A DNA stretch of 64,000 nt from Owenia fusiformis (Eukaryota; Annelida; Polychaeta; Sabellida; Oweniidae): contig CAIIXF020000003.1 of assembly GCA_903813345.2 (NCBI GenBank), positions 13,842,931 to 13,906,930 on the forward strand, given 5' to 3'. Position 1 is the first letter of the stretch; the number at the start of each line of letters is the position of its first letter. The translations under genes and the position numbers were made by a program. Below the pieces are notes generated by a model. It was not told the DNA's origin and did no database searches. It saw only the letters and a program-made list of their open reading frames with translations. Shown piece after piece: positions 1 to 64,000 of this stretch.

Positions 1-290
1 GGTTTGCTAAAATGTCACCACACTCATGCTGTACCTTTCCCAACGCGTTTAACTGTCACGCTTAATTTGGTACAGCCCCTGTGATTACATGTCGCACAAA
101 ACTAGGGATTCAAACATAGCTATTCCAGCCAATCAGAACATGCTATTTCAACTCAAGGTCACTAGTTAAACGGTTGTTATGATAATGACTGCGAAAATAA
201 GTTATTTTGATGATTTCTTATCCTTTAGTTGATTTTAGAGAAAACATTTTGCAACGTGTGAAAATAATTTATAGGTACATTCCTGGCCAG

Positions 291-782
291 ACCATTTCTG
301 TAGCTACATATTTAGCAAAACACATGTAAATGTTTTAATATAGTCAATATTGATAATTTAAAAACGTAGTAGTTTCCATTAAGCTGTTATCTCTTAAGAT
401 TTCACTCAGAAAGTGATGTCATCGACTCTCAACTTTCATAACCTTACCTATAACAGTAAAGAAAAGTACCACAACATCACTTCTAGACAAGTGGTCCTTA
501 CTTTATGGGAAAAACTATTTTCAGAGCTTGTCAACTTAAAATGAAAGAAGACTTTTAGAAGGATTAAATCAAAGACAAAATTAAAGAATATTCATCTGGT
601 TTTGTAATTCTTAATAGCTCCTTTCCTAATGCTATGCAAAGTTGAGAGTCGATGACCTCACTTCCTGAGTTAAATCCTATAAGACTGCAGGCTGCTGGAA
701 TGGAGCGCTACATTTTTTAAGTTATCAATATTGACCATATCAAAATATTTTCCGTGTTTTGCTAAATATGGAAGGTATATGG
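291..782. repeat. Imperfect inverted repeat, two arms of about 150 bp
   Basis: The arm at 291-440 reappears as its reverse complement at 633-782. Both arms contain the TATTTAGCAAAACAC-like block and a GAGAGTCGATGA-like block, separated by about 190 bp. The copy is diverged and encodes nothing visible. Sequence just before the left arm (around 130-270) resembles 7660-7775, so this is a dispersed family, probably an old foldback or MITE-type element. Confidence 0.7.
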
Positions 783-860
783 TTTAAGCCCAAGACTCAA
801 TGAATTATGTAATGACCATTTCTTTCAGGTTTCCTCAGATTAACAAGAAATGGTCATTCC
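783..860. repeat. MITE end fragment followed by a short hairpin
   Basis: The segment at 783-802 matches the terminus of the small MITE at 7776-7900 (AAGCCCAAGACTCAATG). It is followed by a hairpin, 811-859, in which AATGACCATTTCTT pairs with AAGAAATGGTCATT. Only one end of the MITE is recognisable here. Confidence 0.55.
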
Positions 861-1249
861 AGGGCATAAATTCTTAAACAATTAGCCTAACATTATGGCA
901 TCAAAATACCAGAACAGAGAATAACATAGGAATATCCTATGGTTTTGAAAAAATATCATTTATATCAATGAGTGGATATAGATATCTTTACGAGTGAGCG
1001 CAGGGAATGAGTTACGATATTGATATCCATGAGTGGATATAATTCATATTTTTGAAAAAACATGGGATTGTCCGTTTATACCATGGGAAATCTTAACCCA
1101 GCAAAAAAATTGTTAAAGAAATTTTAAAAAGATTTCGAAAAACAATTTTGGAAAAAAAAATTGAAGGAAAAAATCTAAAACATATTTTTAAGAAAATCTT
1201 GAAAAAAGTTTTGAGAAAAACATTTGACAAAAAATTATTGAAAAAATCT

Positions 1250-1333
1250 AAACCATCGAATATCACTTTGAAACCATCGAATATCACTTTTAAAACCATC
1301 GAATATCAATATAAAGTGATATTCGATGGTTTG
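1250..1333. repeat. Short tandem and inverted repeat, AAACCATCGAATATCAC
   Basis: Three direct copies of a roughly 20-bp unit containing ACCATCGAATATCA lie at 1250-1308. One inverted copy at 1312-1333 closes them into a stem-loop. The flanking sequence, 1095-1250, is a low-complexity A-rich tract. Short ORFs on both strands here are composition artefacts. Confidence 0.75.
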
Positions 1334-2019
1334 GGGATTTTTTGCTAAAATATGATCTTGATCCGTGTATCAAATATATCTTCACCTCATATTCGATCTA
1401 TATCTTTGTAACCATGGGATAAATAGAGATTATCCTATATGAGGTTCTGGATATTGGGATTATCCCGAGGCCAATATAATATATCTGCCCGAGGGCCGTA
1501 GGTCCCGAGGGTAGATATATTATATTGGCCAAGGGATAATCCCAATATCCTGAACCGACTATAGGATGATCTGTTTATCCCATACCAATCACATTGTTCA
1601 ATTGGCTAAAGTTCAGAAACTTTGCAACCAACCGTGGAATTATTTTAAAATATTCATGTCCAGTTTTGTATTCTTGCCGTAGCCAGATTTTCCTGTTCAA
1701 ATCTTTGATTATTAACGGGGCATACTGTTCCTTCACTTTTTTAAAGCATCAAACAGACCGCGATTGTCTGCGTTTTTCTCCATTGTCGTTTACAGTATGC
1801 GAACGTTACAAAAAAGAACCAATACGGGAACAGCGATTATGACGTAGCGCGCAGATATACAGGGTGACCGGAAAAAAAGGAGACCATTGAAATAGGCAAT
1901 ATCTCCTAAAATAGACTAGTGACATCAATGAAATTTTGCATACATCAGGACAGTCCTATGGAAATTTGTTCCTGAAAGTGTCAATACAAGCAGTCAACTG
2001 GTTCAGGAGCTATGATCAT

Positions 2020-2220
2020 TTACATAACATGCTCCAAATAGGCGCAATTGAGACCAACGCAGAGCTGGATACATTTGGCAAATACCCTTACATATTCCGA
2101 CCTTGTTATGGCATTACATTTAGCATTTATTGCCACCTTTAGGTCAGCAATTGTCTCAGGATTGTTTTGGTACACATTGTCTTTCAAATTGCCCCACAAA
2201 AAGAAATCAGGTGGATTCAA
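2020..2220 (-). pseudogene. Mariner-type transposase C-terminal fragment (left arm)
   Basis: A 66-codon open stretch contains NPPDFFLWGNLKDNVYQNNP followed by a TIADLK helix. This is the typical C-terminal end of Tc1/mariner DDE transposases, around the last catalytic acid. It lacks the rest of the protein and lies inside the palindromic element, so it is a remnant and not a gene. Confidence 0.8.
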
Positions 2221-2469
2221 ATTTGAGTTGTATGGAGACGAAGCTTATCTGACCTATGGCTTCTGACTCAGTGGTCCCACTCAGTTACAGTATCATCCTA
2301 AGGAGGTTTTGGGCAGCCCTTGGTTTCCATATGGGATTTAATTGTGCCATATAGTGGTTTTAGTAACATGGCACTATGCCCAATACCTAAAGTGACTCTT
2401 AAGATTGGGTAAATCAGCACTTTGGCAACAGGATGATGAACCACATGTCAGATAACCCTTCATTGCCAT

Positions 2470-2606
2470 TACAGCCTAGACTTGAATCCTGCTGATTTCT
2501 TTTTGTATGGATATTTGAAAGACAATCTATACCAAAACAATCCTCAGACTATTGTTGACCTAAAGAAGGCAATCACTGCTATATGTAATGCCATAATAAT
2601 GCCATA
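2470..2606 (+). pseudogene. Mariner-type transposase C-terminal fragment (right arm, inverted)
   Basis: Plus-strand translation gives DLNPADFFLYGYLKDNLYQN followed by a VDLKKAI helix, the mirror-image partner of the left-arm fragment. Differences between the two show that the arms have diverged since the inverted duplication. It is a remnant. Confidence 0.75.
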
Positions 2607-2949
2607 GAGGGCAGAACATGTAAGGGTAGTTTGCCATATGAATCCAACTCTGCGTTGGTCTCAATTGTGCCTATTTGGAGCATGTTATGTAAATGATCAT
2701 AGCTCCTGAACCAGTTGAATGCTTGTATTGAAACCTTCAGTAACAAATTTCCATATAACTGTTCCAGTGTATGCAAAATTTCATTGATGGCACTTGTCTA
2801 GTTTAGGAGAAATTGATTACTTCAATGGTCTCCTTTTTTTCCGGTCACCCTGTACTATATCTGCCCGCTCGGAGCGGGACGTAAAGCTATATCTGCCCGC
2901 TGATGAAAATATAAGTTTCTACAAACCGGCTTCGTGTACCCGTAACACC

Positions 2950-3100
2950 TCCAAGTATGGGATAAAGGGTTTTATCCCATACTTACTAATAGTGTTATAG
3001 GTAAATAACATGTGGGAATATAAACGATATCTGAGGTGAGCAGGTGATATATATATCTCCCGCTGAGGTGAGCGGGAGATATATATATCAATCGCTCAAC
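2950..3100. repeat. Palindromic cluster (TATGGGATAAA and GCGGGAGATATATAT hairpins)
   Basis: Two adjacent hairpins are visible. One is formed by GTATGGGATAAAGGG against TTTTATCCCATAC (2957-2987). The other, around 3045-3085, is formed by ATATATATCTCCCGC against GCGGGAGATATATAT. They belong to the same palindrome-rich tract as 3335-3936. Confidence 0.65.
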
Positions 3101-3334
3101 AATAATACCCAGGAATTTCGTTTTAGAGCTCTGGAGTTAAAAAAAACGATAACTGTTAAGAACTTTACATTGAGATTTAAGATATTGATGTTTTGACTGT
3201 AGTTTGTAATTTGTGATTGTTACATGAGGGTTCCATAACGCTGATAACACTCAAGGCATACTTAGTAATCTACTAATCTTCATAATCTACTAAGTATAGG
3301 ATACATCAGTTATTAAATGCTCGATTTTTGATAC

Positions 3335-3564
3335 AGGGTCCCTACGGTCCCTCGGGTAGATAATATATTGCATTTCCCTCAGATATACCCTGTATCAAAA
3401 ACCTCCCATTAAATAACCTCTGAATATATAAGGGTTATGTACTGGGAGGTTTTGGATACAGGGTTTATCCCAAGGGAAATATGTGTATCTCACGAGGGAC
3501 CGCAGGGACCGAGGGAGATACACATATTTCCCGCGGGATAAACACTGTATCCAAAACCGACCGT
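3335..3564. repeat. Two palindromic hairpins with GC-rich apex
   Basis: Hairpin one (3335-3397) is bounded by GATACAGGGT and ACCCTGTATC. Hairpin two (3438-3564) pairs GGTTTTGGATACAGGGTTTA with its complement and has the apex CGAGGGACCGCAGGGACCGA. Between them is CTCCCATTAAATAACCTCT, a 19-mer that recurs exactly near 44536. The apex resembles those at 1.5, 28.1 and 57.8 kb although the arms differ. Confidence 0.75.
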
Positions 3565-3579
3565 ACATAACTGGTGTAT

Positions 3580-3936
3580 CTCATACTTGAGTGGGTTTGG
3601 GGTAGATATAACCTTTACCACCTTTTTCAAATGACAAGATAGGCCTATACTGTAAAAGCACAATTTATATTTAACATTTTAATGATATTCCTTCGGTTCA
3701 ATACAATAGAAGTGTAACATTTAAACTTTTTGAAAAATTTTAAACTTCTGAAATTTAAATTTTTAAAATTTTTTAACTTTTTTAAACTTTTGAAAAAATT
3801 CCCGGGAGCGGGATGGATATATTATATATGCCCGCATTTGGCCTAGAGCGGGACATATACAATATATCCTGCCTGCTCCTCGGATATGATATATATTCCC
3901 GGGTGATATCTACCCCAAACCCACTCAAGTATGAAA
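3580..3936. repeat. Inverted repeat with ~30-bp ends (CATACTTGAGTGGGTTTGGG)
   Basis: The arm at 3580-3610 is repeated as its reverse complement at 3906-3936. The interior holds an A/T tract of short TTTTAAA-like repeats and a further GCGGGATGGATATATTATAT palindrome around 3785-3895. No coding potential was seen. Confidence 0.75.
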
Positions 3937-3959
3937 TACACATGTATATCACTTCAAAA

Positions 3960-5052
3960 TACGACAGGAGTTACAAATTTTAGCATTCGTAAGAACTAAG
4001 TGATTTATTTTTAGATCATTATTGGAGAACAATACTTAAATGTTTTTTTTAATTTTGATAAAACGATCTGGGAATCCAGTAAAATGTTAACGAAAATCGA
4101 TATACTTTAAATTTTAGTATTATCGAATTGTTCCCAGATCAGTGCAAGTTATGAATACGTTTGAAAAGAAGGAGATCCCCCTTTTCAATTCTAATGAATT
4201 AAACACATTTTGCATTTCAAAAATTTATTATAATCAAACATTTTTCAGATGATAAAATGAGGACCATGTAAGGAAACAGTATCTATATTCTTTGTTACAA
4301 CGTATGTCGTTGTGCATATCGAATAAAATGCACAAACATATTTTAAATGAAGTTTGAATTTAATGAAGCGAAAGCAATCATCACATGTTAATATGTTCTT
4401 GGAAATCATAATTATATGTGTATATTTCGGCAACCTCAACATTAATATTCGACAAGAAATTTCAAGAATGAATTAACTATTTTAGAATAGTCATAAACGA
4501 GTTGATATATTTTGCTAGCACAAATAATGTGCGATACACTTTTGCACAATGAGCACGAAATTGACATTGATTATTATGTTATTGTCGTAGTCGTACCAAT
4601 AAAGTTCTAAAAGGCAGACCCAATGTCCTGTTTAAGAACCCCTATTATTCTTACTATTGAAAATAAATTCTAGCAATAATATCCTACATGAATCGACTTG
4701 TTGAGACTCGATCAACATGAGTTCTGAGAAAATGAGGATTTCAGCAAGGGTGCATTGACCTAACATGGGAAAACATGACGATGACTTAGCATAAGGAATA
4801 CCATCAAGTATGTCTACATGTAACGTCAATGCATCCTGGCTGATATCCTCATTTTTCTCTGACGAACTAAAGTTGTTCGATTCTCAACAAGTACATTCAT
4901 CATTTGTCAATTGTAAACGTGGGTAAAGAAGTTTTAGTTCTGAGTCCATTTGCATTACCATGCGAGCTGTCATCGAAGTGTTGTGCTCCACTGCCGGCAC
5001 CTCGCTATATTTATCAGGAACTGAGTACCTGTATAGCTCCCGGTGAGTTCGC
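3960..5052. other. Region downstream of the peptide gene, presumed 3' UTR and intergenic
   Basis: No convincing exon was found on either strand. Minus-strand AATAAA-type polyadenylation signals occur near 4220 and 4012, either of which could end the peptide transcript. The choice between them cannot be made from sequence alone. Confidence 0.4.
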
Positions 5053-5347
5053 TCAAAGCATGGCATTGGCTCGACGGGCCTCGCTATAGCGCTGCTCAAA
5101 TTCATTTCGTGCATTAATGAATCTATAGAGGTCGCTGAAATCGCCATCATTAAAGTCACCTCCTCTTTTTTTCATTGGGAATCCGACGCTCCTACATGGC
5201 CTTCCCCAACTCACGAATCCGCAATCCTGTATTGTCTTTAAAGCTCGACACATTTGGAGTTCTTCGATGGTGCATGAGGCTAAGTTTTGAACACAGCAAT
5301 TTTTGTCTTTCTTTTTTCTCCGAATGGAAACCTCATCTTCTTTTTTA
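5053..5347 (-). CDS. Peptide precursor exon 3 (cysteine domain and tail)
   Basis: The acceptor TATTTTCAG precedes T, which completes an Asn codon with AA from exon 2. The frame then runs 97 codons to TGA at 5055-5053. It includes the RRKKK run, all six clustered cysteines, the segment CGFVSWGRPC, the KKRGG processing-type site and the C-terminal tail ending ANAML. Overlapping ORFs in other frames are shadows. Confidence 0.82.
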
Positions 5348-8300
5348 CTGAAAATATAACACTTAGGTGTGTGTTTTGTGTAAGTTAAATATTTATTATA
5401 TTTCTCGTGGTTATATTTTTTTCAAGAATATACCTGCAGATAAATATCTTATGTATTTAAAAAGCTGATTAATTGTTTCAAAATATTTTGCAGGATATGT
5501 TGCACCTATTACTCTTGGTCATAAATGCAGTGTTTCATCAAATGCACTTACTTTATAAGATAGCGAAGTAGACTTTGGTGGGTCAGTCCTTGCGTACCAG
5601 CGACTTCTTCATAACCAGCGTCAGTGAGTTGTGTATCCGGCAGAGGGTAGAGTTTGAAACAGTCAGCTGAAATGCATTGTAAATATCATTTTGACAATGC
5701 TATATTTAAAAAATAAACATAACTTGAAATATAAAACATAAAATTACACGGTGCCATGTCTAAAAACGACGGCCGTAGCTTGACAAAATCAATATAGATT
5801 ATCTATACAGCGTACTGCTTATCTCTAGTATATTTTATGCTGCATATCTCTCGATTTTGAGAAGCTACGGTCGCCATACGGTTGCCGTAGATTTTATGTG
5901 ACTGAGGCCTTGTTGCTATAATCAATAGAGACTCAAAGAGAGCAGGGGTCCTTGATAAGTTAAAGTGTCTCCAGACTAATGACATAAGATGAATTATCAA
6001 AATTGCGGTTTCATAAAATTCCAAGAGTAAATAATTACACCCAGGAGAATAATCATTGTCTTCCCGTCGACATTATACGGTCCCATGATTAGACTTTGAC
6101 GAATTACATAGTGTGTCGTTTTAGATTAATTATCATCTCACCGCTGTTTCATCTTACACATTAACTATTCTCATGGTAACTCAATGTGAAATTATTTGTT
6201 GCAAATATCATAGCATTTCACCATATCCTTTGTGGTTTATTTAATGGTCTCATCCGCCTCTACACTGCGTTCACTACGCCCAAATATATTCACGTCGCTT
6301 GTTTTGTACGACTTTGATTGATTTAAAATTATTATTTTTATATTAAATTCTCAGATGGGTGAATGATTACGCTTAATAACGGTACAAGGTTCTGATTCGA
6401 ATTGCTAATGACGAAAGACAAAATAAAAACTGTCTCAGAATACGTTCACAGTGGTCATTATTAATATACGAGGAAGAAAACGTACGTAATACATGACAAC
6501 CGCCATTCTTTTTTATTGGAGCTCTATGAAGCTTACTAAATGGACAATGGTTTTTAAGGACTATTAGAATAGACGACCTTAAAGATAAGGTTAACGCTAA
6601 AGTACTCTTAATTACAACAGTAAATAAACGTAACGCATTTTTCCTATTTAATAGATATTTCCTTGGAATTATAAAATGCCATTGGATTTATATTACAGAA
6701 TCATGCATTTGCAATATTCGTTTCGGCAGAGATTTCCCGATATGATATATAGTATAATCGAAAACATCTTCCACGCAAATCAGTCATGGATCGTAGTTTA
6801 TAAGCAATGTTTAATTATTGGAGCACATCATATAACCATTTTATACCAATTGAGAAAATACTTTTTTTGTTCATGTCGATGCTTAAAGATGTAATAAAAT
6901 GACAGTTAGAATATTTTTAGATTCTACTTGGCACACCGAGCGGCTCTTTTGTTATAACTTTAACTATGCTGTCAGTGATATTTCGTCAAAAAACACGACG
7001 TTGTATTAAGGCGAATCTGTCAACCTCTGAAATTTTATTTTCGCAGAGTTTTTGTCATGTGACCATAACAGTTTTGACGTACCGTGCTCGAAGTTAATCA
7101 TGTTGTCTGGCCTAACAACATTAAAAAGATACGTTAGAAAAGCCCGAATCCTCAAACACGTTGCGTCTATGTAGTTCTAGTTCTATAACTTACACGCTTT
7201 TACAAACGATTTAGCTCTAATCGACTCACTCACTTAACTGGCATGGACCACCCTTTGAAAAATTGAAAATAGCATTCATCTGTTAATACAATAAAAAGCA
7301 TTCGACTGGGACACGCTTTGCAAAATTGATGAAATAACCTTATAATTGGCATACATACGGGGGAGTAACTGTTTCAGTGTAATTGAACCGGCCCTTAGAA
7401 TCCGAGTCTCACACAGTTTTACTTTTGTAAACAGACAAGGTAAATATATTATTATTTTATTCATACTTTCGAACATTTTCCATTTATTTTTCTTGGACTA
7501 AGGATGGTGTTTTAAGCATATAAATTGTCAATCGAAGTAATTCATCAAGTGAATACTTGTTAATATCGAATTGAAGTCGTAATTCATTGGTTTCAAGCTA
7601 TTTCAATTAGTTTGTCACATGCGTAACATGCATTTTACACATAGCTAGGCAAGGTGTGTCCGATTCCAGCCAATCCGAACAGAGTGTTCACATAATGACT
7701 TGTCAACTTGACCCTTGCATAATTGAAAATGTGTTATTTTAGTGATTTAGAAAAAATTGCAATGTGTGAAAAGAATTTAAGCCCAAGACTCAATGTAGCT
7801 GCTTCATTCCACTAAGGCGTTGTGCGCAGTCATGCAAAGGTTTGAAAACAACACCTTCATGGTATGATTCGGCAAACAATGCATTGAATCTTGGGCTAAA
7901 ATCCTTTAGTATATAACTAGAACTATGCATTCATTGTCAACATTTTAATTGATCTAGCCTTTCAACCTAAACATACAACATCTTTAGAGTTTTTTAATCT
8001 GTGTCCAGTGCTACAATCAGACCAACAACCATTTTTGCGCGGATCCTCTCGGAAAAGGGAAATTTGTGTATAGAACGTCAAACATATGTTTCCATGAACT
8101 GAGATTTGGGGGATTGATCCAGTTTAGCAGTTATTTCAAATTATTTCATCAATAATGATGCATATATGTCTTTATATTCCATTTTAAATGGCCGTGTTTT
8201 CATAACCAATGAAGTTGGGATTCTGAGGACCGGTTATACTCATTTACACTTGAACAGCTACTCCCCCGTGTTAAACTAAGAGTGAACAACTCGTTTTTCA

Positions 8301-11300
8301 GGTCAGAGTTAAATTCTTATTTACAAAATCGTATTTCGCTGCATGCGAATTGATTCATTTTGTGTCATACAATCGTTTCAATGTGACATAAAATATGTGC
8401 TCTGAAAATGAAATCAGTTTTGCCCCGAAAGCAGACACGTGCTGACTTTATATTCCCGATATCATGATAAAATGGACGTTCTGGTGTTTCATCATCCTCA
8501 AGGGTAATCTAAATCTAGTAAAACGGTTTTATCACATCTTTAACTATTCATATTCTATAGGTTGATTACATGAGTGTTCTACATTATCACTTTACAGAAA
8601 GTTCTAACTCATCAATATGCGTTGTATCCCCTTTTTAGCAATTTCTTTTACCTAACTCATTTCTAGATTCAAATTCCATAATCAACTTATAACAACATTT
8701 ATGAAATTAATATCCGCTTAGACTTAGTCCTACGCATGCCAGCTGAATGTGGCAAATGGTTCTTTCTATATAGTAGAGTTAAAGACAAGTAATGCCTTGG
8801 TCACAAATGCTCCGATCCATCGGCCGGCGCCCGGCCGATTGAGTGTATTGTTCAATATTGTATTCAATTTTGAACAAAATACTCAATCGGCCGGGCGCCG
8901 TAGTGAAAATCGGAGCAAATGTGACCAAGGCATTAGCAAGGTGACGAAAACCTGATAAAGCAGTAAGATAAATTGTCTTTAGAGAAAGCCTTCCTCTAGC
9001 CTCTTTAGGAAAAGAAGAAGATAACATCAGTCTACACCAGTTCCGATTTTTAACTGAAATATTAAGCAGCGCGCTTGCATGGTCGCATAATGTTTCCCTT
9101 TTATATATTTTTAATATTTTTTACAATTTTCAATCTCCTTCTCATTTTTATAAGAATGTTATGGCATGAGATTCTAGTCATTTTAATAGCCTTTTTGTGG
9201 ACTTCATAATTAATATTAAGGTATTTTTCTAGTTTATAAATTTTCTATACATTTCTATACATTCTTGCTTTTAAGTTGTACTCAAACCATTTTACTCGAT
9301 TTAGAGATATTAATGCTATCTTACCGTATGAAAGCCACACTTTACGATGGTGAGCCATCAACAATTCCAAAAAATCATTTTATCATGATATCGCGGCAAA
9401 ACTGATTCATTTTCAGAGCAGACATTTTACGTCACGTCAATTCAAAATGCGATGGCGACCTGTAATCAGGTCATGATGACCTTCTAGATTAAGGGACGCG
9501 TTATACGACCGTTGCACACCGACGTGGTGCGATCTAAACGAACTGCTAATGAGATGGACGTATTGAAGACTGTTTATGAACGAAGTAGCTAATTATTTTA
9601 GACATATTTCCCGACCACAGCCAGATTGATTTCAGCTACATGTGTTTTTTTAAAGAATAGTTATTGACATTTATTAACTATTATATTTCAAGGTTTTGAT
9701 TAATATGCTTGTATCTGTTTGATGAGAACTGTCTTTATCTTGGAAAAACTTTGTTATTCCACAGAAAAATGTCAATTTGACCTTTTCCATATAAATGGAA
9801 ATAGATGGCATCATGGTTTTGGTAGGGCTATGGTAGGGCTAGAATACATGTAAATGTATTGCAAGAGTCGCTTGATTTCTTTATTTAAGAAGCAATTCCA
9901 TTTAGATAAACTTAAAACACCATTGGAATGTAACTATATGATCTTATTGACATGTTGATTGTGATTTCACATTAAAATTGTGATCCTTGTAAGAGTAAAT
10001 TAACTTTTAAGGTTTTTCAGCGTTGTGTCAATGGGGATTTAGTCCGACCTTTTTTAGACAACTAGAAAATCATTAGAATTTGAATAAAGGTGAATAACAG
10101 TGCAAATCAGTTACACAGGGAATTCGAATATGCTATCAAATGGAAGAACATTTTAGTCTTTAATGGTTAACAATGCAGATCTCCTAGAATCTCATTAAAA
10201 ACGAGATTTCAAAGCTAAATGGAAAAAGAACCATTCACAGATTGCCTTCACAACAGTATAGCCTAATAATTTGAAATACATTATTGGCATTATCTACTTT
10301 CACAATCAGTGAACCTTTTGGGGCTTTCCTGGCATATACCAAATAGTGTATGATCCCTATACAGATATTAACAAATATGGGACCTTTATTTCAGACTTAC
10401 CTAGTATTTTTATGTATTTTGAATAAGCTTGTAGTTTGAATTAGAAGAAATTTAAATGATATAGCGAATATGCAGATGCGAGTAGGCAGTTACCAGTTTC
10501 ACCACCAGATGGCTCGTTCGGGTCAGATAGCATGGCGGGTATAGTAAAGTTCCTTTTAATTAAATTAATTAAATTTTAGTGGTTTAATTTTCATATCACC
10601 ATTATGTAAGAAAATGTTATCTGTCCAAAACAAGAAAAGATATTTCACTTTTTGTGATTTTGTAACATGGGGTCTATGGGGAATCTCAACGAACCACACA
10701 TTTCTAAAAAAGAAATTTCAAAGTTGATAAATAATTTTCGAAACCATATTTCTAGATGTACTTTTACATGTAGATTTCAAATATGACATCGCTTTGACTT
10801 AATTTTGAATATTTAATGACTATTATTTCTACTCGCATCTAGTCTATTATGGAGCAGAATAAACATGTTTGCCTTGCGCACCTTAGATATGATAATTATC
10901 GAACTACCGTGCAAATTAAAATAGGATGTAAAATTTATTATAAACACAAAATGACACTGTTTTATAGATAATAAATACTCTTTCACCATTATTGCTCATT
11001 TTGACAGCTGATTCCCCAAATTCATGAAAAATGACTCACGTTGTATTTTTAATTACACCGCGATTTAAACGTGTTCATGTTAAGTTCAATGTTAGAATAG
11101 GTTTGGTTCAACGAGGGGACACGATATTAATTTCGCGATTGCATCATTGCTAACAAATGAAAAGTTGTCCGTTATCTCATTGATCACACCTACTATACGA
11201 TGTCATGTAAAAATAGCAATTCCTATAAGAGGTAAATCCCTTTTTGACAGATCAGATTAAAGAAATCTATAACAATGTATCACCGTACTTCATCACGTTT

Positions 11301-11699
11301 CACCAGAAGTTTGGACTTCATCCAAATTGGAATACAAATAGTTGTACAATAAATAAAATCAGTTAAAAATAAAAATGAAATGAAAGTATGAAAAATAACA
11401 CAAAAATAAAGAGTTTGATTTTTAGTTTTATTCATGGATTAATCTTGATAAACTAAAGCATAAACCGTATACATTTGAAGTAAACATAAATGTTTACATC
11501 TACATGTATTTAATACATGTAGATATGTAGTCATGGAAAGTATATTATAATGTAAAGTTGTTTAAGCATCCGATGAAACATTGTACATATTAATCTAAAA
11601 ACCTACCTGAAATAAAAACTTATTGACTTTTTTTTAAAACCTACCTGGTGTTAGAAGTCCTGACAGCATAATAAATACAAGCACTGAGTGTGTCATCAT
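5053..11699 (-). CDS. Secreted six-cysteine peptide precursor, three exons (family unassigned)
   Basis: The conceptual join 11699-11645, 5666-5552, 5347-5053 gives a 154-residue protein ending in TGA. Residues 1-21 form a signal peptide: the hydrophobic core is LVFIMLSGLL, and A19-D20-C21 would suit cleavage before F22. Residues 22-57 are an acidic/polar spacer. Residues 66-70 are RRKKK. Residues 71-115 hold Cys 74, 75, 82, 90, 99 and 108, spaced CC-x6-C-x7-C-x8-C-x8-C. K116-K117-R118 is a convertase-type site, followed by an acidic tail rich in F, Y and R. This layout is that of a prohormone whose six-cysteine peptide is released between basic sites; that role is inference. All four splice sites are GT/AG and the phases (1, then 2) match exactly. 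I do not recognise the family. Introns of 114 bp... see exon entries: intron 1 is about 6 kb and intron 2 is 204 bp. Confidence 0.75.
5552..5666 (-). CDS. Peptide precursor exon 2 (spacer)
   Basis: The exon is bounded by a TTTCAG acceptor and an AA|GTAAGT donor on the minus strand. It reads DCFKLYPLPDTQLTDAGYEE and continues to RYLI with no stop: 37 full codons, entered in phase 1 and left in phase 2. Intron 2 is only 204 bp (5348-5551). Confidence 0.8.
5667..7640. other. Part of peptide-gene intron 1, no feature seen
   Basis: This is AT-rich unique-looking sequence inside the proposed intron 1. Short ORFs on both strands lack splice context or recognisable motifs. I see nothing to annotate. 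Confidence 0.4.
7776..7900. mobile_element. MITE, 125 bp, ends TTTAAGCCCAAGACTCAATG
   Basis: The left end TTTAAGCCCAAGACTCAATG is answered by CATTGAATCTTGGGCTAAA on the right, 19-20 bp with one or two mismatches. A single end of the same family lies at 783-802. The sequence before it (7660-7775) matches the start of the window at about 130-270. There is no coding capacity. Confidence 0.75.
8374..9440. mobile_element. Diverged ~1.07-kb element with inverted ends
   Basis: The block at 8390-8475 contains CTCTGAAAATGAAATCAGTT and a GATATCATGATAAAATG segment. It recurs as the reverse complement at 9375-9440. The MITE at 8790-8935 sits inside. No transposase is recognisable in the interior. The boundaries are approximate. 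Confidence 0.6.
8790..8935. mobile_element. Near-perfect palindromic MITE, 146 bp
   Basis: The ends TAATGCCTTGGTCACAAATG and its complement extend into long stems of about 65 bp that include a GC-rich CGGCCGGGCGCC-like block. Only about 10 bp remain as a central loop. It would fold into a strong hairpin. ORFs on both strands here are side effects of the symmetry. It lies inside the peptide gene's first intron. Confidence 0.85.
9435..9640 (+). repeat. Fragment of the 13.3-kb element family
   Basis: The sequence from GATGGCGACC through AATCAGGTCATGATGACCTT to CCCGACCACAGCCAGATT matches 13850-14015 with few differences. The ends of the parent element are missing, so this is a truncated copy. 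Confidence 0.75.
10470..10512 (+). repeat. Short repeat, inverted partner at 19960-19996
   Basis: The core TAGGCAGTTACCAGTTTCAC is found in reverse complement 9.5 kb downstream, with a shared CAGATAGCATGG-like extension. It may be the end of a transposon family. Confidence 0.55.
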
Positions 11700-12180
11700 T
11701 TGTAAATTCTGTTTTGAAATAATTGTCAATATTTTGTTAGTTCGTAAAACAAGTCCTTTTAGTGGAATGTAGATCGTCCTTTTAGTTTCATGAAACATCC
11801 TCTCGCTGTTTGTAAATTATATTTCCTCAGTTGCAATATATATAACGAGTTTATTATTTAAATATCTCCTCGAAAACCTTTAATGATCTTAATCCTCGTT
11901 TGATCATATACTAACTTCAGTTAATTTGCCACACATTGTTGGCTTATGTACAATTGTGCGAAAATCCCAACAATCGCATTAATTACATTACCATACACAA
12001 TTGTCTTAATGTCAAAACCAATGATCGTATCGCACACTCGGCGTGCGTTAATCGGTAATCTCTTCTCGCTTGTTTAATGAATCTCTTGCAATTTATGACG
12101 CGAATGGCTGCTGTTCTCTGATTGATATAAACTCATCGCCGCCCCCAATTCTTTCGCACATATATACTTACACTGGGTGT
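10513..12180. other. Peptide-gene 5' region and intron, no other feature seen
   Basis: This is AT-rich sequence with A-rich low-complexity stretches around 11340-11420. The segment upstream (minus-strand sense) of exon 1, 11700-12180, would contain the promoter. I see TATA-like strings but none in a position that allows a firm call. Confidence 0.35.
11645..11699 (-). CDS. Peptide precursor exon 1 (signal peptide)
   Basis: Two adjacent ATG codons (11699 and 11696) start MMTHSVLVFIMLSGLLTP, a short basic/polar start followed by a hydrophobic core. The exon ends in CCAG|GTAGGT on the minus strand, a good donor, after one base of the next codon (phase 1). The exon is too short to stand out as an ORF. 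It was chosen because it supplies a signal peptide in exactly the phase exon 2 needs. A different first exon remains possible. The upstream reading frame has no nearby stop, so the exact start is not proved. Confidence 0.68.
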
Positions 12181-12254
12181 CCTTGGGTAATCTCATTGAC
12201 CAATCAATTATGAGTATCGGATGCTAATTAATTGTTTTCGTCTTATTATCGTTA

Positions 12255-12735
12255 TTATGTCACCACCAAAGGGTAGTGACATATACATTGTTGTGGTGTC
12301 CATTTTTGTGACGGTGGGCGGCAGTTGGTCAACGGCAGTAGGCGATTGGCCATCGGCGATTGGCGTGTGCAACAAACTCTTACAACTTTTAATAACTTGA
12401 CAAATACCGAAGTTAATACTGACTTCATTTTTGCAAAATCAACCAAAAGTTTTCAGAAGTTCAAATCTAACTTAAGATTTAATATTTGACCTACAATGAC
12501 CTTCGCAAGGTCAAAAAAGATTTAAAGGGTATTTTTTTCAACTTATTTCAATTTTTTTCAAAATCATCTTCTCCAAAGTTCCAAGTTCTCCATAGGTCGA
12601 ATCTGACTAAAGACCTTCAATGACTTGCTCAAGGTCAAACGAGTTGTTCCTTCAGGGATCTTTTCAAGGTAAAAAAGGCCAAAAAGATATTTTTCAACTT
12701 GCTTCAATTAATTGACCAGATTTTCAAAATCATAT
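12255..12735. repeat. Internally repeated segment with AAGGTCA motifs
   Basis: Two diverged copies of a unit of roughly 130 bp (about 12485-12570 and 12610-12735) share TGACCT...AAGGTCAAA, TTTTTCAACTT and TTTTCAAAATCAT in the same order. The first contains the palindrome TGACCTTCGCAAGGTCA. It is probably a transposon remnant with tandem subrepeats. Confidence 0.5.
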
Positions 12736-12984
12736 ACAAGTTCTGAAAATTACAATGCATCTAATCAATATTTGTTTTATCAAACGTGGTGCTCTATTCA
12801 ATTCGATTCAATTTATTTATTTATTCCTTGATGAGCACAACGATACAATGAACATATATATAATATAACAAGTGACACAATTTCCAAGGTTAAAACATAA
12901 TACAACGAATATTAAAAACAGGGTCAGGTCGAGAAATCAATTGGGATGTATATGATGAAATGCAATAAAGGGGGGACACCATTA

Positions 12985-13003
12985 AGTGTCAATGGGGGGG
13001 GGG
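12985..13003 (+). repeat. Poly-G tract
   Basis: A run of about a dozen G residues follows a GGGGGGACACC tract. It is low complexity, and its length may not be reliable in an assembly. Confidence 0.7.
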
Positions 13004-13321
13004 GGTCGAAATGTATCATAGATAAGAGTAAACAAACTTATACATTGTACATTATTTCACACATATTTCACATAACTGCACAGTATTATACTCGTATAGC
13101 TAATAACTCACCCAAGGCCATTCGTTGAATAATTGTCACCTTGAGTAATGGTAATCCGATGCTAAGTCATCGGTCAATGATGTATGTACCCATGTTAAAT
13201 CAATGCATCTTTGCTAAAATCATCATTTTCGAAGAACTCGAGTTGATCGAGTCTCAATAAATAGATCCATATTGGATAGTATTGCTAGAATATATTTTCT
13301 TTAAAATAATAAGGTTCCTAA

Positions 13322-14085
13322 CCCTACTATCACACCAAACTAGTTCTCACTACGTTCTCGAAAACGGGCTTCAACTGTGTACGAACGACTGGACGTATTT
13401 AGAACCGTTTGGGGTCTATTTACAAACTTCATCGAAAGTTCTTGAGCGAGTAGGTCCCATAGAACTTAGAACATGCTCAAAATGCACTCGTGGTCGTAAC
13501 GTTCTGCAATTAGAACGAGTGACAACGTACTATCGACGAGCTGGACATACTACGAACGGAACCGTCGTACTTCAATCCTACTAGGGACGTTTTAACAACG
13601 AGTTGAACTGTCTGAGGACGTATTGAGAACGAGTTAGGACTAATTGCAAACGTGTTTAAACTGATTAAGAACGTATTAAAGACTGCTTATGAACGAGTTG
13701 GCAAAAATATAGTTATCACACCAAACAAGTTGCCACTACGATCTTCAAAACTGGCTTTAAACTGTGTGCGAACAGAATGAACGTAGCTGCAACGTTCTAA
13801 GGACTATTTACGAACTTCATGAACCTTCTCAGACGAGAAGGTGATTTTAGATGGCGACCATACCGTTCTGTAATCAGGTCATGATGACCTTCTAGACTAA
13901 GCGTTATACGACCGTGGTGCGACCTGAACGAACTGCGAATGAGATGTACGTATTGAAGACTGTTTATAAACGAAGTAGCTAATTATTTTAGACATATTTC
14001 CCGACCACAGCCAGATTTTGCCCGTTTTACGACGTTTTTGTAGGACTGGCAAGAACGGGTAAGAAGTAGTTTGGTGTGATAGGGG
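13322..14085. mobile_element. Non-autonomous element with TATCACACCAAACTA ends, ~764 bp
   Basis: The left end CCCTACTATCACACCAAACT and the right end AGTTTGGTGTGATAGGGG are inverted repeats. A partial second left end (TTATCACACCAAACAAGTTG) lies internally at about 13713, suggesting an internal duplication. The interior has no transposase. It is dominated by a motif like GAACG or AACGT recurring roughly every 11-12 bp. The 100-codon ORF over 13282-13584 is a by-product. Truncated relatives are at 9435-9640 and 24383-24680. Confidence 0.8.
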
Positions 14086-14691
14086 GGTAAACAGGACATT
14101 GGGCTTGCTTTTTAGAACTTTTTGTTGGTACTATCAAGGCTATATCTGTAAATTCTGAGGGTGTTTTATGTGAAGAGGGGATTTTTGCAAGGTTTTGACC
14201 GATTTGGGATAAGAATAAATCAATCTAATTTTTCACTTCTTTACCATTGTCCAAAAACGATGCGACGGTGTTAAAATGTTGTTTTTCCTCATAATTCCCA
14301 GCGTCAGCTTGAAATCTGTGTCTAATAGAAGCGTTTCCAGATGTATTATGCATTTCCAATTTTTCTTTGAAAATTGCATAAAGTTTTGAAGTTTTTTTTA
14401 ACAGAGAGTCGATGATCTCTAATAGTTATCCAAAGTTTTGATATATCAATGAACATTTTAATTTCATCGGTCAATAAAGGGAAACATTTGTCATAAAAGA
14501 ACGGACGATGGTGGCAAAAATATCATGAGATTCATTTGGATCATTAATTGAGCTTACATTATTCAAATCTGTTTCCTTTAACATTGAGATAAATGTATCG
14601 ATGCGCTCCTTATCGACTTTTCTGTACTTAATTAAAACTATTTTATTTTCTGAAGTATTCTTTCATTTTTCACTGGTCATTATCAAGCGAA

Positions 14692-14725
14692 GGTAACGGC
14701 CGTTACCCTCGCATTTAAGATGGCG
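14692..14725. other. Perfect palindrome GGTAACGGCCGTTACC and a nearby GATGGCGG motif
   Basis: A 16-bp perfect palindrome at 14692-14707 is followed by AAGATGGCGGAGG at 14713-14725, which resembles a YY1 site. No exon was found next to it. It could be a promoter remnant or a transposon end. Confidence 0.4.
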
Positions 14726-14888
14726 GAGGGTAAATGTCGATTTCGATATTTCTTAGCTTTCAGCTTTCATCGAATTAAACTATTTTATAGTTGACATCAT
14801 GCTTTGATAGTTTACCTCGACCAGGCTTATATGACATGGGAATTCTGGAGAATGATAGTTTCTTCATATATCGTGCGTGAGCGCCATA

Positions 14889-15005
14889 GTTCAACGATAT
14901 CTTCCACTGCTTAAGGGAGGGTAACTGGAACTGTAAGATACTATAACGGTCATGAAACTAAAACCCAAATTACCTCCCCTTATGCAGTGGAAGATATCGT
15001 TGAAC
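14889..15005. mobile_element. MITE, 117 bp, ends GTTCAACGATATCTTCCACT
   Basis: About 36 bp at each end are inverted repeats, from GTTCAACGATATCTTCCACT through the TAAGGGAGGGTAA-type block. The central spacer is about 40 bp. There is no coding capacity. Confidence 0.82.
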
Positions 15006-18000
15006 CGAGACGCCTGGTAAAATAACGTTTTATATCGGCAAAGAAATACACAACAGAACGCCTACAATATTACAATTTATTACATACCGTATTTGAAAAC
15101 ACCTACAATAACCTACAAATAAACATGTTTAGCATAGGTAATACATCCACCAGAGTATTAGCTACAGACGAAACCGTTTGAGAGGTGAAGACAATTTATG
15201 ATTTCTCCTCATGATAAGGCTAAAGTACCAGTATACTCTATAAGCTTACCCAAAATATTAAAACATAATTTCATTTAGTGACGAGACGATTTATTGTATT
15301 ATACTTATTGTTTATAAGGTATCCTTATATTACATATAAATTCTCCTTATAGTGGGCTGTATAGCAAGGTTGGTCGGGGTCGGGAGCTGGGGATAATTTT
15401 ATTGCTTAAATATAACCATATCATCATCCTACATTAGAATCCACTCAGTCTAACATCAATTTCTGGTGCGAAAGTTGTCATAATAACCTTTCATAATATT
15501 CATTGTGTCATAATCATTATATCACGGATAACTAAATTTAATATAATTATCTATAGGTTAAATAGAATTCGTTAAGAAGGCGCGACGTCGTGAAGAATCA
15601 GTAGATAACTCTAGGTTTTGAGTGCCTACACAGGCTCACGTAACACCACTTTGTGAGGACCCTCGAATCAAGTACGGGATGTGTATATAAATAACACATT
15701 GTTTTTAGTATTTTTATCAACAATTAAATGCAGCTACCAGTTTTTTCAGATATTGATTCATGATTCAACATGAGTACACGTACATGTATAAGTATCAGTA
15801 TAAAGAAAATATATTATTTCGTTTTTACACTTCTTAGACTTATTCGTGCATCACAACCATACTATGCTATTGATACATGATTGTACTTGAATATATTTAA
15901 TGTTGACATTTAAGAAAGAAAACTATTGTTTCATACTTACATATGTCTCGTGTCATATTAATACTATTGAGATCCAATCAGTACAACATCTCTAAATAGA
16001 TTTTATTACAATTTGTATAAATTGCATTCTATTTATTCTTTTCTTGCTTATGGTCAGTTTGTTTCATGAGCCCCTTAAAATGGCACTGTTTACAATTCTA
16101 ATAAATATCGACAGATCTTTGTACAAACCTTAATATGGCCATAAGTATGAAGTAGATTTTTTGATTTGCGTCCTGGCAAAATCCAAATCATGCAAGGGTA
16201 CAAGGAAAGCAAACACAAACTAAAAAACACTAACTTGTTTGCTGAGAAATGTATACATTTTATGGACATAAAAAGGGACGACATGCCAATTTCCAGTGAT
16301 TACAAACACATATCTATACACGTTATACAATATTATTAAACGTAGCTATTATTCAAGGGTAAAAATAAGAAAATACACAATTTATGCCAAAGTAATCAAT
16401 GACACTGTCAATTTTGACGCACATCAAATTATCCGCCATTTCGTCTGATATTGAACGAAATGCGATTGTACTTTCAGACACTTGTGATTGCTATTCGAAT
16501 GTGTGTATTTTTCTGATTTACTCAAAATCGTACAACCAAGGGAATGGAAAACAAAGAATCTACTTCTTATGGCCTATCTGAAAATATGAACGATCGCCAA
16601 AATTGCTAATATTTAAATATTTTTTGGATAAATACAGGTAAAACGAAATGCAAATGAAAATATATTCTGATACTCATGGCATCTTTCTGTTTTAACAGTA
16701 CTGAGAAGAAATGAGGAGCCATAGATTATCATGATGATGCAAATATGGCAATTATTTCTTCTGGAATCATTCAGGAAAAACATTATACGTTAAGAATTCT
16801 TCACAGCAGGCGAAAGAGACGTGTCCGGCTCTTCCACGCTCCGTGACAGTTGACCAGTAGTATGTTATCTTGATATACACCTTATTCACTCAGTATTAAA
16901 CGTTGACATTCCTGCGTGAAACGCATTGATTAATTTGTATGCATCGATACGCTCAAAGAAATCTAGTAGACAATTAAACAAACCCAACTATCAATGTCCA
17001 TTTATTTCTCTGAAATAGTGTGACACTTATTGAATACGCTCTTTTCTAAACTGAAAGCAATACGATGTTGTATGTACTTAGAATAAATAGAGTAAAAGCT
17101 GTTCGCGTCTTTTTATAGATACTGACTTGAAATAAATGAGTATTTTATAAACTGTAATTTCGACAAAATATTTTGATTGTGAACTATCAACACGTGGACA
17201 CATGGCATATTTCATTGAGTATTACAAGGGGAGACCTGGACAAAATGTGAGATGAGGCAGAAGTAACGGAAGCGTTTGTCAATGACGTCATAATAGGACG
17301 GAGTGTCGGACCCAGTATTACAGACGCTACGAAAGCTTGATTTTTTGTGGAAAAGGTGCCCCATTTTGCCTCAGTCGTCCCCAGTGAAAATTTTACATCA
17401 TGCAGATTTACCTGAATGCTAAATCCAATATTTTTAAGATTGTATCACATGCAAATGAAAATATTCATTCGTCATTTAAAGATGAATTGAACAACGTGAA
17501 TTAAAGCGGTTCACCAATTATATTCAACCTTGACTTGGACTTAATGTTAAAGTTAGAAGTGAACATCGATATTCCATTATAGAGCTAAAGGAAATTTTCA
17601 GATAAGTCCTAGTTAATCTGTTTCTTCTGTTGATTTAGCACTCGTTTTGATACTTTTAAAATTTTAAAACACATATTTCTACATACATTTTCCATTAATT
17701 AAACAGTGTTTAATAAATTATACCAACCACTGTGAATGTGAATTTCGATCTTATTTTTCAGTTGACATTGTATAAAATGTTTTCGATGTCAAAGAATTTA
17801 TGATATGCTTACTTATTTACTATATATTAAAAAGAAATCTTCAAATACCAAAAATAATATTTAAAAAATGACCCCTGCGTAATCACAAATAAATGATAAA
17901 CGGTAATGTTGTGTGATGCTCAACAAGCAATACCATGTTCAGTGATATTAAATCTACCAATACTATTTATTTTAAACAGCGCTGCTTTAACAGGAGGAAG

Positions 18001-18480
18001 TTATTTAAATTGTGTCAATTCTTTTGGTGCTATTAATGAAGAACAATATGGCTGACCAGATGATGTAAGATAGTTTGCATGATTTGACTCAAACCCATTT
18101 TGATTCCTCGCAATCATGATGACGTTTGCTTTGGCTTAATTCACGAAAAGCTGAAATTCAGTATATCAACGTTTCCTTATTCATGAATTCACTTCATAGT
18201 TTTTTTGTACAATATATAGCTTTCATATAACTAGGTGAACCCTGCTAGAAAATCAAAGTAAACGGGCTTTGATTTAAGACGTTGACGTCATTATGCATAA
18301 GAGCATTGTATTGAATGTTATATTGAATGTAGTAAATGTATCGAATAATTGTATTAAATAAATAAAAAAAAGTAAAAATAAAATAAGAGCGGAAATAGTC
18401 ATATCAGAAAACGACCAAGCGTTTGAACTCATAAGGGATTAACGTTAGAATTGATTAGTTGATATCAGTAGATTAGAATT
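15006..18480. other. Intergenic, nothing recognised
   Basis: This is AT-rich sequence without supported exons or repeats with clear boundaries. A palindromic TGACGTCA (CRE-type) lies at 17283-17290 and another near 18287; either may be chance. Confidence 0.35.
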
Positions 18481-18544
18481 CAGGTGAGCCCCAGGGGGAG
18501 GGGGAGATCTCCCAAAGTTCAGCCTTCGTATTCGATCACGTGGT

Positions 18545-18725
18545 ACTCACGTGCTAGATCCATATAAGGCTTACATGACCATATAGGAATCCAACTGACC
18601 GTTGTCCGCCATTTTGAATATCATGTGATAGATCCATATAAGGTTTGTATGACCATATAGGAAGTTGTCCGCCATTTTGAATATCATGTGATAGATCCAT
18701 ATAAGGTTTGTATGACCATATAGGA
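18545..18725. repeat. 63-bp tandem repeat carrying CArG and YY1-like motifs
   Basis: The unit (for example 18601-18663 and 18664-18726) repeats nearly exactly, with a diverged earlier copy from 18550. Each copy contains CCATATAAGG, a perfect serum-response-factor CArG box, at 18560-18569, 18634-18643 and 18697-18706. Two copies contain GTCCGCCATTTTG, a YY1-type motif. The flanks (CTTCGTATTCG and CGAATACGAAAG) are inverted, so the array sits inside what looks like a small element (about 18505-18785). Because 63 is a multiple of three, it also yields a repetitive minus-strand ORF that should not be taken as a gene. Confidence 0.8.
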
Positions 18726-18860
18726 TGGCTAAGGGGAATCCCCGAATACGAAAGAATATGATAGTATTATGGGAGCTACTCACTTCTTCTGGGTGAGCCC
18801 GAAGCTCACTTTATGCAAACGTACCTTTACATCAGAATACAACAGAATACAAGTAGGATT

Positions 18861-19012
18861 GGCTCTCAGAATGCAATCTTGATGCCTTTTTACATATCAA
18901 AACATTCATAACACACAATAAGTGACCAAGATATTAACTCGAATATTTTGGACTGCCGGGATTCATATAATTTATGTCATTTTGAAAATATCGAGATTGC
19001 ATTCTGGGAGCC
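18861..19012. mobile_element. MITE, 152 bp, ends GGCTCTCAGAATGCAATCTT
   Basis: The left end GGCTCTCAGAATGCAATCTT is inverted at the right as GAGATTGCATTCTGGGAGCC. A lone related end is at 27330-27352. There is no coding capacity. Confidence 0.8.
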
Positions 19013-19959
19013 AGTAATGAAAATTAATAGTCCGATGTTGTAAAAATCCCTTTGGATTGAATTTGTGACGCCGACGTTAACACAGGGGTCAAATTACAAA
19101 TTACAATTCTAACTATATCAATTAATTTAATGTTTCATAACTAAGTAAAAGGAGATCGTAAGACCATAACACAAAGGTGTGCGTGACACCCCCAATATAT
19201 GAATAATATGAATGGATATCACATTTGCGTCCACGCTCGAGTCTTACTTAAAAGTAGGGTATAGATAACTAATTATAACTATACGGGAATACGACTTGTT
19301 AAATAGAGTTGTTATGTAAATGTCTGCTCTTAAAATGTAAATAGTCCTTGAAAATGTATCGCGGAACAAATGAAGCGAATCATGATGTTACGGAAACCTG
19401 CTAGTTACAAAGCTGATTAAATAGCTAGTACAATTAACTTTGCAATATGGATAACAAGTTGCCACCTACTACAGCACAGCTAACCCATTCTGATGCTCAG
19501 ACCAACTTTGCCTTGCCAGAAAGGCACTGATTATCAGTGATAGGAGGCTGGAATCTAACGATGCAGCATCTAATGACATTTGAGCCGATTTTCGAAATGT
19601 CACCATGCCGATGATTAAGAGTTTTTTGCCCGATTGTTCGGGACCGTACGCTAGGAGATCATCGACCACTAATGGTCCATTTTAGACGTCGCTTTTGAGC
19701 TTTGAACGCAGAATTACCGACATTTTCTGACCCACCCCCATTGGATTCTATCAGTACGACCACCTTGGGATTTTTCAATTCCATGCTCCCATCGGCATGT
19801 GTCCTCTAAACCGCCCGATGTTCGAACGGGTGCCGTACGCCAATCGGTGCCGGAAAGAACATCTACCTGCTACCGTACGACAGTCAGATCATCATCAGAT
19901 GGACTTGCTATTGCGATAGTGTAAGGGGCTTCCAATATGTTTTCCATGTTATCTAGTCA

Positions 19960-19996
19960 CCTGGTGGTGAAACTGGTAACTACCTACTGGCATCTG
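19960..19996 (-). repeat. Inverted partner of the 10470 repeat
   Basis: It contains GTGAAACTGGTAACTACCTA, the reverse complement of the 10470-10512 block with a few changes. Confidence 0.55.
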
Positions 19997-19999
19997 TGT

Positions 20000-22900
20000 T
20001 GATAACCGTTTTCTAGTTCATAAAATTTCTGGTATCCGTAACGCTTAGAGGTGGGAGTTAGATTAGCACGGTTATCTGTATTAACACGTTGATCTGTATT
20101 GAAAAATAGGGCCAACTTAACTAATGGCATCGGCTTAGATATAAGCACTTATTATTTTTCAGGATAATGAAATCTTCCAATATTAGATGCGTCATAAGGG
20201 TAGGTGTCCAACGGTCGCTTCAAGGAATCCTATCATCAATATAGCGAGAAAACCATTCATCCGTATAATTTAAAAGTTTACAGATGCAGGAACAAACTAA
20301 GGGCAACATTAAATCGACTTTGCTGCAATTGTTTGGTAATATTCAACGCGGTCGCTTTGATTCAGGTGTGCCTTGCTCAATTATTCTTTGAAGGTTGAGC
20401 TCCGCGAAAAATGTTTCAGTTGACTGGATGATGTCTGGAGCTTTGTGCTCGGTGGACGGGTTTTGTTCGTCATATATTACTTGTACGATCAATGAGAATC
20501 TAGTTTTAATGGGCTTTCCTTGAACCTCTTTTCTGCGCTTTTGAGTTAATGTCATGCTTATTCCTTAACCAATTTAAATGCTTTAAATACGCACTGCTTT
20601 ATTGATAGATTGCACCAACAATACAATATTTCTTTAAACTGAAGGGGAAAGAGGTGGGGGATGTAAAGATATAAGCAATTGATGGAGGAGAAATGATGAT
20701 GATCTGAGAAAATCAAAAATACTTTCAATATTTTGAGTTGGGATTCCTTGTCAGCATCATCGGGTTGACAGTTCATTCACAAACTCGATAAAGCTATATC
20801 GATTACGTATATGTAGGAGGGAACAGTTCTTATATCAGAAAAATGTTTTATTGGGACTTTAATTACTTTAATTTCATTCCTCATCGATTATGTCACTAAA
20901 GTAGATTTTAATAGGCTTGCTTTAATTGCATTATATTTTGTATTCTACTCAATACTTCCAAATACATCATAGCCCCGTCTGTGTTCAAACTATTAAGAAA
21001 TCGAATACGAGGGATGGGGGGCACAGGAAGTAAGGAGGAGTGTTACGTTTTGGGTCAATTGCATGCGTTCTGCGTCAGTGCATATTTTCTTTACATTAAC
21101 AGCGGGTTAATATTTAATGATTACATAAGGTTTAGATGTAAATTGCTATTCCCTAATGGCCATCAAATACTATTAATACATATTAAACACAGTACTCGTC
21201 CCTCAAAGGTAATCCCTATAATTGGATTGTATGATAATATCTACATTAACCGGTAAAAGTAGAAAATGACACACTTCAACACAATGCAGATATTACCTTT
21301 GATTTGATTAGATACTTTCGCATCGGAAATATTCATATCCGTGTTTATTGAAACTGTGCACTCATCAAAAAGTAATTTTGTATCTATTATAACATTAAAG
21401 ACAGGCATGATTTGTATATCACTAATCGGGTATTAATAAGTAGTACTGAATTGTCATCAAATGATGAACGATGTGTTGGATTAGGAAGGATTAGCGGCGG
21501 AGTTATGACGAACATGAACATCTTCCTTTATGGTAGACGCCTTGTAGAATACGCGTTTCATCTCCTCTGCCAGAGCGAACTCTTGGCGCATACAGCCTGT
21601 CAGGCTATATAATCCAATAATAATTTCTAGTCAATGCTAGTTTTACTGAATGCTCAGATTGCGCTGACGTATCTAAATTTGACCTTCGTATTGTGACGTA
21701 ACATGTGTAACGTCGGCCATTGCACTGATACTCCAAATTCCAAAACGTATAGTAGATTAAGATTAAGTTTAACTGTACTTTGCTAGCCCTCCCCCATTTC
21801 ACCCAAATAAGTAAAATCGAAAAACCATATTAGTTCTGACAATTACATTCTTAGTACGTTAACCTCGTTTTAAGTACGTTGTCATATATTTGCAGAACGG
21901 AACGACATGGACATTCCTTCCCATCAGAGTCCGCCGATAAAGTACGAGAAAATATCATAAAAAGTTTCAACTACGTCCAATAGACAATTATTTTCAAACT
22001 TTTCCGAAAATCGATCAAACCGCATACGTGACGCTGCTCCACATACCTGTGACTCCTGTCACCATAACAACCATAACTTTTTTATTTTTAAACAATTAGT
22101 CATGGCAGTTGCAGGATAAATTGTAACAATGTAATTCTACAATCTGTAGCAATTTCATCTCACAACAGATAAATATAATGAAATTAGAGCATTTGTACCT
22201 TTACCTTCCGGACACCCTGTAATGCTCTACATTGCTGACTTGAACATCCGTGTCTTAATACTGATTTATCTGCAGCTGGATGTGACAAATATGACCCACA
22301 ATGGAATAATGCATTACTTTATTTACAGTGTTACGTCTAATATTTGTCACTTAGCTTAATAACTGAAGTGTAGACTGACCTGATTATGGAAATATCATAC
22401 AGGCCTACGTTTGAAAATTTCATTTTGCTCGTTTTATTAAGATTTCACTGATCATGCCCATGTGACCTCACCGGGCTTTTTTCATCAGGGTGCAAAACAC
22501 CAATTTTATATATTTCGTCTTAGCCCATAGTTTTGACTGCGTGCTCAGCCATTATGGCAACCCTAATTGAAGAACGCGAGTCTTCAACGAACGACATTGA
22601 TTCACCGTGGCTAGTCGAACTATGTGGATGCAGTCATATACATGTAATGTATCGGAAGTACCCGGCTCTGTACTTTTCAATGGACGAATTTTGCACTTTT
22701 GTTTAAATAATATTTACTCATCCGTGGAGATCATACTTCATTGATTTACCAAACCAGAGCTAGCCTATAAACGCACATTCTGTGATTTTTTAACGGCGAA
22801 TAGAGTTCAACGAGTTCACTTGACCCGTTTTATCATCTCGCTCACAGCTGTGAGAAGGTATATGTATAATTTGCCATAGGTTTACTTCATAACGGAGAAT

Positions 22901-23090
22901 AAAAAATGCAATTAATATGATTATTTCACGTATCCAAATATGTCTATGTAAAGTAAAATACATATCCAACCCATTTTATAATATTTTGGGGGTTATGGTA
23001 TGACCTATCCGTTTTAAAAAAGCAATTTGATTATGATGTATCGTATGGATCAGTGGGCGTTATTTTTGGATTCAATTATCCAGACTTGCC
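20000..23090. other. Intergenic, nothing firmly recognised
   Basis: No exon was supported. A CCGGACACCCTGTA string near 22207-22220 looks like one end of a Tc1/mariner-type element, but no partner end was found. Confidence 0.35.
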
Positions 23091-23109
23091 AATCTAAAAT
23101 GAAAAATTT

Positions 23110-23615
23110 TCGGGAGATTTAAAAAAAATTGCAGTACTTTTACGGTAGTTTTTTTCAAAATCCGGTAGTTTTTGCGGGAGTTTTTGAAGTTCTGAAAAAA
23201 CAGGAGTTTTTACGATAGGTTTTGAAAAAACGGGAGTTTCTGCGGTAGATTTAAAAAAAATGAGTTTTTACGGTAGATTTCTGAAAAACTGGAGTTTTTA
23301 CGGTAGATTTCTGAAAAAACGGGAGTTTTTACGGTAGATTTCGAAAAACTGGAGTTTTTACGGTAGATTTTGAAAAAAACAGGAGTTTTTACGGTAGATT
23401 TCTGAAAAAACGGGAGTTTTTACTTTAGATTTTGAAAAAAACGGGAGTTTTTACTGTAGATTCTGAAAGAACGGGGGTTTTTACGGTAGATTTCGGAAAA
23501 ACGGGAGATCTTACGGTAGATTTCTGAAAAAACGTGTGTTTTTACGGTAGATTTTGAAAAAAATGTGAGTTTTTACGGTATATTTCTGAATAAGGGGGGG
23601 TTTTTACGGTATTAA
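23110..23615. repeat. Minisatellite array 1, ~31-33-bp unit (GGGAGTTTTTACGGTAGATT)
   Basis: About 15 copies follow one another of a unit reading roughly GGGAGTTTTTACGGTAGATT plus TCTGAAAAAAC, with variable A-run length. It is related to array 2 at 24047-24375, which has a different spacer half. The 0.4 kb between the arrays is not repetitive. Confidence 0.88.
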
Positions 23616-23639
23616 ATCCAGCGATTTAATTGGTTGAAA

Positions 23640-23941
23640 TTATTATGACGCATGCGCAGTTAATAAATTAGTTAGAAATTATAATCTAAGATAGATGTCA
23701 CTTACGTTCATTATTTCACAGCAGTCCCTACCCATAATGCGCCTTAAATTGCGGGAATATTTTGTTTAGCGCCATATAAAAAGAAAATGTATTCTCCCGA
23801 CAGAAATATGACAGAATATGAACTGGCCCCCGTTTGTGGACATATGGTGTGCAAACTTATACCAGCTGATCGCAGAAAAGCAATTTGAATCATGCGAATG
23901 AAGTACTTTTAAGTTATTTATGAAAGAATCTATAGTGAACC
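23640..23941 (+). promoter_or_regulatory. Possible promoter or 5' leader between two minisatellite arrays
   Basis: This unique 300-bp segment contains ACGCATGCGCAGT, close to the NRF-1 consensus (two overlapping GCATGCGC half-sites). It is followed by non-repetitive sequence leading to an ATG in a strong context (CCATGG) at 23942. It looks like a captured promoter and leader, but no transcript evidence is available. Confidence 0.35.
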
Positions 23942-24160
23942 ATGGGAGCCAATCCTTCTTCGAGTAAAAGAAAGAAGCGTGCCTGCAATAATCAAGGTCA
24001 CAAATGTGTCAAATTCCTTTTAAATTCGTTAGATTTCGACATCAAAAACGGAGATTTTACGGGAGTTATACCAGAAAACGGGAGATTTTACGGTAGTTAT
24101 ACCAAGAATACGGGAGATTTTACGGGAGTTATACCAAGAATACGGGAGATTTTACGGTAG
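23942..24160 (+). CDS. Short ORF running into minisatellite (hypothetical)
   Basis: The ORF has 72 codons. The first ~38 residues (MGANPSSSKRKKRACNNQGH onward) come from unique sequence, with a basic SKRKKR patch. From about residue 39 the frame enters minisatellite array 2 and encodes imperfect repeats of the DFTGVIP type until a stop. It could be a truncated first exon captured beside the repeat or a chance ORF. No family is recognised. Confidence 0.3.
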   Translation: MGANPSSSKRKKRACNNQGHKCVKFLLNSLDFDIKNGDFTGVIPENGRFYGSYTKNTGDFTGVIPRIREILR

Positions 24161-24375
24161 TTATACCAGAAAACGGGAGATTTTACGGTAGTTATACCAA
24201 GAATACGGGAGATTTTACGGGAGTTATACCAGAATACGGGAGATTTTACGGGAGATTTCAGCAAAAATACGGGAGATTTTACGGCCATTTTTTAAAAAAA
24301 ATTACGGGAGATTTTAGGAGAAATACGGTACGGGAGTTTACGGTAGTTTTTACGGGAGAAAACGGTACGGGAGGG
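24047..24375. repeat. Minisatellite array 2, ~31-bp unit (GGGAGATTTTACGGTAGTTA)
   Basis: About ten copies of a unit reading GGGAGATTTTACGG(T/G)AGTTA plus TACCAGAAAAC or TACCAAGAATAC are present. The final copies lose the TACCAG half and grade into short GGGAG-TTTACGG repeats before GGGGGATAGGGGGGTAAAC. Confidence 0.88.
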
Positions 24376-24382
24376 GGATAGG

Positions 24383-24680
24383 GGGGTAAACTATGTGCGA
24401 ACTGAATGAACGTAGCTGCAACTTTTTAAGGTATATTTACGAACGTCATGAACGTTCTCAGACGGGGAGGTGCTTTTAGAATTTTGAATCATGATGGCGA
24501 CCATACCGTTCTGTAATCAGTTCGTGTGACAATGTAATTTAAACGAGATGACCAGCTACTAGATCAGGAACGTAATTGCCGTACTTCAACCCGACTAAGG
24601 ACGCGTTATACAACGATGTGCAATCGGATATCAATTGCAATACGTGTGCACACCGACATGGTGCGATCTGAACGACCCAT
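24383..24680 (+). repeat. Truncated relative of the 13.3-kb element
   Basis: It begins GTGCGAACTGAATGAACGTA, matching 13775 onward, and carries the GGCGACCATACCGTTCTGTA block and the CACCGACATGGTGCGATCTG block shared with 9520 and 13910. The ends are missing. Confidence 0.75.
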
Positions 24681-25151
24681 GCAGACAGATCACCTAAAAA
24701 TCACATTCGTATGATGTGAGACTCTACATTCACCAGGAAAGTAGACACATTTTGTCAACCATGATGCAAATACATTTTTTACTGCTTAATAAATGATGAA
24801 TGACAGTCATATTAAAGGGGCAAAAAGGCCTGTAGAGAGAAAATGGGAAAATGTTTAACTTTTTCTGAGCAATCAAGGCAACATTTGGCTTAACATCTTC
24901 TTTGATATTTTATTAAAATGTATGGATAAACTATCAATTTCAGCATTAAGAGGCCTAAATTCAGTTCAAAGCTTCAAAAAGGGGAAATCCACTTTTATAT
25001 TTTTAAGATCAACCAAGTTTCAAGAGGAATATCAGCTGAAATAATGGTTATCTAGGGGGTTCCTTTGTGGATAATAAAAATAAATGTAAGGCTTGATGAA
25101 ATATCTAAACTTAAATATGTTTTGATAGTTGAATGGAAAAACACGTTTACA

Positions 25152-25420
25152 TAGTAAGGCATGTAGGTCCGATTCCCCCTTGTAGCATTAACATTGGTCC
25201 CGTAGAAGGCATACAATTAATATTTAAAACCCAACTATTATTCAAACGTATGATCGGACATAAATATGATGTGTACTTCAATGTAATATTAATAAAGTAA
25301 CATCATTCTTATGTCCGATCATAAGTTCGAATGATAGTAGTATTTCAAATATTGATTGTATGACATGTATGAGACCAATGTAAATGCTACCAGGGGGAAT
25401 CTGTGCTGCAGGCCTTACTT
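25152..25420. mobile_element. Palindromic MITE, 269 bp
   Basis: The ends AGTAAGGC and GCCTTACT lead into inverted arms of about 110 bp. These include GATTCCCCCTTGTAGCATT against AATGCTACCAGGGGGAATC, and ACGTATGATCGGACATAA against its complement. The loop is about 45 bp. There is no coding capacity. Confidence 0.82.
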
Positions 25421-25527
25421 TTTATATATGCTTTTTTCTGTTTTGAAGAATTCGATATGTGATGTATATTTCTTAGTTTTTCAAAGAACGTACGTTCATG
25501 AAATTTGTTAATATACCTGTTATGGTT

Positions 25528-26171
25528 CTAAGTGTTACGCGGTAAACACGATACAAAAATATGTCATATTCCGCAACGAATATGGCATATTCTCTTGCGG
25601 TGTATGACAGATTCACCTGCGGTATATGGCATACACACTAACCAATGAGAACGTGATACGGAAGTACGTACGCAATTGTCAATTGCATCGATTGAACGAA
25701 GAAGTAAAACGTTATAAATTGTTATAATGATTACTGAATCAACAGTACTGTTTATCAAATATATTAACTTAGCAGAAGTATCAGTCACTAATCTCGCATA
25801 ATAAGCTTACTCAATCAATCCAGAATTCATATATTAGTACTCGTCGCACTAATATATCGGTAATCCAGCGTAGTTTTACATTTAGAGTCGATTCTCACAA
25901 CCAATCAAATCAAGGTTTTCTGTATCACGTTTTCACCTGCGGTATATGCCATATTCACCTGCGGTATATGGCATATTCCGCAAGTGAGTATGACATATTC
26001 CGCAGGTGAGTATCGGGTATTCACTGAAATCAATGTATCGCATATTCACTGCGGAATATCGCAGACTCACCTGCGGAATATGCCATATACCGCAGGTGAG
26101 TATGGCATATTCACCCGTATCACAAATACCGCACAACCATGAATGTATGCCATATACCGCGTAACACTAAG
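25528..26171. mobile_element. Element with 17-bp inverted ends and an internal palindromic 23-mer array
   Basis: The ends are CTAAGTGTTACGCGGTA and TACCGCGTAACACTAAG, perfect inverted repeats. Inside, two clusters (25560-25635 and 25930-26112) carry about nine copies in both orientations of a module like CACCTGCGGTATATGGCATA, often abutting as mirror pairs. The centre is unique AT-rich sequence. Arrays of this kind often serve as transposase-binding subterminal repeats in non-autonomous DNA transposons; that role is inference. There is no transposase. Short cysteine-rich ORFs on the minus strand come from the repeat. Confidence 0.82.
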
Positions 26172-26629
26172 TACGTCCAATCGTTCGTACAAAGTTATAC
26201 GAAGACAGTCGTATCGATCTAGAGTGGGCTGTAGAGTGTAACCAACCATACACATGTGGTTTTAACTGCACTAAGTAGAGGCTTAATTACCTTGATGCGG
26301 CTGAAGGTCTAGCACAATTGAGTATAGATTGTTCTATTTATATGCTTCATTTTTGCAAATCCACAATTAACCAATTCATCTATGATCATTAACTTTTTGT
26401 TAAAATTATTTTGCTGGATATGTTTTCATTTCCACAATGTCAGAACGATGTCATCTTTATTATTTTTAGTGGATTCATTTGTCAAATTTTGATCGTATCG
26501 TCATTTTCTAAATGTGGTAAACGCGTTAGAGTTACAGACAATGCGTTTCTCTTTCCGAGAAGAAGCAATTACTTCTTATTTTTCTCAATAATTACAGGTG
26601 GTGCAAAATAAGAACAGCAAAAATCAAAG

Positions 26630-26844
26630 ATATTGTAACGACCTTCGATAGCAAGTCGCTACTACAGTCTCAGCTGTAGTGGCTTGCCCTTATGGCTCAG
26701 GGGTAGAGCGTCTGGGTCTGGCGGAAGGTACTCGGTTCGATTCCCGTACGGGGCATTGAATTTAGCACATTCTCTTTCGAGTTTAGTATCTGACTCGGTA
26801 AACTACAGCTCCCCGACGAGCGTGCCCAAGGGTCGTTACAATAT
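26630..26844 (+). mobile_element. Inverted-end element carrying a tRNA-like Pol III promoter
   Basis: The element is bounded by ATATTGTAACGACC and GGTCGTTACAATAT, a perfect 14-bp inverted pair. The interior at 26686-26755 resembles a tRNA: GCCC...GGGCA ends, a box A-like TGGCTCAGGGGTAGAGC and an exact box B, GGTTCGATTCC. The anticodon and T-stems do not pair properly, so it is not a functional tRNA. Inverted ends around a tRNA-like core are unusual, since SINEs do not normally have them. Confidence 0.75.
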
Positions 26845-27239
26845 GAAATATTCGTTGCTCATCAAGATGACCTAATCCTTTAAAACGTGTTCTTAAAGGC
26901 CCCATGTAAAGTTTGAAAACTACTTAAAAAACAATGGAGGCATATTTTGAAAATGGTCAATCCAAAAGACTTGAAATAATATCTTGATTACTTCTCATGT
27001 GGTTTGATTTTTGTAAGTTTATATACCAACACTCGCGATTCAAATTCTGAAGTGAAAATGGCGAGTGTTTAGATTTGAATTTTGTAGCCATGACATGACT
27101 CTAGACGGTAGAATATCAAGATGAAATGATGGGACATGCATCATTATAAATGATCTGGGGAATTGGCGACACATATATGTGAAGATGCTTTAAGTGCTGT
27201 GTGAAATGTAAATGATGATAAAAGACAAACAAGAAGAAG

Positions 27240-27312
27240 GAACGGACGGGATTCGAACCAGAGAGGTCATGTATACAGGCCACTAGCCTCACTACCAGAC
27301 CATAGGGAGGGA
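27240..27312 (-). repeat. tRNA-like SINE head or tRNA pseudogene
   Basis: On the minus strand, TATGGTCTGGTAGTGAGGC (box A-like, around 27292-27302) precedes GGTTCGAATCC (exact box B, 27249-27259) at a tRNA-like spacing. The segment ends near CCCGTCCGTTCC. It is followed on that strand by T-rich sequence, as in a SINE head. A usable cloverleaf is not evident. Confidence 0.6.
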
Positions 27313-27329
27313 ATAGGACAAGGAGGATT

Positions 27330-27352
27330 GGCTCCCAGAGTACAGCATCGAT
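27330..27352 (+). repeat. Lone end of the 18.9-kb MITE family
   Basis: GGCTCCCAGAGTACAGCATC resembles the terminus at 18861. No partner end was seen nearby. Confidence 0.45.
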
Positions 27353-28077
27353 ATTCAGTTCCATATATGGTTATGTCGTGATACAAAATTCGAGATCCAG
27401 ATTGACATAGACACAATAAGACAGACCACCGGTACCGTGCTTTATATAGTAAGAAGATATGTGAAACTGATGATTTGATTTTTGTAACATATTGAACTGT
27501 AAATGTCCGGAATGCAAACCAAGCACGAGGTTGCCATCTATAAGTTATCTAAGTTCATGTTGATGAAATAAAGTTGTCCTTAGTCGTAGTCAATAGATGG
27601 CGAAGAATTCTGTGAGATTAATTGCCTAAACAACAATGAAAAATGAATGAAAAATGACTCCATTAGATAGCAATTGATTAATATAATAACATATTTAAAA
27701 TATTTACACACATCAAGTGAACAGTCATCTATAAGAGTACACGAGGCCATAACAACGTTTGCAATATATTAACGTCGATTTAGACTTCTGTTTATTTTCA
27801 GGAAAAAATATGTGCATTTGTAAATGATATATGATTATGTAAAAAGGGATAGCATTTAATAGATGTCAGCATAGCAATTTTTATCTGTCAGGAGAGAGTA
27901 CACACAGTGTCTAATTCTGGCTGGATGTTACAACAAATGCTCGAAAATACTTGAATTGAAAAAAGATGTCACGCCAGCCTGTTAAAAAGGAATGAGAAAA
28001 TGATGTGATTATTAGAATGTTTGTTTTTCCATTTTTCTTTTTTAGCTTGGGTACCATAGTACATAAATGTTATGACA

Positions 28078-28212
28078 CGGGAGGTTTTAATATTTGTTTT
28101 TTTAATGAGGGATTTACACATATATGTATGTGTATCTCCCAGGGGCTCGCAGGGACCGAGTTAGAAACACATATTTCCCAAAGGATAAGCCCTGTATCTA
28201 AAATCGACCGCA
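28078..28212 (+). repeat. Degraded palindrome, relative of 3438-3564
   Basis: It shares GGGAGGTTTT, the TGTGTATCTCCC arm, a GCAGGGACCGAG apex, the CACATATTTCCCAAAGGATA arm and the AAATCGACCG edge with the 3.5-kb hairpin. Many substitutions weaken the stem. Confidence 0.65.
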
Positions 28213-28339
28213 GTGTATGACTCCTAATGTTTGTTCCATTTTCTAAGGTCCCAGCGATTAAAAAGTGATTTTATTATCAATCTTAAACCTATAGATAGGA
28301 AGTTTGCACTATTTTACAAAAATATTCTTGTAGAGCGGG

Positions 28340-28440
28340 ATAGTCCATTACATGAAGATTATCCTATATAGTCGGTTCGGGATATTCTGAGTATCCTGAG
28401 GGCCGTAGGTTATCTCCTGTTTCTTTTTCGGGATAATATG
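28340..28440. repeat. Degraded palindrome, relative of 1423-1582
   Basis: AGATTATCCTATATAGTCGG, GATATTCTGAGTATCC and GAGGGCCGTAGG correspond to modules of the 1.4-kb and 57.7-kb hairpins. One arm is largely lost. Confidence 0.6.
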
Positions 28441-29600
28441 CGTTTTAATTGTGTGAATACCAATTGGAGTTGAAACCAAATAATGAAATGTTAACAGTTA
28501 ACTTAACAAAACTCTGAACAAAATAACCAACAAAATTAACATTTTGCTTCATATTGCAATTTTTGTACTTTTCAGCCAACATTGATTTATTGTTAAAAAT
28601 GCTCAGCATTGCTGACAAAGATAGCATTTTTGCTTTTTGGTGTACTATGCAGTTCTTCTTTAGCCAACAATTAGAAAATCATTATCGTCCAGCAATGCGT
28701 CACACATTGCTCTCCTCTGAAAGTTAAAGGAATGTTCATTGAATATTCATAACTCAAGTTACTCAAGAGTAATACAGGGAGGTCGAAAATGTGATAAGGT
28801 GGAAAAAAGTAAAGGCATTAATTTACTTATAATTGAGTCATCTCAAAGAGGAAGCTGATTGCTACAAGTTACTCCAAAGAGATACTAAGTTTTCGTGTAA
28901 TTACAACAACGAACAGATCCCAAGTGAGAAAATGGCGCATTTTCTACTATCTGAAAGCTTCCCCGTAGATTTAAACTGTAAATGACGTGCCAGAACCTTG
29001 ATCGTATCACCACGTTTAGATATTACGACTCGAAAAATACTTAGTGCTAAGTCCGTCTGGCGCCGGCAAAAACAGCCAGTTTGGTCCATTTACGACATCC
29101 TTGTGTTCCCATATCACGACATATCAGATGTAGAACTGATTGATGACAGTCGCAGAAATGACACTTGATAACGCAGAGCCTTAAAAAGTAAATCCACCTT
29201 GTTATTTGTAATATATAATTCGGCGATAAGAAGAACCTTATGGGCGGTTTGGGATTTGTCGAGCTATCTCACTCACTTTATGCACATTCAACGAGGATGG
29301 AACACAAATTGATCGAGATCGTATCTCTAAACCAATATACCATCGCAGCTGAAACTTCATTAAAATAAGCGTAGTCTGAATTGGATTTGCGCTTTTAGGC
29401 ACATTAGATGAATATTTCATCAATTTGTTAACCCCGGCTTCGATTATAAGCAGCTCTTTGGAAGCTTTATTACTATCATCAACAGACAACCCCTCGGCTA
29501 ATAGCTATCTCATCACATAATCTACATGTTTAATATATATTTTATCCCTTTGATTGTCTTGTACGCAGTTTTTTCATCGTTGAATTAACCGTGGAACCAA
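28441..29600. other. Intergenic, no supported gene
   Basis: Two minus-strand ORFs (28901-29089 and 29238-29489) have protein-like composition, but neither has a recognisable motif nor convincing splice sites. I see nothing else. Confidence 0.3.
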
Positions 29601-29604
29601 GATA

Positions 29605-32600
29605 ATAGACAGGTTCCAATTTCAGAATATCTCAAGGGAAAGGGTTTTTGAGGCATTTTTTAGAAAAAGCAACAGACCTATTTCTTCTGGATCAGTTTTT
29701 CATGCTGATAAAGATATTAAAAGATGACAGCTCAACGTGGTGGTCACGACACTGAATTTGAGCGTTTTTACCCCCCTAGGAAAATATTCTAGGGGGTACT
29801 ATGAAACTAGTTCATAACTCAAAGGATACATAAACTATTGTTCTGAGTTCTACAGCATACATTGTTAGTACAGAGATGAATACTACCCTAAAGTTATAGG
29901 TTGATATCTTTGTTGGTTTCGGAAAAATACAATTAATTAGAAAAAAATATTCAATTTTTGTCATTTTTTCTTGCTTATTTTATATTTGTAGCTTCAAGCA
30001 AAATATGATAACTTAAACAGCTCAAAGTAGTATTCTAACAACATTTCTAAGCTATGTGTGATATTGTAATACATCTATTATAGTGATGAAGTACTATTTT
30101 GTAATTTTAATATGACTTTATAGTGCCCTACCCCTGGTAAATAGAAGAAAGTTGGTTTGGTTTTCTTCTGGTTTTATAACATTTTATTGTCTTCTTAGTT
30201 GAAGATACAATCAATTCTGTCAGTTAACCATGAGAAGCTTTACAATGGTTAACTATTCCCATGAATAGAGGGTTGGGACCTCAAAAATACTGTTAAGTGG
30301 CATCCTTGGGCAACCCTCTTCAGAGCATTTTCCTTATACTCCGATAAAATCTGCAGGGGATACTATAAGAAACCTATATATCTAAGATACTAATGAAGAT
30401 ACTGAATTCAAATTTTCAGGATTTGGTCCTGGTATGATAGGTAATCTGTATGACAAAAATGACAAAAAGAAAAAACTCTGTTGCCATAGTAACAAGAATA
30501 CGACACTATTTGTTTCCTAAGAAATGTGTTTTAAGAGATTTTGTCATTCTCTTCATATTTTTAATTATAAATATGTCTACAATGTGGGATGATTAAAATT
30601 ATGGTAAAGTAATATTTTCTATTGTTCTCTAAAACATAAGTTGCTAGGGCGACACATAGATCATAGAAAAAATCCTGAGATGATCGCTCTATTTGTCAGG
30701 AAATTAAAATGGAAACTGAAAAATGAGTTTCTTCCTACTGAATAGCAATTTGGTAGACCATGGCTGACACGCACAAGAGAAAACGTCTATCAGTTCTATG
30801 TCATTTTGTTGTTATTTTTATTTATTTATCGTGCTCTGGGACTTATAACACCTAATGCCGAATCTTTTCCAACTGCAAAGGAAGGCAAGATTTTAATAAT
30901 GAACATTCATATATCTCAACAAATATGGCCTAAGATTTGGACAATGATGATGAAACTCTGAGGGAAAATTAGACGAAACATTAATGTGAGTGGTCCAAAA
31001 ATAACACTTACATGTTTTGAAAAAGTTATGCTCTCGGGTGAATCAGTGCTCATTTAAGGATAGTCTGAATCAGGTGAATTTTTTAACCTAATTGTACCCC
31101 TCCCCCAAAACCCCCAAATTTTGACAATTGTCGAAAAGTGGCAAACAACAATCATAAAGATGTGGTACGATCTCAGGTCAATCAATAAAGTTCACAAGTG
31201 ACACTCTATCTTATGAAGAAAATATTATCGTATTTGAAGACATGTCAAAAATTTGGTGGAAATAATTTTGTCACTCCTGATTTGACCTGGAAAGGTTCAG
31301 GTAAGTAATCACAAACAATTTCAGACAGTTATATCTTTGATTATGACTATTTTCTGACCATGAAGACAGGTATACAGGGATAATAAAGTCAATCGGACTC
31401 AGAGATATTTCACTAGCAATCAACCCATCAATATATTTTTTCAAAGTTGTTGACCTCATTTTCACCAAAAATGCCATCATTTTAACAATGTTAACAATTC
31501 GGTGTCTTTAAAGTCCCTGGAGCAATCCACTTTTCCTCTTAGGAAATAGAACATGTCTCAAAGCATATTCTAATTATGCATTCAACAATATAATTAAAGG
31601 TTGCATCTTTGGTAAAAATTAGGTCAACATTTTTAGTAAAAAGTATGTTGATTGGGCCATTCCCTTTAATATCACTTAGGTCTGGTTTCAATCATTATAT
31701 TTACTTTTCTTGAAGATAATGAATAGATCTAAAAGACATACCCATGTTCATGGTCAGAAAATATTCATAATTCAAGTTAGAATTGTCTGAAGTTGTTTGC
31801 GATAACCTACATGCTCCTTTATAACATTATTATGTAAATACAGTAGAACCTGTGTAAGTGGAACACTCTCCGTTCTGCCACAAAGCGTTCCACTTAGAAG
31901 GTGTTCCACTTATGGAGGTTTTGGGTTCGCAGAGAACATACAAGATCAAATATAGGATTTATATGTATCATTGGAAATATGATTCTCCCTTCATTAAAAG
32001 GCAGGTATATACCATTAATAATCCATTTATTTCACTCAAAAAGGTATCTGACATTCTTAATCCTCCTCATTCTGCCAAAAATGTTTTCTGACATTCTTAA
32101 TCCTCCTAATTGTGCCAGTCTCGGGTACAAAGATTAGGCAATTAAGTTTTAAAGACTTGTTCCTACTGCTAATAATTCAATTGTTTTTAAATGACATTTT
32201 TAATCTTACTTATTAAGTTTGAAACAAACAGCAAGGGATATTAATTAGTGGTAGCATCATGTGTCCAGTTCTACAGGAGGTTAATCCAATTTTCTGAATG
32301 ATAATCTTATGAAATCCTAATTTGCTCTTTATCAAATTAATTATTGGTTGCATCACATGTTGACCTCTACAGGAGGTTAATCTATTAAAATCCATTAAAG
32401 TCCTTATTTGCCAATTATCACAGTATTACCTGTTTTCATACCCAGATATCATTGAAGGAGATTAATTCTGTTTACATATATCAATATTGAAATCTATGGA
32501 AATTGACTGTTCCACTTAGCAGGTTAATTTTTCAATATGGGGTGTTCACTGTTAATGTTTGGAGGTGTTCCACTTACAGAGGTTCAATTAACATTAAGTC

Positions 32601-33531
32601 AATGGGTTTTTAAAAAGGGACTTTGAAAAGGCGTTCCACTTGGGAGGTGTTCCACTTACAGAGCTGTTCCACTTAGCAGGTTCTACTGTACATTACTTGT
32701 GCATGATGACCACCATAGTCTAGTTGCTCAAATGAGATTAATTGATGATTATAATGTTTAGACTTTATGTCAATGTCCAGACTGTATGCCAACCTCTCTA
32801 GTATGTGATTACACTAGATTTCATTATGATACATGTACTAAATTGAAAACTTACATATAAAATATCTTAAGTCCTATATTCTAGTAATAAATGAATTAGA
32901 ATGTCACCTAACATTTGATGATGGTATGAATTTATTGATTTGGTGTCTATCAATACATGTTTCTAACTTAATGCTGCAAAATGATAAAATTCACCACATC
33001 CACTTTCTTCAATTTTCCAGGGGTAGGGCACTATAAAGTCATATTAAAATTACAAAATAGTACTTCATAACTAAAATAGATGTATTACAATACCACACAT
33101 AGCTTGGAAATGTTTTTAGAATACTACTTTGAGCTGTTAAAGCTGTCATATTTTGCTTGAAGCTACAAATATAAAATTGGCAAGACAAAAATTATGTATC
33201 TTTTTCCTGTTTTTTGTATTTTTCTGAGACCAATAAGGGTATCAACCTATAACTTTAGGATAGTATTCATATCTGTACTAGCAATGTATGGTGTACAACT
33301 CAGAACAATAGCTCATATATCCTTTGAGTAATGAACTAGTTTCATAGTACTCCCTAGAATATTTTCCTAGGGGGGTAAAAATGCCAAAATTTAGTGTCGT
33401 GACCACCCCGTTGAGCTGTCATCTTTTAATATCTTTATCAGCATGAAAAACTGATCTAGTAAAAATAGGTCTGTTGCTTTTTCTAAAAAATGCCTCAAAA
33501 ACTTGAATTATTTGAATTGGAACCTGTCTAT
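29605..33531. mobile_element. 3.9-kb element with ~0.5-kb terminal inverted repeats
   Basis: The left arm, 29605-30137, begins ATAGACAGGTTCCAATT and ends at GTGCCCTACCCCTGG. The right arm, 33018-33531, is its diverged reverse complement. Blocks such as CCCCCCTAGGAAAATATTCT and GATGACAGCTCAACG are clearly matched. The 2.9-kb interior has no recognisable transposase, so the element is non-autonomous or dead. A pogo-like element is nested inside. A short target duplication at the outer edges is not clear. Confidence 0.85.
31841..32688. mobile_element. Nested pogo/Tigger-like MITE, 848 bp
   Basis: The ends CAGTAGAACCTG...AAGTGGAACA are inverted, and TA flanks both sides. This matches the style of pogo/Tigger elements of the Tc1/mariner superfamily. 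Several extra copies of GTTCCACTTA occur subterminally. Internal tandem duplications include TCTGACATTCTTAATCCTCC twice (about 32047-32120) and an ACAGGAGGTTAATC pair. No transposase was found. Confidence 0.82.
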
Positions 33532-36500
33532 AAAGCTAAACGCTTCGACATCGCCCTGACGCTGGAATTGTAATTAGAACCAACATGAACAAATTATGGA
33601 GTTCGTCATACAGTTTCTAGACACTATCATATTTAATTTCGTTGGTCTAAACATTTGTTGTTTCTTGTCTTCAATTAATTCAGTGCGTCGATGGTAATTT
33701 TTAAATTGCATTTTCAACCCTCTTTTTTTAATTTTTTGGCTTATTTTGAGTATTTTTTACCCAAATGATTGAGGTAAATGAGTATCAGAAAAGGTAAATG
33801 TACGATGCTTATTAATAGTATTTAATAGTAATATAAAGTAATATAAAAGTAATATAAATACGAAAAGTCTAGTGTCATATAATTAACAATATGTCTGCCC
33901 TTTTGAACAATTGCGATTAATCTATTTCTGTTTATTTACACGCAAAATCATTTATATACCTTGTTTTCACTAAAATGGTTAAATATCTTTGAGGATATCT
34001 ATCCATTTCTATAATTTCTAATTTTAATTACAATATGCCTATCGCATTTAAGATTTCAAAAATTTCCTTTGGTAAGCATGACTATTGTTAGTATTTTGGA
34101 ATGCGGACTTTGACTGTTCAGAAAGTATAACAGACAGAATCATAAGAATCGTGTTAAATGTTGTGTTATAATGAATCGAATGTAACAATATGTTACTCAT
34201 CTTCGAGTTGTATAATTTTGCTAAATATGAAAATGTGACGCAATGCAGACAATCCATTTTTCATAACATGAACAGACGAGGGTAGGGGGTTAGATATTAT
34301 CCTGCCTTTAAGTCAATACGGTGAGAGCAAAATGTCAAATTATTATTTACTAGTATTTCCTTCTCTCTCTGTTATCTATTCCCCTCCCATTCAGCGGGGA
34401 AAGTGTGTACAGGGTGTTTCATATGTATGCACCCCCCCCCCATAAACTCACTATGTAGCAGTATGAAACGAGAGTATCCAGCGTTCTGTCATTATCTAGC
34501 CAGTCTATATCCTGGTTTATGTGAAAAATAAACCAATCTTAAGAAGGATATATTTGGAGGTAAAATATTATTCCAAAAACCTTCTTTTCCTCATTCCATC
34601 TTAAAACGAGCCAACCCCTATCAAACAAAATGTAAACGTTTGTTCGGGAAATGAATTTTTAAAATGAAAGCATATGTCCGATTGAATGAGTACTGATTTA
34701 TGAGGGGTAAGGTTACTCGCTGGCGACGATGATGGCACAATACATTAACAGAGAACCACAAGGAGGGTAAGACCGTAGTGAACAGCGCACACGAGCGAGC
34801 CTCGTCATCTTTCACCGCTCTATACTCAAACTAAGAGAAAGTACAGAGAAGATAGAAGCCATATAAAAGATAAATAGCTTCCATATCGCGGTCCCGAGGC
34901 AAGAAAATAATCCGTATCGTCGTTTACTTTTCTTATCTTAATTGCTTAATGAGAGTTGTATCTCTTACTGGTGAAAACAGCAGAAAACAGAGTTCAGAGG
35001 GAAACAGATCTTTCAGTGGTGACAAATTGCAATTTCATTATCTCTGGTGGAGATATGATACGATACGACCACGGATCACCGCATCATTTTGATGCACATG
35101 TAGACTGTCTCGGGTTGTTTTTTATAGTTTTTGTAGACAAGAACATGTTTATGTAATCTAAACAACGGGAATAGTTCGTCCCATTGTACCATTTCGAATA
35201 GTTTGTTTCCGTTCATTTAATACGAGATAACGTTTTATCTAGTATTATGTACGAGGGTCTAACATCTAGAGGAGCCAGAATGAAGGCTCCGGTTTATCCA
35301 AGCAACTGTGTTTACATCTTGACCATGGCGAGGAAAATTGTTTTTCAATCATCAGTGTAGACTTGGGAACGAGTCTTAAAATACACTGTTCGGGGTCTTC
35401 TTACTTTACTTCCATTAAATCGGGGTTCAGATCGGTCCACATCTTCATACGCGTCACACTCGCTCACGTATTTCAGTCCCCGTTATACGTTACTTCGTTC
35501 TCTCTGATGTTGCCAGTCGTGCCTGTTCACACATTGCTCAAATATAAACTAACACCCTAAAACACAGAACATCATCTCAGTTACCAGCGTTGACAATGGT
35601 AGAACATGGGTGGCCAGAGGGAAAGTAATTTGTTGTCACTGACACCTACAATAAAGATAACCATCGCCGCATTCCTAAAGTTATACGAACCTCTAATTTT
35701 AGAAATTGACTGGACATTTTAATATCTTTTAGCACTATAAATCAGAGATGCCACTTTGTTTTGAATTATTCTTTAATATACACCGTTGATTATATTTTAA
35801 AATGATTAAGTTCTTGGTTGTGTGATTCATATTTAATTAGAAAAAGCGAGGCCATAAACCCACGTGAAATCGAATATACTAGCGTCATTTTGAAAGTTAT
35901 GTATGTTTGGATTTGAAAAAATCTACCATTAGATGTTGTTATGCTATGGAACTTGCCAGGGTGATGTCACACAAAGTCATAAATAACTCCGGGAAATGTC
36001 AAAGCGTTATAAACAACTGTCAGGCAGTAGCCAATCATCAAACAGTCCACAAAAGGTGGAAGGGGGCTACTTAAGTGACTAGGCAACAAATATTTTTTCT
36101 CCCTGAATTGAGTTACGTCAATAATTGAATAAATACACCTACAGCAAAGCATGGGTTTTATGTGTGAGGTTCCTTTTCCTGCTGGTCAAAAGGAAGAGAA
36201 GTGGAAATCTCCGAAGATGTAATCACGTGACTTCTTGTCACGGTATATCTCCAAATCATATACACACATGATAAACAAAATAAAATATAAAATCTGTACA
36301 TTTTCACTCGTAATTGCACTGATAAATCTTGATTTCAATCAACCATCATCCCGATTTTAAATTTAGATTTTTTGTCTCTACCTTTTCACTAGCGCCCTAG
36401 CTCTGTTATCCACCTAAATAGAGAATTCTCCGTTGATCCGTTGTATTGAGTTAGGTCTCAATTTCAAAACCTTTCCTTCGGACTAGTTTCGTTCAGTACC

Positions 36501-36677
36501 CGGCATGCAAACGCCCGGGCATTAAATTGAGCTTTGGGCAATGATTGACATAATGGGTAGTATAGCGACGCTTCATTCAATTCAAGTGTTGAAGATGAGA
36601 AACTCTTACGCTTGCCATTTACGAATTGTGAAAATGATAAATTAGTATAATCTCACATCAGGAGGCAGCGGGAATAG
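33532..36677. other. Intergenic, nothing recognised
   Basis: There is short low-complexity AGTAATATAA repetition near 33825-33860, a C-run near 34430 next to a GTACAGGGTGTTTC string resembling a transposon end, and otherwise unique AT-rich DNA. No supported exon was found. Confidence 0.35.
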
Positions 36678-37517
36678 TTAAAGGCCCCATGTAAAGTTTA
36701 AACCACTTTGGCTTATATTGTAGTCTTACCCAATGTTATCAAAGTGTGATATGTGAAACTTTTTTTTTTAATTTCAAAAAGTGGTTTTTGATAGACTTTT
36801 TGTTCCAAAATATGTGAATTTATTTAAAACCAACTTTTAGAGGTCACTCATATCTTCTAATTAGCCACAATTCATATCAATGCATAGCATTCATCCTCCC
36901 ATGTGTTTTGCCGAAAAAATTAAGAAAATCGGTTGATAAACAAGCGAGAAATGAACTTATCAGTGCATGAAAATGGTTCTGAGAAAAATGCATTTCAAAA
37001 TTTTGGTTCTCATAGAAACCAATGGTACAATGATATTTAAAACATAATTTATTCTTCCTTTTTACCTGGTAAGACAATCAACATTGTTTTTTTATGAAAG
37101 TCTAACATATTTAGAAAAGATTGACATCGAAAAAGAAATTTGAATTTTTTTCAAAAAGTTTTTGGTACCTTAGTGACATCACTAATGTTTCAAAATATTT
37201 TTGATATGTTAAAACATTGAAGTGGCCCATTAAATATGGCATTTTATTATTGAAATAGTGTGTCCTTTGTTCAACCCTTGCATTGGTGTTAAAAAAATAA
37301 TCATTTTTGAAATGCATTAAGAAATATTTGATGATTAAGAAATTTCCACTTTTTTGAAAAATGGCGGGGAATTTGAATAATTGAGAAATGAAATGCTCAC
37401 AACTTTTTTTTCAAAATTTTTTTTTTGTTCAAAAATCTCTAAAATCACTTTTTGAGTCCTGACAAATAGTAAATGAATGATAAAAAAATATTTTCAAACT
37501 TTAGACGGGGACTTTAA
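36678..37517. mobile_element. TTAA-flanked non-autonomous element, 0.84 kb
   Basis: TTAA occurs at both edges (36678-36681 and 37514-37517). The inner ends AGGCCCCATGTAAAGTTT and AAACTTTAGACGGGGACT form imperfect inverted repeats. TTAA duplication is typical of piggyBac and Kolobok families. Ends starting AG fit Kolobok better; this is inference. A lone left end (TTAAAGGCCCCATGTAAAGT) is at 26891. There is no transposase. Confidence 0.75.
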
Positions 37518-39700
37518 GGTCTTATTCCAGTGGTGAATGTAAATGAATGATCCGAAAGCCAATGACGTACGAGGTATTTTATCCAAGTTGCATTGCCCTT
37601 TCACAGTTAACCTTTTGGCAACGGGAAGCACTTTCATTTTCGATTGAACACAATTAATATATACAATTTGTAAGGTTAGAACTAATGATAAATAATTAAG
37701 TTACACTGCAAATGTTTTGAAACCCAGTTTGTGTAGATTTGATAAATAAATTGCTAAAACGAGAGTAGTTTTGGTGAACATGTATTATGTTTCAAGTTTT
37801 CTTGTGTTGGTATTCGATAACTATGTTTTAAGATAAAAACTACAATAGCGTGCTTTGTATTGTTATGTATCATAAAAGATAAGACACGATAGAATTATAT
37901 CATTGAGATATTCCCTGATCTTTCAAAAATAAATAACTATTATTTAGATTTCGAGATTTTCTAAATTGCCACTTTAAAATATTTTGTTGTACCGATGTCG
38001 TAAATCCAATGCCCTTCCAACAACCGAGCATACATTTATGATCATACGCCATGACATCATCTTATGTTGTATCAGATGTTGGTCTTGAAACCTTGAATTG
38101 CGAAGATTCTTCATGGAATTGGTCGATCTTTTTTAGCCTTTTCATCGAGATTAAATTGCCACTTGGTATGGTCGTTATTCAAGACACTTAAAGGGTGACG
38201 CATATCGTTTAGCAAATCGAACGCTCGTTTCTGGTGTTGCTCACCGTTTAGTATAAAAGGCCCGATCCCGGAATAATACTCAAGGGTTCACAGGCTCGAG
38301 GTCGTTGTGTCAACACCTCTAACTGTTATATAGCATAAGTATATTATAGATCGTCACATATTTATAAAACGGTGATTTTTATTTTGACAAATCAATTCCA
38401 CATTTATGGGTGAAGTTTCAGGATCTTCTATTTGTGTCAGGAAAAATTGACATCTAAATTTCCCCATAACGTAATAGCACACAGCTTGGTATATGAAATA
38501 TCCTACAAATGAAACAAAGCAGTTCTAATACAAGGATTTATATTGGCTGTTGTACATATTCTTTGAACGCAATCACTCTATGGATAATGTTTTTAAAATC
38601 ATTATAAACGGATTACTTTATCTCAAAGACAATTCAATAAACTGGATTTTACAGAACTCCCCTTATTTCTTAAAAATGGACTGATCCAGTCGATTCGCCT
38701 GGAGCCGCCATATTGTTTTTATACGGGATGCTTATCGGAACCCTTTAAATGCGCAGGAATGCAACATAGCGAATTAGCCAAGACAAACTACCAGAAAAAG
38801 ATGATCTGATAAACCCGTGATAATGTGCGAAACACTGGTAATTCTGGTGGTAGAAAAATGATGAAACGCAGAAGTACGTTACAAGTTGGCCCTTGGATTA
38901 GCTGAGATTAGCTTTGTATTATTTATGACCATTCGAGTAAGATCTTTGGCCATATCGTGAGAAGTAATATTTGTTAAATGGTGTAAGGCGCCAGTTTAAA
39001 TCTCACAACCTCTCCCCTTGACAGAACCGCAGTTAACCGCTATCGCCGACGAGAGGTCCTGAGTGTTCTAGAGTGGCTACCACCATGACTACTGCCAGCA
39101 GGCCCCATGTCAGGTCTAAGTACCACCTCGGCATTGCGCATCCCATATGCTTGTGTATCCGATACCTTCTGAGGTCCTATAGGTAGATAAGATATAGATA
39201 TACATATATTGATCGCGATATCATTCTAATCGGCTCATTGATATCACTATCAGCGAGCATCGTACATTTACTGCGCTCTCTCGGCCAGATTAAATGATAT
39301 CATTCGAAAACCATAGGATATTATTTTCATATTCGTATTTAGTAGAAGTGGGATGGATATTTTCAATATCTGTCCCGCTAATTCCGGAGTTCGCGACTTA
39401 CAGATACCCCTGGTCCCGACCAAGACCAATGTCATCAATATCCTATTTGAAAATATCTAAAATTGAAAAATCTCGGTTATTGTGATCCCGATCGTACAGA
39501 GCAATTTAGGATTCAGGCTTTAAACATTCGGGTAAATGAATTGTGAATGTTTTTAAAGATGCATTGAGACATAACCTTAGAGAGGCTAAGAGAGCACAAT
39601 CAAGACCATCTGGACGTTTTTGCATGTTGAGTCGTATGACACTTTCATCTCTTACGAACGAAGAAGTTTCAAATCCTCCCACGTCAGTGCTATACTAGTT
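37518..39700. other. Intergenic, nothing recognised
   Basis: This is unique-looking AT-rich DNA. Around 39175-39420 there are short palindromic strings (GATATCATT, GCGGGACAGATATTG) reminiscent of the palindrome families, but there is no clear copy. Confidence 0.3.
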
Positions 39701-39724
39701 AAACGATAATAACTTTCAACGAAG

Positions 39725-40030
39725 CTAATTAAATCTAAGAATTGGATATCCCGGGGAAATCCCTCTGTTATCCGATTGGTCATTGGAAAATGTAAATCGA
39801 GGCTGATTGAGTGACGTCAAGGGAATTCCGTGAATGGCAGTTCTCAGTGTGAGGTTCCATATATTCATCCGCCAATATATCATTTTGCCCCACTTGCACA
39901 CGGGCATGTTGTTTTCTTCTGATTTCACTTTCAATGCTGTTCTTTATCTCTTCAATGGTCCTTGGGTTGTCAACATATACATTTTTGAGACAACCTCGGT
40001 GTCCGTGTGCAAGTGGTTTTGGGGGCAAAT
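39725..40030 (-). pseudogene. Decayed mariner-type transposase C-terminal fragment
   Basis: The minus-strand frame reads LKNVYVDNPRTIEEIKNSIE then EIRRKQHARVQV. This is the pattern of the C-terminal helices of mariner-type transposases after the last catalytic acid. The DFFLWG motif itself is altered upstream, and no ends were seen. It is a different lineage from the 1.9-2.9 kb copy. Confidence 0.7.
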
Positions 40031-40255
40031 TGGTGAAGTGAATAGTTCTTTTTTGACCACCCTTTAAATGTTACAAAACGTGGTTTGGGCCCTTACATTT
40101 AAGAAAACTGTGTTAAGTTTGTTTTCATATTACATAACAAAAGTAAGGTTGATTTCTAGACACTAATTTGAGAATTGTACACGAATATGACCAAACTCAT
40201 TGTATGATCTGCAGTTACTACTACCTATAGTCACTACGACCATACTTAGTAGCCG

Positions 40256-40564
40256 AGACAACACAAGTCCCAAGTCTGTATATTTACTCTCATTGCTTCA
40301 CTTTTAAGAGTTAAGTCACCATATTTTGCATGCACATTCCTTGGAGAAATCCTAACATAGACTTTAATTTTGCACAAAATGGAAAATTTTGATTATAGAC
40401 CAATCAAAATCAAATGTTTCCCTTTAACAAATAAATTATTATCAAAACCAATGAAATTCTATGTTAGGATTTCTCCAAGGAATGTGCATGGAAAATGTGG
40501 TGACTTAACTCTTAAAAGTGAAGAAATGAGAGTAAATATACAGACTTGGGACTTGTGTTGTCTT
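40256..40564. mobile_element. Palindromic MITE, ~309 bp
   Basis: Arms of about 115 bp at 40256-40375 and 40450-40564 are inverted repeats, from AGACAACACAAGTCCCAAGT to the TTCCTTGGAGAAATCCTAAC block. The loop is about 75 bp. An 85-codon ORF across the right arm is a by-product. Confidence 0.82.
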
Positions 40565-40629
40565 GGTTACGATATAATAGAACAGAGATATATTGTGAAA
40601 ATATCAAGCTACCTAAGACGCCGATAGGT

Positions 40630-42300
40630 GGCATGCTTGCCTGGGTATGATTTTGGCCACGGCACTAAGGCCCAGAAGCTGTCTTACATATTTACAACAT
40701 TCGAAGTTACAATGGACTGTTTCTTGTTTATTGATGCTGCCATACGTGCATCCACTATTTTCTAAATGTTTTCAAGATACACGTGCTTCGAGCTCTCGTT
40801 TAAGATTTCAAAGATATAAGAACTTGATATGGATGACATGCCGTCTTAATTTAATAACAATCGTTTTTGGATTTTTTTCTTGTGTTGTATTATAACTAAT
40901 GATTAATTTGACTGGAATCAAAATGGGACATCTTTTGAATGTATTATGGACTCTCAGCTCTGTAATTTTGTTTAAAATGTTGCCCATTGAACTATTTTCC
41001 TCATAATATGAGCTGAACTCGCGGTCCATTCATTTAAGTAATACAAAAAAGTTCACGAAGTCGCAAAATTCAAAGAGTCGACGTGATCATTTATGTAGTC
41101 ATATAAATTATCTTCTTAGACGATTGAGGATTCCCTTCGAACATACTCCTATTCGGCATACTAGTTAAATAGCGCCCCTGAAGACCCCTTAGAAAAAATT
41201 CATGGTAGGTCTTCAATGTTGTAGAATTAGTAGGCATTGTTTATTTGGGTAGACATTTGTATTTGTTTTTTTCCTTAATGCTACCCATTGCTGTTTATGA
41301 TTGAACGCAATGTGCAGTCCATGTGCTCAGACTTTCTTGTAATTGTAAACCTCGTAATAATGCAATACATACAAAAGATGTAACTGTAGATTATTAACAG
41401 TTACAAGGGTCCAAGTTGCGATTGTATTTGCGGAACAAATGAGACACGTGCATTGCTTAAATGGGATAAATTCGTGTCAACTGTGTGTTCTCAAAATAAA
41501 AAGGTGTCCCTGCCTTTTTTACATCTAACATATTATATTATTTTTATAAACATTTGCATCAACCCTTTTTGTTTGTAATACGTTTTCACTTTTTTGTAGT
41601 TTGTAGTTATACTTTCAAAATATGGTAATTAAAGTTAGAATTCAATTTTTTATATATATAAATTATTTGAAATGTAATTTAGCATGGTGATTCATACAAA
41701 CTCTCAACGAAATTATTTGCAATACTGGCGCACCCGATATAGAACATTTTGCGTATAGGTGGATGTTCTCACTTATTTAGCTTGGGCATCTTATAATGAA
41801 TTGCAATTTCAAGAACAAAGTTAAACCCATTAATTGGTCAATTAGGAGCACATATTAAGATGCAATTTCGCAATTGGGAGTCCATTCTTAGAATCCTCAG
41901 CCTCAAACTATTAAAGCACACGACTCGTGAATTGTGGTCGATTGGATGTATGCATTCATGTTTTGTATTATGACCGAGCTTAGATTTTTAATATATAACT
42001 GATAATCAGCAGAAAAAACAGAAATAAAACATGCACTGATTGAAGGGTAACAGATTAGAGAGTATACGTTTTTATATAAGGAAATAACATCGTTGATGCC
42101 CAGTAATTCAATGAAATTACTCAATAAAGATGAGTTACTTACTTACATAAAAGTTGAATATCACAATAAAAAACAAAATAGCATTCTTTCACTTTGCAGT
42201 GTCATTTTGGAAATTTGAGAGTTTATAGTTAAATGTTTCGTTCGGGAAGTGACAATTATGGTTGAAAAAGTGGTGAAATATGAGTCTGTAATGACAAATA
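40630..42300. other. Intergenic, nothing recognised
   Basis: No supported exon or bounded repeat was seen. A short AT microsatellite-like run lies near 41650. Confidence 0.35.
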
Positions 42301-42310
42301 AATATGTAAT

Positions 42311-42551
42311 TTAATTAAACGTATCTGTCTTCACCCACCAACGTACCAAGTTGGTGAAGCCCTCTCCATAGACCCTGTATACTTCATCATTCACGTATGT
42401 TTCTATTCCAGGGAAGTAGACCATGATTCTAAAGACATCGTGTTTAACAAACAAGGCCGCACCAGGGTGCCGTGATGGATGGATAAGCCCAGGGGTTGGG
42501 GCAGGTACCTGCGGAGACGAGACCATCGACTTCTTGTCAAACATACGTCTT
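42311..42551 (-). CDS. Possible terminal exon B, unknown product
   Basis: After a pyrimidine-rich acceptor (GATCTTTGGTTTCTTTAG on the minus strand), one base completes a codon. An open frame then gives 79 residues to TAA: RRMFDKKSMVSSPQVPAPTP, PSRHPGAALFVKHDVFRI, VYFPGIETYVNDEVYRVYGE and a VRWWVKTDTFN end. Its composition is unlike the surrounding noise and looks like real protein, but I do not recognise a family. No upstream exon was identified. Confidence 0.4.
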
Positions 42552-42590
42552 CTAAAGAAACCAAAGATCAGGGTCACTGAGCTAAACAAA

Positions 42591-42684
42591 TTATGACGGC
42601 TTCCATTTATAATGTGGGTTTTTGCGAGGCACCAACACAGCGTGCTTCGCTCTTTCTACTGTTTTATATCCCTTCTCGACGACA
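42591..42684 (-). CDS. Possible terminal exon A, unknown product
   Basis: A TTATTTCAG acceptor is followed by one base and then 30 codons to TAA: VVEKGYKTVERAKHAVLVPR, then KNPHYKWKPS. It ends 39 bp before exon B and is entered in the same phase, so the two could be alternative 3' exons of one minus-strand gene. Alternatively, a very short intron could join them. Both readings are speculative. Confidence 0.3.
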
Positions 42685-42689
42685 CTGAA

Positions 42690-43890
42690 ATAACCGAGAT
42701 AAAAGAACTTACATTCAATTAATGCAAAACGTGTTTTGATTACAAAACGATGAACTAAACATCAATAGAGTCAAACTAGTCTAGATGACACCCTTTCAAA
42801 CATTAATAATGAACTAACCAAGTACTATATATCCGTGCTGTATGCTTCTATTGGCGTACAGATACTAGAAATTTGTAAAACAAGCTTATAATCTCAAATT
42901 ATTTTAATCAGGCGAAACACCGTATAATGTGAAACTCGCTAAAAACGCAAAGATGCTCAATGGTTAAAACTCGACACTGATACACGACATAAAAAATTGA
43001 GCACGCGAAACTCTAGGACCAACAAACAAATTAAATCCATCTAGTACCTACCCCCTTTGGGTGTACTTATTTAATTGATATTTAAGGTTTCAGTTCGCAC
43101 CTTAGAGATGAGCTAATTAGAGAGTACACCGAGTGGCAAAGAACTTGAAATTCACTCGACAGATGTCATTATCATAAATGAATTGATCTTCTCAGGGTGA
43201 GCTCTGTATCAGTCAATTCCTTCATCGTTGAAATGCTGCGTTGTTTTATTAAATCGCTTATTGTATGCTCAATCAGAAGTATATAAAACGCCAATATTTG
43301 CACCATTTAGAACTTCCAACATGGCCCCTTAGGCGGGAATGTCTTTAATTTGTAATGTTTGATCTTTTTTGACACATTAAAAACGCGAGTTCATTGATTG
43401 TATGAAGAAGACATCATTGAAAACGTTTTGCTGGCTGCGCTTGGACAGTCAAGGCCTGTTCTGTGTTAGTAATGACACTGTCCCGTTGCTTTATAGCTCT
43501 AAAGCTGTTATCGTGTTGATCGCTTAAAGTCATTTATTAACCGAGGGAACATTAAATATGTCTATGTGTTTTAAATTGAGAATATTATAAACACAAATCA
43601 TATGCGACATTGCGAGTTCATTTTAACATCACCTCTAAAAATAGCTATCTTGATTGAGGTTTTATAATTGTCGTAATTGAATTATCGGGGCTTGCTCTAT
43701 TTATTGAAAAGTACATGTACGTAGTGGATTATTTAACACATTACGTTTATTTCCGATTCTTGTTCGGTTTATGCATTATACTTTTTAGGCAGTATTATAT
43801 GTGTCTTTATAGTGTGCCTTGTTTGGTGTACTTAACACATTCAGAGTGACAGGGTTATTCGAATAGACAAAACACAAATTCAGTTATACA
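42690..43890. other. Intergenic or intronic, nothing recognised
   Basis: I found no upstream exon here for the candidate minus-strand gene, and no bounded repeats. Confidence 0.3.
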
Positions 43891-43894
43891 GGTT

Positions 43895-44705
43895 AATTAA
43901 TGGGAGGGGTGGAATATGAATTTTATTCCGAGGTAGAATCATATTGAACTAGAACGTTAGCCTAAATAAAAAATCTTATTCCATAATAACATGTTTTCCC
44001 TGGGAAAATAACAGGGAATAAAAGTGTTATTTGAAAAATCCCGTATCAGATCCCGTATCAGCCAAAATCCCGTATCAGATCCCGTATTGGATCCCGTATC
44101 AGAAAAAATCCCGTATCAGATCCCGTATCAGAAATATTCCCGGTAATTTCTCTTGAGTTTTACGCTTTTCGTCTAGCACATCTCTACAGGAAGTAAAAAA
44201 ATCGTTTGGAAAATTGAAATTATTGAAATTATTATCATCTAGTTTACAGAGGATGTTGATGACTTCATTAAAGGTCAAGAAAATATCAATTTATTTATAT
44301 ATTTATATTTTTAAGTAAAACTTGATAATAAAAGTTGAAAATGTTATATGATAAATTGTATAATTTTATGTCACAATCATTGGATGATGACATACAAAAA
44401 TTGAAAAAAAAATATTATGAAATAAATAGGTTATTGATGGGCGTGATGGAATATGGATTTATTCCTTGAGAAAATATGATATTGGCCTCAGAAAATATCA
44501 TATTTTCCCTCGGAATAAAATCCATATTCCATCCCTCCCATTAAATAACCTCTATATATTCTATCACGACCAGCGATAGCCTATTTATTCCATAATATTT
44601 TCTGATACGGATCTGATACGGGATTTCGCACTCGTTTCCTCGTTTGATTTTCAATCAGATGGCGGGATTTTTGGTGATACGGTCTCTGATACGGGATCTG
44701 TACTC
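43895..44705. mobile_element. Palindromic complex with mirrored GATCCCGTATCA arrays
   Basis: A compact palindrome lies at 44440-44545 (GGAATATGGATTTATTCC against GGAATAAAATCCATATTCC), followed by CTCCCATTAAATAACCTCT, also found at 3404. A partial arm at 43899-43933 mirrors its right side. About seven copies of ATCCCGTATCAG lie at 44038-44139, and about four inverted copies lie at 44601-44702, so the whole unit is roughly symmetrical. No coding region was seen. Confidence 0.7.
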
Positions 44706-45179
44706 TAAGCAGTAGACAATCTGAGATAAAGCGCCAGTGCTATATTGTATTAAATAAAAGACACGAGAGACAAATCCCAAAAGTTCATATAATGATCCAA
44801 CACCCCTTAAAAAAAGTCATACGCCCTCCTTTCCAGACCAATCAGGAACCATTATTACAGTCTGGTAGAACATACTTGATGTTTCGACCTTCTTCCGATA
44901 CTCCAGCTAGGATCTGAAAAGCTAATTGTTAACGTCTACTTCGATAACATTGCATAAGAATAGTGAAACAAATATAATGAAACAGTTTTGTTTATCTAAT
45001 TTGAAATTTAAAATTAGGCTTCTTAAACTAAATGTCAGGGCCGTAAAACACGCAGCTGAACAATTGCGTTCGAATAAAACAACGTCTGTGTATTATCTAA
45101 CAAGCCAAATCAAAGCGTAATTATTCAAATGTTACAATTTCATCATGTTAATTCTAATTCGTAAAACGTATCTAAAATA

Positions 45180-47185
45180 CTGACAAGCACGTGCATGCTT
45201 GTTTTAATTAATCGCGCCTAGTTATTTGTTAATTTGATGATAATCATGTTCTTGATTAATCTCAAGGTGACGGCCTATGTAATATTTCCGTGCTGTAAAG
45301 CGCACCGTGTCATTTATTTGCGCTAACGTGGTGTCTGGTGTCTGTAAACGACCGAATTATGACATACTGTTATCTTTCAATCCAGTTGCGAAACTGTTTT
45401 TATTTCAGGGTTATTTAAGGATAGCTGTATATTATGGACCTAGATAATAGAGACATTTTTATTTTAATATTGTCATTAATAATGTATATGCAACTCCAGG
45501 CTTATTTTAATATCATTTGAGACAGGTTAAGCGTCGTGAAAATTGAACCCTATGTCCATGGTCACGTGTATGTCTTTAATTTTACATATGCCTATTGCGC
45601 ATGTGCACAGAGCGTTAGTCATTGTTCTATAAATATTCCTCATAGTAATTTCCAGTATTCTAAACCTTAATTCCTGAACTCTTAATTCATAAAACCCCAA
45701 AATTGTCAATGTATTATTTCTACCGTTCCGAACAATCTCGTTTATTCAATTCTCAAAGATCGACTAAATTGCTTTAGTTTAGTACGAGACTACGTTTCTT
45801 CTCTCCGTAACATTTGACCATTGGACGCGATATGAGCTAGCCATAACTGTCAAACACTTTCCTATAAAAGTATGGAACCTTGTATAATTATCACAAAAAC
45901 ATATCCGCATGGATAATTGATGTTTTTTATTAGCTTTAGGTCTAATATAAAAAGAAAGATAATTCGGAAAACTGAAAATGTGATATTTTATGTCATTGCT
46001 AGATATATAAATTCGAGTGGTGAGTAGTCCTATGTGAATACCATTTTGGGATATCTGGGAATTTTATTGGCAAAAGCCACCCAGGAAACCTGTCATGAGA
46101 CCTTCTATTAATCGCTCCAGTCTATGGAAAATGCCAGCGTCTGCCTCTGTGATCCCAATCATTTTGAAAAATTCTCCAGAAGTATCTGTTTTAAGATTTA
46201 TGACGTGGTCTTGTAGGAATGCAGATAGTGGATGAAGGACGGGTCGTAAATGCCTAGTAGTTTGTTTATACTTAATATGAAAATTTATAAGATTGCTTTG
46301 TTTTATGTTATGGCCAAAACGTACGCTCACGGATGACAGCACATTGCCTTTATTTACTATGGGGCATGATCTTCTTTGAATAATTTACTTGTATTCTAAA
46401 GCTCAAAATAAAGCGCTACAATATTTGTGTTATTAACAGACGTTGCGACAACTTATTGACAATCAGCGGGCCGTGTCAAAATGGAACGATCTGAAACTTT
46501 TTGAGGCAACCCCAGGAGCATCCCCCAGACTGTACGGCACATCGTTGAATAAGCCACAAAAGTAAGTCATAAATGGAAAAACACACACAGTATCGTTGAC
46601 AGTTTCTAGCTCTGCTCATTACCTCATCATTTTTTCATCCCCAATAAAAATGTCGATCAGTCATAACAGATTCTGTAATTGAGTCTTTGGCCTTAGATTC
46701 GGCTGTAATTAATATGACTTTGTGAACTGACATTAACTCCGCCTAGCTTCATCCGTTCAGCTTTGTAGTTAGCGAAGAACACGGTTAACTCCCCTCGTCA
46801 GCCAAAAGAATAAACTAAATGCGAGCGGCTCTCTTAGTATACAAATGAGTTTCTCGACCAATAGGGGCGAGCGGTGCGTATCGATGAAAATTGATACATA
46901 AAGTTTGGGAAGAAGCTCATTGCCACCGGGAAGACCTGTTATCGACTTAACACTCGCTTGGAATATATGTAGCCGAGTTGCAGTTGGTTCTGGACATTGT
47001 TTACACAAGTCGGGACCTGAAAGACTCGCCTGGAGACAGAATTTTCATAAAGAAACATCAACTTAAAAGAGAGTAGTCACACGACTGTATATCTAGACCT
47101 TATTCTGCTTATATCTCAACGTACACGAACAACTCATCTGATTCAGAATCAGAATTTTCTGACTTAAAAAGAATTGGAATACACT
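45180..47185 (+). promoter_or_regulatory. Tbx20 upstream region
   Basis: This is the sequence between the 44-kb repeats and the Tbx20 start codon. Transposon content drops here. Visible motifs are a palindrome around CACGTG at 45183-45203, a CCAAT string at 46858-46862 and GC-richer sequence at 46780-47030. An in-frame stop (TAA at 47165) lies just before the start codon. The transcription start cannot be placed. Promoter activity is inferred from position only. Confidence 0.4.
46064..46342 (-). other. Minus-strand ORF with protein-like 3' half, uncertain
   Basis: The last ~55 codons (…LKTDTSGEFFKMIGITEADA then GIFHRLERLIEGLMTGFLGG) have a plausible amphipathic character and end in TAA near 46066. 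The first half looks random. It could be a small terminal exon or chance. No family was assigned. Confidence 0.2.
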
Positions 47186-47384
47186 ATGTCCGAAATGGAG
47201 GCATTAGTATCTCATTCTCTATCTATGACAAAGCCACAGATGTCAACCAAGGCTTCGGCCTTTTCAATAGCAGCGCTAATCGCACCGGACGATGATGATA
47301 TTGACACAGAAAAGGCGAAGATTCCCGATATAGCCGTAATCAAGACAATAAAAGAACCAGTTGAAACTGTCATGTCACCATTAG
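47186..47384 (+). CDS. Tbx20: Tbx20 coding exon 1
   Basis: [12 protein letters not shown] begins the frame. The upstream TTG codon, which could be misread as a start, is preceded closely by TAA. The exon ends TTAG|GTAAGC after one base of the next codon (phase 1). The antisense ORF over this exon is a shadow. Confidence 0.92.
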
Positions 47385-50300
47385 GTAAGCTACAATTGTA
47401 TTTTGTATTTAGGGGGTCAGTCTTTGTATATACATACATCGTATCTATGTATTTATCGCGATGTATTAACCACATAAAACGCATAAAAACGGTATTTCTA
47501 GTTGTTGATTTTTTGTGCAGTAAAAACAAATTTTATTGCGTAATACAAAAAGAACAGCCTCAACACTAATATTACTGCGAGTAATTAAAATGATGAATTT
47601 GTACAAACTGACGACAACTAAAAGTACATGCACACATAAAAACTAATCTTCATTAATTAAATAATATTAAAACAAGAAGCCCCAATAAATACAAATTTAA
47701 ATAAATACAAACTGAATTAAAAGTCCTCAAATATTATAAAAAGATGATGGATGATTGACGCGGCAATGTATCATTATAAAGATTAAGCAAGATATTAATC
47801 ATTATATATATTAAATATATCAAATATTTAAAATAACTAGTAATAATGATTGGTAGTGTTCCTCAATCTATTTCCCGTGAAGTTATATAGACATCCGTTT
47901 ATATTTAAATAATTGTCAAAGCTAAAAGCCAGTGTAAAGAATAGTAATACATTTGTATTTATATGATAAAGATAATGGTTCCATTGTGGTATTCCCTACC
48001 AAGTTTTCACCATATTGGTCCAATTAAGGGATAACAGACTTTATATGCTCAGCGTTTTAGCGAATCGTTACTAATTACTCTCGGAGAGGATCACAATCCT
48101 CGTGCATTTAACCATGTTATTCTTCCTTAATTGAGTAAGCGAATAATATGAGATTTAAGTCCTAATCATGTACTATTTGGTATCGTTCAAATGTAATTGA
48201 AATGCACCCATGGGATCGGAGACTTTCGCTGCTTGTTCATTTGCAGATATATTCTCGCCAATTTTGACATAATTGTAGCGCTTCTTGCCTGGACATTGTT
48301 AATTAAAAGAAAAAGCAATTGACTAATGAGGGCATTGGCACAATGGCGATATTGTTACACCAGAAACGGGCAAAAGTACAAAAAACAATTATAAAAACAC
48401 AAGACAGGTCTATAAAACATATAAAATAAACCAGAACAGAAAAAAGTATTGTGAGCAATCAAAACATACAAAATAAATTAAAATCCAACTTTTGCGATTA
48501 TTTAACCACATATGGCGCTTGGTCAAAGAGAAGAACATTTCATTGATACGAACAGACAAGGTAAAGAACCGTGACAAAAAGATGACAAAAGATGCTCATT
48601 TGAACGGCCTAGATAAAAGCGACCGCTTAACTTTAAGGTAAAATAATTTACAAATCATCTTGTGATTTACCTGAATTATTTGAATAGAACATGATCTTCT
48701 ATCATCGTGTTCCTTTTACAGCTTTAAAGTTATATCATTCCTAAATCAATTTAAAATGATCTTTCGCATCTTAATGACTCTAAGTATTTTTTTAATTGTT
48801 TGGATATATCATCAGCGGTATGTTCAAATATGTCTCGGTCTACTGTGAATGTAGTGATTTAATTACAGGGTTCGATATAATATAAGTATATATAATAGAG
48901 GTCTGTTAGTGAGGGTAGCTAAATAAGAGTGGGTAAAAATCTGATAACAGGCTAATTATAGGCTAGAGACCGCATCCATTGGGCCGCATACTCGGCACAA
49001 AGACTCGCTTTTTTCTGCGTCACAGCATAGTCAAGCGTTTATAATGGACCCTATAATCAAGGGGATTTTTTAAACGTTATATTTTCTTCATGTGACGTGT
49101 TTGTTTAGTATCTTTCCTCACCGTCAACTTGCCTATATATCTACGGAGAGTAGAATATGATGAATATCTTGAGCTGAGACGCCATGGGGGCATCATGAAG
49201 AAGACAAGTTTAATTTCACTTGTCTGCACATCTGACAAGTTGGTATTTTACATCAAAGCTGTCATATTCTCATTGCTAAAAAACAAACCAAACCAATCAA
49301 ATACATGATTAATATTATATTTAGATCAAATAAATAACAAGGGTACAGCTATGTTGATATTAGAATCAGCGCTTATAACGCAGTAACATTTCGATGACAC
49401 CTTCGCTCTGAATTTTCTTACATCGTTGACAATGAACAGACAAGCAATTAAACTCAATATCGAATATTCGTAATTGATTGGGTAACCCATAGAGACGGTT
49501 GCTGTATTAACCCTTGAAAATTGTGTCCCCTCATCACATGACGATCTACTATGATTAACTAACTCAATCTCACCCCCAGTGTCAAACTCTGCCTATTTCC
49601 ACAGGGTAATCATCTGGCCTTTTACAATCCAATTTTATTCTCGACTCTTCAGAAAATTAACTTTTCATCAAATCATCAAGTTAACGCCATTAGTGGCGTA
49701 TCAGATGAAATCTGATGAGTCAGCAAGTTGCGACGTTTTATTGGCGTGAAATGGCAATTGGAAAATGATGTGAAAATATGTATCAATATCTGATATGATT
49801 CTTTGCGATTAATTGCTATTCGGTTGATATTTTCAGCCTTAATGCATACCAACGCCTTCGAATATTAGCTGCTCCATTGTATTAATCAAGCAATTAGGGC
49901 TGATTGTCAGAGTTTTATGAAAATATGTGAAGCTCGTCAACCAAGTTAACAAATATTTTATTCAAGGTTATATTTCAAAACCAGGCGCCCTTTTCTCTGT
50001 ATAAAAGACCAAATATATTTTGAAAATTGGAATCAAGTGTACACAGTCCATATATGCATGCATTTCGATTAATTTAATTATATTTGAATCTACAATTGGC
50101 ATAGATAAAACAAAACACAATAATTAATGGGTAGAAGTATCATATAATTTTTGCAATTTTTAAAGCAAAAATACCATCACATAATTTAGAATTGCTCGCC
50201 TTACACATTGGAAACTTCTCTTAAAAGCCTTTGAGCTATTTCAAAAAATGGGAGAACGCTTGATTTGATTTAATGCTTAATCATGCCAGGTCATTGTCTA

Positions 50301-53300
50301 TGAACTTCAGAGGATAAGGCTCAAAATGTCACAAATTTCGCGACACCCGACCAAAGAATATTTCCAACTAAGTTCCCCCAACCGGAAACAGTCTGATCTA
50401 GTCATAGAACAGCACACGGCATGATTAGGGCACCTTGATCATTTTAAACCTCACAGCATCTCAAGGAGAATATTTGCAGACTTGACCTGTTTCATAAAAT
50501 TCCCTTATCTTATTTTGACGCTTTCACACCCCTTTGAAAAACCTATTGCGGCCATTAAATCTTGTTCTTCAGCCGTTTATCGCTCTAACTCGTATCATCA
50601 CAATATTTTCACCTTTTAAACTAGCATATATAGATACATTTTGTCTAATTTACTGATATAACCTTACGTTAGTATCAAGCAGAAGGGGGAAGCTGGCAGA
50701 CTTACATTGCCTTTGAGATAACCAAATTTCTTCAGGCTCTATACTTAAGTATGTTTCGAGTAACAATCTATGCCTATATTAAATGTTCCATAATATAATG
50801 TTGATAGCCTCACATATCCACGGTCATTACAGACCCATATGAAAAAGGCGATACTTATGTAGCTGGTGTATTTGGGACTTAAATACGATCTGAAAGTGTA
50901 TGGTATATGCTGCTTGATATGCATTAAATTGTCTTTAAATGAAGAAGTGTTGCAGTGAATTGTTGTTTTTGTGAAGATAAATGATGTCAGTTTCAAATTT
51001 TGAAATATCAGAGTTGTCGATTTGTATTCTTTCTGTGTTATAATAAAAGTTTTGCAATACTTTTGTGAATAATAATTTGTTTGCAGTATTTTAGAATATA
51101 GAATTATTATATCAGTGCTTCGGGCGAGTGTGCTTTTTAGATTCAAGCGTGCCTATTGATGCCAGATTCGACCATATTAAAGGGTACCGTAATCCCCCGT
51201 GACTTCATTTCCGTACACCGTACGTCAAAACATACCCCGTGAGATTTGCCCAAAAGGAAATTTAATTAGCCTGTTAATCTAAATTCTGGCAATATGGGCT
51301 TTGTTTCAACGCATCTGCCAACTCTTAACAATCAGCAATGTGTTGATAATATCACTTTAATATACTTATGTAATTACAACATCATTTCGCCAACGCGCTG
51401 AACTCTTTGTTGCCTGTCAAAAATCTAATTCTAAAAAATAGGTTAAACTTATTGTCGAATGACTTTGACAAATATTTAAATCTACGCCCCGTGCAAGCAA
51501 GCCTGCAGTGTTCTTAAATCTGTTTTTTCAATGATAAAATCAACAAATTAACATGAAACTGTACCTGATACACATTAAATAAACGTAAGTATAATTTTTC
51601 CGAATGTAATTACCAAGGATGGAAAAAATATATTTACGACTACAAATTGAACAAAAGAAACACATAATTCAGATCAATAAACACATAATCGAATAAAATT
51701 AAAATCTACCTTTTAAATGTTGTATTCTCAAAGTTTTTATATTATTGTTAAATTCTGATAAGCCGATTCGTATATGAACCACAACGAAAAGAATGCTTGC
51801 GAAATGAGATAAGATATAGTTAGACAAATTATCCTAATTTAATTAAATGTGAGTAAGATGTAGGAACATGGAAGTAAGGGGTTAGCGAAATAGGTTTTTA
51901 CTTCCTATCAGGATGAGTACTTGTCAAACAATACCGTTTCTAACAATTCTGGAATATCGGGCATTTCACAAAAAATAAGTGAATTTTATTTCATTTCAAG
52001 ATATTACAGGAAACTTAAATTACTCTCATGAATAAGCTATGTTACCATACTATTCCCCCAAAATGTCTGAGGATTCTGACAAAAACGTTTGGTACATTTT
52101 CCTGACCTGACTGTGAAAAATCTCAGTTCATTAAAATCTGAAAGCACATCAAAATTGTAATTTAAAAATATTCCATCTATACGAGCAACGGTGTACATTT
52201 GTCATGCATTTTTCGGTTATTTTTCTAAATGGATTTAATCTCATTCGGTCGCAGTTAATCATAGAGATGGAGTTTTTGAAGTCTTTGGTCATCGATAAAA
52301 ATATTAGTATTAATAAATATAATACTCGTGTTTAATGCGTTACCTACAAAATATTAATGTATATAATAGTTATATAAAATGTTCACATTGAAGCATTTAC
52401 ATATACATGATATAACATCTTTTGAGATATCATATTTAGAACTTCTTCATTCTTTTAACAACACTCTCGCTCTATATAAGCTTGATAAAAACTTTTATGA
52501 AGCTGTAGTGTTCTGGGTACATGCGCTCTTAGGTAGGCAAAAGTAAAAGGAACAAAACTTAATAGGTTTGTAGTTGGCTATATAATATAATGACGTAATT
52601 TTATTATAAATTACATAATGTTATATAACAATACTTTTTGCCGATAGGGCTAACAACCACGGGTGGTGGTGGGGAATGGGTGGCTTAAAATTTAAGCATA
52701 TAATATAATCTAATAAATGAAAGTCTAATGTCCTGCAACAAGAAGTATATGTGTTGCTGTATCCTCAAATAAAAATATAGAATGGCGAGATAGGGTACCT
52801 CGTGGTATCTTTCAAATGATGTATGTAATCGAGGAGCCATATGATTGGCTGAATAGATAAACAATGTGTCTGACCCAGACGACAACAACACGTGGTCCCT
52901 CCACACTCACTTCACAAAACTTTTAATCGTCTATTAAAATGAATTTATGAAGCTGTAGTGTTCTGGGTACATGCGCTCTTAGGTAGGCAAAAGTAAAAGG
53001 AACAAAACTTAATAGGTTTGTAGTTGGCTATATAATATAATGACGTAATTTTATTATAAATTACATAATGTTATATAACAATACTTTTTGCCGATAGGGC
53101 TAACAACCGCCAATAGCTGACTACGGCAGCTGCGGTCACTAAAGTAAATAGAAAAATAGAAAAACAAAAACAATTGTAAGTATGAGAAATACTGAATTCA
53201 ACTTTCCATAAACTATTGAAATTCCAAAATACTGGACAAACTTCAAAATACTGGAACTACTAAATCTTTACACCAGTATCCCGTTAATTAAACACAACGG

Positions 53301-55387
53301 TCGATAATCCTGAGGCAAAGTTTGGAATGAACGCGGCACCAGATCGCTCACTAATCACCCTCGCCGGATCGTTTAGTTTAATTGGCTACAAAATTATGTT
53401 AACCAGTCCAAATATTTCTCATAGACCACTTACATCTACAAACACTAACATACGATCTGTTTATATGTTTATGTTAAGGGCCTGCTGCTTAAGACAGCCC
53501 GATCATTAAGCATAATGATGAGTTGCAAATTAAGAGAGATTTGACTGCATCTCAGACAGGATTCTATAGTTGGTATTATCTCTCACGTAAGCTTAATAAA
53601 TCAATAATAGATTTGACAATTTACTTTAAACATCACAAGGGATATTCTTACCCAATACATACTACTTAATAACCAATCACCCAATCAGTCGAGGCTTATT
53701 GGAGAACTTATTGATAATATAAAGTGACCATTACAAATTTCAATAAGAACTTCTCAAATTCTGGTACATCTTATCAATAGTAACAGATATGTTGGTCCAC
53801 CCGAGATCTAAATTTTCCATTTACCCACATGGCCCTGATCAAGTATAAATGACTATTTGCTATAAGTTGTATTGGCGATATTCAAAAACACATCTCTTCC
53901 TTCCTTTCTACAAATTTATCAGGACATGATCCAAAACCACAAATAGCAACCTTGATTGCATTTCAAGATCACAAGAACGTAAAAAACACATTGAAGAATA
54001 GGCCACATACATACTTACAATAAAATACACAAGTGCACATGGACGATGTTACAATTACATCTCGGAATTATCCCGCGGGTACAATATCAAACAAAACATA
54101 CATCCAAGAACATAGTGTCATTTGTATGCTGTTGTGGCCAAGACTTTGAAACTGCGTTTGATCTTATTCAAATAGCACAGTTGTGACTATAATAGAGTCA
54201 ACGATCCTTCAAATATGAGAGCTGTGAACAGAAAAATATGCTATGAGTTAAACCATGTATGGTTGATAATTTGATCAAAGAATAGGAAAGCGATAATTTT
54301 TAATTTTCTTCAAATTAGCGTCAACATCTGGTATTGTGCAGAAATGAGTGTTAGTACTGGTTTATGTTTTACCAATAATCATTTGGGACTTCTGAACACT
54401 AAAATGTCTGTATGTATAAAACAGGGACAAAACACACTAAGTTTACATAAACTGTTAACATTTTTCCGAATAACAGATATGCCAACTAACTCCACTGTTT
54501 TACTAGCATTTGCTGTGTTTTCGCAGATTTGGCATCGCTGTTCTATTCCCCTTGGCCTACGATCAATTTAAGATTTTGGCATTGGGTTGAGATTAAGGGA
54601 CTGTAAATTAAACAGTACCATTTTTCATGTATTCAACTTTAATCAATGATAATGAACTTGAGTTTGTTAATCATTTGATTTCAAAGCTTTGGTGATGTTT
54701 AAATTAAGTAAAGTCGCTTTATTGTGGATCGGGGTGGTAACGTTGATTTATAGGTGTTGAAATATAAGAATCTTGAGAGTCTAATTACAAAGCCATGGGA
54801 AAGTTGCTGCTTCCCAAACTATGCTAACATTATCCCAAGCCTGCATGGGTGATTAGTAGCATAATTAATCGTTAATTATGTCCTTGCCGCCTATACGGTG
54901 GGCAGTTTTCAACTCAAACTTGATTATATTTCACCTTAATGTTGACAGGATTTCCAAGTAAACAGAACGCGCAACCTGAAGTATCCCATGTTTTCTGTAA
55001 ATGTACCACGAAAACGCATTTTCCATATGATGTATATAATGTTATAATAAATGCACATCCAATACCCATACAAAGCATATAAATAAAACAAAGATAAACA
55101 AAACAATTATTTTAATGTATTTGTACAGCAAAAACTGAAATTGATTATATTTTACTTATTATTTCAGAGAAACTGGTTGAGTCAGCTACAAGCGCATATG
55201 ACAGCAAATTCGCAAAATCCGAAAGTGCATTTAAAGCCACAAAGAATGAACCCATTCACAATCTTGCAACTAATGCCTTAAAGGGAAGCAAAGAGCTGGC
55301 TAATGTTCAATGTAGACTCGAGACAAAAGACTTGTGGGATAAGTTCCACGAACTAGGGACAGAGATGATAATCACGAAGTCTGGAAG
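47186..55387 (+). CDS. T-box transcription factor Tbx20 (H15/midline class), 5' part
   Basis: The join 47186-47384 plus 55168-55387 gives 139 full codons, with the gene continuing past the window. Residues 20-33 ([14 protein letters not shown]) match the conserved N-terminal motif of Tbx20/H15, with an eh1-like Groucho-binding core F26-S-I-A-A-L-I32. An acidic DDDD run follows. From about residue 113 the T-box begins: [20 protein letters not shown], then MIITKSGR. Tbx20 proteins are nuclear T-box regulators of heart, ventral ectoderm and neural development, depending on the animal. The start is the first ATG after an in-frame stop. The remaining T-box exons were looked for downstream to 64000 and not found, so intron 2 is longer than 8.6 kb. 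Confidence 0.93.
47385..52493 (+). other. Tbx20 intron 1, first part
   Basis: This is AT-rich sequence with few recognisable repeats compared with the rest of the window. It holds the longest ORF of the window (133 codons, minus strand, 50745-51146), which is rich in S, T, Y, I and K without any motif. Regulatory elements would be expected in such an intron, but none can be identified from one sequence. Confidence 0.5.
52494..53108. repeat. Perfect 165-bp direct repeat flanking 285 bp
   Basis: 52494-52658 and 52944-53108 are identical base for base (TTTATGAAGCTGTAGTGTTC to GGGCTAACAACC). The spacer contains a G-rich stretch directly after the first copy. Two explanations fit: a recent 450-bp tandem duplication with a truncated second unit, or a tiny LTR-type element. 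Clean TG...CA ends and a polypurine tract are absent, which favours duplication. Confidence 0.9.
53109..55167 (+). other. Tbx20 intron 1, last part
   Basis: No exon or bounded repeat was seen. Homeodomain-type TAATTA sites are clustered near 54858-54877 (ATAATTAATCGTTAATTA). Their function is unknown. Confidence 0.4.
55168..55387 (+). CDS. Tbx20: Tbx20 coding exon 2 (start of T-box)
   Basis: The acceptor ATTATTTCAG precedes AG, which completes a Glu codon with the G of exon 1. A 45-residue linker leads to [20 protein letters not shown] and ITKSGR. The donor GGAAG|GTATGG (phase 2) falls at the conserved T-box intron site before the RMFP motif expected in the next exon. Confidence 0.94.
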
Positions 55388-57270
55388 GTATGGGAAATTC
55401 AAAATGTATATTTATCCAGTACCATTCATCATTCTACTAATCAGATTTTCAATATGGCGATTTAACAACTTTTTATTTATAAAAGTAAAGAAAACAATAC
55501 AAAGTGGGCCAAAAACGTCAATCTTCGTAATTTTAATGGTCCACTCGGTCATGAATACTGTATGAGGTGTGTGCGTTCGATCTTGCATTTCTAGGCAAAA
55601 ATACATGGTGGCAGATACTCGGGGATCTATTTTTACTGATATTGCACGTCGGTTAACCAAAGCATGTGTTTTATCATGAGTAGGCTATCATGACGACTTT
55701 CCAATAATCCAAGTTGGGTGAAAAGTTCAGATAATTTTGCAAGTGTGGTTTTACAATGGGTAATGGCTTTGGCTTTATGTGCCGCGCTCAATTGAATTTG
55801 ACAGAAATACAATTTGATTCGCAATTTGCACGGTGGGTGCTTTAAAAAACATAATAACACGTTTCATAAGGTGCCACGAAGTTGCAGAACAAATATTTTG
55901 AAAATATGAACTGAAACTTGACTCTAGGCTGTCAGGTCTAAATAACATAATTAAAACATGTTTAACATTGTTAATATTAAACATATTTTGTTATTATTTG
56001 TTGACATATGTCTAAAAATCTAAAAATAGTATATCTTGCGTCGTGCATTACCTATTAAACTGAACTGAACAATAATAAGTTATATACATTTCTTACATGT
56101 TTTTATTGTATTAAAGTATGATCATGAATACACCTACCTCTTGATAACTTTTAATTGAATATATTTATAAAAAGTACTGTGCATTGTGATTGAAATGGGA
56201 TTATATGGGCTATTTTAATTATAATTAAACGGGATTGCATAAGTAAATGAAAACGGACGAGTAGAGATACTAAATGATGTGTAAAAACAACATTCTGTAA
56301 AACTGACCTTTAGTACAAGTCGAAAGTTCAAGTTCAAGTTCTACTTCAATGATGAGGTATGAAAGGCTAAAAAACATATTTGTAAACTTTTTGAAAATGA
56401 TAACAATTAAAAAAATAACAAAAAAGTATTAAAGTACCAAATTATGAAAAGAGCTATTTTAAACGTTCAGAGATCCCGATTTGCAGACTCGTTTATTTCG
56501 ATTAATAATATGCTACCTTGGAATACAATTATAGTTATTTATGTATTAAATACATTAATGTAAACAATCGGAAAAAGACAAAGTGCAATAAAAAATACAC
56601 TTTTAATTATATTAATATTAAGATCGGAACAATACTTGTAACAAGTGCATGTACCAATTATTTTGTACTAGAGAATGTAAATAACGCATTTTGGTGCCAA
56701 ATTTGGTCATTAGCTGAACTTTTAACCTTTATAGTTGTATTTAAAGCCTGACTTTGAATCAAATGGTGTGAAGAACGGAAACATTATGTTTAATTTGTTT
56801 TTTAAGTCGAATTAAGTGATTGTTCCTCTTTTATTTTATGGACGTGTAGGTGTAGCAACAGAAAAGACCAGCAATGATTCACACAAAAACTGAAAACACA
56901 ACTATAATACAATCGTAAGGTAGCGAATAAACGTTTAGAGCCATGATTATAATTAGAGTCGATAATGAATATTTTAGGTATCGCAAAGGTAATGCGATAT
57001 CATCTAATTACATTTGTTTGTAGGTACTCGAATGGTTGTGAAGTTTATGTGCCTTTGATTTACTTGAACTTTTTTGACATTTTCAATTGGTAAAGTCAGC
57101 CGAGATCATGATTCAGATTCGGTTTTAGAGTACGATTCTGAAAACGTAAGCGAAGAAAAGTCTAATAAACGAAGCTAATAAAGCAAATTAAAATGCCGTT
57201 AAAGATGGTTTTACTTTTTACAGGGTCGGACAATAACAAAACCGTAATTGAAATAAAGCTTGCATATGCG
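55388..57270 (+). other. Tbx20 intron 2, first part
   Basis: AT-rich and without a recognisable T-box exon. Short ORFs have no motifs. Confidence 0.45.
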
Positions 57271-57840
57271 TGTTTATCCCATACTTGGATGTGTTACAGG
57301 TACATAAAGCCAGTTTGTAAAAACCTATATTTTCATCAGCGGGCAGATATAGCTTTACGTCCCGCTCCGAGCGGGCAGATATAGTATATCTGCCCGCTAC
57401 GTCATAATCGCCGCTCACATATTTGTTCATAATTTGTAACGTTCGCGTAATGACTGTAAACGACAATGGAGAAGTCACAGATTATCGGGATCTGTTTGAT
57501 GGTTTAAAAAAGGGAAGGAGCATCCACGTAATCAATCAAAAATTCGAGAAAATAAATGTGGGAATATTTGAGACAACAGGAAAATCCACCCACGGCCAAG
57601 AAAACAAAACTGGACATGAATATTCTAAAATATTTCCACGATTGAACAATGTGAACCAGATAACCAAGATTGGTATGGGATAAACATATTATCCTATAGT
57701 CGGTTCAGGATATTGGAATTATCCCTTGGCCAATATAATATATTTTCCCTCGGGACCTGCGGCCCTCGGGCAAATATATTATATTGACCTCGGGATAATC
57801 CCAATATCCTGAACCTCATATAGGATAATCTCTATATATT
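57271..57840. mobile_element. Palindromic repeat element, copy 2 (uninterrupted, inverted relative to 1.4 kb)
   Basis: The modules run: TGTTTATCCCATACTTGG edge; GCGGGCAGATATAG hairpins including a perfect palindrome AGCGGGCAGATATAG/CTATATCTGCCCGCT class at about 57370-57398; a reading-frame segment; a GGTATGGGATAAAC edge; and a hairpin at 57690-57835 with the GC-rich apex GGGACCTGCGGCCCTCGGG. All appear in reverse order and orientation at 1423-2966. It lies within Tbx20 intron 2. Confidence 0.78.
57450..57683 (+). CDS. Short ORF inside palindromic element (hypothetical)
   Basis: From the ATG at about 57450 the frame gives MTVNDNGEVTDYRDLFDGLK, then KGRSIHVINQKFEKINVGIF and onward to a stop after KIGMG, roughly 77 residues. 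Composition is protein-like, and the homologous segment at 1590-1840 is frameshifted. It may be the tail or head of an element-encoded protein or a captured host exon. No family is recognised. Confidence 0.35.
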   Translation: MTVNDNGEVTDYRDLFDGLKKGRSIHVINQKFEKINVGIFETTGKSTHGQENKTGHEYSKIFPRLNNVNQITKIGMG

Positions 57841-60800
57841 ATATGGTGTCTAGCTTAATATGAGTCACGATGTATAATGAATGGCCCATCACAACTTTCA
57901 ATTTGATGATTATCTTCCAAAATATGATCAGAATCAAAGAGAGACATTTCAAAATTTGCAAGCACATATTTAGGAATTAACTACACAGGGCAAAATAGTA
58001 AGATCAAATCCAACTTCATGTAAATGAATTTCTTGGAAGAAAGAGGTAGAAGCACAAAGAGAAACACTAAATTTGAAGATCAACTTAACCCTATAAACAA
58101 TATGAATTGCAAATGAAAAGAAATAACAGAGCTATCGGTAAATCTGTTACAGTTTAGTTGCTTTCGGAGCATTAATTAATGATACGGACAGTTGTTTATA
58201 AGCATATGTGACGTCGTGCTTGCATTCTTGTCACACTTAGCTAATGCCTATTGACGTACTTTAAACACAACATTGTGTGTGTTCTTTTTATTTTCTTAGT
58301 TAAAAGTCATTTGTTCTTCTCAAACCCGCATTTCAAGCATACATATTCTGAATATAAAAACTGACTGTTTTATGTTTATAATAACATGATAAACTGTAGA
58401 TTGAAATCAGCATTTCAAATATGATTTAAATTGGTGCGTTTTAAAAGATATATTCAATAGTGTGTCTTAAAAAATCATTTCAGCGAAATTTATGACACGA
58501 ATTAAAGAAATGTCAGCCAGATATTAAAGATGGTTATCATCGATTGGTAGACTGAAATACTTTAATCAATGTACCATATAATTAAAAATGAAATATATTA
58601 GTATTTGAAAAAAGTGTGCAAATATGTTGAAAATAAATTGGCAGCCTACTGAAAGCTTAGTCGATTCAAAGAATAATGGTTATTATGTAAATTGTATGAT
58701 TACAATATCGACTTAAGAATATACAACCATTCTTCATAGAGAGACTAATTATATGTTGAAGTTAATTTATTTAATATAAAGAATGATCAAGGGATTGCTC
58801 ATTTCAAGGATACAATGGCTAGATTGTCTGAATTATGACGCGATTTTTAAACGGATAATTATGGTGACAGCAGACCGCCCCCTTCGCTAATGTTTTATTT
58901 GAAGATGTGCAGTGCTATCCACCTGAATATACAAGTAAATATGTTTTATGATCGCACAGACAATTCGAAGAATGTAAAAATCGAATAGGTTAAACAATCG
59001 AACAAATAAACGTGAACATATCAAACTTCTAACAAGCACATCGCAAACACATCGTATTATTCAGGATACGTGGCTTGTACGTTGTATTTGGTTGTTCTGT
59101 TGTGATTCTCAACCTTGGCATCGCAATTGTACACATCGTCTTATTACTATTATACCCATCAACTATTATCATATTGTTAACTTTTACTTTCTCTACCTCC
59201 CATTCATAAACCATGAGTTGGCAAGCATTTTACCAAAGGATGCAACTGTCGTTTCTTGATGGTAAATGAACACATTACCATGGCATCGAAATCAGCATTA
59301 GAAATTTTTTTTGTGCATTTTTAGATCATTGATTTGGAAATGGGAGTTTGATTCTGATGACTTGTTTCGCCTTCGATGATTTTCCCTTGCTGTATTTTGT
59401 AATATTTCTAAGGTTAGCTCTTTCTTGACACACCGAAACGCTGGATTTCCCCCACTTCTCTCTCCGACACAATTAGCAAGTATATGTAAGAACATATATA
59501 GTAAATGGATGAGGGTGCTTTGTAGAATTGATGAAATCTGAAATATCAAAGATACAGCTGGACATGAAAACAAAAACGACATTTTCACTTATTGTTGACA
59601 TTTGATATAAAGCTTTCAGAAAGGACGGCACATCGTATGATGTGAAATACCAATTTTTGACTATACAACAGGAAAAATTGATTTTGAGCCAGACTGGCTG
59701 TTTACCATGCATTTTATAGCGAGATAACATCTGAAGGATGTCAGTTTATATATGGCGAGTGAGAAATAATTATAGTAATGGACTTTAGCTTTCAAAGGAA
59801 ACGTTGTCTTTTCGCGTTCACACCATTTTATATTGTTCTAGATGCACGGAGATACGATTCAAATGAGTGAATCAATCCGTGAACAACTACATAAACATAA
59901 CTTTAGGTGACAGTAAATTTTAGTTTTTTAAGGTAAAGATTGCTTAAATATAGCGTGTTGAAAGGTTAAGCTACAGTCGCTACGACAAAGTGTCTCTAAT
60001 CGTGTCAGAATTTACGACAACGAATAAATTTCCTTAACGTTACGATCTTATCAAGCTCAAAAATACCATTTCTTATAAGCACACCTTTATAGGTTTGAAA
60101 ACATGAAAAGAGAAGTATGAGACTTGTTTCGAGATATACCAGGAGATTATTCCTGTAGATATAAAGATTAGGTTGCGATAGGGTGTGTGAAACATACACC
60201 CTATACCCTAGATGCTAGCCCGGGTAATATTACAATCATTCAATGTCTAATTACTTTGTTGCCGTAGTTTGAAAAGCTTGCAATGATGCATGCAATAATT
60301 AGATATATCTTTTTATGACGAACAACTTGTCTGTTTATGATTAATATCACATACAAAAGGAAGATTACATATGTTGCATGCTTAAATTACTTAATCGTAA
60401 TAAATATTATAGTGACATAAGTTAAGCCATAAATCAGATGGTCGCTTAAATATAAATATACAGTGGCATATTGCCATTTAAATTAGTATAATTATAATTT
60501 TGGAAAAACCGATATATTTTCTTTAAATACTTCTTTCATTCGTATAGCTACGAAGGAAATGAAATCGACAGTGCCAAAGCAGCAGTTTAGAGGAAAATCT
60601 GAAAGAAAAATGCCAAAACTTTTAGCAAGTCCTACAGATAGACAGATGTCAGCCACTTGACCCAACTATTTAAACCAAGACATCTAAAATCTTGTCGAAT
60701 TAAAAATAATGATTTATACGTCTTATATTGCATGTGTCCGTGTTAAATACTCATATAAGCATTGTTATCGATAATCCTATGTAAAGCTTACGTGTGTTGA

Positions 60801-63800
60801 GAGCTTACCCTCCCCGACTTATAATCCCAACCAATAAAATGATCACGGTAGCAGAATTATTCATGTTATTGACTTGGATCAGGCTTTTGATTCAATTGGC
60901 ATTATTGAATAATGAGGAGCAAGCTTAATACTCGTTGGATGTTGACACTTAAACGAGCGCCACTGTTTGTCACTAGTCAGCAAATCACTTGCTCATTACG
61001 AACGCTCAATACCCGGATTAGGCTCAACCGTCATGCGATATTGGATGGAAACAGTTGTTAATTTAAACCAAATTGTTAGAATAAGTGCGCCTCAATATAA
61101 AGCTCGGAAAATGTGCTGTTATGCAACCAATTACAATTATAATATCAATGAATTTTGTATTTTCATAACATTTTAATGATAATTTCTATAAATACGATTC
61201 TCATTAGATGATATATTCAATTACAAAATATACATATTTGAGTATAAATCTCAGGTTTTGGTTTGAAAGTAATTAATAACCGTTCAGACGACGCTGTGTG
61301 GTAGTTGGCGTCTGCGTTGTGACAGGGTATTGTAACAACTTGATAAAAACATTGTTTTTGCCACGTAAACCCGCTCTCGAGCATGTAGACGGGGGTCAGA
61401 TAAAATCTAATCCCCACAAATCAACTCTGAAGGCTGTGATGGATCTACCTTGTATTAAGGTGTATTTCGGGGTACAAAGTACTAGCAATACCCAAAAGGA
61501 TTGGAACCTTTATAGCAGGTGGCACAGAGACACTATATGTTTCAAATGAAAAATTATCCTGTTGTTCCTTCCGAATTAAAACAAAGCTGTTTGTTTAGTT
61601 AATCATGCGATATCGCAAATTCCATTGTTGTTTTTGCTTTCATTTTGCTGATTAAACTCCCGTGAACAGACCGTAATTTGTCATTTTAAATATGCCATAC
61701 AAAAATTGAGATGTCCCCGTTGTGGAACTCATAGATTATCTCCGTCATTTAATCTCCCTTTAAATATCCAGTTATGTTAATCAAAATAATTATATCATCA
61801 ACGAAAAATGATTATGTTTTATGGACTTATATTTTTAAATATTTTATACACTGTTTTCTGGAGTGATGATAGTAATACCAGAGGCATGTCAACATTGAAT
61901 TAAACACCTTTGGAATACAACTAGTCAATTAAAGTCGATGATGATTTAAAAGTAATCTGAGAGAAAGTTTGACACAGGTTTCATTAAGTCAGCGAAATAC
62001 AATGTAAACTATATCACTATCGACAGCTAACAGATAGAATGACAAACAAATGTTTGGTCGCCGACCCTAAACAAAGGTCGTATACAGAAAGTCTGTGAGA
62101 GAAAGAACACGGGGCCCACCCAAAGGCATGGCTGGTCCATGTTACGCAAACTTGGGTCCATTAACACTATATAGATTCCTACTCGCACCTTAACAAGGGT
62201 ACCCCAGCATCCATCATGTCAGTACTAATAAGGTAAAGAGCATCGAAATAGAAAACAGCAAACGCCAATGGCATCATTATCTTTTCTTCTGCAGTAATTC
62301 ACCATGTCCAAAGCTCGAGATGAGGACTTTGATATGTGAAACATAAACCAGGCAACTTATGAACTCGTGTTATGACGTAAGACAATGGGTTTAGTTTTCA
62401 GATTCATTAAATCACCAAAAAGGCAAGCTTTACGAGGCTTTTATTATAAATGCTAATCATTCCACACTTGTGTTATTAAACGTTAAAATTACCTCTTTGG
62501 GGTGTAATTAAATTCAATGATAATTATATGTTACGATGATATATTGTTTATTTATGAAATACGCAAGATATTTTTTGTAAAAATATAACGTATACAATAA
62601 AGGTGATAACAATATAATTTTTATAATTTACTATAGAACATTTTTGGTGAATAGGAAAACTGCATTTAGTAAAATAATGACCTGTCAAACTTTAGGATTC
62701 TTGGTGCCCAAAGACATTAGATTCAACTTTGGAATTATATTTTTGGTATCATATTACATACGCGAAATATCCGATATGATCATATCAATACAAAATAGAA
62801 TAACTTCAATATGTTTGTATATACTGATCAAAATAAAAAGAAGAGATAGACTCAAGTAGAGGCCATAAATAATGTGTGCCCCATAAATCTGACTGGTTGC
62901 TAAATAAACAAAGATTTGTTCAAGTGCTTAACCATAGAGTAAGGAATAGCTCTTCATTGTGTTTCATTTAGTGTTTTTGATATTTAGTCGAATATATTTC
63001 AAATTAATGATTGTAATTCGAATAACAAGATTTCATCACATGTGTCACCAAATGCCGCTACATAATTAAATTGTTACTAGGATGTTTTTTCAAAGGTTTA
63101 AATCGGAGAAAAGTATCCTAATTTTTCAGAATGCATTTGCCTATTCAAGATCAGTACATAAAAGCATATTCCCAAAGATTCAAAATTCACGTCTAGCCTT
63201 GAATATTATAGAGTGGAATACTCTATATTTGTTTATTCCTTTCGGCATTTGGTTATTTATCGTATATTATTACATACTATAACTTTATAAATCATACATA
63301 TATATTATGAAGTGCACATTGATAACAAATTGTAATCCTGCAATGACCATCCCTCTATGATAACGTTACACATCTAAAACATCATACCGCGAAACTCTAA
63401 AGTCAGGTACGTCATCTCTACAAACAAAATTTAACTTCAATCTTAATAAGATAAAACATATATTAAACAATATTACCGACACGAACCAACGTTGGAGACG
63501 TTGTTATATAATTTGAAATTAGCCCAGGGGTCTGTTATAATTCCATAGTCACAAGAAGGTCAACAAGTGCTGTATTCACGCCACCATAGCGCAAAAAAAG
63601 ATTATTCATTTCGTTGACATTTTTTATCATTTTTCAATCCCATAAATTTTATTTAAATGTTGATGGAGTTGAAGAAGATGTTATCTGCCCCCTGCTATAT
63701 TCAGTTACTTTGAGCAGACTATGGTCGAGCAGTACAATACCATATTCAAGAAATAAATGACTGACTCTCACATTTCTTCAAATATGAATTCAGTACATTT

Positions 63801-64000
63801 TAGCAACTGTACCCCAAATAGCAACGGCACAATGTAAAACGATTTCTTGGATATTTCCTTTTGTTTTTCATGGATTAATCCGCGGAAATTATGATTTTTG
63901 CACTTCACTAGGCTCATCGACTACAATGTTTTAGCTAGGCTATCATTAACAAATTAGACAAAACTTTCTCCTATTCTAGCAAAACTTCATAATTGTAAAC
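57841..64000 (+). other. Tbx20 intron 2, remainder to the window end
   Basis: I searched for the expected next T-box exon (RMFP...) and did not find it. A short hairpin, TAGGGTGTGTGAAACATACACCCTA, lies near 60180-60205 (given here as arms TAGGGTGT and ACACCCTA). ORFs such as 61298-61549 and 63082-63282 lack motifs and splice support. Confidence 0.45.

What the first reader, a model, noticed from the sequence alone, without database searches (positions are those of the whole stretch)
5053..11699. Unrecognised secreted prohormone-like gene with a six-cysteine peptide
Three small exons with GT/AG sites and matching phases join into a 154-residue protein with a signal peptide, an RRKKK run, a CC-x6-C-x7-C-x8-C-x8-C segment, a KKR site and an acidic tail. 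The predicted product between the basic sites is about 45 residues, with six cysteines (three possible disulfides). I cannot match this spacing to insulin, CHH/ITP, eclosion hormone, elevenin or trissin. It may be a taxon-restricted neuropeptide or signalling peptide. The gene is easily missed because exon 1 is 55 bases long and lies 6 kb away. The sequence and phases are observed; secretion and processing are inference.
Basis: partly seen in the sequence, partly recalled or inferred. Interest (0 to 1): 0.82.

Follow-up and report, generated by a model that had tools for sequence, protein, structure and literature searches.

The report
Worm hormone-like six-cysteine peptide family
A three-exon gene that appears to make a small secreted peptide with three possible disulfide bridges is very probably real, because two more genes of the same build lie elsewhere in the same worm-like animal's genome; they look like a hormone family that the protein-family library searched does not recognise.

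Summary
Exons at 11699-11645, 5666-5552 and 5347-5053 (minus strand, GT/AG, phases 1 and 2) join into 154 residues: signal peptide, pro-region, RRKKK, a 45-residue peptide CC-x6-C-x7-C-x8-C-x8-C, KKR, and a mildly acidic tail. New: protein searches of the window's own 498 Mb genome find two dispersed relatives whose models have the same plan (signal exon, phase 1; pro-region exon, phase 2; exon with a basic site, then D-x(2-3)-CC-x4/6-C-x7-C-x8-C-x8/10-C). Likeness lies in the mature peptide; signals and most pro-region comparisons are near random. A published test links that to hormones and the reverse to venom toxins. No convincing Pfam or PDB match. This genome's insulin-type genes have other spacing. 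Four of five published doppelganger-related families have one or two disulfides (not stated for the fifth). The plan of signal, pro and mature exons with phases 1/2 is, however, that printed for most conotoxin superfamilies studied. The Hox cluster resembles that printed for the annelid Owenia fusiformis (species inferred). Best reading: a family of peptide prohormones, one three-disulfide hormone each. Transcripts, secretion, bridges, receptor and presence in other species are untested.

The parts
11645..11699 (-). Coding exon 1: signal peptide MMTHSVLVFIMLSGLLTPA..., phase-1 donor CAG|GTAGGT
   Evidence: first for hydrophobicity of 7 listed candidates in 15 kb upstream
5552..5666 (-). Coding exon 2: end of signal and pro-region (DCFKLYPLPDTQLTDAGYEEVAGTQGLTHQSLLRYLI), phase-2 donor AAA|GTAAGT
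   Evidence: same phases as exon 2 in the models of both paralogs
5053..5347 (-). Coding exon 3: end of pro-region, basic site, six-cysteine peptide, second basic site, tail and stop
   Evidence: cysteine part matched by two paralogous exons with the same phase-2 acceptor
5308..5322 (-). RRKKK, predicted convertase site before the mature peptide (residues 66-70)
   Evidence: paralogs have RKR and SKR in the same place
5173..5307 (-). Predicted mature peptide, 45 residues, CC-x6-C-x7-C-x8-C-x8-C (residues 71-115)
5164..5172 (-). KKR, predicted second cleavage site (residues 116-118); absent from both paralogs, whose frames stop at the last Cys or one residue after it
5056..5163 (-). C-terminal tail of 36 residues, found only in the window gene of the three

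Best explanation
The gene is one of a family of at least three dispersed genes in this spiralian, probably annelid, genome. Each encodes a prepropeptide hormone. Exon 1 directs the chain into the secretory pathway. Exon 2 and the start of exon 3 form a spacer that is cut off at a basic site (RRKKK, RKR or SKR) by a prohormone convertase in the regulated pathway. This releases one peptide of 36 to 45 residues starting with Asp and folded by three disulfides around a central helix (IEELQMCRALKTIQD in the window gene); the window gene also releases a tail after KKR. The peptide then acts on a surface receptor as a hormone or neuropeptide. Shown: gene structure in the sequence, family, conserved mature region, cysteine conservation, phase of the last intron. 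Inferred: the distant first exons' joining, transcription, secretion, cleavage, disulfides (six Cys, pairing unknown), helix (low-confidence model) and receptor action.
For: Paralog Cys exons found by tblastn and in reverse: C11:11156626 (E 4.1e-4 from the window protein; 2.8e-5 in reverse) and C11:34557775 (E 0.0101; 0.0039 in reverse); a consensus query returned these three places and no others (3 matches at E<=10). Both have an acceptor at the same phase 2 and a basic site just before D-x(2-3)-CC. Models: C11 exons 11181107-11181059, 11160980-11160857, 11156764-11156626 (103 aa); 34549363-34549447, 34556354-34556495, 34557765-34557954 (138 aa); phases 1 and 2, first introns 20,078 and 6,906 bases. 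Signal exons with hydropathy >=1.9 and donor >=5: 2 donors in 49,505 bases read on both strands (five paralog loci), the two used. Mature regions score z 11.0, 8.2 and 8.8 over shuffles (0 of 1000 reach each), signals z 0.1, 0.5, 0.7, pro-regions z 1.2, 3.1, -0.9. Shuffling only non-Cys residues: 0 of 3000 reach each observed score (closest 72 against 74); third codon positions least alike in all three pairs; likeness only in the coding frame. PMC10501145 section 3.6 says hormone precursors conserve the mature region, toxin precursors signal and spacer.
Against: No transcript, peptide or receptor evidence. No relative outside this genome could be sought. Middle exons of both paralogs were not above shuffles when sought by likeness to the window's exon 2 (27 against shuffle maxima 22-30; 24 against 26-32); that of the 103-aa gene is the top of 11 overlapping candidates and rests on splice signals, and the middle exon of the 138-aa gene, used as a query, found only itself. 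Both paralogs' signal exons were found only after one widening of the search (30, 52), and the thresholds were set after seeing the first of them. A seventh Cys at residue 21 would be unpaired if cleavage falls after Ala19. Three paralogs of one genome are a thin basis for the hormone-versus-toxin rate test. AlphaFold models are weak (mean pLDDT 57.0 and 66.2).
Confidence: 0.62

Rival explanations
1. A secreted defence, mucus or venom-type disulfide peptide family: same processing, but the product acts on other organisms or on ion channels rather than as an internal hormone.
For: Signal, pro and mature exons with phase 1 and phase 2 introns are the plan printed for most of the three-exon conotoxin superfamilies studied in PMC3862624 (passages), and phases 1 and 2 are also printed for a contryphan gene in PMC10501145. 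Dibasic release and six Cys fit both classes.
Against: Mature region conserved and signal/spacer hardly, the reverse of the toxin pattern. Three dispersed copies found (C3, and two on C11 about 23 Mb apart), no tandem array seen. Net charge +1, -1 and +2, not strongly cationic as many antimicrobial peptides are (recalled). No Pfam toxin or antimicrobial family listed at E up to 10.
Confidence: 0.22
2. A very divergent branch of a known cysteine hormone family (insulin/relaxin, CHH/ITP, eclosion hormone or one of the doppelganger-related families) that has lost recognisable spacing.
For: The CC opening and a KR-type site in the last exon recall an insulin A chain.
Against: Insulin-type A chains here are CC-x3-C-x8-C, against CC-x4/6-C-x7-C-x8-C-x8/10-C; a candidate phase-1 acceptor lies 35-40 codons before their CC, though acceptor-like sites at other phases were listed too. 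No B chain seen. Relaxin-type precursors, O. fusiformis included, have a phase-1 C-chain intron (PMC11863921 passages); here it is phase 2. Four of five doppelganger-related families have one or two disulfides, the number for the fifth not being given in what I read. No Pfam hit.
Confidence: 0.1
3. A secreted structural or regulatory cysteine peptide that is not a signal (for example a protease inhibitor or matrix peptide), with the basic run not cleaved.
For: No expression or processing data; many small secreted Cys proteins are not hormones (recalled).
Against: Basic site immediately before D-x(2-3)-CC in all three, although the spacer around it is hardly conserved. Frames of both paralogs end at the last Cys or one residue on. 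No inhibitor family listed by Pfam.
Confidence: 0.05
4. Not a gene: chance open frames joined by eye.
For: Short exons and a 6 kb first intron leave room for selection by eye; transcripts untested.
Against: Two further loci with the same cysteine exon and phase; 0 of 60 resampled windows hold the pattern; coding-frame-only conservation.
Confidence: 0.01

Closest known systems
Insulin/relaxin superfamily
   Same: Secreted precursor, one basic site before a CC-containing peptide, separate last exon
   Different: No B chain seen, CC-x4/6-C-x7-C-x8-C-x8/10-C instead of CC-x3-C-x8-C, phase 2 instead of the phase-1 intron printed for relaxin-type genes
Conotoxin precursors of the three-exon superfamilies (PMC3862624, passages read)
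   Same: Signal, pro-region and mature exons; intron 1 phase 1 and intron 2 phase 2 in most; one mature peptide; Cys order CC-C-C-C-C is recalled as a conotoxin framework
   Different: Spacing, no Pfam conotoxin match, not a Conus genome, conservation in the mature part instead of the signal, three dispersed copies found; two of three second introns are under the printed 3 kb (204 and 1,269 bases). The A superfamily, which I recall as the home of the CC-C-C-C-C framework, has two exons in that paper
Doppelganger-related peptides (DREPs) of molluscs and annelids (PMC10501145, sections 3.1, 3.2, 3.6, 3.7 read)
   Same: Unannotated spiralian secreted peptides with basic processing sites and conserved mature region
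   Different: Four of the five families are given with one or two disulfides, the number for the fifth (Hairpin) not stated there; none is described as six-Cys CC-C-C-C-C in those sections. Sequences in their supplements not seen
[quoted passage not shown] PMC3890597 passages)
   Same: Annelid orphan precursors with Cys
   Different: Their sequences are in a supplement that could not be opened here, so kinship is untested

Membership tests
Peptide prohormone / neuropeptide precursor (functional class) | N-terminal signal peptide | tested here: met
   Hydrophobic N-terminal exons in the models of all three genes by Kyte-Doolittle scan; no SignalP run
Peptide prohormone / neuropeptide precursor (functional class) | Basic cleavage site flanking the peptide | tested here: met
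   RRKKK/KKR, RKR, SKR; present as sequence, cleavage not shown
Peptide prohormone / neuropeptide precursor (functional class) | Mature region conserved above signal and spacer | tested here: met
   z 8.2-11.0 against -0.9 to 3.1, three paralogs
Peptide prohormone / neuropeptide precursor (functional class) | Expression in neuroendocrine cells and a receptor | not testable with these tools
   No RNA or assay data
Insulin/relaxin superfamily | A chain CC-x3-C-x8-C plus B chain | tested here: not met
   Cys spacing in all three genes; no Pfam insulin hit
Insulin/relaxin superfamily | Phase-1 intron in the C-peptide region | tested here: not met
   Phase 2 here; phase 1 printed for relaxin-type genes; candidate phase-1 acceptors, among others, in this genome's insulin-type genes
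Conotoxin superfamilies | Three exons = signal, pro, mature; phases 1 and 2 | tested here: met
   against PMC3862624 passages; a plan that other secreted peptides may share by chance
Conotoxin superfamilies | Pfam conotoxin match | tested here: not met
   No Pfam family at E<=10 for the window protein, its mature peptide or the 103-aa paralog; the 138-aa paralog had two weak hits under cut-off, COX16 and PH_TFIIH
Conotoxin superfamilies | Signal sequence shared with a named superfamily | not tested
   No conotoxin sequence was fetched or compared
CHH/ITP and eclosion hormone | Family profile match | tested here: not met
   No Pfam hit; spacings compared from recall only
Doppelganger-related peptides (five families) | Number of disulfides and layout as printed | tested here: inconclusive
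   Six Cys here; one or two disulfides in four families, not stated for Hairpin in the section read; sequences not seen

The most novel reading that the evidence does not exclude
This is a spiralian hormone family, unmatched in the libraries searched, whose gene plan (signal/pro/mature exons, phases 1 and 2, CC-C-C-C-C peptide) is the ancestral form from which a conotoxin superfamily was recruited, so that worms carry the endogenous counterpart of a venom scaffold.
Probability: 0.07. Interest if true: 0.85.

Novelty: new variant of a known kind. Interest (0 to 1): 0.52.

Why it matters
If the peptides are made, this genome has a hormone family of at least three genes with a cysteine scaffold that matches no family in the libraries searched. 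It could be traced across spiralians, its receptors sought, and its relation to venom peptides with the same gene plan tested. It also shows how such genes can escape annotation: in the models the first coding exons of 55, 49 and 85 bases lie about 6, 20 and 7 kb from the rest.

Tried and rejected
Pfam on the window protein and mature peptide: nothing at E<=10; the 138-aa paralog had two weak hits under cut-off (COX16, PH_TFIIH), taken as chance. PDB by sequence: weak matches only, taken as chance (best E 1.6, best an envelope glycoprotein, E 0.052). Two AlphaFold jobs gave one long central helix (and a 4-residue one in the first) with mean pLDDT 57.0 and 66.2; Foldseek on the better model gave 1 match with E<=10, a NUDIX domain at E 6.8, taken as chance. 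Weaker tblastn places L011, L012 and L016 lack the pattern and were rejected. A query with the middle exon of the 138-aa gene found only itself. Insulin kinship rejected. A COX1 search to help name the species found nothing; the 18S search failed. Ten paper searches listed no paper that I recognised as describing this family; of 11 papers opened I saw passages, and full sections only of PMC10501145 (3.1, 3.2, 3.6, 3.7) and PMC3890597 (section 11). Supplements could not be opened, and 25 papers held 'Owenia fusiformis' with 'neuropeptide' (20 listed, passages of two read: PMC10880339, PMC11863921), so absence from print is not shown. NCBIfam, PHROGs and PADLOC were not searched, being libraries for prokaryotes and their viruses.
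Full report
What is there. On the minus strand of the window, exons 11699-11645, 5666-5552 and 5347-5053 join through GT/AG introns of 5,978 and 204 bases, phases 1 and 2, into a 154-residue protein. It reads signal peptide, pro-region, RRKKK, 45 residues with CC-x6-C-x7-C-x8-C-x8-C, KKR and a 36-residue tail that is only mildly acidic. A seventh cysteine, at residue 21, lies at the end of the signal region. The six-Cys pattern, even loosely defined, occurs once in six frames of the window and in 0 of 60 Markov-resampled windows. The first exon ranks highest for hydrophobicity among 7 listed ATG-to-donor candidates in 15 kb (donor score 3 or more).

The family. tblastn of the window protein (typed with one residue too many) against the window's own genome (498,259,871 bases, 525 contigs; the window is C3:13842931-13906930) gave five matches: three are this gene's exons and two are elsewhere, C11:11156626-11156745 (E 4.1e-4) and C11:34557775-34557939 (E 0.0101). 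Using each paralog as query returns the others (E 2.8e-5 and 0.0178; 0.0039 and 0.045); the remaining places, L011, L012 and L016, do not hold the pattern. A consensus query returned three places, all members. This search scores only the best candidates, so three is a lower bound.

Gene plan of the relatives. Both paralogous cysteine exons start at the same phase (2) after a TTTCAG acceptor and have a basic site directly before D-x(2-3)-CC; their frames stop at the last Cys or one residue after it. Upstream I modelled an exon with phase-1 acceptor and phase-2 donor in each, and then a signal exon with a phase-1 donor. The 138-residue gene has exons at C11:34549363-34549447, 34556354-34556495 and 34557765-34557954; the 103-residue gene has them at C11:11181107-11181059, 11160980-11160857 and 11156764-11156626.

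How firm the upstream exons are. Each signal exon needed one widening of the search: the first 6.4 kb upstream gave no candidate for the 138-residue gene and the first 11.9 kb gave only weak ones for the 103-residue gene. After widening, the chosen exon has the best donor of the 8 rows listed for the former and ranks first on both scores of 7 rows for the latter. Under thresholds set after seeing the first of them, only two such donors exist in the five paralog loci, 49,505 bases read on both strands, and they are these two. The middle exons were not above shuffles in likeness to the window's exon 2 (27 against shuffle maxima 22-30; 24 against 26-32). That of the 103-residue gene rests on splice signals (top of 11 overlapping candidates), and that of the 138-residue gene, used as a query, found only itself.

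Selection. The three mature regions share 18 of 36, 14 of 39 and 12 of 36 aligned residues and score 8.2 to 11.0 standard deviations over shuffles; signals score 0.1 to 0.7 and pro-regions 1.2, 3.1 and -0.9 (region boundaries set by me). Shuffling only the non-Cys residues never reaches the observed scores (0 of 3000 for each of three pairs; closest 72 against 74); the likeness vanishes in the other two frames; the third codon position is the least conserved in all three pairs. That is what a conserved peptide gives, not chance frames. PMC10501145 (section 3.6, read) states that signalling precursors conserve the mature peptide over signal and spacer, and toxin precursors do the opposite; by that test the family behaves like hormones. 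I could apply the test only to three paralogs of one genome.

What it is not. No Pfam family matched the window protein, its mature peptide or the 103-residue paralog at E<=10; the 138-residue paralog had two weak hits under cut-off. No PDB sequence is a convincing match. The genome's insulin-type genes lie at C11:8.98 Mb, C6:28.66 Mb and C11:28.32 Mb, with CC-x3-C-x8-C; a candidate phase-1 acceptor lies 35 to 40 codons before the CC in each, among acceptor-like sites of other phases. A phase-1 C-chain intron is printed for relaxin-type genes including that of O. fusiformis (PMC11863921, passages). The present family differs in spacing, shows no B chain and uses phase 2. Of the five doppelganger-related families four are given with one or two disulfides; for Hairpin the section read gives no number (PMC10501145 sections 3.1, 3.2, 3.7). 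Structure prediction shows a central helix with low confidence and no useful fold match.

What it works like. The most likely mechanism is an ordinary regulated-secretion prohormone: signal removal, disulfide formation, convertase cleavage at the basic site, release of one three-disulfide peptide, and action on a receptor. Gene structure in the sequence, family and constraint are shown; everything from transcription on is inferred.

The unexpected parallel. [quoted passage not shown] the A superfamily has two exons. A contryphan gene of Conus ventricosus is also printed with phases 1 and 2 (PMC10501145 passages). The present family has the same three-way division and the same phases; two of its three second introns are shorter than 3 kb (204, 4,092 and 1,269 bases). 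The CC-C-C-C-C cysteine order is one I recall from the A superfamily, which has the other gene plan, so the two resemblances do not point to one superfamily. Two phases agree by chance about one time in nine, and more often if phase 1 is common after signal exons (recalled), so this is a lead and not a homology.

Which animal. A homeodomain query finds a cluster on C1:17.97-18.47 Mb with Lox4-, Lox2- and Lox5-like homeodomains and a Post1-like one at C1:56.85 Mb (gene names recalled). PMC9977687 (passages) prints for O. fusiformis a compact ordered cluster on chromosome 1 except Post1 farther along that chromosome, and an assembly of 505.8 Mb in 12 chromosome-scale scaffolds. The genome held here is 498.3 Mb in 525 contigs, so it is not the same file; the species is probably O. 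fusiformis or a near relative, inferred. No mitochondrial COX1 was found to settle it.

Limits. No RNA, no proteomics and no other animal genome could be consulted; supplements of the neuropeptide papers could not be opened. The family may be annotated or described there.

Noticed in passing
window 55116-55565 (+), perhaps also 47171-47566 (+): T-box exon (Pfam T-box, E 7.8e-8); recalled motifs resemble Tbx20, with a possible N-terminal exon at 47.2 kb that has no Pfam match at E<=0.01.
   Followed up: partly
L028 (G000 C1:17970454-17970648 and 17970805-17970999): Two Post2-like homeodomains 351 bases apart in the same frame, 131 of 195 bases identical: tandem or alternative homeobox exons in a Hox gene (names recalled).
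   Followed up: partly
L035-L038 (G000 C11:8.976 Mb, C6:28.663 Mb, C11:28.321 Mb): Three insulin/relaxin-type loci; two have CECC in the A chain.
   Followed up: partly
window 5056-5163 (-): Of the three genes the window gene alone carries a 36-residue tail after KKR, which could be released as a second peptide.
   Followed up: no
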